From positions 1 to 57,897 of the forward strand of contig CAJYRQ010000045.1 in the NCBI GenBank assembly GCA_913777465.1: a stretch of 57,897 bases of DNA, given 5' to 3'. Source of the stretch: an uncultured Chryseobacterium sp. (GTDB lineage Bacteria > Bacteroidota > Bacteroidia > Flavobacteriales > Weeksellaceae). How positions within the stretch are numbered: position 1 is the stretch's first letter; each line of letters opens with the position of its first letter. The notes below the pieces were generated by a model. That model was not told where the DNA came from, searched no databases, and saw only the letters and a list, made by a program, of their open reading frames with translations. The position numbers and the translations under genes are program-made. This document shows, one piece after another, positions 1 through 57,897 of this stretch.

Positions 1-12
1 TATATATAATTA

Positions 13-52
13 TTAATCAGAAGGTCGCTGGTTCGAGCCCAGCAGGAGGAGC
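13..52 (+). other. 3' fragment of a tRNA gene (best match tRNA-Asn), possible attachment-site scar
   Basis: Bases 27-43 form a perfect T-arm (GCTGG, loop TTCGAGC, CCAGC), bases 44-50 (AGGAGGA) look like the 3' acceptor strand and base 51 (G) like the discriminator. Bases 17-26 fit the 3' anticodon stem (TCAGA) plus variable loop. The 5' anticodon stem (TCTGA) should lie at 5-9, but the sequence there is TATAA, so the gene is broken inside the anticodon loop. A xTT anticodon followed by AA and a discriminator G points to tRNA-Asn(GTT); this is inference. Such 3' tRNA fragments are what tRNA-integrating elements leave at their distal end, which would put the element to the left of this window. 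Confidence 0.55.
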
Positions 53-185
53 AAAAAGACTTACAGCAATGTAGATCTTTTTTTTATTCATTATTTTTAT
101 TTAAGACACTTTTTGTAGAATTTCTTACCTTTATATCAATGAACCGGATATTCTTTCACTATGATCCGTAAAACATTTTTTAGAT

Positions 186-1346
186 ATGATGTTACCACCT
201 GAAATTGAAGATCAATATACAAAAGAAGTCCTGTACAACACTTCTCTGAAAGACTTACCTGATGAAGAATGGAAGCTGATTGACGGATTCGAAAATTATG
301 CAGTTTCCAACTATGGGAGGGTAAAAAGTCTCGCACGCTGGAGCAATTCACCAAAAGGAAACGAAAGGGAATTACCGGATTTGGTGATGAAGCTGGTATT
401 TAGTAAAAATTTTAATCAGCATACAAATCATTATTTTTATAATGTTTTTTGTTCACTGACAGTAGAGAGAAAGAGGTACCGAAGGTCCGTATCACGCTTA
501 GTATACCATCATTTTGTAGAAAAGTTTGATCTGAGCGACCGGCATTTTATCATATCGTACAAAGATAAGAATAGCCTTCATACACATTATAAAAATTTAG
601 AAAAAATCAGCAACTATGAAAAAGCTATTAAATCGATGCAGAACAATAGGGCTGAAATTTCAGAAATGAAATTTCAAAAACCGATTAGCCAGTATACTAT
701 TGAAGGAGAATGGATTGCTGATTTTGAAAATGCTACTGCAGCAGAAAAATTAACAGGAGTCGCTTACAGGAAAATTCTTTCTGTAGCCAAAAGAAAAAGG
801 ACAACAGCGGGAGGTTTTCTATGGTTTCTGAAAAATGATATTCCTGACAAAGAAAATTTTGTAGTAGATTCAAAGTCAAGCACTTTAAAAAATCTATTTA
901 ATAAGCCCCTCTGGGAAAGGTTGGGCAGACCTTCTATTGATTTGAACAGCCTGCCTGCCTGTATGAATCTTTCCATAGAAGATCTTCCCGGAGAAGAGTG
1001 GAAACCGATACCAAACTTTGAACATCTGTATTTGATCTCCAATAAAGGAAGAGTAAAACGGTTAGGCAGTTGGACTTCTAATAAAAGAGCTTTCTGGAAA
1101 GAACAGATTATGCGTATTATGGCGGAAGTTAAGTCTCCTGAAAAATGTTATTTTTATGTCATTCCCAATATAAACGGAAAAAAGTCAACAATAACAATCC
1201 CCCGTATAATGTATTATTGTTTTGTAAAAGAATTCAACCTGAATGATCGTACATTATCCGTTATTAATCAAAATAAACCGCTTTGGGACATGGATCCTTC
1301 CAAGCTCCTGCTGCACTCTATTCATTTAGGTTTAAAGAAAAAGTAA
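186..1346 (+). CDS. NUMOD4-NUMOD1-NUMOD4 protein with degenerate HNH region
   Basis: 386 aa. Two NUMOD4-like DNA-binding motifs are visible, at about residues 27-50 (EEWKLIDGFENYAVSNYGRV) and 265-290 (EEWKPIPNFEHLYLISNKGR). Between them, at about 165-215, is a NUMOD1/IENR1-like segment (QYTIEGEWIADFENATAAEK, ending near AGGFLW). These modules normally accompany HNH homing endonucleases. After each NUMOD4 the region that should hold the HNH core is recognisable (VSRLVYHHFV, then KNLEKIS), but the expected N-H-x-D/N-G-N is ISYKDKNS, so the catalytic His is missing. It is probably a non-catalytic DNA-binding derivative or a decaying endonuclease. Start could be 186 or the next ATG at 189. It lies next to the tRNA fragment, but no intron or intein context is seen. 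Confidence 0.7.
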   Translation: MMLPPEIEDQYTKEVLYNTSLKDLPDEEWKLIDGFENYAVSNYGRVKSLARWSNSPKGNERELPDLVMKLVFSKNFNQHTNHYFYNVFCSLTVERKRYRRSVSRLVYHHFVEKFDLSDRHFIISYKDKNSLHTHYKNLEKISNYEKAIKSMQNNRAEISEMKFQKPISQYTIEGEWIADFENATAAEKLTGVAYRKILSVAKRKRTTAGGFLWFLKNDIPDKENFVVDSKSSTLKNLFNKPLWERLGRPSIDLNSLPACMNLSIEDLPGEEWKPIPNFEHLYLISNKGRVKRLGSWTSNKRAFWKEQIMRIMAEVKSPEKCYFYVIPNINGKKSTITIPRIMYYCFVKEFNLNDRTLSVINQNKPLWDMDPSKLLLHSIHLGLKKK

Positions 1347-1407
1347 CCGTGTACATTTTTAATTTATCCATTTGCATATATTTTGCACCGTTCTTATAAA
1401 ATTTCCT

Positions 1408-2037
1408 ATGTGCTACAACTTCAACAATAAAAAAGTCAGTCTAAAGAAAGCCGTAGAAGATCTGGGGGCGGAAGAATATGAAGAGGAAAACTTTGTCTTA
1501 AACGGCAGCATTAACGCATTCACGAAACAGACTACCCCAACTATTCCGGCAGTAGTTAATCATAACGGAATCGTTTTAATGAATACCTTCTGGGGCGTTA
1601 AAGAAAATCCGGACACCCCTACTAAAGGCAAAAACCTGCAATCCGAGAATACCCATACGTATTACCGGAAAATTAAAAAGAACCGATGCCTTATTCCGGC
1701 ATCCTCCTATTTTGAGCATAAAAGCATTCCGGTTCCGGGAAAGAAAACCCCGGTGAAAGCAAAGCATGAAATGTTCTGGAAAGATAAAGCGCAGTTTTAT
1801 ATAGCCGGGTTCTTTGATGTGTATACAGACGGCAACCTGGGTTTCGGGCTGGTCACCACCTTACCCAATCTCGTACAGGCGGAAATCCATGACCGGATGA
1901 TCATTACCCTCGATGCAAAAACGGGAAAAGAATTTCTGGAACTGGAGCCCATTGAGAAATTTCAGTATCCGAATTATTCGCCCAATCTGGAATACATCAA
2001 CCTGGAACCTGAAAAAACGCCTCATACCTTATTTTAA
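1408..2037 (+). CDS. SOS response-associated peptidase, SRAP/HMCES (YedK) family
   Basis: 209 aa. SRAP proteins bind abasic sites in single-stranded DNA and form a protective thiazolidine cross-link through Cys2. The ATG at 1408 is chosen because it places Cys at position 2 (MCYNFNNKK), as required after Met removal; upstream in-frame codons would bury it. Other family residues are visible: Asn at about 76 (NLQSEN), Glu at about 103 (PASSYFE) and His at about 161 (AEIHDRM). The length is normal for the family. It is a single gene, ending at a strong hairpin terminator, so it acts independently of the convergent small gene downstream. Confidence 0.9.
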   Translation: MCYNFNNKKVSLKKAVEDLGAEEYEEENFVLNGSINAFTKQTTPTIPAVVNHNGIVLMNTFWGVKENPDTPTKGKNLQSENTHTYYRKIKKNRCLIPASSYFEHKSIPVPGKKTPVKAKHEMFWKDKAQFYIAGFFDVYTDGNLGFGLVTTLPNLVQAEIHDRMIITLDAKTGKEFLELEPIEKFQYPNYSPNLEYINLEPEKTPHTLF

Positions 2038-2049
2038 ATCATAAAAATT

Positions 2050-2071
2050 AAGCCCCGGTTAAGGGGCTTTT
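2050..2071 (+). terminator. Rho-independent terminator after SRAP gene
   Basis: Perfect 7-bp stem AAGCCCC/GGGGCTT with a 6-nt loop followed by TT. It sits between two convergent genes and may serve both. Confidence 0.7.
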
Positions 2072-2074
2072 CAG

Positions 2075-2314
2075 TTATAAAAAGAATGGAGAAGCGGAGG
2101 ATGAATCCGGTGCTGTATAAACAGTGATAATGCTGTTCTTCAGCAGCAAAGCGGGAAACATAGTTCCGGAACCGTCTTTTTCGTAATATACACCTTTTAC
2201 ATTTGCGTCATCCGTCAGAGCTTCGGTAATTTCCTCATGTATTTTTTTAAAATACTCTGCATTCTCGAATTCCAGGGTCGTTTTTTCAATCGGGGTCTTG
2301 ATTTCTATTTTCAT
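2075..2314 (-). CDS. Small hypothetical protein
   Basis: 79 aa from the ATG at 2314 (MKIEIKTPIEKTTLEFENAE). Longer in-frame starts upstream give an N-terminus that does not look like the rest of the protein. The sequence reads as a compact alpha/beta cytoplasmic protein (EYFKKIHEEITEAL helix, then VKGVYYEKDG and NSIITVYTAP strands). I do not recognise the family. It is convergent with the SRAP gene and shares the hairpin at 2050-2071. Confidence 0.6.
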   Translation of the reverse strand: MKIEIKTPIEKTTLEFENAEYFKKIHEEITEALTDDANVKGVYYEKDGSGTMFPALLLKNSIITVYTAPDSSSASPFFL

Positions 2315-2460
2315 ACTTTTTAAAAATTTGTAATGTGATCGCAACAGTATTGCTGAGCTGAATGATGCAAAATACAAGCCTAGCCCGGCAGATTTACGAT
2401 ATTCTTTCTATTTACTGAAAACAGCCGCCAGCAGGCTGCCCAACCATAGCCTTATTTCAT

Positions 2461-2468
2461 TACCTTTG
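2461..2468 (+). promoter_or_regulatory. Candidate -7 box (TACCTTTG) for DUF5686 gene
   Basis: Exact match to the Bacteroidota -7 consensus TAnnTTTG, about 100 nt before the start codon at 2568. No TTG is seen at the expected -33 distance. Apart from this, the 253-nt gap 2315-2567 shows nothing. Confidence 0.4.
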
Positions 2469-2567
2469 CAGCTTTGTATTTACATCCTTTTAAATGTAAA
2501 TATTATTGATGCAGCACAATAAAATCTGCATGCTTTTTGTTTATGCCATAGCTTGAAGAAACAATAA

Positions 2568-5093
2568 ATGTTAATTAACAACTCCAGATATTACCCCCTG
2601 TTTTTTTTTCTGTTTTTTACCGGATGGGTGTATGCACAAAACACGGCCAGCGGCAGGATTGTTGACGCAAAAACCAACAAACTGATCAGCGGCGTGGATA
2701 TTTTTATCAATGAAAATGATAAACCGGCCTTAACGACTGCTTCAGGGAATTTTACGGTACAGTCCGATACCATTATTTATAAACTGCGGTTTTTAAGAAA
2801 AAACTATTCTTTAGAAACCATTGATGTAACTCCTGAAAATGCGTCAAATATTTTTGTGAAGCTGGCACAGGAAAAGGTAAGCAGCATCCAGGAAGTCGTG
2901 ATCCACAACGAAAAGCCGAAATACAGAAACAAAAAGGAAAATCCTGCCTATGCGATTATGCAGAAAGTCTGGGAAAGAAAAAGAAACAACGGACTTGATA
3001 AATTCGATACTTACACTTATAAAGAGTACGAGAAGATCCAGTTTGACGCCAACAACCTCGACAGCGCTTTCATGAAAAGGAAAATCTTTAACAAACTTGA
3101 ATTTATTTTCGACTATAAAGATTCCACTGCCAACGGGAAATTAGGGCTTCCGGTATTTCTGAACGAAGCGGTTTATGAAAATTACGGCGAGAACAGGCCG
3201 GCTAAAAGAAACAAAAAGCTTCTGGTTGCCCAGAAGACTTCCGGCTTTCAGGATAACCAGATCATTACCCTGACGGCAAAAAACCTTTACCGGGATATCA
3301 ACATTTACGACAATACGCTGAATTATTTTGATATCGGCTTTCCAAGTCCGGTCGGGGAAACGGGATTCAGCACCTATGACTATAACCTGATCGATACCAT
3401 TTCCATCCGTGGCGAAGAAGCCTTCAAGATCCGTTATCAGCCGAAGAGAACGGAAGTACTGGCATTTCAGGGTTACCTGTATATTGATACCGACAGCTAT
3501 GCCGTTTTAGGGGCGACCCTTAAATCCACCCAGAAAATCAACGTCAATTTTATTAACGGGATTTCAACGGAGCTGGAATATGATAATCCGGATGAAAATA
3601 CGTTTCTGCCCAGAAAAGTAATCACGGAAATCGAGATGACGCCTTTTTCAAAAAAGAAAACAGCTAAAAGCATTGTTGCGAAACGCACCGTCGATTATTC
3701 CGAATACCAGTTTAACAAGCCGCTGGAAGAAAAGATTTTCAAACGGAAGGAAGAAGAATATGAAGATAATTTTGTTGACAAAGATGAGGCCTACTGGGTA
3801 AAAGCAAGACCCGATTCGCTATCGAAGAGCGAACAGGGCGTTTACGAGATGCTTGATAAGCTCCAGAAGACCCCGAAATTCAACAGGATCGTGAAGCTTT
3901 ACGAAACCCTGGCTTCCGGTTATTACCACATTGGCAATGCCATAGATTTAGGCCCTATTTTCTCGGTTTACGGAAAAAACGAAGTGGAAGGCGACCGGAT
4001 CAGGATCGGAGCAAGAACCTATTTTACCCGGAATGACCCATGGAGACTACAGTTTTATACGGCATACGGATTTAAAGACCAACAGGTAAAGTATGGAGCC
4101 GAAGCACGGTATATGTTCAACAGGGTAAACCGTTTTACCATCGGTGCAGGAACAAGAAGAGACATTCTCCAGCTTGGGGTTCAGCTGACGAATGATGACG
4201 GAATTATGGCCAGATCCTTTGCTTCTTCCACGATTTTTGCAAGAGGTGAAAACGCTTCCCTGAGTTCGGTAAATCAAACCAATGTGTTTACCTCCATCGA
4301 ACCCTGGAAAAACTTCCAGATCAGATTGGATGGAACGATGCAGAGCATTAAATCCGCCAATCCTTCAGGTTTTAATCTGATGTATTATAAAAACGGAGAC
4401 CTGAGAAAAACCACCAACGATTCCCATTTTACATTAAGTCTAATTGCACGGCCGGGAGCCAAGTTCTCACAAACCGGATTGGACCGGACCGAGCATGGAA
4501 CCCTTGCACCAACCATCGTGTTAAAATACACCAAAGGAGTGGAAGGATTATTCGGATCGGATTTTAATTATAACAAGCTGCAGTTTTTATTCTACAAGCC
4601 GATTCTTATCGGAAGCTGGGGCAAATTAATGCTGAATTTTGAAGCCGGAAAGAACTTTGATACCGTGCCGCTGGCTTTACAGAATGTAATACCTGGAAAC
4701 CAATCGTACAGTCTGGCTCAAAATACTTTTGCACAGCTGAATTATTATGAATTCGTAGCAGATACGTATACAACGCTTCACTTAGAGCATCATTTCAACG
4801 GAAAAATCCTTTCTTTTATCCCATTGATCAAGAAATTAAAATTAAGGGAAATTGCGTTTATAAGAGGTGCCTACGGGACTTTGAACGACACTTCAAAGGC
4901 CATTAATGTAGAAGGATTCAAATATTCTGCACCCAGCGAGCATATTTATTACGAATATGGTTTCGGGATTGAAAACATCGGCTTCGGAAACCTGCGTATT
5001 TTCAGGGTCGATTTTAACTGGCGGGGAAACTATCTGGACCGGCCGGATATCTCAACCTTCGGCGTGAAGGCAGGATTTCAGGTGAATTTTTAA
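2568..5093 (+). CDS. DUF5686 family outer-membrane protein with carboxypeptidase-regulatory-like domain
   Basis: 841 aa. Signal peptide at residues 1-23 (YPLFFFLFFTGWVYAQ). Residues about 25-95 form a carboxypeptidase-regulatory-like beta-sandwich (SGRIVDAKTNKLISGVDIFI), as in the N-terminus of SusC/TonB-like proteins. The rest fits DUF5686: a mid region with NPAYAIMQKVWERKRNN and a C-terminal series of amphipathic beta strands ending in an aromatic residue (KAGFQVNF), consistent with an outer-membrane beta-barrel. The family is common in Bacteroidota, and its function is unknown. It is a single gene with its own terminator. Confidence 0.85.
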   Translation: MLINNSRYYPLFFFLFFTGWVYAQNTASGRIVDAKTNKLISGVDIFINENDKPALTTASGNFTVQSDTIIYKLRFLRKNYSLETIDVTPENASNIFVKLAQEKVSSIQEVVIHNEKPKYRNKKENPAYAIMQKVWERKRNNGLDKFDTYTYKEYEKIQFDANNLDSAFMKRKIFNKLEFIFDYKDSTANGKLGLPVFLNEAVYENYGENRPAKRNKKLLVAQKTSGFQDNQIITLTAKNLYRDINIYDNTLNYFDIGFPSPVGETGFSTYDYNLIDTISIRGEEAFKIRYQPKRTEVLAFQGYLYIDTDSYAVLGATLKSTQKINVNFINGISTELEYDNPDENTFLPRKVITEIEMTPFSKKKTAKSIVAKRTVDYSEYQFNKPLEEKIFKRKEEEYEDNFVDKDEAYWVKARPDSLSKSEQGVYEMLDKLQKTPKFNRIVKLYETLASGYYHIGNAIDLGPIFSVYGKNEVEGDRIRIGARTYFTRNDPWRLQFYTAYGFKDQQVKYGAEARYMFNRVNRFTIGAGTRRDILQLGVQLTNDDGIMARSFASSTIFARGENASLSSVNQTNVFTSIEPWKNFQIRLDGTMQSIKSANPSGFNLMYYKNGDLRKTTNDSHFTLSLIARPGAKFSQTGLDRTEHGTLAPTIVLKYTKGVEGLFGSDFNYNKLQFLFYKPILIGSWGKLMLNFEAGKNFDTVPLALQNVIPGNQSYSLAQNTFAQLNYYEFVADTYTTLHLEHHFNGKILSFIPLIKKLKLREIAFIRGAYGTLNDTSKAINVEGFKYSAPSEHIYYEYGFGIENIGFGNLRIFRVDFNWRGNYLDRPDISTFGVKAGFQVNF

Positions 5094-5100
5094 AATACAA

Positions 5101-5129
5101 AACTCCTTCATAGCGAAGGAGTTTTTTTG
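5101..5129. terminator. Terminator hairpin between DUF5686 gene and convergent peptide gene
   Basis: AACTCCTTC/GAAGGAGTT, a perfect 9-bp stem with 5-nt loop followed by T7. The opposite strand has a partial A/T tail, so it may also end the minus-strand peptide gene. Confidence 0.8.
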
Positions 5130-5146
5130 TTTGAAATCTTAATCAA

Positions 5147-5311
5147 TTAGCAATCACACGGAGTGTCAAGTACAGCATTTAAGCAATGTTCTTTTTGCCA
5201 CGTCGTCCAAGTACACCATTGAACACACCAGTTTGCTGGACGAGGACACTTCTCCGCTCCACCGGCAATTGTCTTCAATTCTTTCTTCGTTAATTTTCTT
5301 AGATTTTTCAT
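5147..5311 (-). CDS. Double-glycine leader (bacteriocin-like) peptide
   Basis: 54 aa, starting at the ATG at 5311. The leader is MKNLRKLTKKELKTIAGG, with the GG pair at 17-18 typical of leaders cut by C39-peptidase exporters. The core is AEKCPRPANWCVQWCTWTTW and then QKEHCLNAVLDTPCDC, with six Cys and five Trp. The leader and core style match flavobacterial 'bacteriocin-like' peptides. No modification or export gene is nearby, so whether it is a bacteriocin, a signal or something else cannot be told. It shares a conserved upstream element (5334-5361) with two other peptide genes here. Confidence 0.8.
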   Translation of the reverse strand: MKNLRKLTKKELKTIAGGAEKCPRPANWCVQWCTWTTWQKEHCLNAVLDTPCDC

Positions 5312-5333
5312 AATAAATTTAGTTTAGTTTTTG

Positions 5334-5361
5334 CCTACTCTATACGCTTTTCAGCATCCGC
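5334..5361 (-). promoter_or_regulatory. Conserved leader element upstream of double-glycine peptide (copy 1)
   Basis: Read on the minus strand it has the form GCGGATGCTGAAAAGC, GTAT, AGAGTAGG and ends 22 nt before the ATG. The same element precedes the genes starting at 5729 and 25992. It may be a 5'-UTR element or a promoter-proximal operator; the function is unknown. Confidence 0.6.
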
Positions 5362-5518
5362 ATGTATTATAATTTAATTCTTATCAGATAAAATATTATC
5401 GTAAAAATAGATTATTTACAAGTATAATTTCCTATATAACAGATGAAAAGATATTTATCTTGTAGATAGAAATGGTTAGAATAAGATTTGTTAAATATGG
5501 TCTATTGAGTATTTAATT

Positions 5519-5556
5519 ATAAAAAAATCCGCTTTCACAGATTGTGAAACGGATTA
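5519..5556 (-). terminator. Terminator of second double-glycine peptide gene
   Basis: On the minus strand, AATCC-G-TTTCACA pairs with TGTGAAA-G-GGATT around a 3-nt loop, followed by a T-run (A-run on the plus strand at 5521-5527). It lies 12 nt after the stop codon of the peptide. Confidence 0.75.
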
Positions 5557-5567
5557 CTACTTGTTTA

Positions 5568-5729
5568 CTAGCAAGGATCCGGATCCAGGATCCAGTTCTG
5601 GCAACGGAGCTGCTGTTGTGGAGTCCAGGTACGCCATTCTGCACAGGTTGTTGCCGGAGGTGGACAAAATGCCGCTCCTCCTTCGATCGATCTAAGTTTT
5701 GCCTTAGTCAGTTTTTTCAGATTTTTCAT
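5568..5729 (-). CDS. Double-glycine leader (bacteriocin-like) peptide
   Basis: 53 aa, starting at the ATG at 5729. Leader MKNLKKLTKAKLRSIEGG with GG at 17-18. The core begins AAFCPPPATTCAEWRTWTPQ and ends WILDPDPC, with four Cys and three Trp. It is a paralogue of the 5147-5311 peptide: the leader and the spacing of Cys and Trp are alike, but the core has diverged. It has its own terminator and upstream element, so the two are separate transcripts. Confidence 0.8.
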   Translation of the reverse strand: MKNLKKLTKAKLRSIEGGAAFCPPPATTCAEWRTWTPQQQLRCQNWILDPDPC

Positions 5730-5750
5730 AATATTCGTTTTAATTTGATG

Positions 5751-5779
5751 CCTACTCTAGTATGCTTTTCGGCTTTCGC
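5751..5779 (-). promoter_or_regulatory. Conserved leader element upstream of double-glycine peptide (copy 2)
   Basis: Minus strand: GCGAAAGCCGAAAAGC, ATACT, AGAGTAGG, ending 21 nt before the ATG at 5729. A -7 box lies further upstream at 5803-5810, so here the element would be inside the transcript, not part of the core promoter. Confidence 0.6.
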
Positions 5780-5802
5780 AGTCATTAGTTATTTGACAGC
5801 AT

Positions 5803-5810
5803 CAAATATA
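5803..5810 (-). promoter_or_regulatory. Candidate -7 box (TATATTTG) for peptide gene 5568-5729
   Basis: Exact TAnnTTTG on the minus strand, 73 nt before the start codon. With the start site just downstream, the conserved element at 5751-5779 would be transcribed. Confidence 0.45.
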
Positions 5811-5870
5811 AAAATATTTCCCTGTAAAAAGATTAATTGTGAAAATTTTAACTTTTCCCGGAACGAAGAC

Positions 5871-5897
5871 ATAAAAAAAACCTCAGCTTTGCTGAGG
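5871..5897 (-). terminator. Terminator of rplU-rpmA operon
   Basis: CCTCAGC/GCTGAGG stem with a 3-nt loop. On the minus strand it is followed by a T8 run. It lies 25 nt after the rpmA stop. Confidence 0.85.
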
Positions 5898-5921
5898 TTT
5901 TATCTTTATAGAACGCTTAAA

Positions 5922-6179
5922 TTATGCGTTTGCTTCTACAGATACGAAAGATCTGTTGTTTGCTTTCTTTCTGAAAACTACTTTACCGTCTACCAAAGCA
6001 AACAAAGTATGGTCTTTACCGATACCCACGTTTGCACCCGGGTGGTGTTGTGTACCTCTTTGTCTAACGATGATGTTTCCGGCAATAGCCTCCTGACCAC
6101 CGAAAATCTTTACCCCTAATCTTTTGGAGTGAGACTCTCTACCGTTCTTGGAACTACCAACTCCTTTCTTATGTGCCAT
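5922..6179 (-). CDS. rpmA: 50S ribosomal protein L27
   Basis: 85 aa, the usual length. L27 sits near the peptidyl-transferase centre, and its N-terminus helps place the tRNA acceptor ends. [20 protein letters not shown] is the family signature, followed by [20 protein letters not shown] and the [20 protein letters not shown] core. It begins directly with MAHKK, with no N-terminal extension of the type cleaved by Prp in Firmicutes. It is the second gene of the conserved rplU-rpmA operon, 28 nt after rplU. Confidence 0.98.
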
Positions 6180-6207
6180 TTTATTTTAAGGTTTTTTGGT
6201 TTTACAA

Positions 6208-6597
6208 TTATTCTGCGCTTTCAGTTGCTTCAGCGTCAGCTTTTTTAGTTGTCTTTTTAGCAGGTTTTTCTGCTTTCTGAGCTCCTTCAAATCCTGTAAT
6301 CCCAGTGATCTGAATCTGAGTTAAAGATTGTCTGTGACCGTTTTTCACTTTGTAACCTTTTCTTCTTTTCTTTTTGAAAACGATTACTTTATCAGCTTTT
6401 ACGTGATCCAGGATCTCTGCTTCTACAGTGATTCCGCTTACAGCTGGGGCGCCTACCGTGATTGCTCCGTTTACAGTAAGAAGTACTTTATCGAAAGATA
6501 CTTTACCTCCTTTATCTCCTGCTAAACGGTTTACAAACAGCTTTTGGTCTTGCTCAACTTTGTATTGAAGCCCTGCTATTTCTACAATTGCAAACAT
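6208..6597 (-). CDS. rplU: 50S ribosomal protein L21
   Basis: 129 aa. The core (MFAIVEIAGLQYKVEQDQKL through KKKRRKGYKVKNGHRQSLTQ) is standard L21, an early-assembly 23S rRNA-binding protein. It carries a C-terminal extension of about 25 residues (EKPAKKTTKKADAEATESAE), rich in Lys, Ala and Glu, beyond the ~103-aa E. coli form; such tails are common in Bacteroidota. It is the first gene of the rplU-rpmA operon and is read from the promoter at 6630-6637. Confidence 0.98.
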   Translation of the reverse strand: MFAIVEIAGLQYKVEQDQKLFVNRLAGDKGGKVSFDKVLLTVNGAITVGAPAVSGITVEAEILDHVKADKVIVFKKKRRKGYKVKNGHRQSLTQIQITGITGFEGAQKAEKPAKKTTKKADAEATESAE

Positions 6598-6629
6598 TGT
6601 TTATAAGATTTTTTAGTTATTTCGAGGTG

Positions 6630-6661
6630 CAAATATAAGAAATATTTTCTAATTCATTCAA
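6630..6661 (-). promoter_or_regulatory. rplU-rpmA promoter
   Basis: On the minus strand, TTG is followed by 21 nt and then TATATTTG (6630-6637), matching the Bacteroidota -33/-7 pattern. The box lies 32 nt before the rplU start. Confidence 0.65.
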
Positions 6662-6778
6662 ATTCAATCCTATCTTTTTTTAAAATAAAATTTTAACTAT
6701 GTTTTGAATAATTTATCACAATAAAGTGATATGATGTGTCGTTAAAATTAATAACTTCGTCAGACAAAATATTTATAT

Positions 6779-7666
6779 ATGAAAAGAAACATCCATTTTC
6801 CCATCCTATTGGGAGCTATTGCTGCACTCTCAGTATCAGCATGTAACGACGACACGATGGAAAATCCCGTACAGCCTGAACAGCAGACGGAAAGCCTGAA
6901 GATTGACCAGCCCAACGCGCTTGAAAAAGTATGTTATTATGTAGACCAGTATTGGAGCTCCTCGTCGGTACTGCTTACTTCGCTGCAAAATTCTACGGAT
7001 ACCAACTTTATGAATTCCCAAATGACGAAAATTGCAGGCATGTGGGGCAGAAGCAATCCAACGCTGAGATTCGTGAACGATCCGTCAAATTACAATTCCA
7101 CTTATAATGCAATCTCTTATTCCACCGGAAAAATCTATTATGGCTACGCAATCTATTATGATGCAAAATCAAAAGGCGGAGATATCGTTAATGCGATGAT
7201 CCTTGCTCATGAATACGGGCATCAGCTGCAGTATATTTTCGGGCTGCCATCGGTTACCGAATCTACGGCAAGACCGAATGAACTGGAAGCTGACGGTTTC
7301 GCCGGATATTACCTGAGAAGACCGAACGGCTATAACCAAACCAGTTTTGCCCAGATTGCCGCAGCTTATGAATTTGCCCAGAGCATCGGGGATTATCAGA
7401 CCAACAGTGCCGGACACCATGGTACACCGCCACAGCGAAGATCGGCCGTACGTTTAGGGTTCCTTTTAGGGCAATACAGCCTTACCGCTGCGGACTTCGA
7501 TTATAATTTCTTCTATTACTATCAAGGGGTGCTCAACGGAACTTATAAAATGGCAAAAAACTCAAAGTATCCTGAACTGGACGCTTATATGAAACCTTAT
7601 CTGGATGAGATCAAAAAGCTTCAGACCGGCGAAATTTCTGCTGAAGAATTTAAGGACTTAAAATAA
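6779..7666 (+). CDS. Zinc metallopeptidase-like lipoprotein (HEYGHQ)
   Basis: 295 aa. A lipoprotein signal peptide ends at Cys22 (LSVSAC), so the protein is probably anchored in a cell-envelope membrane. The zinc site is visible as HEYGHQ (His144, Glu145, His148), with a downstream acidic ligand in NELEADGFAGYYLR (about 168-171), the arrangement of M48/neutral-zinc-type peptidases. The segment GHHGTPPQRRSAVRLGF is also typical of such putative neutral zinc metallopeptidases. It is a single gene followed by a terminator. The substrate is unknown. Confidence 0.8.
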   Translation: MKRNIHFPILLGAIAALSVSACNDDTMENPVQPEQQTESLKIDQPNALEKVCYYVDQYWSSSSVLLTSLQNSTDTNFMNSQMTKIAGMWGRSNPTLRFVNDPSNYNSTYNAISYSTGKIYYGYAIYYDAKSKGGDIVNAMILAHEYGHQLQYIFGLPSVTESTARPNELEADGFAGYYLRRPNGYNQTSFAQIAAAYEFAQSIGDYQTNSAGHHGTPPQRRSAVRLGFLLGQYSLTAADFDYNFFYYYQGVLNGTYKMAKNSKYPELDAYMKPYLDEIKKLQTGEISAEEFKDLK

Positions 7667-7694
7667 TCATCATTTTTGAAATATCTTTTCTTTA

Positions 7695-7725
7695 GAGGCA
7701 GGACATCGTTCCTGTCTCTTTTTAT
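7695..7725 (+). terminator. Terminator after metallopeptidase gene
   Basis: GAGGCAGGA pairs with TCCTGTCTC (9 bp, one G-T) around CATCGT, followed by a T-rich tail. Confidence 0.75.
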
Positions 7726-7752
7726 TTATCCTGAAAATTCATAAAGTTTATT

Positions 7753-7760
7753 TACTTTTG
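7753..7760 (+). promoter_or_regulatory. -7 box (TACTTTTG) for acyltransferase
   Basis: Exact TAnnTTTG, 18 nt before the ATG at 7779. It overlaps the alternative TTG start at 7758, which argues against that start. Confidence 0.55.
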
Positions 7761-7778
7761 AAACCTCATCCACACGCA

Positions 7779-8873
7779 ATGAAAAGAGACCTCTATATTG
7801 ATTTTGCAAAAGGACTGGCGACCCTTTCCATTATATTTATCCATACGGCATTCTGGTCGGGGCAGTTTTACATTCTGCCGGAAATCAGGATCTTTTCCCT
7901 TGTTTTCGATGTCGCCTTATTCTATGCACTCAGCGGGATTACCTCAGGCTCAAATATCGAAAAAACGTTCTACCGGCTCCTGAAGCTGCAGATCACCTAC
8001 ATGATTTTTGTAACGCTTCTGTTCTTTCTGGATTACTTCTTTAAGGTGTTCGGACTGGCTTTCTTCTCGCCGGAATGGCTGCAGAATTTCTATTCTACTT
8101 TCGGGTCCAAATATGCAACTACCAGCATTTCTACTGTTCCACAATGGGAAAATCTCGGCAACTGGTACCTTCACCAGTATACCAATGCTGATACGTTCCC
8201 TGTGGTGATGGGAAGTTTCTGGTACTTAAAAGTTTATTATATTCTGACGGTTTTCGGAGTGCTTATTTTGAAATTTTTCCCAAAACATATTAATTGGTTT
8301 ATCGGACTCTGCGGGGCTTTGATTGTCTTATTTAATATTTTCCCGGAAATTTATCCGTCCGGACAGGTAGGTTATGTGGCTTTTTATATGACGGTTTTCC
8401 TGATCGGAAATAAAATGAAAGGAAAAAAGATCCCGCTAAAGGTCATCCCCATTCTTTATGCAGGCGTTGCAGCGGCATTGATCGGAATGTTCGCAGTTTA
8501 TGGAACTGAAGTTTTCTTTAAAATCAGCAAATATAAATTTCCACCCCAGACACCTTATATTGTATGGACCTTGTTTTCTTTGGTAACCCTTTTTGTTTTT
8601 TACAACAGATTAAAGGTCACAAAAGAGAATTTTGTGACCTATATCGGCAGAAATGCTATATTTTTTTATTTCGGGCAGGGCATGAGCTCTTCCCTGATTT
8701 ACTTTCTGGTAGTTCCTTTGAAGGAAATCATGCCCTGGTGGGCTTTAATGGTTTTAATTTATGGTATCAATATCGTTCTGGCATTCATTATTTCAGCCGG
8801 ACTGAAAAAAGTTGATGAAGCAGGTTGGAAAACCCTTGAATTCCTGAGAAGAAAAACAGCAGCTGAAAATTAA
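7779..8873 (+). CDS. Acyltransferase 3 (OafA/WecH-like) membrane protein
   Basis: 364 aa. Start chosen at MKRDLYIDFAKG (7779), because the -7 box overlaps the upstream TTG. The family O-acylates sugars of surface polysaccharides or other small acceptors from the cytoplasmic membrane. The opening DLYIDFAKGLATLSIIFIHT carries the conserved His-containing first helix, and about ten hydrophobic segments follow (for example YYILTVFGVLILKF and NVVLAFII-like helices near the C-terminus). No glycan cluster surrounds it, so the acceptor cannot be guessed. Its stop overlaps the convergent small membrane gene by 4 nt. Confidence 0.8.
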   Translation: MKRDLYIDFAKGLATLSIIFIHTAFWSGQFYILPEIRIFSLVFDVALFYALSGITSGSNIEKTFYRLLKLQITYMIFVTLLFFLDYFFKVFGLAFFSPEWLQNFYSTFGSKYATTSISTVPQWENLGNWYLHQYTNADTFPVVMGSFWYLKVYYILTVFGVLILKFFPKHINWFIGLCGALIVLFNIFPEIYPSGQVGYVAFYMTVFLIGNKMKGKKIPLKVIPILYAGVAAALIGMFAVYGTEVFFKISKYKFPPQTPYIVWTLFSLVTLFVFYNRLKVTKENFVTYIGRNAIFFYFGQGMSSSLIYFLVVPLKEIMPWWALMVLIYGINIVLAFIISAGLKKVDEAGWKTLEFLRRKTAAEN

Positions 8874-9112
8874 GCCCTGCTTCTTCCGCTTCTGGCGATT
8901 AGTGCAATAATGATAATAAGAAGAATGGCCCCGCCGATAATATACATCGGGTCCGTATACCATTCCGTAGTTGTGGTTGTTGTTTGTTCTGTAGTCACGG
9001 TTCCGCTTCCTGTGGTGGTTTCCTGGGCAAAGGCAAGAACAGAAGTCCCCATCGTGAATACCATTACCAATAAAGCATTCACTCTTGATCTGAAGTTGTT
9101 GATTGTTTTCAT
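8870..9112 (-). CDS. Small exported single-pass membrane protein
   Basis: 80 aa. An N-terminal signal peptide (VNALLVMVFTMGTSVLAFAQ) is followed by a Thr-rich stretch (about residues 31-50) and a transmembrane helix (YIIGGAILLIIIIALIA), ending in the basic tail RSGRSRA. I recognise no family; the layout suggests a small envelope protein. Convergent overlap of 4 nt with the acyltransferase. Confidence 0.65.
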   Translation of the reverse strand: MKTINNFRSRVNALLVMVFTMGTSVLAFAQETTTGSGTVTTEQTTTTTTEWYTDPMYIIGGAILLIIIIALIARSGRSRA

Positions 9113-9269
9113 AACTGATATTTTTAGTTGATTTTTTAAGTACTAACAAAAAAAATACCATCACAATGAAATATTATAATTACAAATTAATTTTTAATGT
9201 AAAATTTTAAGCTTAAATAAAACTTTAATCGTATTGCAAATTATTTTAATTTTACACAAAATTTAAAAC

Positions 9270-9851
9270 ATGTTTAAGTTGAAACTTCCTACCGATCCAA
9301 GGTGGGCAAATATTGCAGAAGGGAACATTGAAGAAATTTTGACGGACCATGCCTGGTGCGAGCAGAAAGCCGCGACCAATGCGATCGGGCTGATTACCAT
9401 GCTGCCGGAATATCCGGAAATGGTAACCGAGCTTCTGGCTATCGCGCAGGAAGAACTAGAGCATTTCGGACAGGTGCACGAGATCATTAAGAAAAGAGGC
9501 TACACTTTCGGGCGGACCCGTAAAGATGATTATGTAAACGAACTCGTGCAATTTATCCAGAAAGGCGGCAACAGGGACGATCTGATTATCGATAAAATGC
9601 TTTTTGCTGCTATGATTGAGGCAAGAAGCTGCGAAAGGTTTAAAGTGCTTACGGAAAATATTAAAGATGAAGAGCTGAAGGTGTTCTACAGGGAACTGAT
9701 GATCTCCGAAGCCAATCATTATACCACATTCATCGGTTTTGCCAGACAGCTGGGCGATGAGCAGAAAGTAAACGCAAGATGGGAAGAATGGCTGGAATAT
9801 GAAGCCAAGGTCATCCGGTCTTACGGAAAAGGCGAAACAATCCACGGATAA
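9270..9851 (+). CDS. miaE: tRNA-(ms2io6A37) hydroxylase MiaE
   Basis: 193 aa, usual length. MiaE is a ferritin-like di-iron monooxygenase that hydroxylates the isopentenyl group of 2-methylthio-N6-isopentenyl-A37 in tRNA. The opening LPTDPRWANIAEGNIEEILT and the di-iron ligands are visible in DHAWCEQKAA, EELEHFGQVH, MIEARSCERF and ISEANHYTTF. It lies 6 nt before the DUF502 gene, so the two probably share a transcript. Confidence 0.93.
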   Translation: MFKLKLPTDPRWANIAEGNIEEILTDHAWCEQKAATNAIGLITMLPEYPEMVTELLAIAQEELEHFGQVHEIIKKRGYTFGRTRKDDYVNELVQFIQKGGNRDDLIIDKMLFAAMIEARSCERFKVLTENIKDEELKVFYRELMISEANHYTTFIGFARQLGDEQKVNARWEEWLEYEAKVIRSYGKGETIHG

Positions 9852-9857
9852 AACAGA

Positions 9858-10475
9858 GTGAAAAAGCTGACGTTTGAAAATATTACCAATTTATTCCTGA
9901 AAAACTTCTTTCAGGGACTAGTAATCATTGGGCCCATCGGGCTTACGATTTTCGTGATCTGGTATGTGGTAACGTCGATTGATAACATCATTCCTTCGGT
10001 AGCGAAGGAAATCCCGGGCCTGGTTTTTATTTCCACGATTTTAATTACTGCACTGCTGGGCTTTCTGGGGAATAAGTTTGTGGTAGGGAAATTCTTTTTT
10101 GATTCTATGGACCGGCTGCTGGAAAAAACTCCAGGTGTAAAACATATTTATACGCCGACTAAAGATGTCATGTCTTCCTTTGTAGGCGACAAGAAAAAAT
10201 TTAATGATCCGGTCTGGGTGAAGACCAACGAAAATCCTGAAATCTGGAGAATCGGCTTTTTAACCCAGAAAGAGATGGCCGATGTAGAGAAGCACAATTA
10301 CGTAGCCGTTTATCTTCCGCATTCGTATGCGATTTCGGGTTGGGTTATTGTTACTGAAGAAAAAAACATCAAACCGGTAGTCGGTATGACAGCTGCTTCT
10401 GCCATGAAATTTGCGGTGAGCGGCGGTGTGGCAGGCTTCCACTCCGACGACAACATTTTTAAAGCACCGGAATAG
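9858..10475 (+). CDS. DUF502 family membrane protein
   Basis: 205 aa from a GTG start at 9858 (MKKLTFENITNLFLKNFFQG). Two transmembrane helices, at about 20-45 (GLVIIGPIGLTIFVIWYVV) and 55-75 (LVFISTILITALLGFLG), precede a soluble domain with the family segments LLEKTPGVKHIYTPTKDVMS and VAVYLPHSYAISGW. The function of DUF502 is not established. Only 6 nt separate it from miaE upstream. Confidence 0.85.
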   Translation: MKKLTFENITNLFLKNFFQGLVIIGPIGLTIFVIWYVVTSIDNIIPSVAKEIPGLVFISTILITALLGFLGNKFVVGKFFFDSMDRLLEKTPGVKHIYTPTKDVMSSFVGDKKKFNDPVWVKTNENPEIWRIGFLTQKEMADVEKHNYVAVYLPHSYAISGWVIVTEEKNIKPVVGMTAASAMKFAVSGGVAGFHSDDNIFKAPE

Positions 10476-10486
10476 GTGTTTCCATG

Positions 10487-10511
10487 AGATAATATTGTCC
10501 TGATATTATCT
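10487..10511 (+). terminator. Weak AT-rich hairpin after DUF502 gene
   Basis: AGATAATAT/ATATTATCT, a perfect 9-bp stem with 7-nt loop. No T-run follows, so it may be a weak terminator or only a palindrome. A separate 12-bp palindrome, TTTTGGCCAAAA, lies at 10528-10539. Confidence 0.35.
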
Positions 10512-10652
10512 GATTTACTTTTAAACATTTTGGCCAAAAGCCACTTCCTTTTTTCATTTAAAGCATTTTGCAGGACATTGTTTTCCGCCATTAGATCATT
10601 TTTAATGAAAAAATTACATCCTACAACAAACAAAAACCAACAACCAACAAAG

Positions 10653-11738
10653 ATGGGCAAAGCTGCAATCATAGGTGCCGGTGTATCCGGACTTAGCATG
10701 GCGAATTATCTGGAAAAAAATAAGATCGACTATCACCTGTATGAAAGAAGGAATCCGAATGATCTGAAAGGACACGGATTCATTCTTCCGAAAGAAGGAA
10801 TCGAATTTCTATCTGAAATCATTGATATCGACGAGCTTTACACAAAGGGAAGTTTCCTTAAAAAGTATATTCATTACAACCGGTCAGGAGAAATCATTTC
10901 CGAGAAAGACCTGGACAACGTTTTCGTGGTTTCCAGAAGCGCACTGATTGAAATTCTTGCCAAAGGTGTTCCTGCAGATAAGATTTCCTACAATTCCACT
11001 GTGAGGCTGGATGGCTTCACCAATGGGAAAGCTGAAATCACCATAGATTACAGCGAGAGGCTGGAAGCAGAAATGGTAATTGCTTCCGACGGATCAAGAA
11101 GCCGCATCCGGAGAACGATTTTCCAGGAAGAATCCATGAAAGCAGTGCTGGAAAATGAAGTGGTCAACATCATAGAAAATGAGGCATTGGCGGGCGAAAT
11201 CGAAAGCAATTTCCTGAAGTTCCACCATGAGGACGGCGGTCTTACCTTCGGGGTTCTCAAGCTTTCTTCCTCAAAAATCCTCTGGTACTGCCAGTTCGAT
11301 ATTACCCGGTACTTCATTAATGAAGATTACACCCCGGATTGTATCAGACAGTTCATGCTTGATAATTTCGGAACCTGGAACCCGCTGATTTCCTCGATTA
11401 TCGAAGGTTCCGGCTATGAGAACGCCCATATCTGGCGGGTCTACGAACTTGAGAAGCTGAATCCCTTCCATCATCAGAATGTGGTGTTCATAGGTGATGC
11501 CGCCCATCCACTCATTCCTTTTACCAGCCAGGGCGTGACGTCTGCCCTGAAGGATTCTTTTACGCTGACGAAACTTTTAACCGAAGGAAATCCTCTTCAG
11601 GAAACCTTCCAGAAATACGAAGAAGAAAGACGGCCTGAAATCGACATCCATATCGCCAACGGAAGGGCTCTGCTGGAGCAGTTCCTTTTACCGTTGCACG
11701 AACAACCGAAAAATACATTACCCATATCCTACAAATAA
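10653..11738 (+). CDS. FAD-dependent monooxygenase (UbiH/PHBH type)
   Basis: 361 aa. Start chosen at 10653, because MGKAAIIGAGVSGLSMANYL opens directly with the Rossmann FAD-binding GxGxxG (8-13); upstream in-frame codons add a Lys/Gln-rich segment without family character. The second FAD motif, VVFIGDAAHPLIPFTSQG, lies near residue 280. Family members hydroxylate aromatic or other small substrates with NAD(P)H and O2. It is followed after 1 nt by a PLP enzyme, so the two are co-translated and probably act on the same metabolite; the substrate is not evident. Confidence 0.8.
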   Translation: MGKAAIIGAGVSGLSMANYLEKNKIDYHLYERRNPNDLKGHGFILPKEGIEFLSEIIDIDELYTKGSFLKKYIHYNRSGEIISEKDLDNVFVVSRSALIEILAKGVPADKISYNSTVRLDGFTNGKAEITIDYSERLEAEMVIASDGSRSRIRRTIFQEESMKAVLENEVVNIIENEALAGEIESNFLKFHHEDGGLTFGVLKLSSSKILWYCQFDITRYFINEDYTPDCIRQFMLDNFGTWNPLISSIIEGSGYENAHIWRVYELEKLNPFHHQNVVFIGDAAHPLIPFTSQGVTSALKDSFTLTKLLTEGNPLQETFQKYEEERRPEIDIHIANGRALLEQFLLPLHEQPKNTLPISYK

Positions 11739-11739
11739 T

Positions 11740-12897
11740 ATGTTTACAAATAAAGAGATCAATTTCGAAGCCCTGAAAAGAAAAGCCTATAACGGAAGAT
11801 GGGCCACCCTTGAAGACGGCATCATCCCCCTGACAGCCGCAGATCCCGATTTCAGAATGTCGGAAGAAATAGAAAACGGAATTATTGAATATATTAAAGA
11901 CGGCTATCTAAGCTACGGCCCTTTCTCCGGAATCCCGGAATTCAAGAAAAGTGTTGCCCAGCATTTTAATGTTGAGAAAAAAGGAAATTTTACGCCGGAT
12001 AATGTTCTGGCAGTTAACAGTGCTGCCCAGGGAATGTTCCTGATTGCGAAATACGTCCTGAATCCCGGAGATGAAGCCATTATCTTCGATCCGGTAGATT
12101 TCCTGTTTAAAAAAACCGTGGAAGCCGTTGGCGGAAACATCCGGTTGTGTGCCGTAGACTCAAGAACCGGCGACATCGATTTTGATATGCTGGTTTCGCT
12201 GATCTCACCGAAAACAAAAATGATCAGCATTTGTAATCCGCATAATCCTGTGGGAAGGGTATATTCCAAAGAAATCCTGAAAAAGATCTCCGAAATTGCC
12301 GCTGCCCATGACCTTTGGGTAATGAGTGACGAGATCTGGAGCGATATTGTATATGATCAAAGGGAATTCAATACGTATTCATCGGTTTCTGAGGAAGCAA
12401 GAAACAAAAGCTTCACTGTATTCGGCTTTTCGAAGTCTTTCGGTATTGCGGGCCTGAGAATCGGTGCCGTTCTGTGTAATGATCAGGACCTACTGGATGA
12501 CTTTACGGAGAAATCCCAGTTTAATTCGACCATCGAAGGAGTCTCTACTTTATCGCAGATTGCCGCAAGTGTTGCGATTGACAGGGCAAAACCGTGGTTC
12601 AACGATTTTCTTACGCATTTGCAGCACAACAGGGATCTGGCGCACAGCATGCTGAGCAATTCAGGAATTCTGACACCCAATCTTCCGGAAGCTACTTTTG
12701 TAATTTTCCCGAAAATAGAAAACGGAATGTCGAGCGACGAATTTGCCCAACATGTTTTAAAAGAAGGAAAAGTAGCCATTGTTCCGGGTTCGGAAAGATG
12801 GTTTGGAAAAGGAGCGGAAGGACATATCCGGATCTGCTTCTCCACTTCCCGGGAAATCCTGACGGAAGGGCTGAACCGACTGATCAACAGTTTTTAA
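11740..12897 (+). CDS. PLP-dependent aminotransferase, MalY/PatB cystathionine beta-lyase family
   Basis: 385 aa, fold-type I PLP enzyme. The PLP lysine is Lys232 in FGFSKSFGIAGLRIG. Other cofactor contacts are NPHNPVGRVYS (166-176) and SDEIWSDIVYD (196-206). The N-terminal MPLTAADPDF-like segment (IIPLTAADPDFRMSEEIENG) is typical of MalY/PatB proteins. The family has both C-S lyases and aminotransferases, and which it is cannot be told from sequence. It starts 1 nt after the FAD monooxygenase stop, and the two form an operon ending at the terminator 12917-12951. Confidence 0.8.
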   Translation: MFTNKEINFEALKRKAYNGRWATLEDGIIPLTAADPDFRMSEEIENGIIEYIKDGYLSYGPFSGIPEFKKSVAQHFNVEKKGNFTPDNVLAVNSAAQGMFLIAKYVLNPGDEAIIFDPVDFLFKKTVEAVGGNIRLCAVDSRTGDIDFDMLVSLISPKTKMISICNPHNPVGRVYSKEILKKISEIAAAHDLWVMSDEIWSDIVYDQREFNTYSSVSEEARNKSFTVFGFSKSFGIAGLRIGAVLCNDQDLLDDFTEKSQFNSTIEGVSTLSQIAASVAIDRAKPWFNDFLTHLQHNRDLAHSMLSNSGILTPNLPEATFVIFPKIENGMSSDEFAQHVLKEGKVAIVPGSERWFGKGAEGHIRICFSTSREILTEGLNRLINSF

Positions 12898-12916
12898 TAA
12901 AATTATAAGATAAATG

Positions 12917-12951
12917 AGTCCGGGCACAATCTACATTCTGTCCGGACTTTA
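12917..12951 (+). terminator. Terminator after FAD/PLP gene pair
   Basis: AGTCCGG/CCGGACT, a 7-bp stem around an 18-nt loop, followed by TT and a T-rich stretch. Confidence 0.6.
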
Positions 12952-13040
12952 TTATTTACTTACTGCATTATTCTCCTTAATAGTAAGCAAAGAATTTCAT
13001 CTGATATCTAAGACCGTTAGTTCTGTCATTAACCGAAGAA

Positions 13041-13075
13041 ACTTCCAGCTCCCAGCTTCCATTTTCCAGCCTTAC
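13041..13075 (-). repeat. Copy of GCTGGAAG-type interspersed repeat
   Basis: On the minus strand it reads GGCTGGAAAATGGAAGCTGG followed by GAGCTGGAAGT, a string of GCTGG/GGAAG units. A similar string ends the window (57874-57897). It abuts the stop codon of the dehydrogenase gene. Confidence 0.45.
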
Positions 13076-14296
13076 TTATTTTTTTGAAATTTTATACAGC
13101 TTTCCACTGTCGGTAACGGCATATAAATTTCCGTCATTACCGTTCAGGACGTCCCGGAATCTTTCATTTTCATCCTCTAAAAGACGTTCTTCGCCGATTA
13201 CTTTATTATCTTTCATCACAATCCGGTTGATGTGTTCTCCGCTCAGACAGCCGATCATCAGGTTGCCTTTCCATTCCGCTATATTTCCGGTATAGAAAGT
13301 AACGCCGCTCGGCGAGATCACCGGATCCCAGTAATAGACCGGCTGCTCCGTCCCGGGCTTCTGCGTGGTTCCGTTGTTTATTTTCTGTCCGGAGTATTCA
13401 ATGCCATAGGTCACATCGCCCCAGCCGTAGTTTTTTCCCGGTTTGATCAGGTTGATCTCATCACCGCCTCTTGGTCCCATTTCCACATCCCAGAGCATTC
13501 CGTTCGGATCGATGGCCATTCCCTGCGGATTACGGATGCCGTATGCATAAATTTCAGGTTTGAATCCTGCTTTTCCGATAAACGGATTTCCCGGTGCCGG
13601 TTTCCCGTCTTTGCTTATCTTTAAAATCTTCCCTAAATAGTTATCGGTCCTCTGAGCATAGACCCGGGTCTGTTTATCGGATCTTTCGCCGGTACTTACA
13701 AAAAGATTTCCATCTTTATCGAAAGCCAGCCGGCTGCCGTAATGCTTGTCGCCGTCATAGGTTGGAGTTGCCCGGAAAATAACCTTTACTCCTGAGATAT
13801 TTTTCAGATCAGCAGAGAGCATCCCCTTTCCTACCGCCGTGTGATTTCCTTGTTCATAAGGCTCAGAAAAACTGAAATAGATCATCCGGTTGTTGCTGAA
13901 ATCCGGATCCAGGGCTACATCCAGCATGCCACCCTGCCCTTTGGTATCCACTTTCGGGAAGCCGTCAATTCTGGAAATCTGTTTTCCATCGGCCGAAACA
14001 ACATTGATATATCCTCTTTTATCGGTAATTAAAAACCGTCCGTCCGGCAGGTTGATGATTCCCCAGGGTTTTCCGAGATCTTTACTGAGAACCTCCACAT
14101 TGTAAGGCGTTGAAGTTTTTACCGCTTTTATACGGGTCTGTCCGGCAAAGGTGGGCCTATATTCCGGAGAGTTCGGCTCCTTGGTTTCTACACTGCCGTC
14201 TTTTCCCAGCTTTTGTGCGTTTAATGTATTGTCTTTACATGAAGATACAATCAGAAATAAACTGAAGGCAGAAATGTAAAATTTATTGAAATTCAT
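13076..14296 (-). CDS. PQQ-dependent glucose/sorbosone dehydrogenase-type lipoprotein
   Basis: 406 aa. Lipobox LIVSSC gives a lipid-anchored Cys at about residue 20. The six-bladed propeller of the GSDH (YliI/GdhB) family is recognisable by LGKPWGIINLPDGRFLITDK, YGSRLAFDKDGNLFVSTGER, YGIRNPQGMAIDPNG and MGPRGGDEINLIKPGKNYGW. Members oxidise aldose sugars with PQQ in the periplasm. No PQQ biosynthesis gene is in the window, so the cofactor may be taken up or the protein may have another role. It is a single gene, divergent from the BlaI/M56 operon. Confidence 0.85.
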   Translation of the reverse strand: MNFNKFYISAFSLFLIVSSCKDNTLNAQKLGKDGSVETKEPNSPEYRPTFAGQTRIKAVKTSTPYNVEVLSKDLGKPWGIINLPDGRFLITDKRGYINVVSADGKQISRIDGFPKVDTKGQGGMLDVALDPDFSNNRMIYFSFSEPYEQGNHTAVGKGMLSADLKNISGVKVIFRATPTYDGDKHYGSRLAFDKDGNLFVSTGERSDKQTRVYAQRTDNYLGKILKISKDGKPAPGNPFIGKAGFKPEIYAYGIRNPQGMAIDPNGMLWDVEMGPRGGDEINLIKPGKNYGWGDVTYGIEYSGQKINNGTTQKPGTEQPVYYWDPVISPSGVTFYTGNIAEWKGNLMIGCLSGEHINRIVMKDNKVIGEERLLEDENERFRDVLNGNDGNLYAVTDSGKLYKISKK

Positions 14297-14349
14297 ATCA
14301 TTAGATTTGGTGGTTCCCGGAATGGATGGAAAAATAATGCCATAAAAAT

Positions 14350-14382
14350 TTGGCAGTTCATAATTTTATTCTACATTTGTAG
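14350..14382 (+). promoter_or_regulatory. BlaI/M56 promoter with overlapping BlaI-type operator
   Basis: TTG (14350-14352), 19 nt, then TACATTTG (14372-14379) fits the -33/-7 consensus. The -7 box lies inside CTACATTTGTAG (14371-14382), i.e. TACA-N2-TGTA, the core half-sites of BlaI/MecI operators. A repressor there would block the promoter, giving autoregulation. Confidence 0.7.
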
Positions 14383-14405
14383 AACAAATTATCAATCCGT
14401 AGAAT

Positions 14406-14780
14406 ATGAAAGAAATAAAACTTACCGATTCCGAAAAAGACCTTATGGATATTCTTTGGGAAAAAGAAAAAGCATTCATGAAAGATATTCTGGAATCTTA
14501 TCCCGAGCCGAAACCGGCAACGACTACCATTGCCACGCTGCTGAAAAGAATGCAGAACAAAGATTTTGTCGGCTATACATTGTATGGAAATTCCCGTGAA
14601 TACTTTCCGAAAATAGCGAAAGGGGAATATTTCAAAGAGGAAATGTCTTCCATGATTGACCGTTTTTTCAACAGTTCCGTCACTCAGTTTGCTTCGTTTT
14701 TTACCTCAAATGCAAAGCTATCCCAGAAACAGCTGAAAGAACTTCGTGAAATTATCGACCGTCAAATTGATGAAAAATGA
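14406..14780 (+). CDS. BlaI/MecI/CopY family transcriptional repressor
   Basis: 124 aa, usual length. The winged helix is at about residues 5-75 (LTDSEKDLMDILWEKEKAFM, TTTIATLLKRMQNKDFV) and a C-terminal dimerisation segment follows. In the family, the repressor is cleaved after its M56 partner senses a signal. It overlaps the M56 gene by 4 nt (ATGA) and has a matching operator at 14371-14382. No beta-lactamase or PBP2a gene is nearby, so its regulon is not obviously resistance. Confidence 0.92.
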   Translation: MKEIKLTDSEKDLMDILWEKEKAFMKDILESYPEPKPATTTIATLLKRMQNKDFVGYTLYGNSREYFPKIAKGEYFKEEMSSMIDRFFNSSVTQFASFFTSNAKLSQKQLKELREIIDRQIDEK

Positions 14781-16177
14781 TAATCCTTCTTAAAATTATA
14801 CTGTGTTCTACCCTGCTGATTGTGTTTTACTACATTTTTCTGCAAAAAGAAAAAATGTACCGGTTCAACAGGATCTACCTATTATTTTCGCTGCTGTTTT
14901 CTTATACGGTTCCTTTTATTTCAGTCAGTACGGAATCACCGAAACCGGCAAACCGACTACAGGCTGCCTTTGAGACCACCCAGCAGATTATCGATCTTAC
15001 GCCCGTAGAGAAGGATTTTAGCCTTGTTAATTTGACCTGGATCATCTATGGAATCATAACCTTTATATTTTTAAGCAGGATGATTATTTCATTTATGAAA
15101 ATCAAGAAGTTGAAGGGCCAAAAGATCATTTATCAAAATCAGGAAGTTATGGTAACTGAGAAAAATATTCCGCCTTTCAGTTTTTGGGATACGATCTATT
15201 TGGGGAAAAGCTATTTTACCGATCAGCAGATAGACGACAGGATTTTTCTGCACGAAAAAAGCCACCTGAAACAAAAACACAGCATTGATCTTATGATGGT
15301 TGAAATCGTGAAAGCATTCACCTGGTTCAATCCGGCAGTGTATTTTTATAAAAAAGCCATTCTGATGAATCATGAATTCCTGGCCGATGAATCCGTTTTA
15401 AAGAATTATTTTAACGTAAAAGACTATCAGAATTTAATATTGGATGAAATTATTTCCAGCCAAAACTATAACCTTACGCATACATTTAATTTTAACAACA
15501 TCAAAAAACGATTTATTATGATGAACACCAAGAAGTCCAAATGGACCCAAGTGAAAAAAGCCGTCAGTATTCCTGCTTTACTGATTGCTTTCGGATTATT
15601 TGCTGAAAAAACCTATGCCCGCCCGATTGAAAAAATCATTCAGGAAACACAGGAAAAAATTTCAGGCAATGATTTCAATCCGGCAGTACGAACTCAGGAA
15701 AACAACAGTCCGGAAGCCACAAAGCATGATAGGCCCGCAGCACCTAAAATTTCTGATGAGCTAACAGAAAACACCACTGAAGAAAAAAAGATCCGGGATA
15801 CCATCCGGCCACAGGAAGGTAAAAGCACAAATTTGAATCAGGAAACGGTTTCCAATTCAACAAATGATCCAACACAGCTTCCGGAATTTCCGGGCGGGAT
15901 GAATGAACTGAGAAACAAAGTTGCAAAATTATTCGACCCCTCCAAACTGGAAGCTGAAAAACCAAAAAGCTTATCAAGAGCCGATATTCTGTATACCGTA
16001 AACGAAGCCGGAAATGTGGTAAATATAAAAGTTGCAGGAAATAATGAGTCTTTTAATAATGAAGCATTGACTGCATTTAAAAAAGCCAATGAAAATGTCA
16101 TCTGGAAGCCAGCGGAAAAAGACGGAAGACCGGTGAGTTTCGCCATGCGGCTGCCTTTAACCATGTCATTTGAATAA
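14777..16177 (+). CDS. M56 (BlaR1/MecR1-type) membrane metallopeptidase with TonB C-terminal domain
   Basis: 466 aa. N-terminal transmembrane helices are at about 3-22, 33-50 and 85-105. The zinc site is HEKSH (159-163), with NHEFLADESVL (199-208) supplying the third ligand. A further hydrophobic segment lies near 265-285, followed by a low-complexity periplasmic linker and a TonB C-terminal-like domain (about 385-466, YTVNEAGNVVNIKVAGNNES). In place of the penicillin-binding sensor of BlaR1 it has a TonB-like domain, an arrangement common in Bacteroidota. It overlaps the repressor gene and should cleave it on receiving an envelope signal. Confidence 0.88.
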   Translation: MIILLKIILCSTLLIVFYYIFLQKEKMYRFNRIYLLFSLLFSYTVPFISVSTESPKPANRLQAAFETTQQIIDLTPVEKDFSLVNLTWIIYGIITFIFLSRMIISFMKIKKLKGQKIIYQNQEVMVTEKNIPPFSFWDTIYLGKSYFTDQQIDDRIFLHEKSHLKQKHSIDLMMVEIVKAFTWFNPAVYFYKKAILMNHEFLADESVLKNYFNVKDYQNLILDEIISSQNYNLTHTFNFNNIKKRFIMMNTKKSKWTQVKKAVSIPALLIAFGLFAEKTYARPIEKIIQETQEKISGNDFNPAVRTQENNSPEATKHDRPAAPKISDELTENTTEEKKIRDTIRPQEGKSTNLNQETVSNSTNDPTQLPEFPGGMNELRNKVAKLFDPSKLEAEKPKSLSRADILYTVNEAGNVVNIKVAGNNESFNNEALTAFKKANENVIWKPAEKDGRPVSFAMRLPLTMSFE

Positions 16178-16185
16178 ACAGACAG

Positions 16186-16210
16186 GCATCCCAAAATGGG
16201 ATGCTTTTTA
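16186..16210 (+). terminator. Terminator after M56 gene
   Basis: GCATCCC/GGGATGC with AAAAT loop, followed by T5. Confidence 0.85.
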
Positions 16211-16268
16211 TTTGACTGATGATAAATAAAATGAATCATCAAAATACAAATTAAGATCCATCGTATGG

Positions 16269-16299
16269 TTGAATGCCAAATAATTCTTTCGTATTTTTG
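16269..16299 (+). promoter_or_regulatory. uvrB promoter
   Basis: TTG (16269-16271), 20 nt, TATTTTTG (16292-16299), which is 23 nt before the ATG. No obvious SOS box is seen. Confidence 0.6.
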
Positions 16300-16322
16300 T
16301 TAGGATAACATCACCAATTTTT

Positions 16323-18314
16323 ATGAATTTCAAACTTCAATCAGAATATAAACCTACCGGAGATCAGCCGCAAGCTATTGAAAAGCTTACCGAAGGCATT
16401 AAGATCGGCGAAAAATATCAGACGCTGCTGGGGGTAACCGGATCAGGTAAAACCTTTACCGTAGCCAATGTGATCCAGAATGTACAGAAACCGACACTGG
16501 TTCTGGCGCATAACAAGACACTGGCTGCACAGCTCTTTATGGAGTTTAAAGAATTCTTTCCGGACAATGCCGTTGAATACTTTGTCAGCTACTACGATTA
16601 TTACCAGCCGGAGGCTTATATTGCGACTTCGGGAACCTATATTGAAAAAGACCTCAGCATCAATGAGGAAGTGGAAAAGCTGAGGCTTTCGGCTACGGCC
16701 AGCCTCCTTTCCGGTCGTAGGGATGTACTGATCGTTGCCTCGGTTTCCTGTATTTACGGTATCGGAAACCCGACGGAATTCCACAAATCCCTGATTTCAA
16801 TTGCTATCGGTGAAAAGGTAACCCGGACTGCCCTGCTGCATGCTTTGGTAAATGCCCTGTATTCCAGGACGCTGAATGAATTCCAAAGAGGAACATTCCG
16901 TGTGAAAGGAGACGTGATCGATGTATTTCCGGCCTATGCGGATAATGCGATCAGAATCCAATTCTTCGGAGACGAGATCGAAAAGATCCAGAGCTTTGAG
17001 CCGGTTTCCGGAAATGTAACGGCCAATTTCGAACAGATCCAGATTTATCCGGCCAACCTTTTCGTTACTTCCAAAGAAACCCTGAACGGAGCGATCCGGA
17101 ACATTCAGGATGACCTGGTGAAGCAGGTAGATTTTTTCGGTTCGATTGAAAAGCCGCTGGAAGCCAAAAGATTACAGGAAAGGACCGAACTCGACCTTGA
17201 GATGATCAAGGAACTGGGATACTGTTCGGGAATTGAGAACTATTCAAGATACCTGGACGGACGACTGCCCGGGACAAGGCCTTTCTGCCTGCTGGATTAT
17301 TTCCCTAAGGATTACCTGATGGTGATCGACGAGAGCCACGTGACGGTTCCGCAGGTTCACGCCATGTATGGAGGCGACCGCAGCCGGAAAGAGGCCTTGG
17401 TGGAATACGGTTTCAGGCTTCCTGCCGCCATGGACAACCGTCCGTTGAAATTCGAGGAATTCGAGGCCATCCAGAACCAAGTGATCTATGTTTCGGCAAC
17501 CCCGGCAGACTATGAACTGGAAAAAACGGGAGGAGCTTATATTGAACAGATCATCCGTCCGACCGGTCTTCTGGATCCAATTATTGAAATACGTCCGACC
17601 ATCAACCAGATCGATGACCTGATGGAAGAAATCCAGAAAAGAGCAGATCTCGACGAAAGGGTACTGGTAACAACCTTAACCAAGAAGATGGCAGAAGAGC
17701 TGACGAAATATTTCACCAAATTCGGGATCAGGACAAGATACATCCACTCGGATGTCGAAACCCTGGAACGGATCCAGATCATGCAGGACCTGCGGGTAGG
17801 GCTTTTCGATGTGCTGATCGGGGTAAACCTGTTGAGAGAAGGTCTGGATTTGCCGGAAGTTTCATTAGTTGCTATTCTCGATGCCGATAAGGAAGGGATG
17901 CTGAGAAGCCGAAGGTCGATGATTCAGACGGTAGGCCGTGCTGCCCGTAACCTTAACGGAAGAGCCATCATGTATGCCGATAAGATCACAAAATCCATGC
18001 AGGCTACGCTGGATGAAACGGAATACCGTCGCGCCAAACAGGAAGAATATAATAAAGAACACGGCATGGTTCCGGTGGCATTGAATAAAAAGATTTCGGA
18101 AAGCCTGGTGGGAAGAAGCAAAGACTTCCCGGATGAAAAATATACCCAGAAGGAAATCCTTCAGAAAGTGGCTGAAGCCAAAGCCAGCTACACTTCGGAA
18201 GATATGGAGAAAGTCATCACCCAAAAACAGAAAGAAATGGAAATGGCTGCCAAAAACCTTGATTTCATTAAAGCGGCTAAGCTGAGGGATGAAATTGCAG
18301 CGTTAAAAGGATAA
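16323..18314 (+). CDS. uvrB: Excinuclease ABC subunit UvrB
   Basis: 663 aa, full length. UvrB verifies DNA damage in nucleotide excision repair and recruits UvrC. Walker A is GVTGSGKT (37-44). The damage-probing beta-hairpin segment YYDYYQPEAYI, the DESHVTVPQV Walker-B box and the helicase motif QTVGRAARN are present. The C-terminal UVR motif (about 625-660, KEMEMAAKNLDFIKAAKLRD) that binds UvrC is intact. It is a single gene with its own promoter and terminator. Confidence 0.98.
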   Translation: MNFKLQSEYKPTGDQPQAIEKLTEGIKIGEKYQTLLGVTGSGKTFTVANVIQNVQKPTLVLAHNKTLAAQLFMEFKEFFPDNAVEYFVSYYDYYQPEAYIATSGTYIEKDLSINEEVEKLRLSATASLLSGRRDVLIVASVSCIYGIGNPTEFHKSLISIAIGEKVTRTALLHALVNALYSRTLNEFQRGTFRVKGDVIDVFPAYADNAIRIQFFGDEIEKIQSFEPVSGNVTANFEQIQIYPANLFVTSKETLNGAIRNIQDDLVKQVDFFGSIEKPLEAKRLQERTELDLEMIKELGYCSGIENYSRYLDGRLPGTRPFCLLDYFPKDYLMVIDESHVTVPQVHAMYGGDRSRKEALVEYGFRLPAAMDNRPLKFEEFEAIQNQVIYVSATPADYELEKTGGAYIEQIIRPTGLLDPIIEIRPTINQIDDLMEEIQKRADLDERVLVTTLTKKMAEELTKYFTKFGIRTRYIHSDVETLERIQIMQDLRVGLFDVLIGVNLLREGLDLPEVSLVAILDADKEGMLRSRRSMIQTVGRAARNLNGRAIMYADKITKSMQATLDETEYRRAKQEEYNKEHGMVPVALNKKISESLVGRSKDFPDEKYTQKEILQKVAEAKASYTSEDMEKVITQKQKEMEMAAKNLDFIKAAKLRDEIAALKG

Positions 18315-18320
18315 AATAAA

Positions 18321-18349
18321 AGAGACTGTTTTTTGCAGTCTCTTTTTTA
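18321..18349 (+). terminator. uvrB terminator
   Basis: AGAGACTG/CAGTCTCT with a 7-nt loop and following T6. Confidence 0.85.
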
Positions 18350-18459
18350 TTTAATATGTAAACTGTTTGATTTTCATCCTCATCATAAAAGCAAAGCTGA
18401 ATAAGATTCTTCAAACATTGATATTTAAATGTCCCAAAATTTAAGATTGAATTTCAAGG

Positions 18460-18699
18460 CTACCGTTGATTTCGCACTGCTGCGCGGATAGGAATCAATA
18501 ACTCGGTTAAGCCGTTTAGTTTGATCTCGTATACCGTAGCCAGCTGCATTCCCAGCTTTCCTTTGGGCATTCCCGTCCGTTGGAACCATTCCAGGTAGCT
18601 TATCGGAAGATCGGCAAGCACCGTTCCCTGATATTTCCCAAAAGGCATTTTTACGACACAGATTTCTTTTAATATTTCCGGGTTTATTCCGTCCTGCAT
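18460..18699 (-). CDS. DUF3820 family protein
   Basis: 79 aa. Contains the family signature VVKMPFGKYQGTVLADLPIS and YLEWFQRTGMPKGKLG. These proteins are small and cytoplasmic, and no function is firmly assigned. It lies 9 nt after the AI-2E transporter gene in the same direction and is probably the last gene of that operon. Confidence 0.8.
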   Translation of the reverse strand: MQDGINPEILKEICVVKMPFGKYQGTVLADLPISYLEWFQRTGMPKGKLGMQLATVYEIKLNGLTELLIPIRAAVRNQR

Positions 18700-18708
18700 A
18701 TTTTATTT

Positions 18709-19797
18709 TTATACTAGTAAATCAATTTTGGTTTCCAGTTCCTGATTCTGATCCGGAAGCTGCAATTCAGGGGTGTCATCATCGGAAAACTCATTCCGGT
18801 AAACCTGGATCAGGAGCAAAGTTAGTGAAACCATAATAGGTCCGAAAACCAATCCCATAAAGCCGAATAAATTCATCCCCATAATAATGCCAAAAACGGT
18901 ATTTAAAGGGTGGATGTCTTCCAGTTTCTTGAGAAGGGTAAAACGCAGAACGTTATCCGTTAATCCGACCACGACCATACAGTAAGCCGCCAATCCGAGT
19001 CCGGTTCCCATATCGCCTTCCGCAATCATAAAAATGCAGACCGGGCCGTATACGATAGCAGCACCGACTACCGGGATCATGGAAGTTGCCGCCGTAAGCG
19101 CAAAAAGCAAAACCGGGCTCGGGGCATCAAAGATAAAATATCCTACCAGAGCAACAATACCCTGCCCAAGAGCCACTACAGGAATCCCGATGGCATTGGC
19201 CAAAATCAGTTTCCTCATTTTTTCGCCGATCATTGATACATTGGATCTTTTAAGAGGCGCTGCCGATGCAAGGATTTTTTCAAAAAAACGGGGTCTTTCC
19301 AGCATGAAATAAAGAATAAAATACATGGAAGCCACAATCGTGAGCGTGTTTACCGTTCCGCTGAGAGCCTTGGTAGAATACTGCCCGACACTGCTCTTCA
19401 GCTTATTCATGTTTTCTTTACTTAAAATATCAAATTTGAATTTTGAATAGATATACGTATGGATCTTTTCGAGAAAAACATTGAATTTTTCCATATACGC
19501 CTGTGCGTTTCCAAGCTTTTCAATGAGTAAATCCCCGATAAAATAAATAGGAAGAATAAGAACGATCAGACTGGCACCCATCAGCGTTAAAGAAGCAAGC
19601 CAGGGTTTCCATTTTTTCTGCTCCTGTAAGTAAAAATTATACTTCCGGCACAGGACATAGATGGTAATGGCTCCTAAAACGGAAGGGATAAAAAGGGCAA
19701 GATTGAAACAGATTAAACCTGCTAAAATTAAAATTATGGCAAGCAAAAATACCTGCTTGATCTTGACACTGCTGATTTGCTGATCTTTATTCATCAT
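18709..19797 (-). CDS. AI-2E family transporter (PerM-like)
   Basis: 362 aa with about eight hydrophobic helices in two groups (for example VFLLAIILILAGLICFNLAL near the N-terminus and VFGIIMGMNLFGFMGLVFGP near 310). The pattern is typical of the AI-2E/PerM family, whose members export small molecules or ions; the substrate here is unknown. The start overlaps the upstream membrane-protein gene by 4 nt, so they form one operon with the DUF3820 gene. The acidic C-terminal tail (DDDTPELQLPDQNQELETK) is cytoplasmic. Confidence 0.85.
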   Translation of the reverse strand: MMNKDQQISSVKIKQVFLLAIILILAGLICFNLALFIPSVLGAITIYVLCRKYNFYLQEQKKWKPWLASLTLMGASLIVLILPIYFIGDLLIEKLGNAQAYMEKFNVFLEKIHTYIYSKFKFDILSKENMNKLKSSVGQYSTKALSGTVNTLTIVASMYFILYFMLERPRFFEKILASAAPLKRSNVSMIGEKMRKLILANAIGIPVVALGQGIVALVGYFIFDAPSPVLLFALTAATSMIPVVGAAIVYGPVCIFMIAEGDMGTGLGLAAYCMVVVGLTDNVLRFTLLKKLEDIHPLNTVFGIIMGMNLFGFMGLVFGPIMVSLTLLLIQVYRNEFSDDDTPELQLPDQNQELETKIDLLV

Positions 19798-20528
19798 TTA
19801 TTTAAAATTATTTGTCTCGGTTTTCCTAAATGGGCGCAATAGAGGGAATACATCACGGCAAAGATGAAGGGTGCCGTTACAATAACTCCGATGAAGCACA
19901 GCACGATTCCTGCCATTGACAGCAGAAAACCTACAAATGTTGCGCCAAGAAAAACACCGTAATTTTCTTTGGCAATGTTGAATGACTTTCCTAAAGCCTC
20001 TGTGGCAGAAGCATTTTCGAACAATAAGATCGGGTATCCCAGCATCAGCAGGGGATATACAAAAATAATCGGCAGTACACAAAGCGAAAGCGCGACCGAT
20101 GAAATAATCCCCGACAGCAGAGCATAGATTAAAATATTTACAAAATTCTGACGATATCCGATAAACAGGTCGGAAAAATCAATCGGGTTTTTCGTATTGT
20201 ATTTGTTGATCATATAGATCAGACCTACGTATAACGGGGAAAGAACCAGACCTAGAAGACCCGATAAAGTAAGGTATAAAGGAAATCCCGGAGCACTGAA
20301 TACGGAAAACCGTGAATAACTTCCGGAATCACGCATTTCTTCCAGCATAGCTGCAGAATTCATCCCGGTCAATGCCTGAATGATTCCGCCCAAAATACTG
20401 TAGATAATCATGGCGACAACAGCATAAAGGAATACGCCTTTGTACATTTCGAATGCATGAGAAATGATGGCTCCCGTATTTCTTTCCGGGACGGAACCCT
20501 GCTGATCAAATTCGTTAAATTCTGACAT
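19794..20528 (-). CDS. Multi-pass membrane protein (DUF975-like)
   Basis: 244 aa. An N-terminal Gln/Gly stretch precedes about five or six hydrophobic segments (GVFLYAVVAMIIYSILGGII, YLTLSGLLGLVLSPLYVGLI, FVGFLLSMAGIVLCFIGVIV). It is organised like integral membrane proteins of the DUF975/'beta-carotene monooxygenase-like' annotation class, and I cannot assign a function. It resembles the next upstream gene (20604-21326) in size and layout. It overlaps the AI-2E gene by 4 nt. Confidence 0.65.
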   Translation of the reverse strand: MSEFNEFDQQGSVPERNTGAIISHAFEMYKGVFLYAVVAMIIYSILGGIIQALTGMNSAAMLEEMRDSGSYSRFSVFSAPGFPLYLTLSGLLGLVLSPLYVGLIYMINKYNTKNPIDFSDLFIGYRQNFVNILIYALLSGIISSVALSLCVLPIIFVYPLLMLGYPILLFENASATEALGKSFNIAKENYGVFLGATFVGFLLSMAGIVLCFIGVIVTAPFIFAVMYSLYCAHLGKPRQIILNK

Positions 20529-20603
20529 GGTGTTTAAATTTTAATGTTGATTTTACCAAATTTAACTTTTTCTGGCTTTAAAAACATTAAAAAACCATGA
20601 AAT

Positions 20604-21326
20604 TTATGCCTTCTCCGAAAATATGGTTTTGTAAAGGGAATAAATAACGGCATTCCAGAAGGGAAAGGTAAACAGCCCTCCGACAAACAGTAATGCAAAG
20701 CCGATATACTTGAAAATCACAGCAACCATGACACAGACAATAATTTCCAGGAAATATACTTTCATGGCCTTGAAGCTGAGGGAAAGTGATTCGAAAATCG
20801 TTTTGTTCATAAAGAACATCATTGGCGCCACAAATAAGGTAATGCACACCCATACTACTGCAAGAATGATCGTCGGAAAAGTAAACCGGTAAATAAAATA
20901 CCAGAAAATATAATAGGAAACATACCTGAAAAAATTCAAACCGTTGTATCCGGCAAACAAATCGCTGAGTTCAGGCTTTTCACCCATATCCATTTTTCGG
21001 TAGATCTGGAAAAACCCAAGATTCAGCGGATACAGGAAAATCGTAGTCCCCATAATCCACAAAGAGAAATTCTGGTAATTATCTGTTGCAACCAGCTTAT
21101 TAAGCTGCTCCACATAAGCTTTCATTCCGTCCTGCATGTATTTTCCCACTTCATTAAACTCTCCCATGATCCCGTATTTCATATCACACATAAAAAGTAC
21201 GGTAAGAAAGATCCCAAAATACATGATGGAGAACATCAGCTGGAAAACCAATGTCTTGTTCCAGTAGAAAAACGCCTGCTTCAATATAAAATCCAATCCC
21301 GGTTTCTGCGGATATTTGCTGTCCAT
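20604..21326 (-). CDS. Multi-pass membrane protein, related to its neighbour
   Basis: 240 aa. Start chosen at MDSKYPQKPGLDF (ATG at 21326), because the -7 box at 21342-21349 overlaps the upstream TTG. Hydrophobic helices are at about 20-45 (LVFQLMFSIMYFGIFLTVLF) and several follow (IIVCVMVAVIFKYIGFALLF). Layout and length match 19794-20528, suggesting diverged paralogues. A 75-nt gap separates it from that gene. The function is unknown. Confidence 0.65.
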   Translation of the reverse strand: MDSKYPQKPGLDFILKQAFFYWNKTLVFQLMFSIMYFGIFLTVLFMCDMKYGIMGEFNEVGKYMQDGMKAYVEQLNKLVATDNYQNFSLWIMGTTIFLYPLNLGFFQIYRKMDMGEKPELSDLFAGYNGLNFFRYVSYYIFWYFIYRFTFPTIILAVVWVCITLFVAPMMFFMNKTIFESLSLSFKAMKVYFLEIIVCVMVAVIFKYIGFALLFVGGLFTFPFWNAVIYSLYKTIFSEKA

Positions 21327-21341
21327 GAAAAATATTTTGTG

Positions 21342-21349
21342 CAAAAGTA
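21342..21349 (-). promoter_or_regulatory. -7 box (TACTTTTG) for membrane-protein operon
   Basis: Exact TAnnTTTG on the minus strand, 15 nt before the ATG at 21326. It forms a divergent pair with the box at 21362-21369, only 12 nt apart. Confidence 0.55.
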
Positions 21350-21361
21350 AACATCAATAAT

Positions 21362-21369
21362 TACTTTTG
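21362..21369 (+). promoter_or_regulatory. -7 box (TACTTTTG) for pabB, almost touching the start codon
   Basis: Exact TAnnTTTG. Only 4 nt separate it from the ATG at 21374, so either the message is leaderless or translation starts at the in-frame ATGs at 21401 or 21407. Confidence 0.5.
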
Positions 21370-21373
21370 CGGA

Positions 21374-22351
21374 ATGTTTTCAGTGAATCATCAAAAATTT
21401 ATGGAAATGGACGAACTTTCGCTCCGGAAAGTTCCTTATTTTTTCATCATCGATTTTCTTGGGGAGAAGGTGGAAATCTTCAGAGAAAATGAGATCGAAA
21501 AGGCAGGCTTGCGCATTGATTTTCAGAATTTCTCAACAACTAAGACTCAGCATTCATTATCAAAAAAAGTGGAATGGAAATCATATCCCGAAACCCTGGA
21601 ACATTTCAGGACAGGATTTGATAAGGTGCAGGAAAATATCCGCTTCGGAAATTCGTACCTCACCAATTATACCCGGAAAACCAGGATCGAAACCAATTTA
21701 ACTCTGGAAGAAATCTTTTTTCATTCATCGGCGAAATATAAAGTTTTTTATAAAGATTTTTTCGTATTTTTTTCTCCTGAAACTTTTGTGAAGATCATCA
21801 ACGGAAAAATTTTTACTTATCCCATGAAAGGCACCATTGATGCTTCTTTGGATAATGCCGCCGAAATCCTGAAAAACGATAAAAAGGAAAAGGCTGAACA
21901 TTATACCGTGGTCGATCTGCTCCGGAATGATCTTAGCATGGTAGCAGATGACGTAAAGGTAGACAGGTTTCAGTATATTGATTTCATTAAAACCAGCCAG
22001 AAAAACCTTTATGCCATGAGCTCCAAGATATCGGGAACCGTAAAGCCCGAATTTAACGGGAAGCTGGGGAGCCTGATGAGAAAACTGGTTCCCGCCGGTT
22101 CTATTTTAGGTGCTCCGAAACCAAAAACCCTGGAAATCATCCTGGAGGCTGAAGGTTATGAAAGAGGCTATTATACGGGTATTTGCGGCTGGTTTGACGG
22201 AGAAAACACCGACAGTTGCGTAATGATCCGTTTCATTGAAAAAGATGGTAATGAGCTTTTTTTTAAAAGCGGCGGCGGAATCACCCACATGAGCAGATTA
22301 GAAGACGAATATCAGGAAATGAAAAACAAAATCTATGTCCCAATTCATTGA
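21374..22351 (+). CDS. pabB: Aminodeoxychorismate synthase component I (chorismate-binding enzyme)
   Basis: 325 aa, shorter than E. coli PabB, as often in Bacteroidota. It converts chorismate plus ammonia to 4-amino-4-deoxychorismate for folate synthesis. The family core is clear: YPMKGTIDAS (the PIKGT-type Lys motif that marks PabB rather than TrpE), VVDLLRNDLSMV, LVPAGSILGAPKPKTLEIIL, GYYTGICGWFDGENTDSCVM and GGGITHMSRLEDEYQEM. No glutamine amidotransferase gene (PabA) is in the window. It overlaps the next gene by 17 nt, which supplies the following pathway step. Starts at 21401 or 21407 are alternatives. Confidence 0.85.
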   Translation: MFSVNHQKFMEMDELSLRKVPYFFIIDFLGEKVEIFRENEIEKAGLRIDFQNFSTTKTQHSLSKKVEWKSYPETLEHFRTGFDKVQENIRFGNSYLTNYTRKTRIETNLTLEEIFFHSSAKYKVFYKDFFVFFSPETFVKIINGKIFTYPMKGTIDASLDNAAEILKNDKKEKAEHYTVVDLLRNDLSMVADDVKVDRFQYIDFIKTSQKNLYAMSSKISGTVKPEFNGKLGSLMRKLVPAGSILGAPKPKTLEIILEAEGYERGYYTGICGWFDGENTDSCVMIRFIEKDGNELFFKSGGGITHMSRLEDEYQEMKNKIYVPIH

Positions 22352-22961
22352 AAGCATAAAAGTAGAAAACCGGAAAATTTTCCTGCCGGAATTTCACCAG
22401 AAGCGTGTAGACCACACTTTCGCCCATTTCGGGAAAGAAGACCCTATCGATCTGGCAAAAATTTACAAGCATCTGGAACACGACGAAGACGGACTTTTCA
22501 AGCTGAGAATCGTCTATGATCTGGATAAGAAAATCCGGACCCAGATGATTCCTTACGCCATTCCGGAGATCAGCGATTTCCAGCTGGTGGAAAACAACAG
22601 TTTCGATTATTCCTTCAAATTTGAAGACCGCAGGGAACTCGAAAAGATGAAGATGAAAGCAAAAGCGGAGGAGATCATAATTGTAAAGAATAACCACATT
22701 ACCGATACCTCTTACAGCAATCTTCTCTTCAAAAAAGGTAAAGACTGGTTTACCCCTTCTACCTATCTGCTGAACGGCGTACAGCGGCAGAATCTTCTAA
22801 AGAATAAAAAAATCAAAGAAGCGGAAATTACCTTACAGAATCTGAAGGAATTCTCACATTTCCAGATGATTAACGCATTGAATGATTTTGACGAAAATTT
22901 CATTTACCCCATCGGCAGAATTATCAACCTGCCGGGGAATGAACATTATCCGGATCTTTAA
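22335..22961 (+). CDS. Class IV aminotransferase, probable aminodeoxychorismate lyase (PabC-like)
   Basis: 208 aa. Fold-type IV PLP enzyme: the family segments NNHITDTSYSNLLFKKGKDW and TPSTYLLNGVQRQNLLKNKK are visible, and the PLP lysine lies in the KAEEIIIVKNN region or nearby. It overlaps pabB by 17 nt, and the pair would make p-aminobenzoate from chorismate (amination, then pyruvate elimination). The function is inferred mostly from this pairing. Its 3' end overlaps the convergent menD by 4 nt. Confidence 0.75.
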   Translation: MSQFIESIKVENRKIFLPEFHQKRVDHTFAHFGKEDPIDLAKIYKHLEHDEDGLFKLRIVYDLDKKIRTQMIPYAIPEISDFQLVENNSFDYSFKFEDRRELEKMKMKAKAEEIIIVKNNHITDTSYSNLLFKKGKDWFTPSTYLLNGVQRQNLLKNKKIKEAEITLQNLKEFSHFQMINALNDFDENFIYPIGRIINLPGNEHYPDL

Positions 22962-24634
22962 TTTTCCTTCAGAAAGTTGAAATACGCTTTCTGGATATCC
23001 GCATTGTGCATCGCCTGGGTATTTACTTCCAGGATTTTAGGCTGTGTATCCGGCTTGAAGAAATTTTCCAGCACCCGGTCCAGTGTTAATTCTTCATCCA
23101 CTTTGGTGTAAGAAAACCCGAAGTGTTTTGCCAGATGCTCTGCATTTTTATGGTGCTTGGTAGCAATAAACTCATCCAGCGTATTCGGGTTGGCATTTCC
23201 GGGTCCCGGAATAATTTTGAAAATGTTCCCTTCCCCATTGTTAAAGATAATGATCCTTACAAACGGCGGAATGTATTGGTTCCAAAGCCCGTTGATGTCA
23301 TAGAAAAAGCTTAAATCACCGCTAATCAATAATGTCGGATTGGAATTCTTGATGGAAAAACCCATTGCCGTTGAGGTAGAGCCGTCGATTCCGCTGGTTC
23401 CGCGGTTGCAGTATATTTTTCTTTTCCCGTAATCGAATAACTGGGCATACCGGATGGCTGAGCTGTTGCTGAAATGGATGTTATAATTCTCAGGAACCGT
23501 CTGTGTGGTTTTATAAAAAAAGTAGAAATCGGAAAAATCCACCGTGCTTAGAAACTTTTCGTGCTTGGCATCTTTTTTATCCCTCAGGACATCCCAGAGA
23601 TTATAATAAGGCCTCGGCTCAAGATTGATGAAGTTCAACAGTTTTGAAAAGAAAACTTCAGGCTTTACTTCGATCTTTTCCGTTAGTGCAAAATATGTGT
23701 CCGGCTGCCATACCGGGTCCAGATGCCAGTGCTGCTTCGGCTTTGCTTTTCTTAAAAACTGTTTCACCTTTTTGGAAACGACGTTCTGCCCCACCGTAAT
23801 CAGCAGATCAGGCGCATACATTTTAAAATCCTCTTCCGTAAAATTGAAGACATACCGGTCGATATGCCTGAAGAATTTTTCGTGGTATAAATTGGAATTA
23901 GCTTCGCTCAGCACCACGACCGTGTGGTTTTTCACCAGTTGGGTCAGTTGGTTTTCCAGCTCGGGACTGTGGTCTTTGGTTCCTACCAGGATCATGATTC
24001 TCTGGGAAGTATTCCAGTCGGCAATCAGGTTAGACGGCACCTCGTATTCTTTATTCCGGATGGTTTTTTCCACTGTCGGAAAGGTCGGCAGCTCGGAAAT
24101 CAACTCATACAGAGGCTCTTCCAGCGGGATATTGATGTGTACCGGCCCCTGCTTTTCAATACAGAGTTCGATCGCTGTTTTGATAATACCAAAATTGTGG
24201 TCCTCCGCATTTTCCTTGCCGTCTTCCATCAACTGGAAATCGCCGTAGGAATGCTGATGAAAAAGATTATTCTGCCTGATGGTCTGCCCGTCGAAGATAT
24301 CCACATAGTCCATAGGGCGGTCTGCCGTAAGCACCAGCAGCGGGATATTAGAATAGAAAGCTTCCGTAACGGCCGGGTAATAATTGGCAGCAGCGGAACC
24401 GCTGGTACAGGTAATGGCCACCGGTTTTTTCTCGCTCATCGCCATTCCTACCCCTACAAAAGCGGCACTTCTTTCATCCACAATACTATAACAGTTAAAG
24501 CTGTCGATCTCTGAAAAATGAATTGCCAAAGGAGCATTTCTGGATCCGGGTGAAACAATGATATCTGAGATTCCGTATTGCTGGAGAAGGTGCGCGAGTA
24601 TCTGAATACTTCTTTTGGAAGAATATTTTTTCAT
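22958..24634 (-). CDS. menD: SEPHCHC synthase (menaquinone biosynthesis)
   Basis: 558 aa, full length. MenD is a ThDP enzyme that adds 2-oxoglutarate-derived succinic semialdehyde to isochorismate, the first committed step of menaquinone synthesis. The ThDP pyrimidine-side motif YSIVDERSAAFVGVGMA, the TSGSAAANYYPAVTEAFYSN segment and the diphosphate motif GDLSFFYDINGLWNQ with IIIFNNGEG are present. The promoter lies 4 nt before its ATG. It is next to pabB/pabC, so two chorismate-derived pathways lie side by side. Confidence 0.96.
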   Translation of the reverse strand: MKKYSSKRSIQILAHLLQQYGISDIIVSPGSRNAPLAIHFSEIDSFNCYSIVDERSAAFVGVGMAMSEKKPVAITCTSGSAAANYYPAVTEAFYSNIPLLVLTADRPMDYVDIFDGQTIRQNNLFHQHSYGDFQLMEDGKENAEDHNFGIIKTAIELCIEKQGPVHINIPLEEPLYELISELPTFPTVEKTIRNKEYEVPSNLIADWNTSQRIMILVGTKDHSPELENQLTQLVKNHTVVVLSEANSNLYHEKFFRHIDRYVFNFTEEDFKMYAPDLLITVGQNVVSKKVKQFLRKAKPKQHWHLDPVWQPDTYFALTEKIEVKPEVFFSKLLNFINLEPRPYYNLWDVLRDKKDAKHEKFLSTVDFSDFYFFYKTTQTVPENYNIHFSNSSAIRYAQLFDYGKRKIYCNRGTSGIDGSTSTAMGFSIKNSNPTLLISGDLSFFYDINGLWNQYIPPFVRIIIFNNGEGNIFKIIPGPGNANPNTLDEFIATKHHKNAEHLAKHFGFSYTKVDEELTLDRVLENFFKPDTQPKILEVNTQAMHNADIQKAYFNFLKEN

Positions 24635-24638
24635 AAAG

Positions 24639-24667
24639 CAAATTTAATTGATAAATGCCGAACACAA
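24639..24667 (-). promoter_or_regulatory. menD promoter, leaderless configuration
   Basis: On the minus strand, TTG, 18 nt, then TAAATTTG (24639-24646), followed by only CTTT before the ATG. The predicted start site falls at or inside the start codon. Confidence 0.65.
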
Positions 24668-24719
24668 AAAAGAATTTAATTTAAAAATCTGTAATTTAGC
24701 CATTCGTAAATTTCTAAAA

Positions 24720-25670
24720 ATGGATAAAATACCTAGTGTAGACCTGCGTGATTTCCTTTCGGGTGACCCGGAACGCAAACAGAAATTTGTAAATGAAATC
24801 GGAAAAGCTTATGAAGAAATTGGTTTTGTAGCCTTAAAGGGCCATTTTCTTGATGATCAATTGGTAGAGGAACTGTATGGAGAGGTAAAAAACTTTTTTG
24901 AACTGCCGACGGAAACGAAACAGAAGTATGAGATTCCGGGAATCGGCGGGCAGCGGGGCTATGTCGGCTTCGGTAAAGAAACGGCAAAAGGCTTTAAAAA
25001 GGGAGACCTGAAAGAGTTCTGGCATTTCGGACAGTATGTGTCTGAAGGTTCTAAGTACAAAGACGAGTATCCCGACAATGTGATCGTTGAAGAACTTCCA
25101 AAGTTCAACGAAGTAGGCAAGGAAGCCTATCAGATGCTGGAAAAAACAGGGCAGTATGTGCTGAGGGCATTGGCGCTGTATCTGGGTCTTGACGAATTTT
25201 ATTTTGATGATAAGATCGCAGAAGGAAACTCTATTTTGAGACCGATCCATTATCCGCCGATTACGGAGGAGCCGGATGATGCGGTAAGAGCGGCAGCCCA
25301 TGGAGACATCAACCTGATTACCCTTTTGATGGGTTCCCAGGGGAAGGGCCTTCAGGTTCAGAACCATAAAGGCGAATGGATCGATGCGATTGCAGAGCCG
25401 GACGAACTGATGATTAATGTTGGGGATATGCTTTCAAGACATACCAACAACAAACTGAAGTCGACCATTCACCGCGTGGTAAATCCGCCAAGGCAGCTGT
25501 GGGGAACTTCCAGATATTCCATTCCTTTCTTTATGCACCCGGTAAGTTCCATGTCGTTAAATGCGCTTGAGAATTGCGTGGATGAAAATCACCCGAAGCG
25601 GTATGAAGATACGACAGCGGGAGAATTCCTGCATGAAAGACTCATTGAATTGGGATTGATTAAAAAATAA
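24720..25670 (+). CDS. Isopenicillin N synthase-like 2-oxoglutarate/Fe(II) oxygenase
   Basis: 316 aa from the ATG at 24720 (MDKIPSVDLRDFLSGDPERK). The DIOX_N-type N-terminus (EEIGFVALKGH) is followed by the double-stranded beta-helix with iron ligands His and Asp in AAHGDINLITLLMG and the distal His in STIHRVVNPP. The RYSIPFF Arg would bind 2-oxoglutarate. This is the plant-like IPNS/flavanone-hydroxylase superfamily, and bacterial members act on diverse small molecules. It is a single gene with its own terminator. The substrate is unknown. Confidence 0.85.
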   Translation: MDKIPSVDLRDFLSGDPERKQKFVNEIGKAYEEIGFVALKGHFLDDQLVEELYGEVKNFFELPTETKQKYEIPGIGGQRGYVGFGKETAKGFKKGDLKEFWHFGQYVSEGSKYKDEYPDNVIVEELPKFNEVGKEAYQMLEKTGQYVLRALALYLGLDEFYFDDKIAEGNSILRPIHYPPITEEPDDAVRAAAHGDINLITLLMGSQGKGLQVQNHKGEWIDAIAEPDELMINVGDMLSRHTNNKLKSTIHRVVNPPRQLWGTSRYSIPFFMHPVSSMSLNALENCVDENHPKRYEDTTAGEFLHERLIELGLIKK

Positions 25671-25675
25671 ACAAG

Positions 25676-25703
25676 AAACCGGGTTTTTATACCCGGTTTT
25701 GTT
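25676..25703. terminator. Terminator between 2OG oxygenase and convergent peptide gene
   Basis: AAACCGGGT/ACCCGGTTT, a 9-bp stem with 6-nt loop, T-rich on both sides. Confidence 0.8.
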
Positions 25704-25722
25704 TTATATCAGTGTTACTGAA

Positions 25723-25992
25723 TTATCCTGTAATGCAATAAAATTCAGGACATGGCGTAGTCTGAACTACCGTTCCCCATGGGCAGATACAGGTATAGGT
25801 AGCACCGCCTCCGGGATTTCCGGGACCGCCTCCGGGATCCGGAGAATAAGGGACACATTTTCCGCCGGAACAGATCTCTCCTGCGCCGCAACCTCCCGTT
25901 CCGGGACCGTCGCCTTCAAAGCAGAATGCAGGCGGTGCTCCTGCAGAAATGCCCTTTTTGTCTTCTCTTGAAAGTTTTCTGAAATTTTTCAT
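25723..25992 (-). CDS. Double-glycine-type peptide with Gly/Cys-rich core
   Basis: 89 aa from MKNFRKLSREDKKGISAG (ATG at 25992). The leader resembles the other MKNLKKL peptides, but the GG pair is AG (17-18), as in a degenerate processing site. The core (PPAFCFEGDGPGTGGCGAGE, then CSGGKCVPYSPDPGGG and ATYTCICPWGTVVQTTPCPE) has eight Cys and long Gly/Pro linkers, so it is larger than the others. It carries the conserved upstream element 26012-26039, which supports this start over longer upstream ones. Confidence 0.75.
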   Translation of the reverse strand: MKNFRKLSREDKKGISAGAPPAFCFEGDGPGTGGCGAGEICSGGKCVPYSPDPGGGPGNPGGGATYTCICPWGTVVQTTPCPEFYCITG

Positions 25993-26011
25993 AGTTGTTG
26001 ATTTTGATGCT

Positions 26012-26039
26012 CCTACTCTATCAGCTTTTCGGATGCCGC
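26012..26039 (-). promoter_or_regulatory. Conserved leader element upstream of double-glycine peptide (copy 3)
   Basis: Minus strand: GCGGCATCCGAAAAGC, TGAT, AGAGTAGG, ending 19 nt before the ATG at 25992. Same order and spacing as the copies at 5334-5361 and 5751-5779. Confidence 0.6.
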
Positions 26040-26210
26040 TATTTTTTCTAAAAATAAAGGTTTTCTTATTAAATATCAAACTTTTATTCCAATTTATTCA
26101 CATTGATATGAATTTTATATTAAGTCTAAAAACAAAATATACCACACCATTTTGATTTATTAATTTTTTAATTATCTTTACCATAGTATCAAATTTTTAA
26201 CTTAAACAAT

Positions 26211-26375
26211 ATGAAAAACTTAAAAAAATTAGACAAAAGCCAGTTAAAGAACATTAAAGGAGCCGGAGGGATCAAGCCGATCGGAGAGCCGGAATTCTGT
26301 GTATATGCTTGTGGAAACACCGTTATCTGCACAACCTGCAGCGATGATTTCAAATGCCCGGATGATTCGATCTAA
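26211..26375 (+). CDS. Double-glycine leader (bacteriocin-like) peptide
   Basis: 54 aa. Leader MKNLKKLDKSQLKNIKGAGG; the core starts IKPIGEPEFCVYACGNTVIC and continues TTCSDDFKCPDDSI, with five Cys. It is the only one of the four peptides on the plus strand and the only one without the conserved upstream element. A near-consensus -7 box, TATCTTTA, lies at 26173-26180. It faces away from the divergent 25723-25992 gene and ends at a strong terminator. Confidence 0.75.
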   Translation: MKNLKKLDKSQLKNIKGAGGIKPIGEPEFCVYACGNTVICTTCSDDFKCPDDSI

Positions 26376-26402
26376 GCTGTAGATTCGTATCTGCAAATGA
26401 TA

Positions 26403-26436
26403 AAACCGTTCCTTTCCGGAGCGGTTTATTTTTTTG
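26403..26436. terminator. Terminator after plus-strand peptide gene
   Basis: AAACCGTTCC/GGAGCGGTTT, a 10-bp stem with one G-T pair and 5-nt loop, followed by ATTTTTTT. Confidence 0.8.
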
Positions 26437-26437
26437 A

Positions 26438-27484
26438 TTAATCGAACAATTTCAGCTGCTGATCCTTTCCTCCCGTAAAGTTTTGGGTTGAAAGCTTTGG
26501 AAAATCCTTTCCTTCAAAAAATTTTTTCCTGCCTATTTTAAAAGTATTGTGAATCATTTCAGCGATATTCCCTTCACCTTTCTGCCGGTCGAAGTACTTT
26601 TTTTCACCCAGTTTTCCGCCGCGCATCGAACGGATCAGGTTTAAAACTTTTTGGGCCCGGTCCGGAAAAGCATGTTCTATCCACTTAACAAATACCGGTT
26701 CCACTGAATCATTGAGTCTCACCAGGGTATACCCGAAACTCTGCGCACCTACCTCAGAAACGGCTTTTAAGATAGACAACGGCTCGTCACTGTTGAGTCC
26801 GGGAATAATCGGCGCTACCATTACATTTACCGGAATTTTATTCCCGGATAAAACTTCAATGGCTTTCAGCTTATTCTTAGCCGAGCTTGTCCGGGGCTCC
26901 ATGGTTCTCCGTAATTCTTCATTGATCGTCGGGATGCTTAAAGAGACGGAAACAAGATTCTGCTCGGCCATAGGCTTCAGAATATCCATATCCCTCAGCA
27001 CCAGGGCATTTTTGGTAAGGACGTGAACAGGATGCCGGTAATCCAGACAAACCTGAAGGATTTTCCGGGTAATTTCAAACTGCCGTTCCGCCGGCTGGTA
27101 ACAATCGGTATTCCCGGAAAGTAAGATCGGCGCCGGCTGATAGCCTCTTTTCCGGAAAAATTTTTCCAGCAGCTGCGGCGCATTTTTCTTTACCATGATT
27201 TTTCTTTCAAAATCAATCCCCGCACTGTAGCCCCAGTATTCATGAGTCGGTCTTGCAAAACAGTATGAGCAGCCGTGTTCACAGCCCTGATACGGATTCA
27301 TGGAATATTCCATGGGCAGATCCTCGCTTTTTACCTGGTTGACGATTGTTTTCGGGAACACTTCGGTAAAAGAAGTCTTTACAGTTTCCAAATCATCATC
27401 TTCAGGCTCATAGGTGTACCTTTCAAAACGGTTGATAACGTTTCGCTGTGCACCCTGTCCTTTTATGATATTTCCGTTCTGCAT
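26438..27484 (-). CDS. Radical SAM protein, PA0069/Rv2578c type
   Basis: 348 aa from MQNGNIIKGQGAQRN (ATG at 27484). The start is supported by the -7 box directly upstream. The radical-SAM cluster motif is CEHGCSYCFARP (CxxxCxxC), followed by THEYWGYSAGIDFERKIMVK, characteristic of the PA0069/Rv2578c group (SPL-like, no known substrate). LLSGNTDCYQPAERQFEITR and VMVAPIIPGLNSDEP are further family segments. It is a single gene, and its function in the cell is unknown. Confidence 0.88.
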   Translation of the reverse strand: MQNGNIIKGQGAQRNVINRFERYTYEPEDDDLETVKTSFTEVFPKTIVNQVKSEDLPMEYSMNPYQGCEHGCSYCFARPTHEYWGYSAGIDFERKIMVKKNAPQLLEKFFRKRGYQPAPILLSGNTDCYQPAERQFEITRKILQVCLDYRHPVHVLTKNALVLRDMDILKPMAEQNLVSVSLSIPTINEELRRTMEPRTSSAKNKLKAIEVLSGNKIPVNVMVAPIIPGLNSDEPLSILKAVSEVGAQSFGYTLVRLNDSVEPVFVKWIEHAFPDRAQKVLNLIRSMRGGKLGEKKYFDRQKGEGNIAEMIHNTFKIGRKKFFEGKDFPKLSTQNFTGGKDQQLKLFD

Positions 27485-27486
27485 TG

Positions 27487-27494
27487 CAAATGTA
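27487..27494 (-). promoter_or_regulatory. -7 box (TACATTTG) for radical SAM gene, leaderless configuration
   Basis: Exact TAnnTTTG on the minus strand, separated from the ATG by only CA. No TTG at -33. Confidence 0.55.
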
Positions 27495-27547
27495 AAATTA
27501 ACCGGTAATTTCCGGAAAATGAAGGTTTTATTGTTAAAAATTGTAAC

Positions 27548-27577
27548 AAAAAAATCCAACACTGTAACAGTGCCGGA
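27548..27577 (-). terminator. Terminator of small membrane protein gene
   Basis: On the minus strand, ATCCGGCACTG pairs with CAGTGTTGGAT (two G-T pairs) around TTA, followed by T6. Confidence 0.85.
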
Positions 27578-27604
27578 TCTACATGATAAGGATATATTTT
27601 GTAA

Positions 27605-27799
27605 CTACTTCAATGCATAGAATTCAATACCGTGATCATCATCATCGTACTCTTTTCCTTCGAAATGACGATAATAATCCGAATAGGCATCAATGTATTT
27701 TTTATCTTTTCTGTGTAATATTTTTTTTATTCCGATGATACTTAATACTGCCAAAAGACCCACTCCTCCTGCCAGCAAAACTCCGACTTCTTTTTTCAT
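27605..27799 (-). CDS. Small single-pass membrane protein
   Basis: 64 aa. One transmembrane helix (VGVLLAGGVGLLAVLSIIGI) is followed by a basic stretch (KKILHRKDKKY) and an acidic, Tyr-rich cytoplasmic tail (HFEGKEYDDDDHGIEFYALK). I recognise no family. A strong terminator follows the stop, which supports expression as a real gene. Confidence 0.65.
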   Translation of the reverse strand: MKKEVGVLLAGGVGLLAVLSIIGIKKILHRKDKKYIDAYSDYYRHFEGKEYDDDDHGIEFYALK

Positions 27800-27974
27800 A
27801 TGTTGTCTGATTTATGTATCAGTAGCTATTACAAAAAGTATACCCAATGTCCTGCTGATATTATAAATTTTGTTAACACACCTTACAACCCGCAAATACC
27901 TGCATCCCGGGCAGGAATACCATGTTTTGCAGAGCAATGGTTTAATTATTGCAGTTTTACCGGAAAAAATTATT

Positions 27975-28328
27975 ATGGACAGTACAGGAAATATTGATAA
28001 GATGACCACATTGAGCCAGGTAATGGCTAAACTGGCACAAAGAGGCGTTCACCGGGAATTCAGGATGAATGAAAACTGCGAAATGAAATTCGAGAATTCC
28101 GAAAAGATTTATCAGCCGGATGAATTAACCATCGTTAAGACCTACCGTTTTGAAGGACCAAGCGCTCCTGATGACAATGCGGTATTGTATGTGGTAAAAG
28201 ATGATGCCGGAAATATCGGGATGATTATTGATTCTTACGGTGCCGAAAGCAATTATCCCGGAGAAGACTTCGATAAGTTTTTAAGAGCGGTCCCTATTCT
28301 GGAAAGTCATGAATTTGATTTTGAATAG
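27975..28328 (+). CDS. Conserved Bacteroidota protein (often labelled phosphoribosylpyrophosphate synthetase)
   Basis: 117 aa from MDSTGNIDKMTTLSQV (ATG at 27975); 28002 is an alternative. The pattern LAQRGVHREFRMNEN, YQPDELTIVKTYRFEGPSAP and DDNAVLYVVKDDAGNIGMII is shared by a small family that is sometimes annotated as a phosphoribosylpyrophosphate synthetase. The protein is far too short to be Prs and has no PRPP-loop motif, so that label is probably wrong. True function unknown. Confidence 0.7.
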   Translation: MDSTGNIDKMTTLSQVMAKLAQRGVHREFRMNENCEMKFENSEKIYQPDELTIVKTYRFEGPSAPDDNAVLYVVKDDAGNIGMIIDSYGAESNYPGEDFDKFLRAVPILESHEFDFE

Positions 28329-28355
28329 CCGTAAACTCTTGCTTTTTATATAGAA

Positions 28356-28387
28356 AAAAATCCGGAATTATTCTGTTCCGGATTTTT
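28356..28387. terminator. Bidirectional terminator overlapping the convergent gene's stop
   Basis: AAAAATCCGGAA/TTCCGGATTTTT, a perfect 12-bp stem. The loop holds the stop codon of the minus-strand AsmA-like gene. Confidence 0.8.
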
Positions 28388-31028
28388 CTTTTTTCTTGAA
28401 TATTCCTTTCAGAAATCCTTTCTTCTCATTCTGCTTTACCGGCTGCACGGCATCTTCTTTTTTCTGCGCTTCACCGTTTTTGGATCCTGCCTCTTTTCCC
28501 GATGGTTTTGCCGGTTCGTTCTTTGCTTTGTCGTTTCCTTTTTTAGAAGTATCGATGTTAATTCCGATCAGTGTTTTTTTCAGACCCTGTTCTATTCCTT
28601 TCCAGAACAGATTGAAAAAGGATTTGGTAGGATCACGTTCCACATCTTCGATATCCACATCTTCAGGAAGCTTGCCCGAGTCGGATTTCACCAACAGGTT
28701 GGCAATGGCTGTTAAAAAACCTTTTTTCTCCCGGTTTTCCTTATCTAAAATAGCAACTTTAAGGTCTTTATGCTTCAGGTTAAAACGTCCGTTAAGCCCT
28801 TTCGGATTCCCTCTGAAATTGAAAAGCATCTCCTGAATGGTTCCTGTAGCCGTTACATGAAGATATGGACGGATAAAAGGATTAATGCCTCTTGCCGGAA
28901 GATTGGTCGTACGTCCTGAAATGGTAAATACATCCCGCTGGTCTGCCACATCGAAGTTCCAGTTGACAGCAAGCGGCGCCAGGTTCATAAAAGAGCAATT
29001 GATTTTGATGTCTACCCGGGTCGGTTTGCCTTTCATTTTGGCAGAATTCAGGTTTTTCACATTCATATTAAAATTACCGAACGTAAGTTTTCCGGGACCT
29101 GCACTTTCCGGCGTATCTTCTTCGTAAACCAGCAGGGAATTCCTCAGATTAAGGTTATTAACGACCATCGGTATTTTAATGGATCTCAGAAGCCTGGAGT
29201 ACAACGGTTTTTCCTTCGGGTCGTCAGCCGGTATTTTACTCCTGAAAATATTGGCATCTGCCGACTGAATCGTAACGTTGGAAGCATTGATAAACTGATG
29301 ATCTGAAAACAGATCCCACGTTCCTCTGGCGGTAATCTGTGCGGCTTCAATATCATATAAATCCTTTTCCACCGGTATCATTCTGATAAACCGGGCTCTC
29401 GAAATGAGAGGCTTCATAGCAAACCGGGAAAGGCTGATGTTGTTCTGATCCGCTTTAAAAGCTCCGGCAGTCATACGGTAAAACTGGGTTTTATATAAAA
29501 AATTATCGGAAGTCACCGTATAGCTTTTAATCCCCACATCCATTCCGGCCTGTCCTTTTTTGGAGTTCAGCTCAATATCATTGATACTTGCATTCAGGTG
29601 GTTTAAAGTCAACGGCTGGTTGTTTTTATCATAAGTAACATCCGAATTCCTAAGCATGACTTTTCTGATATGGATGGGAAACTGAATTCCTTTAATGCTT
29701 TCCTGTGTATTGGTCCTGTTATTTTCTTCTCCGGCTTTGATGCTTCCTTTTACCCGGTCAACCAATACTTTTTTAATGTCGAGATTCATTTTTTTATTAG
29801 TAACATTCCACTGATTGATGGAAAACCCTATATAATTCGCCGTAAAATCCATAGCTGTTTTTCCACCGGCTGAACCGTTCGGAACTATAGATATTGTCTT
29901 AAGCTCTCCCTTTTTAGGGGTTAGGGTAAAACTTTTTACATTAAAATCCTGATGGTTGGAATAAAGAATATCCTGCGCCGAAAACTGAAAATCCTTGTAC
30001 CCTACCGGAATAAGCTCTTCACGGGTTTCCTTATCAAAATGAAGCTGGTTGATATTCAGGTTGGCTTTATGGGCATACAAAAGCTTGCTTCCGTCAGGCT
30101 TCATGACCTGAACCGTAGCATTGTTCAACCGGATATCCTGCAGGTTCAGTTCTAAATTAAAAGGTTTTTTGGCCTTGATGGGCACGGCATTGGTAGTATA
30201 GACGAAAAGATCAGGATTGTAAAAACTGGCATTGGCTAAAGAAATTTTATTTTTTGCCAGCAAAATATCTTTGAACTGTATTTTTTCAACATTGAACTGA
30301 AAAAGCTGAGTTTTTTTAGGATAATATTTTTTAAACTGCTCAAAAGTAACGAGTGGGGTCAGCTGAAACTTATCAACAGACATTTGTCCGTCTTTGGTTT
30401 CAATCCTGTCGATCTGCAAAGCATAAACATCATCCGGACGGAAGAAAAAATCCGATCCTTTTATACTGTACTGATCAAATACAACCGGCAGCTTGTCCTG
30501 AACACCCTCTTCCGTCATCTGAAGATTTTCCACGTACAGGCTGAGGTTTTTTACTGAAAAGAATTTTTGTTTTGTATATCTGAAAATACTGATATTCCCT
30601 TCATTGATCCGGATGTTTTCAAACAGAAAAGGATCCTTCTTTTTCCCCGTTCTGGTATCGACGGGCCGGGCCAGAACCACATTCAGATTGGGTTTGGACA
30701 GCAATAAATCCGATGAGCTGATCTGATTGTTGAAAAGTGCATCATAAATCCCGAAACGGCTCACCTTCAGGGTATCTACTGTTCCCTGCATACCGATCAC
30801 ATTGATGTTCTGCGGATTCTTATTGTTAATGGCAATCCCTGTTGACAGGATGTTTCCCGACAACAAATCGACCTCCATGGTTTTGTAGGAGATTTTATAA
30901 TCCGTATTGTTTTTGATGTATTTGGGAAGCTGGGTTTTAAGCCAGATATTCAGCCCGAAGTTTGCCAGTAAAATAATGATTAACAGAATTCCGAGGCTGA
31001 TTAATAATTTTCTGACCCATTTTTTCAT
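28368..31028 (-). CDS. AsmA/DUF748-like large envelope protein
   Basis: 886 aa. A single N-terminal transmembrane anchor (LLISLGILLIIILLANFGLN) is followed by a very long repetitive beta-rich periplasmic region and a Lys/Glu-rich C-terminal tail (about 820-886, with FLKGIFKKKEKSGTE). This is the layout of AsmA-like/DUF748 proteins, thought to bridge inner and outer membranes for lipid transport. Segments such as LTATIANLLVKS-like and ARGTWDLFSDHQF fit DUF748, but no motif is decisive. It lies 31 nt after the DUF2797 gene, probably the same operon. Confidence 0.7.
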   Translation of the reverse strand: MKKWVRKLLISLGILLIIILLANFGLNIWLKTQLPKYIKNNTDYKISYKTMEVDLLSGNILSTGIAINNKNPQNINVIGMQGTVDTLKVSRFGIYDALFNNQISSSDLLLSKPNLNVVLARPVDTRTGKKKDPFLFENIRINEGNISIFRYTKQKFFSVKNLSLYVENLQMTEEGVQDKLPVVFDQYSIKGSDFFFRPDDVYALQIDRIETKDGQMSVDKFQLTPLVTFEQFKKYYPKKTQLFQFNVEKIQFKDILLAKNKISLANASFYNPDLFVYTTNAVPIKAKKPFNLELNLQDIRLNNATVQVMKPDGSKLLYAHKANLNINQLHFDKETREELIPVGYKDFQFSAQDILYSNHQDFNVKSFTLTPKKGELKTISIVPNGSAGGKTAMDFTANYIGFSINQWNVTNKKMNLDIKKVLVDRVKGSIKAGEENNRTNTQESIKGIQFPIHIRKVMLRNSDVTYDKNNQPLTLNHLNASINDIELNSKKGQAGMDVGIKSYTVTSDNFLYKTQFYRMTAGAFKADQNNISLSRFAMKPLISRARFIRMIPVEKDLYDIEAAQITARGTWDLFSDHQFINASNVTIQSADANIFRSKIPADDPKEKPLYSRLLRSIKIPMVVNNLNLRNSLLVYEEDTPESAGPGKLTFGNFNMNVKNLNSAKMKGKPTRVDIKINCSFMNLAPLAVNWNFDVADQRDVFTISGRTTNLPARGINPFIRPYLHVTATGTIQEMLFNFRGNPKGLNGRFNLKHKDLKVAILDKENREKKGFLTAIANLLVKSDSGKLPEDVDIEDVERDPTKSFFNLFWKGIEQGLKKTLIGINIDTSKKGNDKAKNEPAKPSGKEAGSKNGEAQKKEDAVQPVKQNEKKGFLKGIFKKKEKSGTE

Positions 31029-31059
31029 AGTTTGTGATCTGGTTTAATTTGAGATCCGG

Positions 31060-31857
31060 TTAATTCGTTACACTCAATTCAATCACATACCCTTCATGGC
31101 CTCTTACATTAATAAACTGCCCTCCGTCGAACGCCAGGTACTGTCCTTTGATCCCGGTTAACTTTCCGGTAAACTGCGGTTTCTTATCCAGGGTAAAGGA
31201 AGTTACTTTTTCCGGCTTGTCGTAAGGATAATCGAAAGTCCATAGGTTCTCGCCTTCGCTGTAAAACTTCTGAAAATCTTCAGGAAAATATTCTTTTATT
31301 TTCTGCTGAAAATCGGCCAGGTCTATTTCTCCTTCAAAGTCATCCTGAAGCATTTTTTTCCAGCTGGTTTTATCCGGCACATGCTGCTTGAGGGCAACCT
31401 CGATCATTCCTGCTTCATAGCGGTTTTCGGTTCTGGCAATCGGTAGGGCAAAAGTGGCCCCCTGGTCGATCCACCGGGTCGGGATCTGCGTATTTCTCGT
31501 CACTCCTACTTTTACTTCTCCCGTATAAGCTAAATAAACCGTATGAGGCTGTAACTGAATTTGTTTTTCTACATCCAAATCCCGTTCCGCAATTCCGAGA
31601 TGGGCGGTGGAAAGTTCCGGACGGATGATGGTATCGCTGGCGTAAGGGCTCTCGAAGAAGCAGTTTTTACAGAAACCCATCCGGTAGATGGTTTTATCTT
31701 CCTGGCATTGCACGCACTGATAGCCGGTATGTCTGATGGTAAGCTCTTTCCCGAAAAGTTCGTTCATGTGGATCAGGTCCCCTGAAAGATTGAGATAGTA
31801 TTGAATCGGCTCGTCGTGGAAGCTCGTCATCTTTAAAATTTGCCCTTGAAACTGCAT
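31060..31857 (-). CDS. DUF2797 family protein
   Basis: 265 aa. A zinc-ribbon-like region near residues 45-72 shows CVQC and, after 14 residues, CKNC (GFCKNCFFESP). The family segments HTVYLAYTGEVKVGVTRNTQ, PTRWIDQGATFALPIARTEN and YEAGMIEVALKQHV are present. DUF2797 proteins are widespread in Bacteroidota and related to the GIY-YIG-like fold in appearance (YTGEVKVGVTR), but no activity is established. It is the first gene ahead of the large AsmA-like gene. Confidence 0.85.
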   Translation of the reverse strand: MQFQGQILKMTSFHDEPIQYYLNLSGDLIHMNELFGKELTIRHTGYQCVQCQEDKTIYRMGFCKNCFFESPYASDTIIRPELSTAHLGIAERDLDVEKQIQLQPHTVYLAYTGEVKVGVTRNTQIPTRWIDQGATFALPIARTENRYEAGMIEVALKQHVPDKTSWKKMLQDDFEGEIDLADFQQKIKEYFPEDFQKFYSEGENLWTFDYPYDKPEKVTSFTLDKKPQFTGKLTGIKGQYLAFDGGQFINVRGHEGYVIELSVTN

Positions 31858-31919
31858 ATTAATTTTATATTACTTTTTTAAGTAAATTTAATGATTATAT
31901 TTTTCCCGAAGTAAATTTA

Positions 31920-31927
31920 TATTTTTG
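31920..31927 (+). promoter_or_regulatory. -7 box (TATTTTTG) for epimerase gene
   Basis: Exact TAnnTTTG, 19 nt before the ATG at 31947. Confidence 0.5.
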
Positions 31928-31946
31928 TAGCACGAAAAACATACGG

Positions 31947-32969
31947 ATGAAATATCTTGTCACCGGCGGAAGCGGTTTTATTGGTTCTCACTTAACTGAA
32001 CAATTATTGAAAAAAGGACATTCTGTCATAAACGTTGACAATTTTGACGATTTCTATAATTATCGCATAAAAATTCAAAATACTTTAGAGTCTATTCTTG
32101 ATTTTTCGGATTTTGAGTATTCGGATAAAGAAAAAGACATCAGCAAATTAATTTTCCTTTCAAAATCTGAACAGTACAGCCTCTATTATCAGGATATCCG
32201 CGATAAGAACGGGCTTACGGAGATTTTCAGGGCACATCAGATCGATGCCGTCATCCATCTGGCAGCGCTTGCCGGCGTACGCCCTTCTATTGAAAGACCC
32301 CTGGAATATGAAGAAGTGAACGTAAGGGGAACGATAAACCTCTGGGAGCTGTGCCGGGATTTTAATATTAAAAAATTCATCTGTGCCTCTTCCTCAAGTG
32401 TTTACGGCAACAATGAAAAAGTGCCTTTTGCCGAAACCGACAATGTAGATCATCCTATTTCGCCTTATGCCGCCACCAAAAGATGCGGTGAAATTTTAGG
32501 CCACGTATATCATGACCTGTATAAAATCGACATGATCCAGCTGAGGTTTTTTACGGTTTACGGCCCCCGCCAAAGGCCTGATCTGGCCATCCATAAGTTT
32601 ATCCGGCTGATTTCGGAACATCAGGAAATCCCTTTCTACGGCGATGGCACCACGGCCAGAGACTACACATATATTGATGACATTATCGACGGCATCCTGA
32701 AATCCATCCTATATCTGGAAAATAATTCCGGGGTTTATGAAATCATCAACCTGGGGGAAAGCGAAGTAATTGAACTGAATGAAATGGTAGCTACCATAGA
32801 GGACAAACTCGGAAAATCTGCCATCCGGAAAAATCTGCCAATGCAGCCCGGAGATGTCCTGAAAACCAATGCCGATATTACCAAAGCACGGACATTAATC
32901 GGCTATAAACCTGACACAAACTTCCAAAATGGCATAAAAAAATTTGTGGAATGGTTTTTGAGAAAATGA
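31947..32969 (+). CDS. NAD-dependent sugar-nucleotide epimerase (UDP-glucuronate 4-epimerase-like)
   Basis: 340 aa. Extended SDR: the Rossmann GGSGFIGSH motif is at 7-15, the SDR catalytic Tyr/Lys pair in YAATKRCGE, and HLAALAGVRPSIERPLEYEE is characteristic of UDP-glucuronate/UDP-glucose 4-epimerases (CapI/WbpP-like). The product would be a galactose-type precursor for capsule or LPS. No glycosyltransferase is nearby, so it is a lone gene serving a pathway elsewhere. Confidence 0.85.
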   Translation: MKYLVTGGSGFIGSHLTEQLLKKGHSVINVDNFDDFYNYRIKIQNTLESILDFSDFEYSDKEKDISKLIFLSKSEQYSLYYQDIRDKNGLTEIFRAHQIDAVIHLAALAGVRPSIERPLEYEEVNVRGTINLWELCRDFNIKKFICASSSSVYGNNEKVPFAETDNVDHPISPYAATKRCGEILGHVYHDLYKIDMIQLRFFTVYGPRQRPDLAIHKFIRLISEHQEIPFYGDGTTARDYTYIDDIIDGILKSILYLENNSGVYEIINLGESEVIELNEMVATIEDKLGKSAIRKNLPMQPGDVLKTNADITKARTLIGYKPDTNFQNGIKKFVEWFLRK

Positions 32970-33083
32970 CCTCGAGTACGCCGCAGAAGGCCTGCAAAGA
33001 CTTCTGCTACTTACAGTGAACAAAAATTAATAAAAAGAATTGAAAATCAGGTGTAAAAAAGCATATAATATAAGCGTTTTTTA

Positions 33084-33091
33084 TACTTTTG
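33084..33091 (+). promoter_or_regulatory. -7 box (TACTTTTG) for DUF2795 gene
   Basis: Exact TAnnTTTG, 17 nt before the ATG at 33109. Confidence 0.5.
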
Positions 33092-33108
33092 CAAAAAATT
33101 AAAAAATT

Positions 33109-33330
33109 ATGTACTGGACATTAGAATTAGCTTCCTATTTAAGTGACGCACCTTGGCCAATGACTAAAGCAGAACTTATCGACTATGCCATCAGAACCGG
33201 TGCTCCTATGGAAGTAGTGGAAAATCTTCAGGCCATCGAAGATGAAGGGGAAATCTATGATGCCATCGACGAAATCTGGAGCGACTACCCTACGGACGAA
33301 GATTATCTTTGGAACGAAGACGAATATTAA
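33109..33330 (+). CDS. DUF2795 family protein
   Basis: 73 aa. YWTLELASYLSDAPWPMTKA and LIDYAIRTGAPMEVVENLQA match the small acidic DUF2795 family, found widely and without known function. Very acidic C-terminus (YPTDEDYLWNEDEY). Located directly before secA with an inverted-repeat-rich spacer between, so it is probably a separate transcript. Confidence 0.85.
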   Translation: MYWTLELASYLSDAPWPMTKAELIDYAIRTGAPMEVVENLQAIEDEGEIYDAIDEIWSDYPTDEDYLWNEDEY

Positions 33331-33336
33331 TACAGC

Positions 33337-33415
33337 ATTTGGCTGATGGCTTATAGCTGTTGGCCAATCTTTTTAACCTAATAATAAAGCAATTCGCCAA
33401 AAGCAAATTGCCATA
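33337..33415. repeat. Inverted pair of TTGGC/TTATGGC-type repeat before secA
   Basis: The segment TTGGCTGATGGCTTATAGC (about 33340-33358) and, on the other strand, TTTGCTTATGGCAATTTGC (about 33402-33420) are similar, so the spacer could form a long imperfect hairpin. Units of TGGC/GCCA with TTAT or TTTT spacers are repeated within it. Confidence 0.45.
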
Positions 33416-33426
33416 AGCAAATATAT

Positions 33427-36400
33427 ATGAGTTTTTTAAACAAAGTTCTAAAAGGGTTTTTGGGAGACAAAAAAGCGCAGGACCTAAAAGAAGTAAAAAA
33501 AGTTGTAACAAAAATCAAAGCTGTTGAACCGGCGATCCAGCAATTGTCTGATGACGGTTTAAGAGATAAAACTGCTGAGTTTAAAGAAAATATTAAATCT
33601 GCAACCGGCAAAATCACAGCTCAGATAGAACAGATCCAGGAACAGATCAAGAATTCGAAAAATGTGGACGAAAAAGAAGCCCTTTTCTCGAAGATCGAAA
33701 CCCTGAAAAAAGAATCATACGAAATTGAAGAGAAAGTTTTGAGCCAGATCCTTCCTGAAGTATTCGCTTTGGTAAAGGAAACGGCAAGACGATGGGCACA
33801 GAACGGAGAAATCCGCGTAACCGCTTCAGACTGGGACAGACAACTGGCTGCTGCCGGAAAAGATTTCGTAGAAATTCAGGGAGATCAGGCTGTCTGGAAA
33901 AACTCATGGGATGCTGCCGGAACACCTGTAAACTGGGACATGGTTCATTACGATGTACAGTTTATCGGAGGGGTGATCCTGCACAGCGGAAAAATTGCCG
34001 AGATGGCAACTGGTGAAGGAAAAACCCTGGTAGGTACGCTTCCTATTTTCTTAAATGCCCTTCCTGGAAGAGGAGTTCACGTGGTAACCGTGAACGACTA
34101 CCTTGCCAAAAGGGACTCCGCGTGGATGGGACCATTGTACCAGTTCCACGGAATGTCGATCGACTGTATTGATAATCACCAGCCGAACTCAGACGGCAGA
34201 AGAAGAGCTTACAATTCAGACATCACTTACGGAACGAATAACGAATTCGGTTTCGATTACCTGAGAGATAACATGGTAACTTCCCCATCCGAACTGGTAC
34301 AGCGAGAGCTGAACTTTGCCATCGTCGATGAGGTGGATTCCGTATTGGTAGACGACGCGAGAACGCCGTTGATCATTTCCGGGCCGGTTCCTCAGGGAGA
34401 CCGTCAGGAGTTCGACATTCTGAAGCCTTCGATCGACCGGATTGTTGAAGTTCAGAAAAAAACCGTTTCCGCTATATTCAATGAAGCGAAAAAATTAATC
34501 GCTGCCGGAAACACCAAAGAGGGAGGATTCAAATTGCTTCAGGCCTACAGAGGTCTTCCTAAAAACAGACAACTGATTAAATTTTTATCGGAAAGTGGAA
34601 ACCGTGCATTGCTTCAGAAAACGGAAGCCCAGTACATGCAGGATAACAACCGCGATATGCCGATCGTAGATAAAGACCTTTACTTCGTGATCGAAGAAAA
34701 GAACAACCAGGTAGACCTTACCGACAAAGGGGTTGAGTATATGTCCCAGGGGAACTCAGATCCTAATTTCTTTGTCCTTCCGGACATCGGGACTGAAATT
34801 GCCGAACTGGAAGCTAAAAATTTATCCAAAGAAGAGGAATTTGAAGCCAAAGAAAGGCTGTTCTCCGAGTTCGGTGAAAAATCAGAGCGGGTTCACACTA
34901 TGAGCCAGTTGCTGAAAGCGTATACGTTGTTTGAAAAAGACGATGAATACGTAGTAATCGACGGTGAGGTAAAAATCGTTGATGAGCAGACCGGACGGAT
35001 CATGGAAGGAAGACGGTATTCTGACGGTCTTCACCAGGCAATCGAGGCCAAGGAAAACGTAAAGATCGAAGCTGCAACCCAGACGTTTGCCACCGTTACC
35101 CTTCAGAATTATTTCCGGATGTACAACAAGCTTGCGGGGATGACGGGAACTGCAGAAACCGAGGCAGGCGAGCTTTGGGAAATTTACAAATTGGATGTGG
35201 TGGTAATTCCTACCAACCGTCCGATCCTGAGAAATGACAAGCAGGATCTGGTTTTTAAAACCAACCGTGAAAAATACAACGCCGTTATCGAAGAAATCGA
35301 AAAACTAACGGCCGCCAGAAGACCGGTACTGGTAGGAACAACTTCGGTTGAAATCTCACAGTTGCTTTCAAAAGCCTTACAGCTGAGAAAAATCCCACAT
35401 CAGGTTCTTAACGCGAAACTCCACAAAAAAGAAGCGGAAATCGTTGCCGGTGCAGGACAGCCGGGCGTGGTAACCATTGCCACCAACATGGCAGGCCGTG
35501 GTACCGACATCAAGCTTTCCAAAGAAGTGAAAGAAGCCGGAGGTCTGGCGATCATCGGTACCGAAAGACACGACTCCAGAAGGGTTGACCGACAGTTGAG
35601 AGGTAGAGCGGGACGTCAGGGAGATCCGGGAAGTTCTCAGTTCTATGTATCCCTGGAAGATAACCTGATGCGTTTGTTTGGTTCTGAAAGAATAGCCAAG
35701 ATGATGGATCGGATGGGCCACAAAGAAGGTGAAGTCATTCAGCATTCCATGATCAGCAAGTCGATTGAAAGAGCACAGAAAAAAGTAGAGGAAAACAACT
35801 TCGGAACGAGAAAAAGGCTTCTTGAATACGATGACGTGATGAACAAACAGCGTGATGTAATCTATAAAAGAAGAAAGAACGCTTTGTTTGGCGATCACCT
35901 GAAGTACGATATCACAAACATGATTTTCGATGTTGCCAATTCCATCGTTGCAAAAGGGAAAGCCAATGGGAATTATAAGGATTTTGAATTTGAAGTGATC
36001 AAGCATTTCACCATGGGTTCCCCTGTTTCAGAAAGCGATTTCGGAAACAAAACGGTTCAGGACCTTACCAATATCCTTTTCAAAGCCGCTCAGGAAGATT
36101 ACCAGATGAAGCTGAACCTGCTGAAGGAAAAATCATTCCCGATTATTGAAAATGTATATCAGAACCAGGGATCGATGTTCAGAATGATCCAGGTGCCTTT
36201 CACGGACGGACATAAGACGATGACCATTGTTACCGATCTTAAGGAAGCTTACGAAACACAGTGCGACAGCCTGATCAATGATTTCGAAAAGAACATCACC
36301 TTATCGATCATCGATGAAAACTGGAAGCTTCACCTTCGGGAAATGGACGACCTGAGAAGATCTTCACAGGGTGCCGTATACGAACAGAAGGATCCGCTGG

Positions 36401-36501
36401 TGATTTACAAGCAGGAATCTTTCCACTTGTTCAGCGAAATGATCGATAAATTGAATAAAGAAATTATTTCATTCTTGTATAAAGGAGAAATTCCTGCATA
36501 A
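33427..36501 (+). CDS. secA: Protein translocase ATPase SecA
   Basis: 1024 aa, longer than the ~900 aa of E. coli. SecA drives export through SecYEG. Walker A is in [14 protein letters not shown] (about 195), the DEAD-like box in [20 protein letters not shown], and the helicase C-terminal signature [13 protein letters not shown] and [20 protein letters not shown]. The extra length comes largely from an N-terminal coiled stretch (about 40-110) and a mid insertion (about 340-410, [20 protein letters not shown]). The C-terminal Cys/His zinc finger for SecB is absent; the protein ends FLYKGEIPA. Own terminator. Confidence 0.98.
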
Positions 36502-36523
36502 GAAATAATAATTTTTGCCATAC

Positions 36524-36558
36524 AAAACCGCTTCAGGATAATCCTGGAGCGGTTTTTT
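36524..36558 (+). terminator. secA terminator
   Basis: AAAACCGCTTCAGGAT pairs with ATCCTGGAGCGGTTTT (one T-G pair), followed by T-run. Confidence 0.9.
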
Positions 36559-36625
36559 TATTGGCTGCATATTAAATCTATGATAAATATCAACTCATTA
36601 ATTTATTTAGAATAATTAAAAACAA

Positions 36626-36633
36626 TATATTTG
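36626..36633 (+). promoter_or_regulatory. -7 box (TATATTTG) for siderophore receptor
   Basis: Exact TAnnTTTG, 17 nt before the ATG at 36651. Confidence 0.5.
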
Positions 36634-36650
36634 CAAAAATTTTGAGTTTC

Positions 36651-38780
36651 ATGAAAAATGTACTGATCTGCGCTTCGCTGTTAGGTTCTATGCTAACTTT
36701 TGCCCAGGAAAACGATACGATTAAGTCGAATAATATCGATGAGGTTATTGTAACAGGCTATATTACCAAAAATAGTGAGTCGGCAAACAAAATGCCTTTA
36801 AAAGATATTGAAAACCCACAGGTATACAATACGGTTAACAAAAATGTTATTAAAGAACAGGTTGCGACTAATATAAATGATGCTTTAAAAAATGTTACGG
36901 GTATTGCAAGATTATGGGAATCTACCGGTAGAGGAAATGATGGAGGAGAATACTATACCATGCGTGGTTTTTCTCTGCAACCTACCTTGGTAAATGGGAT
37001 GCCTGCATTCAATAACGGAACTATAGATCCGGCAGGAATCGAAACAATTGAGGCTATCAAAGGACCTTCAGGTACATTATACGGAGGAAGTGTTATATCG
37101 TATGGAGGATTATTAAATGTTGTAACAAAAAAACCTTATAACTATTTCGGTGGAGAAGTAGGATATGTTTTGGGAGGTTACGGTTTAAATAGAATTACCG
37201 CTGACGTAAATGCTCCTATCGGAAAAAACCTTTATGCAAGAATCAATGCGGCCTATCAGAAACAAAACTCTTTCCAGGATGCCGGTTCTTATGAATCAAT
37301 ATATGTTGCTCCATCTGTAAAATATGTTGTAAATAACAAACTGACATTTACAGTGAATACTGAAATTAAGAAATCTGATGCGGCAAATGCTCCTATGATT
37401 TTCTTAAGCCGGTACAGCCCCTTATCCTTTCATTCAATCGATTTATTTGAGCAGAACTACAAAAAATCGTATACCAGCAACGATCTGAGTATTAAAAATA
37501 CAACCTTCAACATCCAGGCGCAGGCTACCTATAAAATCTCTGATAACTGGACTTCACAAACCATTGTATCGAGAGGAAATACAAAAACAGACGGATATAA
37601 CCAATACCTTTGGGATTCAGCTAACGGTAATGAGTTTACAAGATTCATTTCTAAATTAGGCGGTGAAACCAATACGACAGGAATTCAGCAGAATTTTGTC
37701 GGAAACTTCAATATCGGGAAGGTTAAAAATAAACTTTTATTCGGTTTAGATTATTTCCAGAGACAGTTTCTACTTGGAGGAACTGGCTGGACCGGATTCG
37801 GAACCATCTCATTAATTAATCAGACTGATACAAAAGCTGGCGAATTAAACCAGGCTGCAGTAAATACCGCTTTGTCATCTACACAGAATGCCATCGGATC
37901 AATGGAAACAAAAATATACAGTGCTTACATTTCAGATGTGGTATATATTCTTCCGAATTTATCGGCTATGTTAAGTGCAAGAGTTGATCATTTTACAGGA
38001 AACCCGACAGCATATGCCGTTGAGGAATCAAAAGCTACGACAACATTTTCTCCGAAATTAGGATTGGTTTACCAGCCGATTCAGGATAAACTGTCAATTT
38101 TCGCAAACTATATGAACGGTTTTCAAAATGTAGAACCGGTTCAGAATATAGCAGCGGATGGAAGTAAATATTTTGCTTATTTCGATCCGGAACATGCCAA
38201 TCAGTGGGAAGTCGGAACCAAAGCCAGCTTAGTAAAGGATAAATTATCCATTACGGCAAGTTATTACAACATTCAGGTGAAAGATAAAGTAATGCCGGAT
38301 CCGGCAAATGCTCAAAATAGTATCCAGGGAGGAGAAGTTGAAAGTAAAGGTTTTGAAGTAAGTGTTGTAGGAAGCCCTATTAACGGATTAAACATCATCG
38401 CCGGATTCAGCCATAACGACAGTGAAGTTACTGTAGGAGATCCAACTTATGTAGGATATCGTCCTGAAGAAGCCGGACCTAAAAACCTTTTTAATTTCTG
38501 GGCAAATTATAAAGTGCAGGAGGGCGCTTTAAGAAATGTAGGTATCGGTTTCGGAGCTAATTCTGCCAGTGAGCTTTACACTTTAAACAGAGCTTCAATC
38601 GGGACATTTGCAATTCCGAGTTATGCCATCTTTAATGCTGCTCTATCTTACAATGAAGATAAATACAGTGTAATTCTAAAGCTTGATAATATTGCTAATA
38701 AAAAATATTTCTCCGGTTGGTCAACAGTAACACCGCAAAGATTGAGAACCGTATCGTTAAGTTTAAATTACAAATTTTAA
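36651..38780 (+). CDS. TonB-dependent siderophore receptor
   Basis: 709 aa from the ATG at 36651; the upstream TTG at 36642 is too near the -7 box. Signal peptide MKNVLICASLLGSMLTFAQ, a TonB-box-like DEVIVTGY, then the plug domain (INDALKNVTGIARLWESTGR, IEAIKGPSGTLYGG) and a 22-strand barrel ending LSLNYKF. The plug is of the ferric-siderophore (TIGR01783) type. Composition is visibly more A+T-rich than the second receptor (40026-42143). It is followed by a hairpin and then a PepSY reductase gene. Confidence 0.9.
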   Translation: MKNVLICASLLGSMLTFAQENDTIKSNNIDEVIVTGYITKNSESANKMPLKDIENPQVYNTVNKNVIKEQVATNINDALKNVTGIARLWESTGRGNDGGEYYTMRGFSLQPTLVNGMPAFNNGTIDPAGIETIEAIKGPSGTLYGGSVISYGGLLNVVTKKPYNYFGGEVGYVLGGYGLNRITADVNAPIGKNLYARINAAYQKQNSFQDAGSYESIYVAPSVKYVVNNKLTFTVNTEIKKSDAANAPMIFLSRYSPLSFHSIDLFEQNYKKSYTSNDLSIKNTTFNIQAQATYKISDNWTSQTIVSRGNTKTDGYNQYLWDSANGNEFTRFISKLGGETNTTGIQQNFVGNFNIGKVKNKLLFGLDYFQRQFLLGGTGWTGFGTISLINQTDTKAGELNQAAVNTALSSTQNAIGSMETKIYSAYISDVVYILPNLSAMLSARVDHFTGNPTAYAVEESKATTTFSPKLGLVYQPIQDKLSIFANYMNGFQNVEPVQNIAADGSKYFAYFDPEHANQWEVGTKASLVKDKLSITASYYNIQVKDKVMPDPANAQNSIQGGEVESKGFEVSVVGSPINGLNIIAGFSHNDSEVTVGDPTYVGYRPEEAGPKNLFNFWANYKVQEGALRNVGIGFGANSASELYTLNRASIGTFAIPSYAIFNAALSYNEDKYSVILKLDNIANKKYFSGWSTVTPQRLRTVSLSLNYKF

Positions 38781-38786
38781 ATAACT

Positions 38787-38817
38787 AAAGTTAACCCCTC
38801 AAAAGGTTAACTTTTTT
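38787..38817 (+). terminator. Terminator-like hairpin between receptor and PepSY gene
   Basis: AAAGTTAACC/GGTTAACTTT, a perfect 10-bp stem followed by T6, ending 4 nt before the PepSY ATG. It could be an attenuator that lowers readthrough into the PepSY/second-receptor genes, or it could occlude the start. Confidence 0.7.
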
Positions 38818-38820
38818 CTC

Positions 38821-40029
38821 ATGAGAAAGAAGCATCATCATAAAAAGAAACCTTCTTTTGCCAAAAAATGGTCTGCCAAACTGCATTTGTGGTTTGGCTT
38901 GTCCGTTGGGCTGATCGTTTTCATGGTTTCATTATCGGGAACGATGTATGTTTTCAAGGATGAAATCCAGCAGCGGCTGCGGAAAGATGTGATGTTCGTG
39001 AATGCTGAAACGATTACGCGAAAACCCCTTTCCATTGAAACCCTGAAGGAAAAGGTAACGCTGGAAGTCAATGAGAAATATCCCGTAAGTTCCGTTGAGA
39101 TTCCTTTAGCCAGAAACAGGTCTTATGAATTCCTGTATTATGAGAAGGATAAAAAAGCATGGAATTATTTTGATGAAGTAAAGATTAACAAACTGGTTTA
39201 TGTAAATCCGTATACGGGTGAAATACTAGGGATCTACAATGAGAAATACGACCTCTTCCCTATCCTTAAATCGATTCACTGGAGCCTGCTTTTAAAAACC
39301 GACTGGGGAAAGTATGTGGTGGGGATTCCGGTAGTGCTTTTTATCGTCATGCTGATCACAGGCATTGTTTTGTGGTGGCCCAAAAACAAAAAAGCGAGGA
39401 AAGGAAGATTCCGTTTCGAATGGAAATATGTGAAAACCTGGAAACGCAGAAACTATGACCTTCACAACATCCTTGGGTTTTATGCATCCTTCATTGCCCT
39501 GCTGATGAGCATAACCGGAATTTACTTTGCCTATCCATGGGTAAAAAATACCTTCAACCTGGCATTGTCCGGTTCAACGGAACTGCCGAAAGAAAAGGAA
39601 GTGAAATCACCGGATTCTTTGCTGGTAGAAAACAAAGCAGTCTTTGATCTTACGGCCCGGGAAACAAGAAAGCTTTATGCCGAATCATCAAGCTTCAGAA
39701 TTCCGTTAAACGGAAAAAATAAAAAAGGGAAACCACTCAGCAATATTCCGGTAACGGTTTACGGTGAAGACGGAAGGTTTGCCGTGAGAAACCAGCTGGC
39801 TTTCGACAAATATTCCGGAAAACTGCTGCTCAACAAACCTCATCAGAAATTAAACATCGCAGAAAAATATGCCCACGCCAATTATGACATTCATACCGGT
39901 TCCTATTTCGGAATCATCGGAAAGATCATCTGGTTTATTGCAGGGCTGATCTGCACCTCACTGCCGGTCACCGGATTTCTGGTATGGCTGGGAAAAAGGA
40001 AGAAAAAAGGAATAAAAAAAGCATTATGA
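38821..40029 (+). CDS. PepSY-associated TM domain protein (ferric-siderophore reductase-like)
   Basis: 402 aa. A basic N-terminus (MRKKHHHKKKPSFAKKWSAK) precedes four transmembrane helices, including LHLWFGLSVGLIVFMVSLSG (22-41) and VGIPVVLFIVMLITGIVLWW (about 160-180), with conserved His in SIHWSLL and DLHNILGFYASF. A PepSY domain lies in the periplasmic loop. PepSY-TM proteins are found beside TonB siderophore receptors and are thought to reduce iron in the complex at the inner membrane. It overlaps the next receptor by 4 nt. A paralogue is at 42562-43773. Confidence 0.88.
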   Translation: MRKKHHHKKKPSFAKKWSAKLHLWFGLSVGLIVFMVSLSGTMYVFKDEIQQRLRKDVMFVNAETITRKPLSIETLKEKVTLEVNEKYPVSSVEIPLARNRSYEFLYYEKDKKAWNYFDEVKINKLVYVNPYTGEILGIYNEKYDLFPILKSIHWSLLLKTDWGKYVVGIPVVLFIVMLITGIVLWWPKNKKARKGRFRFEWKYVKTWKRRNYDLHNILGFYASFIALLMSITGIYFAYPWVKNTFNLALSGSTELPKEKEVKSPDSLLVENKAVFDLTARETRKLYAESSSFRIPLNGKNKKGKPLSNIPVTVYGEDGRFAVRNQLAFDKYSGKLLLNKPHQKLNIAEKYAHANYDIHTGSYFGIIGKIIWFIAGLICTSLPVTGFLVWLGKRKKKGIKKAL

Positions 40030-42143
40030 AGAAAATCATTTTATCGGTAGCTGCTTTGGCTGCCATCACCGTTACAGGACAGCAGAAAGACTCTTTACAG
40101 GTGAAAGACGTGGATGAAGTAGTTCTTACCGCTTCAAGGAAAAAAGAAAGCATCAAAGAAGTCCCGAGCTCCGTAACGATTGTGAGCCAGAAGCAGATCC
40201 AGTCTCAGCTTACCGTCAATTCCGACATTACCAATATTTTACAATACACCGTTCCCAGTCTGGCTACCAGTTCGGGAATGACGACCAACAGCGGCCAGAC
40301 CCTCAGGGGAAGACAGGTGCTCGTCCTTATCGACGGCATTCCGCAATCTACGCCATTGCGGAACGGCTCAAGGGATATCCGGTCCATCGATCCGTCCGTT
40401 ATCGAACGAATCGAAGTCATTAAAGGGGCTACCTCCATTTACGGAAACGGATCCGACGGAGGGATCATCAACTACATCACCAAAAAAGCAGGCAGCGACC
40501 GGAGGATTTCCGGGCAGTCGCAGGTCGGAATTACCGGACAATTATACGGGGAAACCTTAGGCGTTCGCGCCAGCCAGTTTCTAACGGGAAAAATCACGCC
40601 GAAATTCGATTATGCCGTTTCCCTGGCCTACGAAAGAACCGGCTATATGAAAGATGCCGACGGTGTCAACCTCAGCCCTACGTCCAGTCCGGCCAAAATG
40701 GACAATTACAACGGAATGCTGAAACTCGGGTACAACCTGAACGGCAACCAGCGAATTGAAGCGTCCTATATCGGGTATGCCTCAAAATCCGATCTTGATC
40801 TCGGCCTTAAAACCGGGAAATACGGCATGACGCCGACCATTGGCGAAGGCTCAGCGAAACACCAGGAGACTACCCCGCAGGGAACACCGAGAAACCACAA
40901 TTTCAAAATAAGCTACGACAACCGGAATCTTTGGAAAGGTACGGCCCTGAACATCAACCTGTACCTGCAGGATTTCAGAACGGTTTACGGATACAGCGAT
41001 ACCTTCCTGAACGGCGGCCAGTCCAATGTGATTTCAAAGAAAAAAGGCGCACGGTTCAACCTTGATACGCAGCTTTGGAACACCCGGAATTCCCAGGGAG
41101 AAGTGATTTACGGTGCCGATATTTTAAATGATAAAACCGTACAGAAGCTGGAGGACGGCCGGTACTGGACCCCGGACATGGACATGACCAACATCGCTCC
41201 TTTCATGCTCGTAAAAATCGATCTGTTTAAAAAGCTGATCCTGAAAGGCGGGCTCCGGTACGAAAACATTAAAGTGAAAGTAGGTGATTTCAATACCCTT
41301 TCCACCATTAAAAACGACGGGACGTTTACCAAAAGCATTTTCGTAAAAGGCGGCGACCTGGAATACAATGCCCTGGTAGGAAACATCGGGTTCCGTTACA
41401 ATTTCAATCCACAGATCAATCTCTTCGGAAGCTTCTCGCAGTCCTACTCCATCAATGAGCTGGGAAGGATTTTGAGAACCTCAACCGCAGATACCATCAA
41501 TAAGCTGGAAACGAAACCTATTATTGTCAACAATTACGAATTGGGGGCCACCGGCCAGATCACCAAATGGCTGAATTACGAAATCACGTCCTATGTCAGC
41601 ACCTCCAAACTGGGAGCCACCTTTGTTCAGAGCCCCGACCGTTCTCTGATGATCCAGCGGGCTCCGGAAGTGGTGTACGGGGTGGAAGGATTCCTTCAGT
41701 TCAGTCCGGCACAATGGATCAGCTTCGGAGGAAGCTACAGCTGGATGGAGGGCATAACTTCCCCGAAAGACGACGGCGATTATTCCACCAAGATCAACAA
41801 CAGCAGGATTTCGGCCCCGAAAGTCCTGGCGTACGTTCAGGTAAGGCCGGTGCGTGGCTTATCGGTAGGATTGGATATGCTTCATGCCTTTGAGCAGAAC
41901 CGGTTCCAGCCGAATGCCAAAACCGGATTATACACGTACGGTGAAGGGCGGGTTCCGGAATACACGGTTTTCAACTTCAAATCAAGCTACGAAATCAATA
42001 ATAGCTGGAGGGTTTCCGGAGGAATCGAGAACCTTTTCAACAGGTCTTATCAGCCGGCCATTGGCTGGTGGGCAGCACGGGACAGCGATTTCGTGAATGC
42101 TTTGGGAACAAGGGGAACCCTTATGGTGGAATATCGATTTTAG
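40026..42143 (+). CDS. TonB-dependent receptor, second of the region
   Basis: 705 aa from the ATG at 40026 (MKKIILSVAALAAITVTG), overlapping the PepSY stop by 4 nt (ATGA). Signal peptide, TonB box (VDEVVLTASRKKES), plug (NITNILQYTVPSLATSSGMT-like region, RGRQVLVLIDGIPQSTPLRN) and a barrel with a terminal aromatic (LMVEYRF). Probably ferric-siderophore uptake, translationally coupled to the reductase. G+C-richer and less repetitive in codon use than the first receptor. Confidence 0.9.
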   Translation: MKKIILSVAALAAITVTGQQKDSLQVKDVDEVVLTASRKKESIKEVPSSVTIVSQKQIQSQLTVNSDITNILQYTVPSLATSSGMTTNSGQTLRGRQVLVLIDGIPQSTPLRNGSRDIRSIDPSVIERIEVIKGATSIYGNGSDGGIINYITKKAGSDRRISGQSQVGITGQLYGETLGVRASQFLTGKITPKFDYAVSLAYERTGYMKDADGVNLSPTSSPAKMDNYNGMLKLGYNLNGNQRIEASYIGYASKSDLDLGLKTGKYGMTPTIGEGSAKHQETTPQGTPRNHNFKISYDNRNLWKGTALNINLYLQDFRTVYGYSDTFLNGGQSNVISKKKGARFNLDTQLWNTRNSQGEVIYGADILNDKTVQKLEDGRYWTPDMDMTNIAPFMLVKIDLFKKLILKGGLRYENIKVKVGDFNTLSTIKNDGTFTKSIFVKGGDLEYNALVGNIGFRYNFNPQINLFGSFSQSYSINELGRILRTSTADTINKLETKPIIVNNYELGATGQITKWLNYEITSYVSTSKLGATFVQSPDRSLMIQRAPEVVYGVEGFLQFSPAQWISFGGSYSWMEGITSPKDDGDYSTKINNSRISAPKVLAYVQVRPVRGLSVGLDMLHAFEQNRFQPNAKTGLYTYGEGRVPEYTVFNFKSSYEINNSWRVSGGIENLFNRSYQPAIGWWAARDSDFVNALGTRGTLMVEYRF

Positions 42144-42223
42144 AGAATACTTAATCGCTTTGGAAGGTCAAATTTATTTAACCCTAATTGCCCATTAATT
42201 AAGCAATCATAATAGAATCATAT

Positions 42224-42259
42224 GGAGCAACTTTCGTTTTTGGATGTTGCTCCTTTTTT
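42224..42259 (+). terminator. Terminator after second receptor
   Basis: GGAGCAAC/GTTGCTCC with a 14-nt loop and T6. The remaining gap to 42561 holds the interspersed repeat and the next promoter. Confidence 0.8.
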
Positions 42260-42282
42260 CATCATCTAAATATTGCTCAATG

Positions 42283-42364
42283 CAGATTTTAACGCAAAGA
42301 ATGATGATTGCCTCACTTTATTAAAGGAAGCAAAGAAAAGATCAGCAGGCTGATCTGATGAAGC
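42283..42364 (+). repeat. Interspersed repeat, copy A
   Basis: A diverged copy of the sequence at 45045-45120, but in opposite orientation. Shared pieces are TTTAACGCAAAG (TTTAACGTAAAG in the other), TATTAAAGGAAGCAAAG and ATCAGCAGGCTGAT with TGATGAAG. Confidence 0.5.
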
Positions 42365-42536
42365 ATATGTATTAAGGCTGCTTGATCAACTACATACGGT
42401 AAAATTCTACCTATGATAAAATCTTTGGCCTTTAAATAGAACCTATAAAAAATTTTGCTCCTTCGCGCTTATCCAACATAAAAACATTTCCAGCAATTTC
42501 GTTAATTATAAATATTCTAAATAAAAATTAAAATAT

Positions 42537-42544
42537 TATCTTTG
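42537..42544 (+). promoter_or_regulatory. -7 box (TATCTTTG) for second PepSY gene
   Basis: Exact TAnnTTTG, 17 nt before the ATG at 42562, so this paralogue is transcribed separately from the receptor operon. Confidence 0.55.
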
Positions 42545-42561
42545 CCGGACTTAAGGAAGAT

Positions 42562-43773
42562 ATGAGAAAAAAGCATCATCATAAGAAGAAGCCGAGCGCA
42601 TTTAAGAAATGGACCGGAAAACTGCATTTGTGGCTGGGCCTCGGCGTAGGATTTCTGGTTTTTATTATCTCCATTACCGGTGCCTTGTATGTTTTTAAAG
42701 ATGAAATTGAGAATGCCACCCGGAAAGACGTTATTTACCATAACGAACAGAATATCGAGCAAAAACAGGTTCTTCCGATCAGAACCCTGGAAAAGGCCGT
42801 GGTAAAACAAGTAAAGGAAAAATACCCGGTTCACTGGGTGAATATCCCGATCGACAAAAAAATGTCTTACCTGTTCTACTGGTACGAACACAACCCGAAA
42901 GGCTGGAATTATTTCGACGAATTCCCTATTTATAAAGTCGCTTACGTCAACCCGTACACCGGAGAGGTTCTCAGGACTTACGATGAGAAAAACGGCTTCT
43001 TCCAGATCGTCAAGATGATCCACTGGAGCTACCTGCTGAAACAATCCTGGGGAACGTACCTGGTGGGTATTCCGGTAATCATTTTTGTCATCATGCTGAT
43101 TTCAGGGATTGTTCTCTGGTGGCCTAAAAACAAAGCGGCCCGGAAACAGCGGTTCTCTTTCAAATGGCAAAATGTAAAAAGCTGGAAAAGAAAGAACTAC
43201 GATTTACACAACGTCCTTGGTTTTTATGCTTCCGTCTTTGCTTTAATCTTTTCCATTACCGGCTTATTCTATGCTTTTTTCTTTGTACAGGCCGCTATTT
43301 ATTTTATATTCTCAGGCGGAAAAACGGCTTATCCTGATTTCTCTTCCATCACCACGAAAGCCCCGATCGAATTAAGGACCGAAGGAACCCTGGATAAGAT
43401 CAGCAATACCGTTAAGGCAAAATACCCGGATTCCTATGGATTCTCTATCGATTTGGGCCACGAACATATGGACGACCACGAACATCCGCATTTTGAAGTC
43501 TATGTAAAGCACCTGTCGTATTCCTATCACAAAAGCAGCAGCCTGATCTTTGATGAAAACTCCGGCGAACTGCTTCATACCCATGATATGAAAGACAAAA
43601 ATTTCGGCGAAAAAGCGGTTGGCGCCAATTACGACATCCACGTCGGATCCATCCTGGGGCTGCCTACGAAGATCATCGCTTTCATCGTCAGCCTTATATG
43701 TGCCTCATTACCAGTCACCGGCTTTCTGATCTGGTGGGGAAGAAGAAAAAAGAAATCCGTAAAAACAGCCTGA
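42562..43773 (+). CDS. PepSY-associated TM domain protein, paralogue
   Basis: 403 aa. Same plan as 38821-40029, with the same basic His/Lys N-terminus (MRKKHHHKKKPSAFKKWTGK), LHLWLGLGVGFLVFIISITG as first helix, IHWSYLLKQSWGTYLVGIPV and DLHNVLGFYASVFALIFSIT. A His-rich stretch in the periplasmic loop (DLGHEHMDDHEHPHFEVYVK, about 295-315) is absent from the first copy and could bind metal. The clear similarity of the two indicates a duplication within the iron-uptake region. No receptor gene follows it. Confidence 0.88.
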   Translation: MRKKHHHKKKPSAFKKWTGKLHLWLGLGVGFLVFIISITGALYVFKDEIENATRKDVIYHNEQNIEQKQVLPIRTLEKAVVKQVKEKYPVHWVNIPIDKKMSYLFYWYEHNPKGWNYFDEFPIYKVAYVNPYTGEVLRTYDEKNGFFQIVKMIHWSYLLKQSWGTYLVGIPVIIFVIMLISGIVLWWPKNKAARKQRFSFKWQNVKSWKRKNYDLHNVLGFYASVFALIFSITGLFYAFFFVQAAIYFIFSGGKTAYPDFSSITTKAPIELRTEGTLDKISNTVKAKYPDSYGFSIDLGHEHMDDHEHPHFEVYVKHLSYSYHKSSSLIFDENSGELLHTHDMKDKNFGEKAVGANYDIHVGSILGLPTKIIAFIVSLICASLPVTGFLIWWGRRKKKSVKTA

Positions 43774-43857
43774 ATTTTTTTTTCAATAATTATCTAGTTA
43801 ATAACCCATTAATACAATCTTTTTTATAATTTTAACCTTTTAGAATTTTAGAATAGA

Positions 43858-44826
43858 ATGTCATTAGTAGATTTGTCAAAACACGTTGCGCTCGGAATTG
43901 ATATCGGCGGGACGAACACAAAATTTGGAGTTGTAAACCACCGGGGGGAAGTCCTGGAAAAAGGAAACATCCGGACCGATGCCTATCCTACCGTAGAAGA
44001 GTACATCGATGCCTTGTACGAAGCGGTAGCTCCCCTGATCGATAACCACGGAGAAGAAAAGAATTTCGACGGGATCGGAGTCGGTGCTCCAAATGCCAAC
44101 TACTACACGGGAACCATCGAACAGGCCCCCAACCTTCCCTGGAAAGGAACAATCCCTTTTGCAGAGCTCATAAAAGCGAAGTTCGGACTTCCGTGCACCA
44201 TTACCAACGATGCCAATGCGGCAGCCATCGGGGAAATGCTTTTCGGCGCAGCCCGCGGCATGAAAGATTTTATCATGATCACTTTAGGTACCGGCGTAGG
44301 AAGCGGAATCGTAGCCGGCGGAAAGCTCATCTACGGACACGATGGCTTTGCCGGAGAATTGGGGCATACCATCGTGAAACCCGGCGGAAGGAAACACTGG
44401 AGCACCGGTTCCGAAGGCTGTCTGGAAGCTTATGCTTCCGCAACGGGGATCGCCATCACTGCCAAGAAGATGAGAGCCGAATTCCCGGAATCCATCCTGA
44501 ATCAATATCCTGAAGAATCCATCAATTCTAAAACCGTTCACGAATGTGCCCTTAAAGGTGACCCGATCTCCATGGAAGTGTTCCGGTACACCGGACAGAA
44601 ACTGGGGGAAGCCCTGGCCAATTTCGTGATGTTCTCCTCTCCTGAGGCCATCCTTCTGTTTGGCGGCGTGATCAAGGCCGGCGATTTTATCCTGAAGCCG
44701 ACCAAACTCCACATGGAAAGAAACCTGCTGCCTATTTTCAGAAATAAAGTAAAGCTGGTTTTCAGTGAACTGGATGAGGCCGATGCTGCCATTCTGGGAG
44801 CCAGTGCCCTAGTTTGGGAAAAATAA
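43858..44826 (+). CDS. ROK family sugar kinase with incomplete zinc motif
   Basis: 322 aa. The ATP-binding GIDIGGTNTKFGVV motif (13-26), the catalytic Asp118 in TNDANAAAIGE and GTGVGSGIVAGGKLIYGHDG mark an ROK kinase (glucokinase type). The usual zinc site is His170 plus CxCGxxGCxE, but here the segment is HWSTGSEGCLE (180-190), retaining only Cys188. Loss of two of three cysteines suggests a zinc-free or altered structural site. It is a single gene with terminator; the sugar cannot be inferred. Confidence 0.9.
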   Translation: MSLVDLSKHVALGIDIGGTNTKFGVVNHRGEVLEKGNIRTDAYPTVEEYIDALYEAVAPLIDNHGEEKNFDGIGVGAPNANYYTGTIEQAPNLPWKGTIPFAELIKAKFGLPCTITNDANAAAIGEMLFGAARGMKDFIMITLGTGVGSGIVAGGKLIYGHDGFAGELGHTIVKPGGRKHWSTGSEGCLEAYASATGIAITAKKMRAEFPESILNQYPEESINSKTVHECALKGDPISMEVFRYTGQKLGEALANFVMFSSPEAILLFGGVIKAGDFILKPTKLHMERNLLPIFRNKVKLVFSELDEADAAILGASALVWEK

Positions 44827-44850
44827 TTGAAATATATTTAAAATAATATG

Positions 44851-44877
44851 AGCATCCTTTTTCAGGGTGCTTTTTTA
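44851..44877 (+). terminator. Terminator after ROK gene
   Basis: AGCATCC/GGGTGCT with T-G pair and 7-nt loop, followed by T6. Confidence 0.8.
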
Positions 44878-44927
44878 TTTTGCAGGATCATTATTTTATA
44901 ATATTGGATTACTTAAATACTGCCGCC

Positions 44928-45156
44928 GATTTTGCAGATGACGCCTTTTTTATTGCATAATTTTTTCAACGCAAAGTTCAATTTATAATACCGTTGATTT
45001 CAGGAGGTAAAGGCAGATCAATCTGCTGCGCGAAGCGAACGTAACCTTCATCAATCAGCTTGCTGATTCATCCTTTGCTCACTTAATATGCCGATGTAAG
45101 AGTAAAACTTTACGTTAAAAAAACAGTACGCAGATTTTGCAGATGACGCAGATTTT
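44928..45156 (-). repeat. Interspersed repeat block, copy B plus GATTTTGCAGATGACGC pair
   Basis: A gene-free stretch bounded by two exact copies of the 17-mer GATTTTGCAGATGACGC (44928-44944 and 45133-45149). Between them, 45045-45120 on the minus strand is a diverged copy of 42283-42364. No coding potential is seen. Confidence 0.5.
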
Positions 45157-45246
45157 CGTCACTTAAAGCTTCAGTAATTTGTCTGATCTATCACCATCAT
45201 TTGGTTATGAGAGCGAGGATGGCGCGGAAATTGGAAAAGTTTTCCT

Positions 45247-45254
45247 TATTTTTG
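45247..45254 (+). promoter_or_regulatory. -7 box (TATTTTTG) for msrA
   Basis: Exact TAnnTTTG, 65 nt before the ATG at 45320, leaving an A-rich leader. It lies inside the longer in-frame reading, which supports the internal start. Confidence 0.5.
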
Positions 45255-45319
45255 ATAGGTTTTTTCTCCATCCTATTCCCAGACGAGAAAAATATTTTAA
45301 CGACAATAATCAAACGACA

Positions 45320-45874
45320 ATGAGCAACAATAATTTAGAACAGATCACTTTCGGAGGCGGATGTTTCTGGTGTGTGGAAAGCTGTTTCAACATGCTGAAA
45401 GGCGTACATTCGGCCGTTTCAGGATATTCCGGAGGACATAAAGACAACCCGACCTATGAAGAGGTGTGCACGGGAACAACCGGCCATGCGGAAGTAGTGC
45501 AGATCACCTACGATCCTGCCGTTATTTCGTATGAACAGCTGATGGATGTTTTCTTCTTCCTTCACGATCCTACCCAGCTCAACAGGCAGGGGAATGACGT
45601 CGGGACCCAATACCGTTCCGTAATCTATTACAAAGACGAGGCGGAAAAGGCAAAAGCCGAAGAAGCCATCGAGAAATCAAAACAATCCGGCAGATGGGCA
45701 GGAACCTACGTCACCGAACTTACCCAATTCGAAAAGTTCTGGCCGGCGGAACAGTACCACCAGGGCTACTACAACGAAAATCCGACCCAGCCTTACTGCA
45801 GCGCGGTTGTCGGACCGAAGATCCAGAAATTCAAAAAGCATTTCGGCGAACTGGGCATGCTGAATGCCGAGTAA
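45320..45874 (+). CDS. msrA: Peptide-methionine (S)-S-oxide reductase MsrA
   Basis: 184 aa from the ATG at 45320 (MSNNNLEQITFGGGCFWCVE), just ahead of the domain; the -7 box inside the upstream extension argues against a longer start. The active site GCFWC holds the catalytic Cys15. SGYSGGHKDNPTYEEVCTGT and PTQLNRQGNDVGTQYRSVIY are standard MsrA blocks. It reduces the S-epimer of methionine sulfoxide in oxidised proteins. Two Cys lie near the N-terminal active site, and one near the C-terminus (PYCSAVVGP) may serve as resolving Cys. Own terminator. Confidence 0.95.
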   Translation: MSNNNLEQITFGGGCFWCVESCFNMLKGVHSAVSGYSGGHKDNPTYEEVCTGTTGHAEVVQITYDPAVISYEQLMDVFFFLHDPTQLNRQGNDVGTQYRSVIYYKDEAEKAKAEEAIEKSKQSGRWAGTYVTELTQFEKFWPAEQYHQGYYNENPTQPYCSAVVGPKIQKFKKHFGELGMLNAE

Positions 45875-45890
45875 TCTGAACAAAATGCCT

Positions 45891-45928
45891 AAAAAAGGCG
45901 AAGAGAAAAAAATCTCTTCGCCTTTTTT
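45891..45928. terminator. Bidirectional terminator between msrA and 272-aa gene
   Basis: AAAAAAGGCGAAGAGA/TCTCTTCGCCTTTTTT, 16-bp stem with 6-nt loop, good T-tails on both strands. Confidence 0.9.
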
Positions 45929-45956
45929 GTGCGGAATATTTTCAAAACAATAAATC

Positions 45957-46775
45957 TCAATTGTCGGCAAATTCTTCCGTAGCATTAGCACCACCGTAGG
46001 TATCAATAATGTGTGCGGTAGCTTCTTTCAACGTTTTTCCATTTTCAGGATGTTGTCCGTAATTGGTAAAGAATTCTACATGATTATCGCTCTTATCATA
46101 CCAAACCTTCCCTGCTGCATTTTCAATTGTCAGCGTGTCCGGCCTCGTAATTCTTTTCTGATAGACGAATTTGTTCGGCTCCATCGGTACTACCTCAATT
46201 TGAGGATTGATATAACTGCTGTCGCTGGCGATATACCGGTCTTTATCCCAATACATATAGGGTTTTTCAGTTGCAGGCACTCCCCAAAATGATGCAAATC
46301 CCAAAGGTGCTTTTTTGTTACTGGAAAAAACAACACCTCCAGAAACCAAAAGCAATACAAAAGTCATTTCCACAATACCTAATCCGTTCTTCTTTATAAA
46401 ATCTGGTAATAAAACAGTTGGTGACACTGTAATAATTATCTGTTGAATTTTTTCAGAGATTTCCTTAAAACTTAGTGAAAAGGTTTTTGAATCATCATTT
46501 TCCAGGTTTACTCTGTCACAAAAATCTTCAAAACTATCATATCCGATATATTTACTTAGATAAAGAAGTGTAAGATCATCAATATTATAATCTGTATTTT
46601 CTTCTACTAATTTTGTATAATATCTAGAGTATGATCTTTCATCTTTTTTAAAATTATACCGATCTTCAATAAGTGAGCTCAAATAAGATGAAATAGAACT
46701 TTTGTTTCCACGCGGAAGCTCATTTTTTGCTGTTTCAAATACAGTTTTTACTAAAAATCTTTTCTTCTCATACAT
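45957..46775 (-). CDS. Single-pass membrane protein with N-terminal cytoplasmic domain, member of the local regulon
   Basis: 272 aa. N-terminal soluble domain about 1-110 (KKRFLVKTVFETAKNELPRG, YLSKYIGYDSFEDFCDRVNL), helical and not recognised by me, then a transmembrane helix near 130-150 (GIVEMTFVLLLVSGGVVFSS) and a C-terminal extracytoplasmic domain (VPATEKPYMYWDKDRYIASD, EFFTNYGQHPENGKTLKEAT). The N-terminal half is visibly A+T-rich and the C-terminal half is not. Divergent from the histidine-kinase gene. Its promoter carries the same palindrome as three downstream promoters, so it belongs functionally with them. It may be a membrane-bound sensor or effector; that is inference. Confidence 0.7.
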   Translation of the reverse strand: MYEKKRFLVKTVFETAKNELPRGNKSSISSYLSSLIEDRYNFKKDERSYSRYYTKLVEENTDYNIDDLTLLYLSKYIGYDSFEDFCDRVNLENDDSKTFSLSFKEISEKIQQIIITVSPTVLLPDFIKKNGLGIVEMTFVLLLVSGGVVFSSNKKAPLGFASFWGVPATEKPYMYWDKDRYIASDSSYINPQIEVVPMEPNKFVYQKRITRPDTLTIENAAGKVWYDKSDNHVEFFTNYGQHPENGKTLKEATAHIIDTYGGANATEEFADN

Positions 46776-46803
46776 AACGTTTCAGGTATTAATTATTTGC
46801 TGT

Positions 46804-46848
46804 CCAAATTAGACAAATTTTTGACAAGTAAATTGCGGTTTACCGTAA
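46804..46848 (-). promoter_or_regulatory. Regulon operator and promoter, copy 4 (before 272-aa gene)
   Basis: On the minus strand TTACG-GTAAAC-CGCAA (46833-46848), then exactly 21 nt, then TAATTTGG (46804-46811), a 7/8 match to TAnnTTTG. The box ends 28 nt before the ATG. Half-site 2 has one mismatch to CGTAA. Same layout as 49901-49945, 50713-50757 and 55253-55297. Confidence 0.6.
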
Positions 46849-46973
46849 AAATCAAACATTTATAAGCTGTCCATCTGTCTATCTCCTGTCCGTAGATTCA
46901 GCTATTTATCGCAGATATTTGTAAAAGAAAATCAGGGGATTAAAAAAATAAAAACAAAACCTGATTTCAAAAA

Positions 46974-47082
46974 CTACCAGATAAAACGGAAGAAAATATC
47001 CGGGTTGGGAAGCAGATGTTTCTCTTCCGTTTTAGAAGGTTTACTTCCCAAAAAATTTAAGAAGCGCTTCAAAATTTTTCAC
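46974..47082 (-). pseudogene. Possible small gene split by a one-base shift
   Basis: On the minus strand GTG at 47082 opens MKNFEALLKFFGK and then stops. The +1 frame carries on from the same T6 run as LGSKPSKTEEKHLLPNP and DIFFRFIW before a stop at 46974. Removing one T would give a single ~35-residue peptide. A hairpin with CCTGATTT/AAATCAGG lies after the stop. This may be a frameshifted small gene, programmed slippage or chance. The same DNA also holds two interlocking inverted repeats (AAACGGAAGA at 46984 with TCTTCCGTTT at 47023; TTGGGAAG at 47005 with CTTCCCAA at 47044). Confidence 0.3.
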
Positions 47083-47152
47083 GTGTAATCCGATCTGCGA
47101 TCTGTTTCGCAGGGAAGAACACGAATGCTTTAACAATTAAATTTTTTGAACA

Positions 47153-47368
47153 ATGATCGAATTCATTTTGATGCTATTAGGATTAGCATTCGGACATAAT
47201 AATGCCAATACACAAACATGCAACAATGATAATAATGACGGAACAGTAACCGTTCAAACCACCAATACAGGAACGGGATCCAACCCAGGCACAGGAATAG
47301 ATCCGGGAACCGGAGGTTCAGGCGGAGATACGGGAGGTGAAACAATACCACTACCTCCTAAAAAATAG
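47153..47368 (+). CDS. Small Gly/Thr-rich protein with N-terminal hydrophobic segment
   Basis: 71 aa. N-terminal hydrophobic stretch MIEFILMLLGLAFGHNNANT could be a signal anchor; the rest is Asn/Thr then Gly-rich (PGTGIDPGTGGSGGDTGGET) and ends PLPPKK. No family is recognised. A 377-nt gap precedes it (46776-47152), holding the divergent operator and the possible small minus-strand gene. A terminator lies downstream at 47446. Low complexity makes expression uncertain. Confidence 0.5.
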   Translation: MIEFILMLLGLAFGHNNANTQTCNNDNNDGTVTVQTTNTGTGSNPGTGIDPGTGGSGGDTGGETIPLPPKK

Positions 47369-47445
47369 ATTTTTAAAATGACAACATAATTAAATTATGA
47401 AGTTATAAAAACTTTCTTCATATAGATGTTGTATAAATTTTAATC

Positions 47446-47484
47446 AGAGACTGTTTCATAAATTTGAAATAGTCTCTTTTTATT
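47446..47484 (+). terminator. Terminator before histidine kinase gene
   Basis: AGAGACTGTTTC/GAAATAGTCTCT, 12 bp with one G-T pair and 8-nt loop, followed by T5. It isolates the kinase from upstream transcription. Confidence 0.85.
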
Positions 47485-47542
47485 TCTTAAAAATCACTTT
47501 ACTTTGAAAATACTTTTATATTTTTATCAAAATCTAATTTCT

Positions 47543-49192
47543 ATGAAAAATAATTTCCTTTTCTGCATATTCCTATGTACAATTATAATAATTTCATGTA
47601 GTAGACACGAAAAATCTGATTTAGACTCAACTAATATTGAATATGAAAAGGCCCATAAATTTGATTCTCTAAATATCTATGACAGTGCATATGTACATTA
47701 TGATAAAGCATTAAATATTTTTGAAAAAAGTAAAAATAATTTTGGACGTGCTAAGTGTCTGTCAAATATGGCTAAAATACTTGATACTAAAGGAAATTAT
47801 TTTAAAGGTATTGATTTCTCTCTTAAAGCAAAAAATCTGTATGACACAAAAGATGAAAATCAATATTATCATATATCAGACAACTACAATAATTTAGGCA
47901 ATATCCATAATAATCTTAAAAAATATAACGAAGCAATTGATTATTATAATTCTGCAGAAAAATATGCTACAGATGAGGATTCTAAAATAATATTCATTGC
48001 TAATATTGCAAAAATATATAAGGAAGAAAAAAAATATGTGCAAGCAATAAAAATTTATGATAGTATTCTACCAAAAGTGAAAAACTCTAACGCATTTGCA
48101 TATGCAAGAATTCTTTCTAACCTTGCAAATATTAAATGGCTTCATAATAAAAATTATGATATAGAACCTCTTCAATTAAAAGCTCTTGATATTCAAAAGC
48201 AAAATAATGATAAAATGGGACAAAATGCTAGCTATTCACATTTATCAGATTATTTTAAAAATAAAGATTTAGAAAAAGCATTAATTTACGCTAAAAAGAT
48301 GTACGAAATCGCAAAAGATGTACAAAGTACTGATGACGAATTAGAAGCCTTACAAAAAATTATATCATTTGATCCTAAAAATTATCAAGGAAATTTCAAC
48401 CAATACATTAAATTAAGAGATAGTATACAAGAAGCAAGAAATACTGACAATGATAAATTTGCAACCATTGTTTATGGAGTGCAAGAAGCTAAAATTAAAA
48501 ATGCAGAAAATGAAACTCAGATATTATTTAGAAACGTTGGCATCGGAGCATTAATATGCATATTGATTATCGGCATTTTCTGGTACAAAAGAAGAAAGAA
48601 AAGACTCCAGCAGGAAAAAGAACTCGAAGTCAAAAACACCCAGCTTAAAATGTCGAAACGCGTTCATGACGTGGTGGCCAACGGGATTTACCAGGTAATG
48701 GCCAAGATTGAAAACCAGGAAGATTTTGACCGGAATAAGGCACTGGACGAACTGGAATTCGTTTATGAAAAATCCAGGGATCTTTCTTACGAGAAAGCCG
48801 GTGAGAAAAAAGAATTCAGCCAGGAAATTTCAGAGCTGATTGCCGGATTTAATAACACCACGGTGAAAACATTTACCGCAGGAAATGATCCTTCGGTCTG
48901 GGAAAAAGTTTCTCCGGCGGTAAAAGAAGAAGTCTACCAGATGATCCGCGAACTGATGGTGAACATGAAGAAGCACAGCCAGGCCAGCCATGTTGCCGTT
49001 AAGTTTGAAAAGACTGACGGGACGGTTGAAATCCAATATAAAGACAACGGCGTAGGAATCTCCGGGGACCTTATTTATAAAAATGGCTTACGGAATACGG
49101 CTTCCCGTATTGAAGCCATCGGTGGGACGATTACTTTTGACACAAAAATTGAAAAAGGGCTGAAAGTGAACCTTTCCTTCCCTTCTTCGTAA
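47543..49192 (+). CDS. TPR-containing sensor histidine kinase
   Basis: 549 aa from MKNNFLFCIFLCTIIIISCS (ATG at 47543); the upstream TTG lies in an A+T-rich leader. The start is a lipoprotein-like signal (IIISC), so the sensor lies outside the cytoplasm. Residues about 25-320 are Tyr/Asn-rich TPR-like helical repeats (YNNLGNIHNNLKKYNEAIDY). TM helix about 331-348 (VGIGALICILIIGIFWY). The phospho-His is near residue 375 (SKRVHDVVANGIYQVMAKIE), and the HATPase domain follows (RELMVNMKKHSQASHVAVKF, DNGVGISG). It is 10 nt before the first response regulator, its likely partner. The sensor half is far more A+T-rich than the kinase half. Confidence 0.88.
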   Translation: MKNNFLFCIFLCTIIIISCSRHEKSDLDSTNIEYEKAHKFDSLNIYDSAYVHYDKALNIFEKSKNNFGRAKCLSNMAKILDTKGNYFKGIDFSLKAKNLYDTKDENQYYHISDNYNNLGNIHNNLKKYNEAIDYYNSAEKYATDEDSKIIFIANIAKIYKEEKKYVQAIKIYDSILPKVKNSNAFAYARILSNLANIKWLHNKNYDIEPLQLKALDIQKQNNDKMGQNASYSHLSDYFKNKDLEKALIYAKKMYEIAKDVQSTDDELEALQKIISFDPKNYQGNFNQYIKLRDSIQEARNTDNDKFATIVYGVQEAKIKNAENETQILFRNVGIGALICILIIGIFWYKRRKKRLQQEKELEVKNTQLKMSKRVHDVVANGIYQVMAKIENQEDFDRNKALDELEFVYEKSRDLSYEKAGEKKEFSQEISELIAGFNNTTVKTFTAGNDPSVWEKVSPAVKEEVYQMIRELMVNMKKHSQASHVAVKFEKTDGTVEIQYKDNGVGISGDLIYKNGLRNTASRIEAIGGTITFDTKIEKGLKVNLSFPSS

Positions 49193-49202
49193 CCGTTTTG
49201 TT

Positions 49203-49865
49203 ATGTTTAAAAAAGTATTAATTGTTGAAGACCAGGAAGTTGCCAACCTGGGCATCACGCAGACCCTGGAAGGATTATCCATTTCCCATTTCGAATTTGT
49301 AACCTATTGTGACGAAGCCTTGCAGCGGCTGAAGAAGGCAGCTGCAGAAAAAGAACCGTACGACCTGCTGATTGCCGACCTCTCTTTTGAAAAAGACCAC
49401 ATCCGCCAAAATCTGAAAAATGGTCAGGAGCTGATCCGGGAAGCGAAAAATCTCCAGCCTGAGCTGAAAGTGGTGGTGTTCTCCGTAGAAAAACGGGCGA
49501 AGGTCATCGACGATCTTTATAAAATCTACGGCATCGACGGGTTTGTAAGCAAAGCCAGAAATGACGGGAAAGAACTCAGAAATACAATCGGAAAAGTTTT
49601 TGAGGGAGAAATTGTGATGTCACAGGAAATTTTGAATGCCATCCGCAATGTTCCTTTCACATTGAATGCGTACGACCTCAAATTGCTGGAACTGCTGGCC
49701 AAAGGATCTAAACAAAACGAGATTCAGGCGTACCTGAAAGACCACCAGATGCAGCCGCACAGCATCCGCTCCATCGAAAAGCGTTTGAATGAACTCCGTG
49801 ACAGCTTCGGGGCCAAAAACAATGTAGAGATGATTGTGATCTGTAAAGATATCGGACTGATCTGA
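49203..49865 (+). CDS. Response regulator 1 with C-terminal HTH-like domain
   Basis: 220 aa. Receiver domain 1-125: acidic Glu9/Asp10, phospho-acceptor Asp59 (DLLIADLSFEKD), Ser/Thr in VVFSVEKRAK, and Lys in FVSKARNDGK. The C-terminal part (about 145-220, LNAYDLKLLELLAKGSKQNE, EKRLNELRDSFGAKNNVEMI) resembles a LuxR-type helix-turn-helix effector. It lies 10 nt after the kinase, in the same transcript. It is similar along its whole length to the next gene (about half identical by eye). Confidence 0.88.
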   Translation: MFKKVLIVEDQEVANLGITQTLEGLSISHFEFVTYCDEALQRLKKAAAEKEPYDLLIADLSFEKDHIRQNLKNGQELIREAKNLQPELKVVVFSVEKRAKVIDDLYKIYGIDGFVSKARNDGKELRNTIGKVFEGEIVMSQEILNAIRNVPFTLNAYDLKLLELLAKGSKQNEIQAYLKDHQMQPHSIRSIEKRLNELRDSFGAKNNVEMIVICKDIGLI

Positions 49866-49900
49866 TGTAAAAATACCGGATTGCCTCTTTTTTTGCCGTT

Positions 49901-49945
49901 TTACGTGAACCCGTAATGACGGAATGATAAATGCTTTTACTTTTG
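49901..49945 (+). promoter_or_regulatory. Regulon operator and promoter, copy 1 (before response regulator 2)
   Basis: TTACG-TGAACC-CGTAA (49901-49916), then 21 nt, then TACTTTTG (49938-49945). A T-rich run and GCCG precede the palindrome, as in copies 2 and 3. No TTG at the -33 position, so the promoter probably needs an activator bound at the palindrome. The box ends 38 nt before the ATG. Confidence 0.75.
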
Positions 49946-49983
49946 GGGTCTTAAACCTATGTTTCTAATTAAACCGTATAACC

Positions 49984-50649
49984 ATGTTCAAAAAAATTTT
50001 AATTGCCGAAGATCACGAAAGCATCAATATTTCCGTCCAGAAAACCCTGGAGGATCTGAATATTCCAAAGGTAGACTATGTGTACTACTGCGATGATGCG
50101 ATCGGAAAAATCCGGAAAGCCCTGCGGGAAGAACAGCCGTACGACCTGCTGATCACCGACCTTTACTATGAAGAAGACCACCGTACCCAGGAGCTTAAAG
50201 ACGGAAGAGAGCTTATTGAAAAAGCAAAAGAGCTGCAGCCCGATCTGAAAGTGATTGTCTTTTCCGCCGAACGCAAGACCGGCGTCATCGAAAATCTTTT
50301 TTCCGATTACCACATCAACGGCTATGTGGGGAAAGCCAGAAACGATTCCAAAGACTTAAAAAAAGCCATCGCATCGGTTTATATCGGTGAGGAACATCTT
50401 TCCTTCGATCTTAAACAGGAAATGAAGAAATTCAACAATTATGAATTTTCCACTTACGATATTGTAATTGTTTCCCTGCTCTCCAAAGGCATCCTGCAAA
50501 AGAATATTCCGGCCCACCTTGAAGAAAAAAGCATCCGGCCCTCCAGCCTCAGCAGTGTCGAAAAAAGACTCAACAGCCTGAAAGAAGACCTCAGCGTCAA
50601 CAGCAATGAACAGCTGGTCGCCTTCTGCAAAGACCTCGGGATCATCTGA
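49984..50649 (+). CDS. Response regulator 2, paralogue of response regulator 1
   Basis: 221 aa. Same plan as the previous gene: Glu9/Asp10, phospho-acceptor Asp59 (DLLITDLYYEED), VIVFSAERKTG and YVGKARNDSKD, then an HTH-like C-terminus (TYDIVIVSLLSKGILQKNIP, SVEKRLNSLKEDLSVNSNEQ). Unlike the first regulator it has its own promoter with the shared palindrome, so it is a target of the regulon and perhaps amplifies it. Terminator 50671-50698 follows. Confidence 0.88.
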   Translation: MFKKILIAEDHESINISVQKTLEDLNIPKVDYVYYCDDAIGKIRKALREEQPYDLLITDLYYEEDHRTQELKDGRELIEKAKELQPDLKVIVFSAERKTGVIENLFSDYHINGYVGKARNDSKDLKKAIASVYIGEEHLSFDLKQEMKKFNNYEFSTYDIVIVSLLSKGILQKNIPAHLEEKSIRPSSLSSVEKRLNSLKEDLSVNSNEQLVAFCKDLGII

Positions 50650-50670
50650 AACCCATTTATTCGCTTACAG

Positions 50671-50698
50671 CCTTTCAAATTTTTTGAAAGGTTTTTTT
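50671..50698 (+). terminator. Terminator after response regulator 2
   Basis: CCTTTCAAA/TTTGAAAGG followed by T7. It directly precedes the next regulon promoter. Confidence 0.8.
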
Positions 50699-50712
50699 AC
50701 TTTTTGCCCGTT

Positions 50713-50757
50713 TTACGGAAACCCGTAAAAATTACTCATGAAAGGGTGATACTTTTG
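50713..50757 (+). promoter_or_regulatory. Regulon operator and promoter, copy 2 (before AAA+ operon)
   Basis: TTACG-GAAACC-CGTAA (50713-50728), 21 nt, TACTTTTG (50750-50757). The T-rich run and GCCCG precede the palindrome. The box ends 28 nt before the ATG at 50786. Confidence 0.78.
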
Positions 50758-50785
50758 GAAGGTAAAACAACCTGAAACTTAGATT

Positions 50786-51235
50786 ATGGCAAGAATACTT
50801 TTTCAAAATCAATCTCTGAACTCTGCTTCCGAAAGCAGGCAGACCTCCTTAAAAACATTCACTGACAGGGATATTCTTAAAAAACGCTCCCAGCAATACA
50901 TGAATCTTATTAAAGGTATTGATACCGAACTGCTAACAGAGACGCAAGGAAGAGAAGTATTAATGGAGAAGATACAGGATGAATTCGGAACTGCCGAGCT
51001 GGCCAATCTCCCTTTGGGAATTCTGGCAAAATGTTTTTTAGGTCATCCTCATGAGGTTCATACCTTAGACCTCAGCGCTAACCAGATTATTAAACATTAT
51101 AAAATCGAAGAATCTTTACCCGATCATTTCGAAAAAGCAAGGACACTCGCCAGACACAATGCCTACGCTTTTGTAGAAGTATTTAAAGACAAACTTATCC
51201 TCATCCGGGAAGACGGAACAGCAGCCAAACTATAA
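50786..51235 (+). CDS. Hypothetical protein, first gene of AAA+ operon
   Basis: 149 aa. No family recognised. Mostly helical and charged in the N-terminal half (SRQTSLKTFTDRDILKKRSQ, ELLTETQGREVLMEKIQDEF), then LANLPLGILAKCFLGHPHEV and a compact C-terminal segment (HNAYAFVEVFKDKLILIRED) with beta-strand character. No signal peptide, so cytoplasmic. 19 nt before the next gene; expressed from the regulon promoter at 50713-50757. Confidence 0.65.
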   Translation: MARILFQNQSLNSASESRQTSLKTFTDRDILKKRSQQYMNLIKGIDTELLTETQGREVLMEKIQDEFGTAELANLPLGILAKCFLGHPHEVHTLDLSANQIIKHYKIEESLPDHFEKARTLARHNAYAFVEVFKDKLILIREDGTAAKL

Positions 51236-51254
51236 ACCTGAAAACTCAAATAAA

Positions 51255-52958
51255 ATGTCACAAAAAGTAATTTCATACGCAGATCTTACAAGAATTAATT
51301 CTGCTTTAAGTTCGATCAAGGCAGATATGCAGAATGTAAATACAGAACTGGGAAGCCTGAATGTAAAACATGACCATATTAAAAATGATCTATTAACCCT
51401 TGTTGTTGCCTTTAACGATTTTGTAGAATCTGATATTAAGCATAAATGCCTTCAGCTTGCAGAAACCCGGCAGGGAAACCTGAAACAGGATCTTCAGATT
51501 AAGTTCGGCTATTACGCTGAAGTCCGCAGAATGGCTACCGGAATTCTCCAGGGCGTAGATACGGGGATTGTTGGCGAAGATACATTACGGCACACTACCG
51601 AAGAAGTGATGATAAAAGCGCCCAACTATTGGCTCGCCCCGGCATTGGTCGTTCTGGCCTCGTGGATCAGGGATGATAAAAATACATCTGAAAAAGCGCT
51701 TAATGAAAGTCTTAAGAGAGACGATTATAAGACCTCTCTTTTTTTCATGCTGATCATGAGAAGATTGGAGCGGAACGATTCCTGTCTGCAGTGGATGAAC
51801 CGATATTTTCTGCATCAGAATCCTCATAACCTCGACCGGGAATTTATCGTCATTCTTGAAGCCATTACTACAGGTATTTTCCAGCCTGCTTCCCATCAAC
51901 TGATGATGAAAAATGTTAAAAGCTGGATCCAGCAACTGACCCAGACCGATAATTATATTGATAAACAAAAAGCACAGTGGACTGATTTCTTTAAAATCCA
52001 GGGATCCCGATCATCAAGTCCTTATCCTTTACTAGAAGAGTTTGCTACCAACTGGGCAGATCTGGAAGCATCTGTAACCCAGGCCAGATCTCATACACCG
52101 CTAGACAGGCATTTTAAAACAATTTTCGAAACCTCTACCGATTATTCTAAAACCATTAAAATCCAGCTTGATGAAATTCTATCGTTGCTGGTAACCAATT
52201 TTGATGATGAAGAACTTCCGTTGCAAAATGAAGTAAGGCTTAACCAACTGATTATCCAGAAAGAAGGTGATAAAAAAGCGGCTCAGGCTTTAATGAATAA
52301 AGAAAAATACATGTTTGATGAGAAAGTGGATTTTCTCCAGATGCTGACCAATGCAGCTTTTGATCCTGAACTTTCAGGAGCTACTAAGGTTACGCAGGCT
52401 CTTGCAGTTTCGATCAGTCAGCCCTGGATCGTAGAAGCCCATGATACATTTACGGCAAACTACCGGATTAATGTACAAGAAAAGGTCGAATTAACGATTG
52501 ATGGCTATAAAACCTCAACAACTGACGGAACGGATGAAACGGAACAATTGCAGAAACACGATAAATATTGGGCAGACTTCCTAGAAAAAGAACTGAATAA
52601 ACTGACTTTTCCAACTGCTCTAATCATTATTGGATGCATTATTTCTCTTTTTAGTTTAGCCATCTTTAAATTCGGTGCTGTTGGAATTATCGGAGCAATC
52701 ATTGGTGTGATCATCATTTTCAGTGCAATAAACAGCTATAAACAATCCAGGAAAAAAACAATAGAAAACATTACCGAAAGGAAAAAGAAATCTAAAGAAG
52801 TCCTGCGTGGATGCATTGCCGAAACAGTAGATTACAGAAAAGAATTTGCTTCGGAAGATGCGAAAGCTGAGATCTTCAGACAAACCCTGTTATCGATTAC
52901 GCCTGAAGACTTTTCCGGATTATCCCGGGATACGAGAAATATCTTACAAACCTCTTAA
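51255..52958 (+). CDS. Large protein with C-terminal transmembrane hairpin, AAA+ operon
   Basis: 567 aa. The N-terminal ~450 residues are helical and soluble (ADMQNVNTELGSLNVKHDHI coiled coil, WLAPALVVLASWIRDDKNTS, MLIMRRLERNDSCLQWMNRY). Two closely spaced transmembrane helices follow at about 450-497 (ALIIIGCIISLFSLAIFKFG, GIIGAIIGVIIIFSAI), and then a ~70-residue charged tail. This is the only membrane protein of the operon, so it may anchor the AAA+ ATPase at the membrane. I do not recognise the family with confidence. It is 9 nt before the 57-aa gene. Confidence 0.7.
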   Translation: MSQKVISYADLTRINSALSSIKADMQNVNTELGSLNVKHDHIKNDLLTLVVAFNDFVESDIKHKCLQLAETRQGNLKQDLQIKFGYYAEVRRMATGILQGVDTGIVGEDTLRHTTEEVMIKAPNYWLAPALVVLASWIRDDKNTSEKALNESLKRDDYKTSLFFMLIMRRLERNDSCLQWMNRYFLHQNPHNLDREFIVILEAITTGIFQPASHQLMMKNVKSWIQQLTQTDNYIDKQKAQWTDFFKIQGSRSSSPYPLLEEFATNWADLEASVTQARSHTPLDRHFKTIFETSTDYSKTIKIQLDEILSLLVTNFDDEELPLQNEVRLNQLIIQKEGDKKAAQALMNKEKYMFDEKVDFLQMLTNAAFDPELSGATKVTQALAVSISQPWIVEAHDTFTANYRINVQEKVELTIDGYKTSTTDGTDETEQLQKHDKYWADFLEKELNKLTFPTALIIIGCIISLFSLAIFKFGAVGIIGAIIGVIIIFSAINSYKQSRKKTIENITERKKKSKEVLRGCIAETVDYRKEFASEDAKAEIFRQTLLSITPEDFSGLSRDTRNILQTS

Positions 52959-52967
52959 ACCATAATC

Positions 52968-53141
52968 ATGAAAGACCCTAAAAATAATTCTGAAGAAAGT
53001 AAGAAGCAAATACCTAATCGACAAGAAAGACCGAATCTTTTTCAAGGACGTACGGAAGGAGAAAAAGGAAACGCCAAATTTCCCGACTGGAATATCATTC
53101 CACCCAATCAGATCATTAATCCCAGAATCAAAAGATCATGA
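52968..53141 (+). CDS. 57-aa hypothetical protein, AAA+ operon
   Basis: 57 aa, starts at the ATG at 52968 and ends with TGA at 53141, overlapping the next ATG (ATGA at 53138). Very hydrophilic (MKDPKNNSEESKKQIPNRQE) with a short Pro/Ile C-terminus (PDWNIIPPNQIINPRIKRS). Translational coupling to both neighbours supports that it is real. Function unknown; perhaps a linker or adaptor peptide. Confidence 0.6.
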   Translation: MKDPKNNSEESKKQIPNRQERPNLFQGRTEGEKGNAKFPDWNIIPPNQIINPRIKRS

Positions 53142-53659
53142 AAAAACCGGTTACTTATTCGGATTGGGTTGAAATCTTTGAACGTTTTGCCAGTGGTGAT
53201 GATACTGTTTTGGAAAACATGAATTCCGGAAATTTTGATCTGGATGCAGGAACGGCACAACGCTTTTATATAAAGGCGGAAGAAGCTTACAAAATGCGCA
53301 AAAAACTCTGGCTGGAAAGGTTTCAGAGATCTTTTGAAACACAGAATATAAAATCGGCGGATGATTTTGGAATGATCCTGTTGATTGGAAAAAAAAATCT
53401 GCTTCCGCTCTCAGGATTTTCACAGGCTAAAGGTCTACCGGAAGATTTAAAAACAGTATTTACAAAAGATCTGCAGGACTTTGCCAATGAAATTAAAAAG
53501 TCATTAAAGGATAATATTATGAAAGCCGGTAATGAAAAAGAAAAAATGCTTCTCACAATCAATTCATTTGGGCTTCCGGCAGATATCAGAATAACAACTG
53601 ATGAAGGCGCTGATGACAGAGAACAAAACATCCCAACAAAAAGAAAAATAATCTTTTAA
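53138..53659 (+). CDS. Hypothetical helical protein, AAA+ operon
   Basis: 173 aa. Overlaps the 57-aa gene by 4 nt and ends 2 nt before the AAA+ gene. Predicted largely helical (VTYSDWVEIFERFASGDDTV, AGTAQRFYIKAEEAYKMRKK, DLQDFANEIKKSLKDNIMKA), soluble, with a charged tail (EGADDREQNIPTKRKIIF). No motif or family recognised. Tight spacing suggests a partner of the ATPase. Confidence 0.65.
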   Translation: MKKPVTYSDWVEIFERFASGDDTVLENMNSGNFDLDAGTAQRFYIKAEEAYKMRKKLWLERFQRSFETQNIKSADDFGMILLIGKKNLLPLSGFSQAKGLPEDLKTVFTKDLQDFANEIKKSLKDNIMKAGNEKEKMLLTINSFGLPADIRITTDEGADDREQNIPTKRKIIF

Positions 53660-53661
53660 TC

Positions 53662-55209
53662 ATGTCTGATAAAATTGAATTCAAGAATTCCCTGCTCAGG
53701 ATGTTCCGGGCAAGAATTCCTTTTATTTCCATAAGAAGTATAGAAAGAGCAAGAGTACTGGAAATCATACAGGAACTGGCAGAAGAAATTAACATCCCGA
53801 TGTATGTCCACAGCCTTTCGCACGGAATGATGGATATCAAAACGAGAAAAACTGTAAATGACGACCGTTCTGTTGTTGGCGGGATTGATTTTGCCGTTCA
53901 AAACATTTCTCAAAGGCAAAATCTTACTTTTATTTTTACAGAGGTAAGCGATATTGAAGATGACAATATCGTTTCAAGGCATATTTACGATTTTGTGGTG
54001 CAGGCTATCGAACGGGGAGGAAGTGTGTGTATTATTTCTACAAAAAGCGTTTGGTCACAGCTTCAGAGATTAGGAATGACATTAACCTTAGATCCTCCTA
54101 ATGAAGATGAAATGTTTGAGATTGTAAAAGACTGTGTCCTTCCTTATCAAAATTCATTTCCTATCGAGTGGGATGAAAAAGATTTTAAAATGGCCGCCGC
54201 TATTCTGGCTAATATGACGAAAATAGAAGCTGAAAACGTTTTGGCTACACAAATGGCAAAAGGCTCCCTCATTAAAGAGGATATTAAACTTCTTACCCAG
54301 GAAAAAGATAAATTATTCAGCAACATTTCGGGACTTGAAAAAGTAAAGGTTGATCCTGCTATGCTCTCCGTAGGCGGATTAAATGGTCTGCAACAGTGGC
54401 TGGAAAGCCAAAGGCAACTTTTAACCGCAGATTTAAAAGCAAGAAAGCTGCGGCCGCCGAAAGGTGTTCTGTTAGTAGGAGTTCCTGGATGCGGGAAATC
54501 TCTTTCTGCAAAATTTATTGCTGCAACCTGGAATCTGCCTTTATACAGGCTGGATCTTGCATCAATTCAGGGAATGTATGTAGGACAGTCTGAAAACCGA
54601 TTAAAAGAAGCATTTGAATCGGCAGACCACGCATCGCCGTGTATTTTATGGATTGATGAAATTGAAAAAGGACTCGCTGCCAATGCAAACGATTCTTCCG
54701 GAGTTACCACAAGAATGATCGGTCAGTTTTTATTCTGGCTCCAGGAAAGCACGGAAAAGGTTTTTGTAGTCGCTACGGCCAATGATGTCACCAAATTGCC
54801 GCCGGAATTGCTCCGTAAAGGAAGATTCGATGAATTATTTTTTGTTGATTTACCTGAAGAGCAGGAACGGGAAGATATTATTTATCTTTATATCAAGAAA
54901 GGACTTCTTTCTCCACCATCTGCGGAAACTTTTAAAAAACTGGTGACTTTATCATCCGGATTCGCGGGTTCCGACCTTGAAGGAGCTATAAGAGATGTGG
55001 CTATTCAGGCGGTCATTAACGGAAATGAAGCCGTTAATGATGAGCTGTATGAAACATGTTTCCGGAATATTGTTCCTTTAAGCAAAACAAGCCCTGAAAA
55101 AATTGAAGCCATCAGACACTGGGGCAAAGAAAGAGCCCTTCCTGCTTCCGGATTGTCCTGGAATACGGTAAATGATACTATAACTGCAAGACGTTCTATC
55201 ATCATTTAA
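53662..55209 (+). CDS. Ycf46-type AAA+ ATPase
   Basis: 515 aa. The N-terminal ~230 residues form a degenerate P-loop-like domain (FRARIPFISIRSIERARVLE, FIFTEVSDIEDDNIVSRHIY) as in Ycf46 proteins, and the C-terminal half is a classic AAA+ module: Walker A GVPGCGKS (273-280), Walker B CILWIDEIEK (327-336), sensor-1 Asn374 in VVATAND, and Arg finger candidates in LLRKGRFDELFFVD (Arg385/388). Ycf46-like ATPases are conserved in cyanobacteria and scattered bacteria; roles are poorly defined. It is the last gene of a five-gene operon under the regulon promoter. Confidence 0.88.
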   Translation: MSDKIEFKNSLLRMFRARIPFISIRSIERARVLEIIQELAEEINIPMYVHSLSHGMMDIKTRKTVNDDRSVVGGIDFAVQNISQRQNLTFIFTEVSDIEDDNIVSRHIYDFVVQAIERGGSVCIISTKSVWSQLQRLGMTLTLDPPNEDEMFEIVKDCVLPYQNSFPIEWDEKDFKMAAAILANMTKIEAENVLATQMAKGSLIKEDIKLLTQEKDKLFSNISGLEKVKVDPAMLSVGGLNGLQQWLESQRQLLTADLKARKLRPPKGVLLVGVPGCGKSLSAKFIAATWNLPLYRLDLASIQGMYVGQSENRLKEAFESADHASPCILWIDEIEKGLAANANDSSGVTTRMIGQFLFWLQESTEKVFVVATANDVTKLPPELLRKGRFDELFFVDLPEEQEREDIIYLYIKKGLLSPPSAETFKKLVTLSSGFAGSDLEGAIRDVAIQAVINGNEAVNDELYETCFRNIVPLSKTSPEKIEAIRHWGKERALPASGLSWNTVNDTITARRSIII

Positions 55210-55252
55210 AAATTTAATCAAATACTTGCAATTTTTAATTTTTTTGCCGGAT

Positions 55253-55297
55253 TTACGGGATCCCGTAAAATTTATTTATCAAATGATTCTACTTTTG
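55253..55297 (+). promoter_or_regulatory. Regulon operator and promoter, copy 3 (before nuclease operon)
   Basis: TTACG-GGATCC-CGTAA (55253-55268), the most symmetrical copy (TTTACGGGATCCCGTAAA), then 21 nt, TACTTTTG (55290-55297). T-rich run and GCCGG precede it. The box ends 21 nt before the ATG at 55319. Confidence 0.8.
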
Positions 55298-55318
55298 AGA
55301 AATTCAATAACTTAATAT

Positions 55319-55537
55319 ATGAAACATTATTACCTTAATAAAAACCAGCAGTCCAACGGAGATTATGAAGTCCACGAAAGCTCATGTAGCTTTTTGCCCT
55401 CTGTAGAAAATAGAATTTACTTAGGATACTTTGCAACTTGTCAAGAAGCTGTAAATGAAGCAAAAAGAGTACGTTCAGCTGATAAGCACAATATTAATGG
55501 ATGCTATTACTGTTCTAAATCATGTCATACCACTTAA
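55319..55537 (+). CDS. Small Cys/His-rich (probable zinc-binding) protein
   Basis: 72 aa. Pattern: YEVHESSCSFLP, YFATCQEAVNEAKR and at the end GCYYCSKSCHTT, i.e. H-x3-C, C, then CxxCxxxCH. This resembles Ada-like/nuclease-associated metal-binding modules (VHxxxC...FxxxxxAxxxG...CxxC). No signal peptide, cytoplasmic. It is the first gene of the nuclease operon, 16 nt before the YegP-like gene. It may bind DNA or metal for the neighbouring nuclease. Confidence 0.7.
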   Translation: MKHYYLNKNQQSNGDYEVHESSCSFLPSVENRIYLGYFATCQEAVNEAKRVRSADKHNINGCYYCSKSCHTT

Positions 55538-55553
55538 ATAAAAATCAATAACC

Positions 55554-55907
55554 ATGGGAAAATTTGTCATTACCCGAAGAATAAACCAAGAGTATCAGTT
55601 TAATCTGAAAGCCGGAAACGGCGAAATTATTTTAACCAGTGAGGGCTATATTCAGAAAGGATCCTGCCACAAAGGCATTGAATCAGTAAGAGTTAATTCA
55701 CAGGATGATTCCAGGTACGATAGAAGAACAGCCGTTAACGGGAAAGTTTATTTTGTTTTAAAAGCAAGGAACGGCGAAATTATCGGCAAAAGCCAGCTGT
55801 ACAGTTCGAAGGCGGGCATGGAAAGCGGAATTGCTTCCGTAAAGTACAATGCGTCCACCGCAGAAATCGTTGATGAAACCTTAAAAACAAGTGAATATGG
55901 ATCTTAA
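55554..55907 (+). CDS. Tandem YegP (DUF1508) protein
   Basis: 117 aa. Two YegP repeats: about 5-55 (YQFNLKAGNGEIILTSEGYI, GIESVRVNSQ) and 60-108 (VYFVLKARNGEIIGKSQLYS, GIASVKYN). The E. coli YegP has the same tandem layout; its function is not established, though expression is often stress-related. It overlaps the next gene by 11 nt, so the two are translated together. Confidence 0.88.
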   Translation: MGKFVITRRINQEYQFNLKAGNGEIILTSEGYIQKGSCHKGIESVRVNSQDDSRYDRRTAVNGKVYFVLKARNGEIIGKSQLYSSKAGMESGIASVKYNASTAEIVDETLKTSEYGS

Positions 55908-56967
55908 GATTAAACTTGAACAACTGCATCAGAGAGTTGTGGGACTAAAAGACCAGATCGGAACGGAAGAAGCGACCAAAAACGCATTCGTATTGCCTTT
56001 CATCCAGATTTTGGGTTATGATATTTTCAATCCTACAGAAGTTGTTCCGGAGCATGTTTGTGATATCGGAACTAAGAAAGGAGAAAAAGTGGATTACGTA
56101 ATCCGGCATAATGACGCGCCTATCTTTATCATCGAATGCAAGCACTGGAAAGAAAGCGCTGATGCCCACAATTCCCAGCTTCACCGGTATTACCATGTTT
56201 CGAAGACCCGGTTCGGTGTACTGACCAACGGAATTGTCTATAACTTCTACACCGATCTGGAAAAACCGAATATTATGGATGAAAAGCCGTTCTTCACCAT
56301 TAATATCGAAGACATTAAAGACAGCTCCATTAAGATCCTGGAGAAATTTACCAAGAAAGATTACAATCTTGAAGAAATCCTGGATTCTGCAGAAGCCCTG
56401 AAATACATCAAGGCAATCCGTAAAGAATTTGAAAAGGAAATAGAAAATCCTTCGGATGAGATGGTCAAGCTCCTTGTGAGCCGCTTCTTTGAAAAATCAA
56501 TTACGGCAAACCGGATGGTAACTTTTAAGGAGTACACGAAAAAAGCCCTTACAACATCGATTAATGAGTCCATCAGTTTCAGGCTGAAGTCTGCTTTAAG
56601 CATCAATGAACAGATCGAGAAACAGGACGATGAGGTGAAATCCCAACAGCCGGTTGATGAGAATAATGAATCAAAAATTGTAACTACTGAAGAGGAACTG
56701 GAAGGTTTCCAGATTGTAAAAGCGATTTTACGGGAGAAAATTCCTTCCACAAGAATTGCTTACCGCGATACCTTGTCTTATTTTGGAATTCTATTGGATG
56801 ACAACAACCGAAAACCACTCTGCAGGCTTCACTTTAATACAAATAACAAATACCTGGAAACTTTCCATAACGGAAAAGACGCAGGCGAAAAAATCCTGCT
56901 GGGCAATCTGGATGAAATTTATAATTACAAAGACCAACTACAGAAGACATTAGAAAATTATTCATAA
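55897..56967 (+). CDS. Stand-alone HsdR-N-type restriction endonuclease-like protein
   Basis: 356 aa from the ATG at 55897 (MDLKIKLEQLHQRVVGLKDQ); GTG at 55891 is possible. The N-terminal ~160 residues match the type I restriction R-subunit N-terminal nuclease fold: TEEATKNAFVLPFIQILGYD (23-42) and the catalytic pair Asp67 and Glu80-Cys-Lys82 (KVDYVIRHND, IFIIECKHWK), i.e. PD-(D/E)xK. The helicase/translocase motifs of HsdR are absent, and no HsdM or HsdS is in the window. A C-terminal module (IRIVKAILREKIPSTR-like, about 275-350) follows. It may cleave or recognise DNA or nucleotides on its own. Tightly coupled to YegP. Confidence 0.85.
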   Translation: MDLKIKLEQLHQRVVGLKDQIGTEEATKNAFVLPFIQILGYDIFNPTEVVPEHVCDIGTKKGEKVDYVIRHNDAPIFIIECKHWKESADAHNSQLHRYYHVSKTRFGVLTNGIVYNFYTDLEKPNIMDEKPFFTINIEDIKDSSIKILEKFTKKDYNLEEILDSAEALKYIKAIRKEFEKEIENPSDEMVKLLVSRFFEKSITANRMVTFKEYTKKALTTSINESISFRLKSALSINEQIEKQDDEVKSQQPVDENNESKIVTTEEELEGFQIVKAILREKIPSTRIAYRDTLSYFGILLDDNNRKPLCRLHFNTNNKYLETFHNGKDAGEKILLGNLDEIYNYKDQLQKTLENYS

Positions 56968-56978
56968 AGCAAATTACC

Positions 56979-57293
56979 ATGAAAAAACTACTATTTACGG
57001 GCCTGTTGAGCCTGGGGGTTTTATTACCGACAAGCATTTCTGCCACCATCCATGATACCGGATCAAAAACCGAATTCTCATCTAAAAAACCCGGGAAAAG
57101 CAGAAAAAGTTCACGCAGCAGAACAACGAGGAGTAAAAGTTCTGCAAGATCGTCAAGAGCATATTCCCCAAGCAGCAAGAGCTGTAACTACAACGGACAT
57201 CAGCTCTTTACAGGCGAAAGAGGCGGCTGTTATTATTATTCCGGGAACAGCAAAAAATATGTAGACCGCGCTTATTGCTCAGGATGCAACTAG
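56979..57293 (+). CDS. Secreted basic protein with PBCV-basic-adaptor-like C-terminus
   Basis: 104 aa. Signal peptide MKKLLFTGLLSLGVLLPTSI, then a Ser/Lys/Arg-rich linker (about 30-68), then a short C-terminal module (CNYNGHQLFTGERGGCYYYS, YVDRAYCSGCN) that resembles PBCV-specific basic adaptor domains (TGPRGGxYY). Four Cys. Exported, so it works outside the cytoplasm, unlike its nuclease neighbour. 11 nt after the nuclease gene. Confidence 0.7.
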   Translation: MKKLLFTGLLSLGVLLPTSISATIHDTGSKTEFSSKKPGKSRKSSRSRTTRSKSSARSSRAYSPSSKSCNYNGHQLFTGERGGCYYYSGNSKKYVDRAYCSGCN

Positions 57294-57315
57294 GAAACTA
57301 ATCAAACCGATAACC

Positions 57316-57843
57316 ATGAAAAAACTAATACCCTTCACCATAATCACTTTCAGTGCATTTATTTTAAATTCCTGTTTCAAGGCCAACGACAACGTAGGCC
57401 ATGACGGTAGATGCACCGGCTCTGCCTACTGTTCTGCCTGCACCAATTGTTCAAGGTGCGGGCATTGCGGCAGCGGCGGAACCTGCGGGGTCTGTGGCGG
57501 CGGATCTTCCGAAAGCAGTTCGTCTTACGGAAGCGCTTCCAGAAAAAGCAGGCATAAAAAGCGTAAAACGTCAACTGATCATTCCGTTTCAAGGGCAAAA
57601 TCCAAACCTGAAAAAGTTACCATCGATGAAGTTAATATCAACATCGGCACCAACAACAGGTATCTTGTAGGAGTAGGCGCTGCCACCACGATTTATGAGA
57701 AACCGGCATTCAAATCCAATGTTGTGGCTATTGTCACCAGAAATGCGAAGCTTATCAGACTTTCAAAAAAAGGAGAGTGGTATATGGTCCAGGTGAAATC
57801 AAGCGGAAAGAAAGGATATGTGTATTATAAGAATTTAAAATAA
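57316..57843 (+). CDS. Cys-rich lipoprotein with C-terminal SH3 domain
   Basis: 175 aa. Lipobox LNSC (Cys20). A dense Cys/Gly knot follows (CTGSAYCSACTNCSRCGHCG, GTCGVCGGG, about 33-62), with CxxC pairs able to bind zinc or form disulfides. A Ser/Lys linker then leads to a bacterial SH3 domain at about 115-175 (LVGVGAATTIYEKPAFKSNV, GEWYMVQVKSSGKKGYVYYK). It is 22 nt after the previous gene and is the last gene seen of the operon. It may bind peptidoglycan or a surface partner. Confidence 0.75.
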   Translation: MKKLIPFTIITFSAFILNSCFKANDNVGHDGRCTGSAYCSACTNCSRCGHCGSGGTCGVCGGGSSESSSSYGSASRKSRHKKRKTSTDHSVSRAKSKPEKVTIDEVNINIGTNNRYLVGVGAATTIYEKPAFKSNVVAIVTRNAKLIRLSKKGEWYMVQVKSSGKKGYVYYKNLK

Positions 57844-57873
57844 CGTAAACCCGAAATAGAAATCGGATCAACA

Positions 57874-57897
57874 GGCTGGAAGAGGGAAGCTGGATGC
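57874..57897 (+). repeat. GCTGGAAG-type interspersed repeat at the window end
   Basis: GGCTGGAAGAGGGAAGCTGG followed by ATGC, cut by the window edge. Similar units are at 13041-13075 (minus strand). Confidence 0.4.

Follow-up and report, generated by a model that had tools for sequence, protein, structure and literature searches.

A two-component system and a shared operator as a candidate switch of an immune-rich regulon in Bacteroidota

The locus and its two-component system

The window analysed here, the whole 57,897-nucleotide stretch of contig CAJYRQ010000045.1 from an uncultured Chryseobacterium sp., encodes a two-component system among operons that share an operator. The histidine kinase (47504..49192, plus strand) combines TPR repeats with a HATPase_c domain (Pfam TPR_12 1e-14, HATPase_c 6e-8), has an N-terminus that by eye looks lipobox-like, and precedes response regulator 1 in every one of the 14 related loci. 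Response regulator 1 (49203..49865, plus strand) consists of a receiver and a LuxR/GerE-like C-terminal domain, and response regulator 2 (49984..50649, plus strand) is its paralogue at 44% identity; the receiver domains of both match Pfam Response_reg (3e-9 and 4e-9, the former for response regulator 1). The acidic pocket, phospho-acceptor Asp and Lys are kept: none of 29 sequences departs from E9, D10, D59 or K117. Pfam did not report GerE for the regulators and matched a weak DUF5932 alone, so that the HTH is degenerate by sequence alone. The AlphaFold2 model of response regulator 1 (pLDDT 88) places C-terminal helices at residues 156-166, 171-180, 188-202 and 207-216, and its full-length Foldseek matches are RcsB, spr1814, VraR, LiaR and DesR, with an rmsd of 5-13 because the domains pack differently. 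As modelled, the response regulator is of the NarL/RcsB type, a receiver followed by a four-helix GerE/LuxR HTH, and among ten locus proteins scanned this architecture was seen in the two regulators only.

The other genes at the locus are diverse. A 272-aa protein (45957..46775, minus strand) is represented by homologues at 12 of the 14 related loci and matched neither Pfam nor PADLOC. The AAA+ operon opens with genes for 149-aa and 567-aa proteins (50786..52958, plus strand), which among the 14 related loci occur here and in L066 only and have no PADLOC match; it also holds a 173-aa protein, likewise without a PADLOC match, and a 515-aa AAA+ ATPase (together 53138..55209, plus strand; Pfam AAA 3e-31) that resembles IetA of a described defence system (PADLOC IetA 1e-28). 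The first gene of the last operon encodes a 72-aa protein (55319..55537, plus strand) unmatched by PADLOC; 68-aa proteins of similar look, judged by eye, stand first in the corresponding operon of L094, L095 and L097. Two conserved targets follow: a DUF1508 protein (55554..55907, plus strand; Pfam 2e-40), which follows the regulator-2 site in 11 of the 13 related loci and also in L217, from another family, and an HSDR_N-type nuclease-like protein (55891..56967, plus strand; Pfam HSDR_N 1e-15) for which PADLOC gave no match.

Operator sites and promoter geometry

The operator, TTACGG-N4-CCGTAA, is two-fold symmetric and 16 bp long, and a Bacteroidota-type -7 box, TAnnTTTG, follows it at fixed spacing. 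Exact copies lie on the plus strand before response regulator 2 (49901..49945; palindrome TTACGTGAACCCGTAA, N21, TACTTTTG, box at 49938), before the 149-aa/AAA+ operon (50713..50757, box at 50750) and before the 72-aa/DUF1508/nuclease operon (55253..55297, box at 55290). A near-copy precedes the 272-aa gene on the minus strand (46804..46848; TTACGGTAAACCGCAA, N21, TAATTTGG), its palindrome (46833-46848) having one mismatch and its box matching at 7 of 8 positions. These four places, and the 21-nt gap in each, are as the preliminary description had them. Its wording of the motif, TTACG-N6-CGTAA, captured the symmetric palindrome but is better replaced by TTACGG-N4-CCGTAA, and its statement that the motif is absent elsewhere in the window was mistaken, a copy at 49095 having been missed. 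Scored with the 45-mer TTACGGN4CCGTAA-N21-TAnnTTTG at up to two mismatches, the window holds five places (46804-, 49095+, 49901+, 50713+ and 55253+), and none occurs in any of 20 Markov-1 control sequences.

The fifth, a probable site (49095..49139, plus strand; ATACGGCTTCCCGTAT, N21, TACTTTTG), is contained in the 3'-terminal part of the kinase gene, with its palindrome at 49095-49110 and its box at 49132-49139, 63 nt upstream of the start of response regulator 1. Its conservation may be explained by coding constraint, and because the same letters encode conserved kinase residues we dropped it as proof of autoregulation of response regulator 1 and make no such claim from it.

Each of the 14 orthologous loci has one or more copies whose box stands at 21 nt and whose mismatches total two at most. 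Copies lie upstream of response regulator 2 (0-1 mismatch) in 13 of the 14, and downstream of it, as the counterpart of the 50713 site, also in 13; in the fourteenth locus, L079, response regulator 2 is absent from the stretch and the only copy, with two mismatches, precedes the 272-aa homologue. The equivalent place before the 272-aa gene has a site with a 7/8 box in 9 of 14 loci, while L069 and L071 end short of there.

The spacing is rigid. When exact palindromes in 20 genomes were searched for a box across 30 possible gaps, from 8 to 37 nt, all 35 palindromes with a box had a gap of 20-22 nt, 30 of them 21 nt, and TTG showed no enrichment in the -33 slot, occurring in 0-8 of 160 sites at any single position. 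This fixed geometry and the unenriched TTG support the earlier proposal that the palindrome stands in for the -33 element. Linkage to promoters was also upheld, and the contrary outcome named in advance, random matches without such linkage, failed to appear: of 19 boxed sites in the source genome, 18 lie outside long reading frames.

Distribution of the module and its targets

How far beyond this locus does the module of operator and box extend? The source genome holds 24 places with up to two mismatches, against 6 for the reversed pattern, and they are spread across the whole of it. The preliminary description's reading of a local regulon is rejected on this ground, since matches in whole and related genomes are not confined to the locus; they occur genome-wide and in other genera and families, in many cases distant from the regulator, and defence genes often follow them.

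Three overlapping draws of genomes (family, 148; order, 246; phylum, 296), amounting to 618 genomes altogether, gave a strict association. The exact module was found in 101 genomes, every one of which encodes a homologue of the locus response regulator, and in 0 of 494 genomes lacking the regulator. In the family draw the module occurs in 75 genomes and the regulator in 89, with both in 75 and the module without the regulator in none; the two occupy the same 12 of 33 genera, and a within-genus permutation gave 0 of 20000. The exact module is absent from 14 of the 89 regulator-positive genomes, a count of exact sites that excludes degenerate ones. The corresponding figures are module 52, regulator 60 and both 52 for the order draw, and 25, 31 and 25 for the phylum draw, where one of the genomes with both lies outside the order; no genome in any of the draws yielded a hit to the reversed-pattern control. 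Of the 124 sites in the order draw, 44 begin within 1 kb of a regulator gene start and 69 are distal, meaning more than 10 kb from the regulator gene or on another contig, which thus counts separate contigs of draft assemblies; regulator-positive genomes contain distal sites in 34 of 60 cases, and regulator-negative genomes in none of 186. The strict co-occurrence supports the earlier link between these transcripts and a two-component system and, with the RcsB/VraR/DesR fold and profile matches, agrees with a LuxR-type response regulator as the likely binder.

Module and regulator co-occurrence tracks clades; the genomes are not independent evidence. Two other candidates were rejected: a SOS/LexA regulon, with LexA_DNA_bind in 2 of 148 genomes against the module in 75, and WYL-type regulators, with 9 of the 75 module genomes lacking WYL and 43 WYL genomes lacking the module.

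For targets, 79 unique sites were available, 71 with a called gene downstream and 8 without. They came from part of the source-genome loci and from the family draw, where sixty regions were picked by eye, their genes unseen, among the sites listed, away from regulators and not apparent duplicates. From this whole set, exclusion of 11 loci that were the regulator locus itself and merging of near-duplicates (90 to 83 proteins) resulted in 56 operons, 55 distal and one (L082) directly behind a regulator gene. Nine of the 56 come from the source genome, part of these sites having 1-2 mismatches; the targets at L008, L013 and L018 in the same genome lay outside the family-library scans, and L010 and L062 were scanned and lie outside the 56. 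Forty shifted stretches of the same genomes served as controls, 37 of which yielded an operon.

The 83 proteins of the target operons matched 415 PADLOC models and the 58 proteins of the control operons 27, in counts where many models cover one and the same protein. At E <= 1e-15, 21 of 56 target operons had a match against 1 of 37 control operons (p 4e-5), and removal of two probable housekeeping proteins left 19 of 56 (p 2e-4); for 36 of the 83, the scan covered them solely as part of a group (46 in the group, some small), from which we infer the assignment of matches to three proteins. The systems behind the sites include Cas9 (twice), restriction-modification types I-III, CBASS, Gabija, Hachiman (twice) and SIR2-HerA. 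The other 35 of the 56 had no PADLOC match at 1e-15, and in many of these the leading gene encodes a small protein that is secreted, or an unknown one. The targets also include RmuC, an H+-pyrophosphatase and a DEAD helicase; together with the unmatched operons these make the regulon not purely immune.

Mechanism, alternatives and related systems

From sequence we consider it highly probable that a dispersed, immune-rich regulon is under the direct control of the TPR histidine kinase together with one or two response regulators of the NarL/RcsB type, which suggests one switch over much of the bacterium's immunity. The phosphorylated regulator would bind the operator as a dimer, each half-site being taken by one monomer. 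Centred at about -42, the position that a -33 element would otherwise fill, it would act as a class-II activator of transcription; it would also control itself, through the site before response regulator 2 and probably at response regulator 1. Phage attachment, envelope damage and the debris of lysed neighbours are candidate signals, because the sensor looks envelope-facing. Defence cassettes carrying or acquiring the operator would be plugged into the host switch.

Might the response instead be a general one to DNA damage or envelope stress, with defence genes as one part only? The targets do include RmuC, helicases, small secreted proteins and a nuclease that by eye looks like SbcD (L010). 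We regard this as an unlikely alternative, given the enrichment of PADLOC matches over control operons, the presence of two Cas9, two Hachiman, CBASS, Gabija and three restriction-modification types, which are not classic damage genes, and the near-absence of the LexA domain from the family. Somewhat less likely is that the response regulator binds the operator as a repressor or mixed regulator, holding costly defence genes off until needed. Published accounts of WYL regulators describe such silencing for some defence systems, a palindrome near a promoter is compatible with repression, and sequence alone cannot give the sign of regulation; repressor sites, however, are usually variable in position, whereas the rigid 20-22 nt and the unenriched -33 TTG are in keeping with an activator substituting for the -33 contact. 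It is improbable that another transcription factor, co-inherited with the locus, binds the operator. Co-occurrence alone cannot name the binding protein, and DUF1508 and the nuclease likewise travel with the locus, but the two regulators are the only response-regulator/HTH proteins of the ten scanned, 44 of the 124 order-draw sites start close to a regulator gene, and neither LexA nor WYL shows a comparable co-occurrence with the module. Chance or a coding artefact has a negligible likelihood and, taking all sites together, is rejected by the reversed-pattern controls of the three draws and the Markov controls, all of them empty, even though coding DNA contains the fifth site of the window and part of the sites on viral contigs. 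Because the repressor and stress alternatives share the regulator part of the main reading and do not exclude it, these likelihoods overlap and should not be expected to total one.

Beyond direct control by the response regulators, it seems probable, with less assurance, that the two-component system acts as the master switch of a dedicated Bacteroidota immune regulon and that the 45-bp module is a portable plug acquired separately by unrelated defence cassettes; the host could therefore raise many defences at once. Joint control of many bacterial defence systems is an open question, for which this would be a sequence-defined Bacteroidota candidate with sensor, regulator and operator all named. 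The operator could also serve as bait, unknown operons that bear it being candidate new defence genes, independently of location in defence islands. A literature search, with most subscription-journal papers outside it, found no description of the motif or regulon.

RcsB is the closest solved fold to the regulator, with a NarL-type receiver and LuxR HTH, and the Rcs phosphorelay is linked to CRISPR control; the Foldseek alignments, however, have 19-20% identity, the RcsB DNA site is unlike this operator, and the locus showed no hybrid phosphorelay proteins. Gac/Rsm acts largely post-transcriptionally, via sRNAs and CsrA-type repressors, whereas here every target has its own operator, and phylum, sensor and regulator differ. 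In Pseudomonas it is presented as a coordinator of defence against phage and antagonism, one two-component pathway over many unrelated, species-variable defence factors, and its authors speculate that comparable pathways in other phyla await discovery (PMC11888443). PpoS/PpoR of Marinomonas, of the BarA/UvrY type, is likewise a histidine kinase and response regulator over CRISPR-Cas and phage resistance, but it is a BarA/UvrY-Csr cascade controlling two CRISPR systems, and its abstract mentions no operator shared across system types (PMC8523701). Deletion of the Riemerella two-component system RAYM_RS09735/09740, in a related bacterium, alters cas9, cas1 and cas2 expression among 805 changed genes; its authors name it PhoP/PhoR, and the terms LuxR, TPR and TACGG are absent from its text (PMC5399024). 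CapW and BrxR, of the WYL type, also control defence systems, but as published are encoded with one system each (PMC9122588, PMC9122589), whereas the regulator of this locus appears to act at a distance on many systems. Response_reg_2/HEF_HK pairs are two-component-like proteins tied to restriction-modification genes, defined in that account by PF19192 and PF19191 domains and by neighbourhood rather than an operator (PMC8011034); the Pfam scan matched neither domain in the window proteins.

The module also occurs in viral contigs. Among 90 viral stretches, the 80 examined (L231-L310) hold 73 unique module sites, and 45 downstream genes, picked by eye, were scanned. Viral repressor genes are weakened as clear targets, the palindrome in L242 and L245 by eye also reading LRxAVK in the opposite gene. 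The viral contigs appear to carry the module before genes of their own, and part of them are presumably prophages of these hosts.

The module within and beyond the window

The preliminary description had read four promoters with a shared palindrome as a local regulon of one two-component system. All four sites were found again in their places, and the 45-mer TTACGG-N4-CCGTAA-N21-TAnnTTTG, here called the module, occurs in the window at five places with up to two mismatches, at 46804 on the minus strand and at 49095, 49901, 50713 and 55253 on the plus strand, and in none of 20 Markov-1 control sequences of window length. The additional site, 49095, lies inside the kinase gene with its box 63 nt upstream of response regulator 1, and across 15 loci (the window and 14 relatives) it is matched at best with 2 to 4 mismatches; because the same stretch also encodes conserved residues, we grade it from sequence as probable only.

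The module is not confined to this locus. Throughout the 4.40-Mb genome of which the window is a complete contig, the 45-mer with up to two mismatches has 24 strand-places versus 6 for the backward pattern, and the palindrome alone, with one mismatch allowed, has 40 versus 10 for its control. Palindromes followed by a box at 20-22 nt fall outside long reading frames in 18 of 19 cases, and one-mismatch palindromes lacking a box fall within one in 17 of 19. A search of 20 genomes with every gap of 8 to 37 nt allowed gave 35 matches, and their gaps are without exception 20, 21 or 22 nt (3, 30 and 2, respectively). At the two central positions A or T stands in at least 98% of 160 unique sites, and T predominates 8 to 12 nt upstream; TTG at the -33 slot is not enriched (0-8 of the 160 at any single position).

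Two further features were seen near window sites. The box of the minus-strand site sits in TGTCTAATTTGGACA (46804-46820), which is nearly palindromic, is found again in several related loci and is perhaps a second operator, and a GCCG or GCCCG element, perhaps an extra half-site, follows a T-tract directly upstream of the palindrome at 49885-49900, 50690-50712 and 55240-55252.

A NarL-type regulator that accompanies the module

Which protein would read such a site? We scored three overlapping genome draws for the exact module and for the response regulator, one each from the family (regulator E <=1e-20), the order (E <=1e-15) and the phylum (profile, E <=1e-20). The family draw (n=148) has 75 genomes with the module and 89 with the regulator, the order draw (n=246) 52 and 60, and the phylum draw (n=296) 25 and 31, and in each draw every module genome also has the regulator, so that 101 of 101 module genomes among the combined 618 carry it and none of the 494 regulator-negative genomes has the module. 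In the family draw both occur in the same 12 of 33 genera; one genus (g34) has 9 genomes with both, 11 with neither and none discordant, and within-genus permutation matched the observed co-occurrence in 0 of 20,000 trials. Against this, 14 of the 89 regulator-positive family-draw genomes have no exact module. The association is not only an effect of sites within the regulator locus, because 69 of 124 order-draw sites are either separated from every regulator gene by over 10 kb or placed on another contig, which in draft assemblies need not be far; such sites occur in 34 of 60 regulator-positive versus 0 of 186 regulator-negative genomes. The one phylum-draw module genome outside the order has its sole exact site about 2.2 Mb from the regulator (contig coordinates). 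The module is found with a single regulator-1-like and with a single regulator-2-like protein, as typed by identity to regulator 1 alone, so either kind seems, from these sequences, to suffice.

The regulator is of the NarL type. All 29 sequences compared keep E9, D10, D59 and K117. Profile matches among solved structures are spr1814, VraR, RcsB and DesR, and an AlphaFold2 model (pLDDT 88, pTM 0.75), which shows a receiver and, at the C-terminal end, a domain of four helices, has RcsB, spr1814, VraR, LiaR and DesR as its top full-length Foldseek matches; Pfam does not identify this C-terminal domain as GerE. NarL-type regulators serve as class-II activators from symmetric operators centred near -42, and the regulator would probably act likewise here, although it may instead repress its targets through the operator. 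As candidate other binders, WYL proteins occur in 109 of 148 family genomes, 43 of them without the module, but are lacking in 9 of 75 module genomes. LexA is nearly missing from the family (2 of 148 genomes).

Defence genes behind the sites

Direct activation by the two-component system would reach a dispersed set of genes rich in anti-phage functions. We took first and second genes from 56 target operons (83 proteins, scanned with PADLOC singly for 37 and as a group for 46), of which 55 are distal to the regulator and one, L082, lies directly behind its gene, and from 37 control operons (58 proteins) in regions shifted along these genomes. With a cut-off of E 1e-5, 415 models matched the target set and 27 the control set; since many models describe one same protein, operons are the fairer unit, and 21 of 56 target versus 1 of 37 control operons matched at 1e-15 or better (Fisher p 4e-5).

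Eighteen of the 21 were named individually. Those in the window's genome encode a type I methyltransferase (L006), an Orf5/SspE/type IV-like protein (L009, GmrSD by inference), a type I restriction enzyme (L020) and Cas9 (L055); those in other genomes encode a type III methyltransferase (L118), a type II methyltransferase with a DpdB-like protein (L120), DUF4297 (L124), PDC-M65A (L128), HamB (L129), Cas9 (L143), SIR2 with HerA (L152), a LeoA-like protein (L160), PDC-S19 (L161), a CBASS cyclase with HORMA (L162), HamA with HamB (L163), bSEFIR with a helicase (L164), a SIR2/ThsA-like protein (L166) and GajA with GajB (L167). The other three, SduA, RmuC and a helicase, were tentatively assigned from group results; the latter two are probably housekeeping, and without them 19 of 56 operons remain (p 2e-4). 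The sole control match, mad3, may be housekeeping too. Not counted in the 21 are a SIR2/ThsA-like second gene (L007) and weak PDC-S02 (L035) and PLD/DrmC (L004) matches in the window's genome. The remaining 35 operons have no PADLOC match at 1e-15 or better, and many start with small secreted or unknown proteins; defence genes may be only one part of a broader stress regulon.

A site with a 22-nt gap lies 4 nt upstream of an RmuC-like gene in the window's genome and in G061 (L032, L114), so that a gene of core DNA maintenance is perhaps a stable member of the regulon. Look-alike 22-nt-gap sites occur in three other genomes of the genus, G115, G129 and G141.

Published work describes two-component systems that can govern defence genes in Pseudomonas (Gac/Rsm; PMC11888443) and Marinomonas (PpoS/PpoR; PMC8523701), a PhoP/PhoR system that changes cas gene expression in Riemerella (PMC5399024) and two-component-like pairs adjoining restriction genes (PMC8011034). 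Our literature search turned up no account of the motif, nor of an immune regulon joined by a shared operator in Bacteroidota.

The module also occurs in IMG/VR viral contigs, in 90 stretches (L231-L320) versus 7 for a reversed-arm control. Among 80 of these, with 73 unique sites, the phage repressor family phrog_4 is matched by 6 of 45 proteins picked from behind sites. By eye, the palindrome in some contigs also lies within the start of the opposite gene's coding sequence, so repressor genes as targets stay a lead.

Conservation of the regulator locus

The nearest named relatives having this regulator are Chryseobacterium, with regulator 1 identity up to 90%. The window sites are surrounded by genes for the TPR histidine kinase and for two response regulators that are paralogues of each other, along with an AAA+ operon, an operon of DUF1508 and an HSDR_N nuclease, and the gene of a 272-aa protein. 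Kinase and regulator 1 keep their order in 14 of 14 related loci, with regulator 2 next in 13; all 13 have the site behind regulator 2, followed in 11 by DUF1508 and the nuclease. One related locus, L071, has neither these nor the AAA+ operon there.

The AAA+ operon (50786-55209) is flanked by regulator 2 and by the DUF1508/nuclease operon, has a site on either side, and is behind regulator 2 only in the window and L066 among these loci. PADLOC matched none of the other nine scanned locus proteins, except for a weak TPR match of the kinase; the AAA+ protein itself resembles IetA of a described defence system, and its operon is possibly an unrecognised defence cassette.
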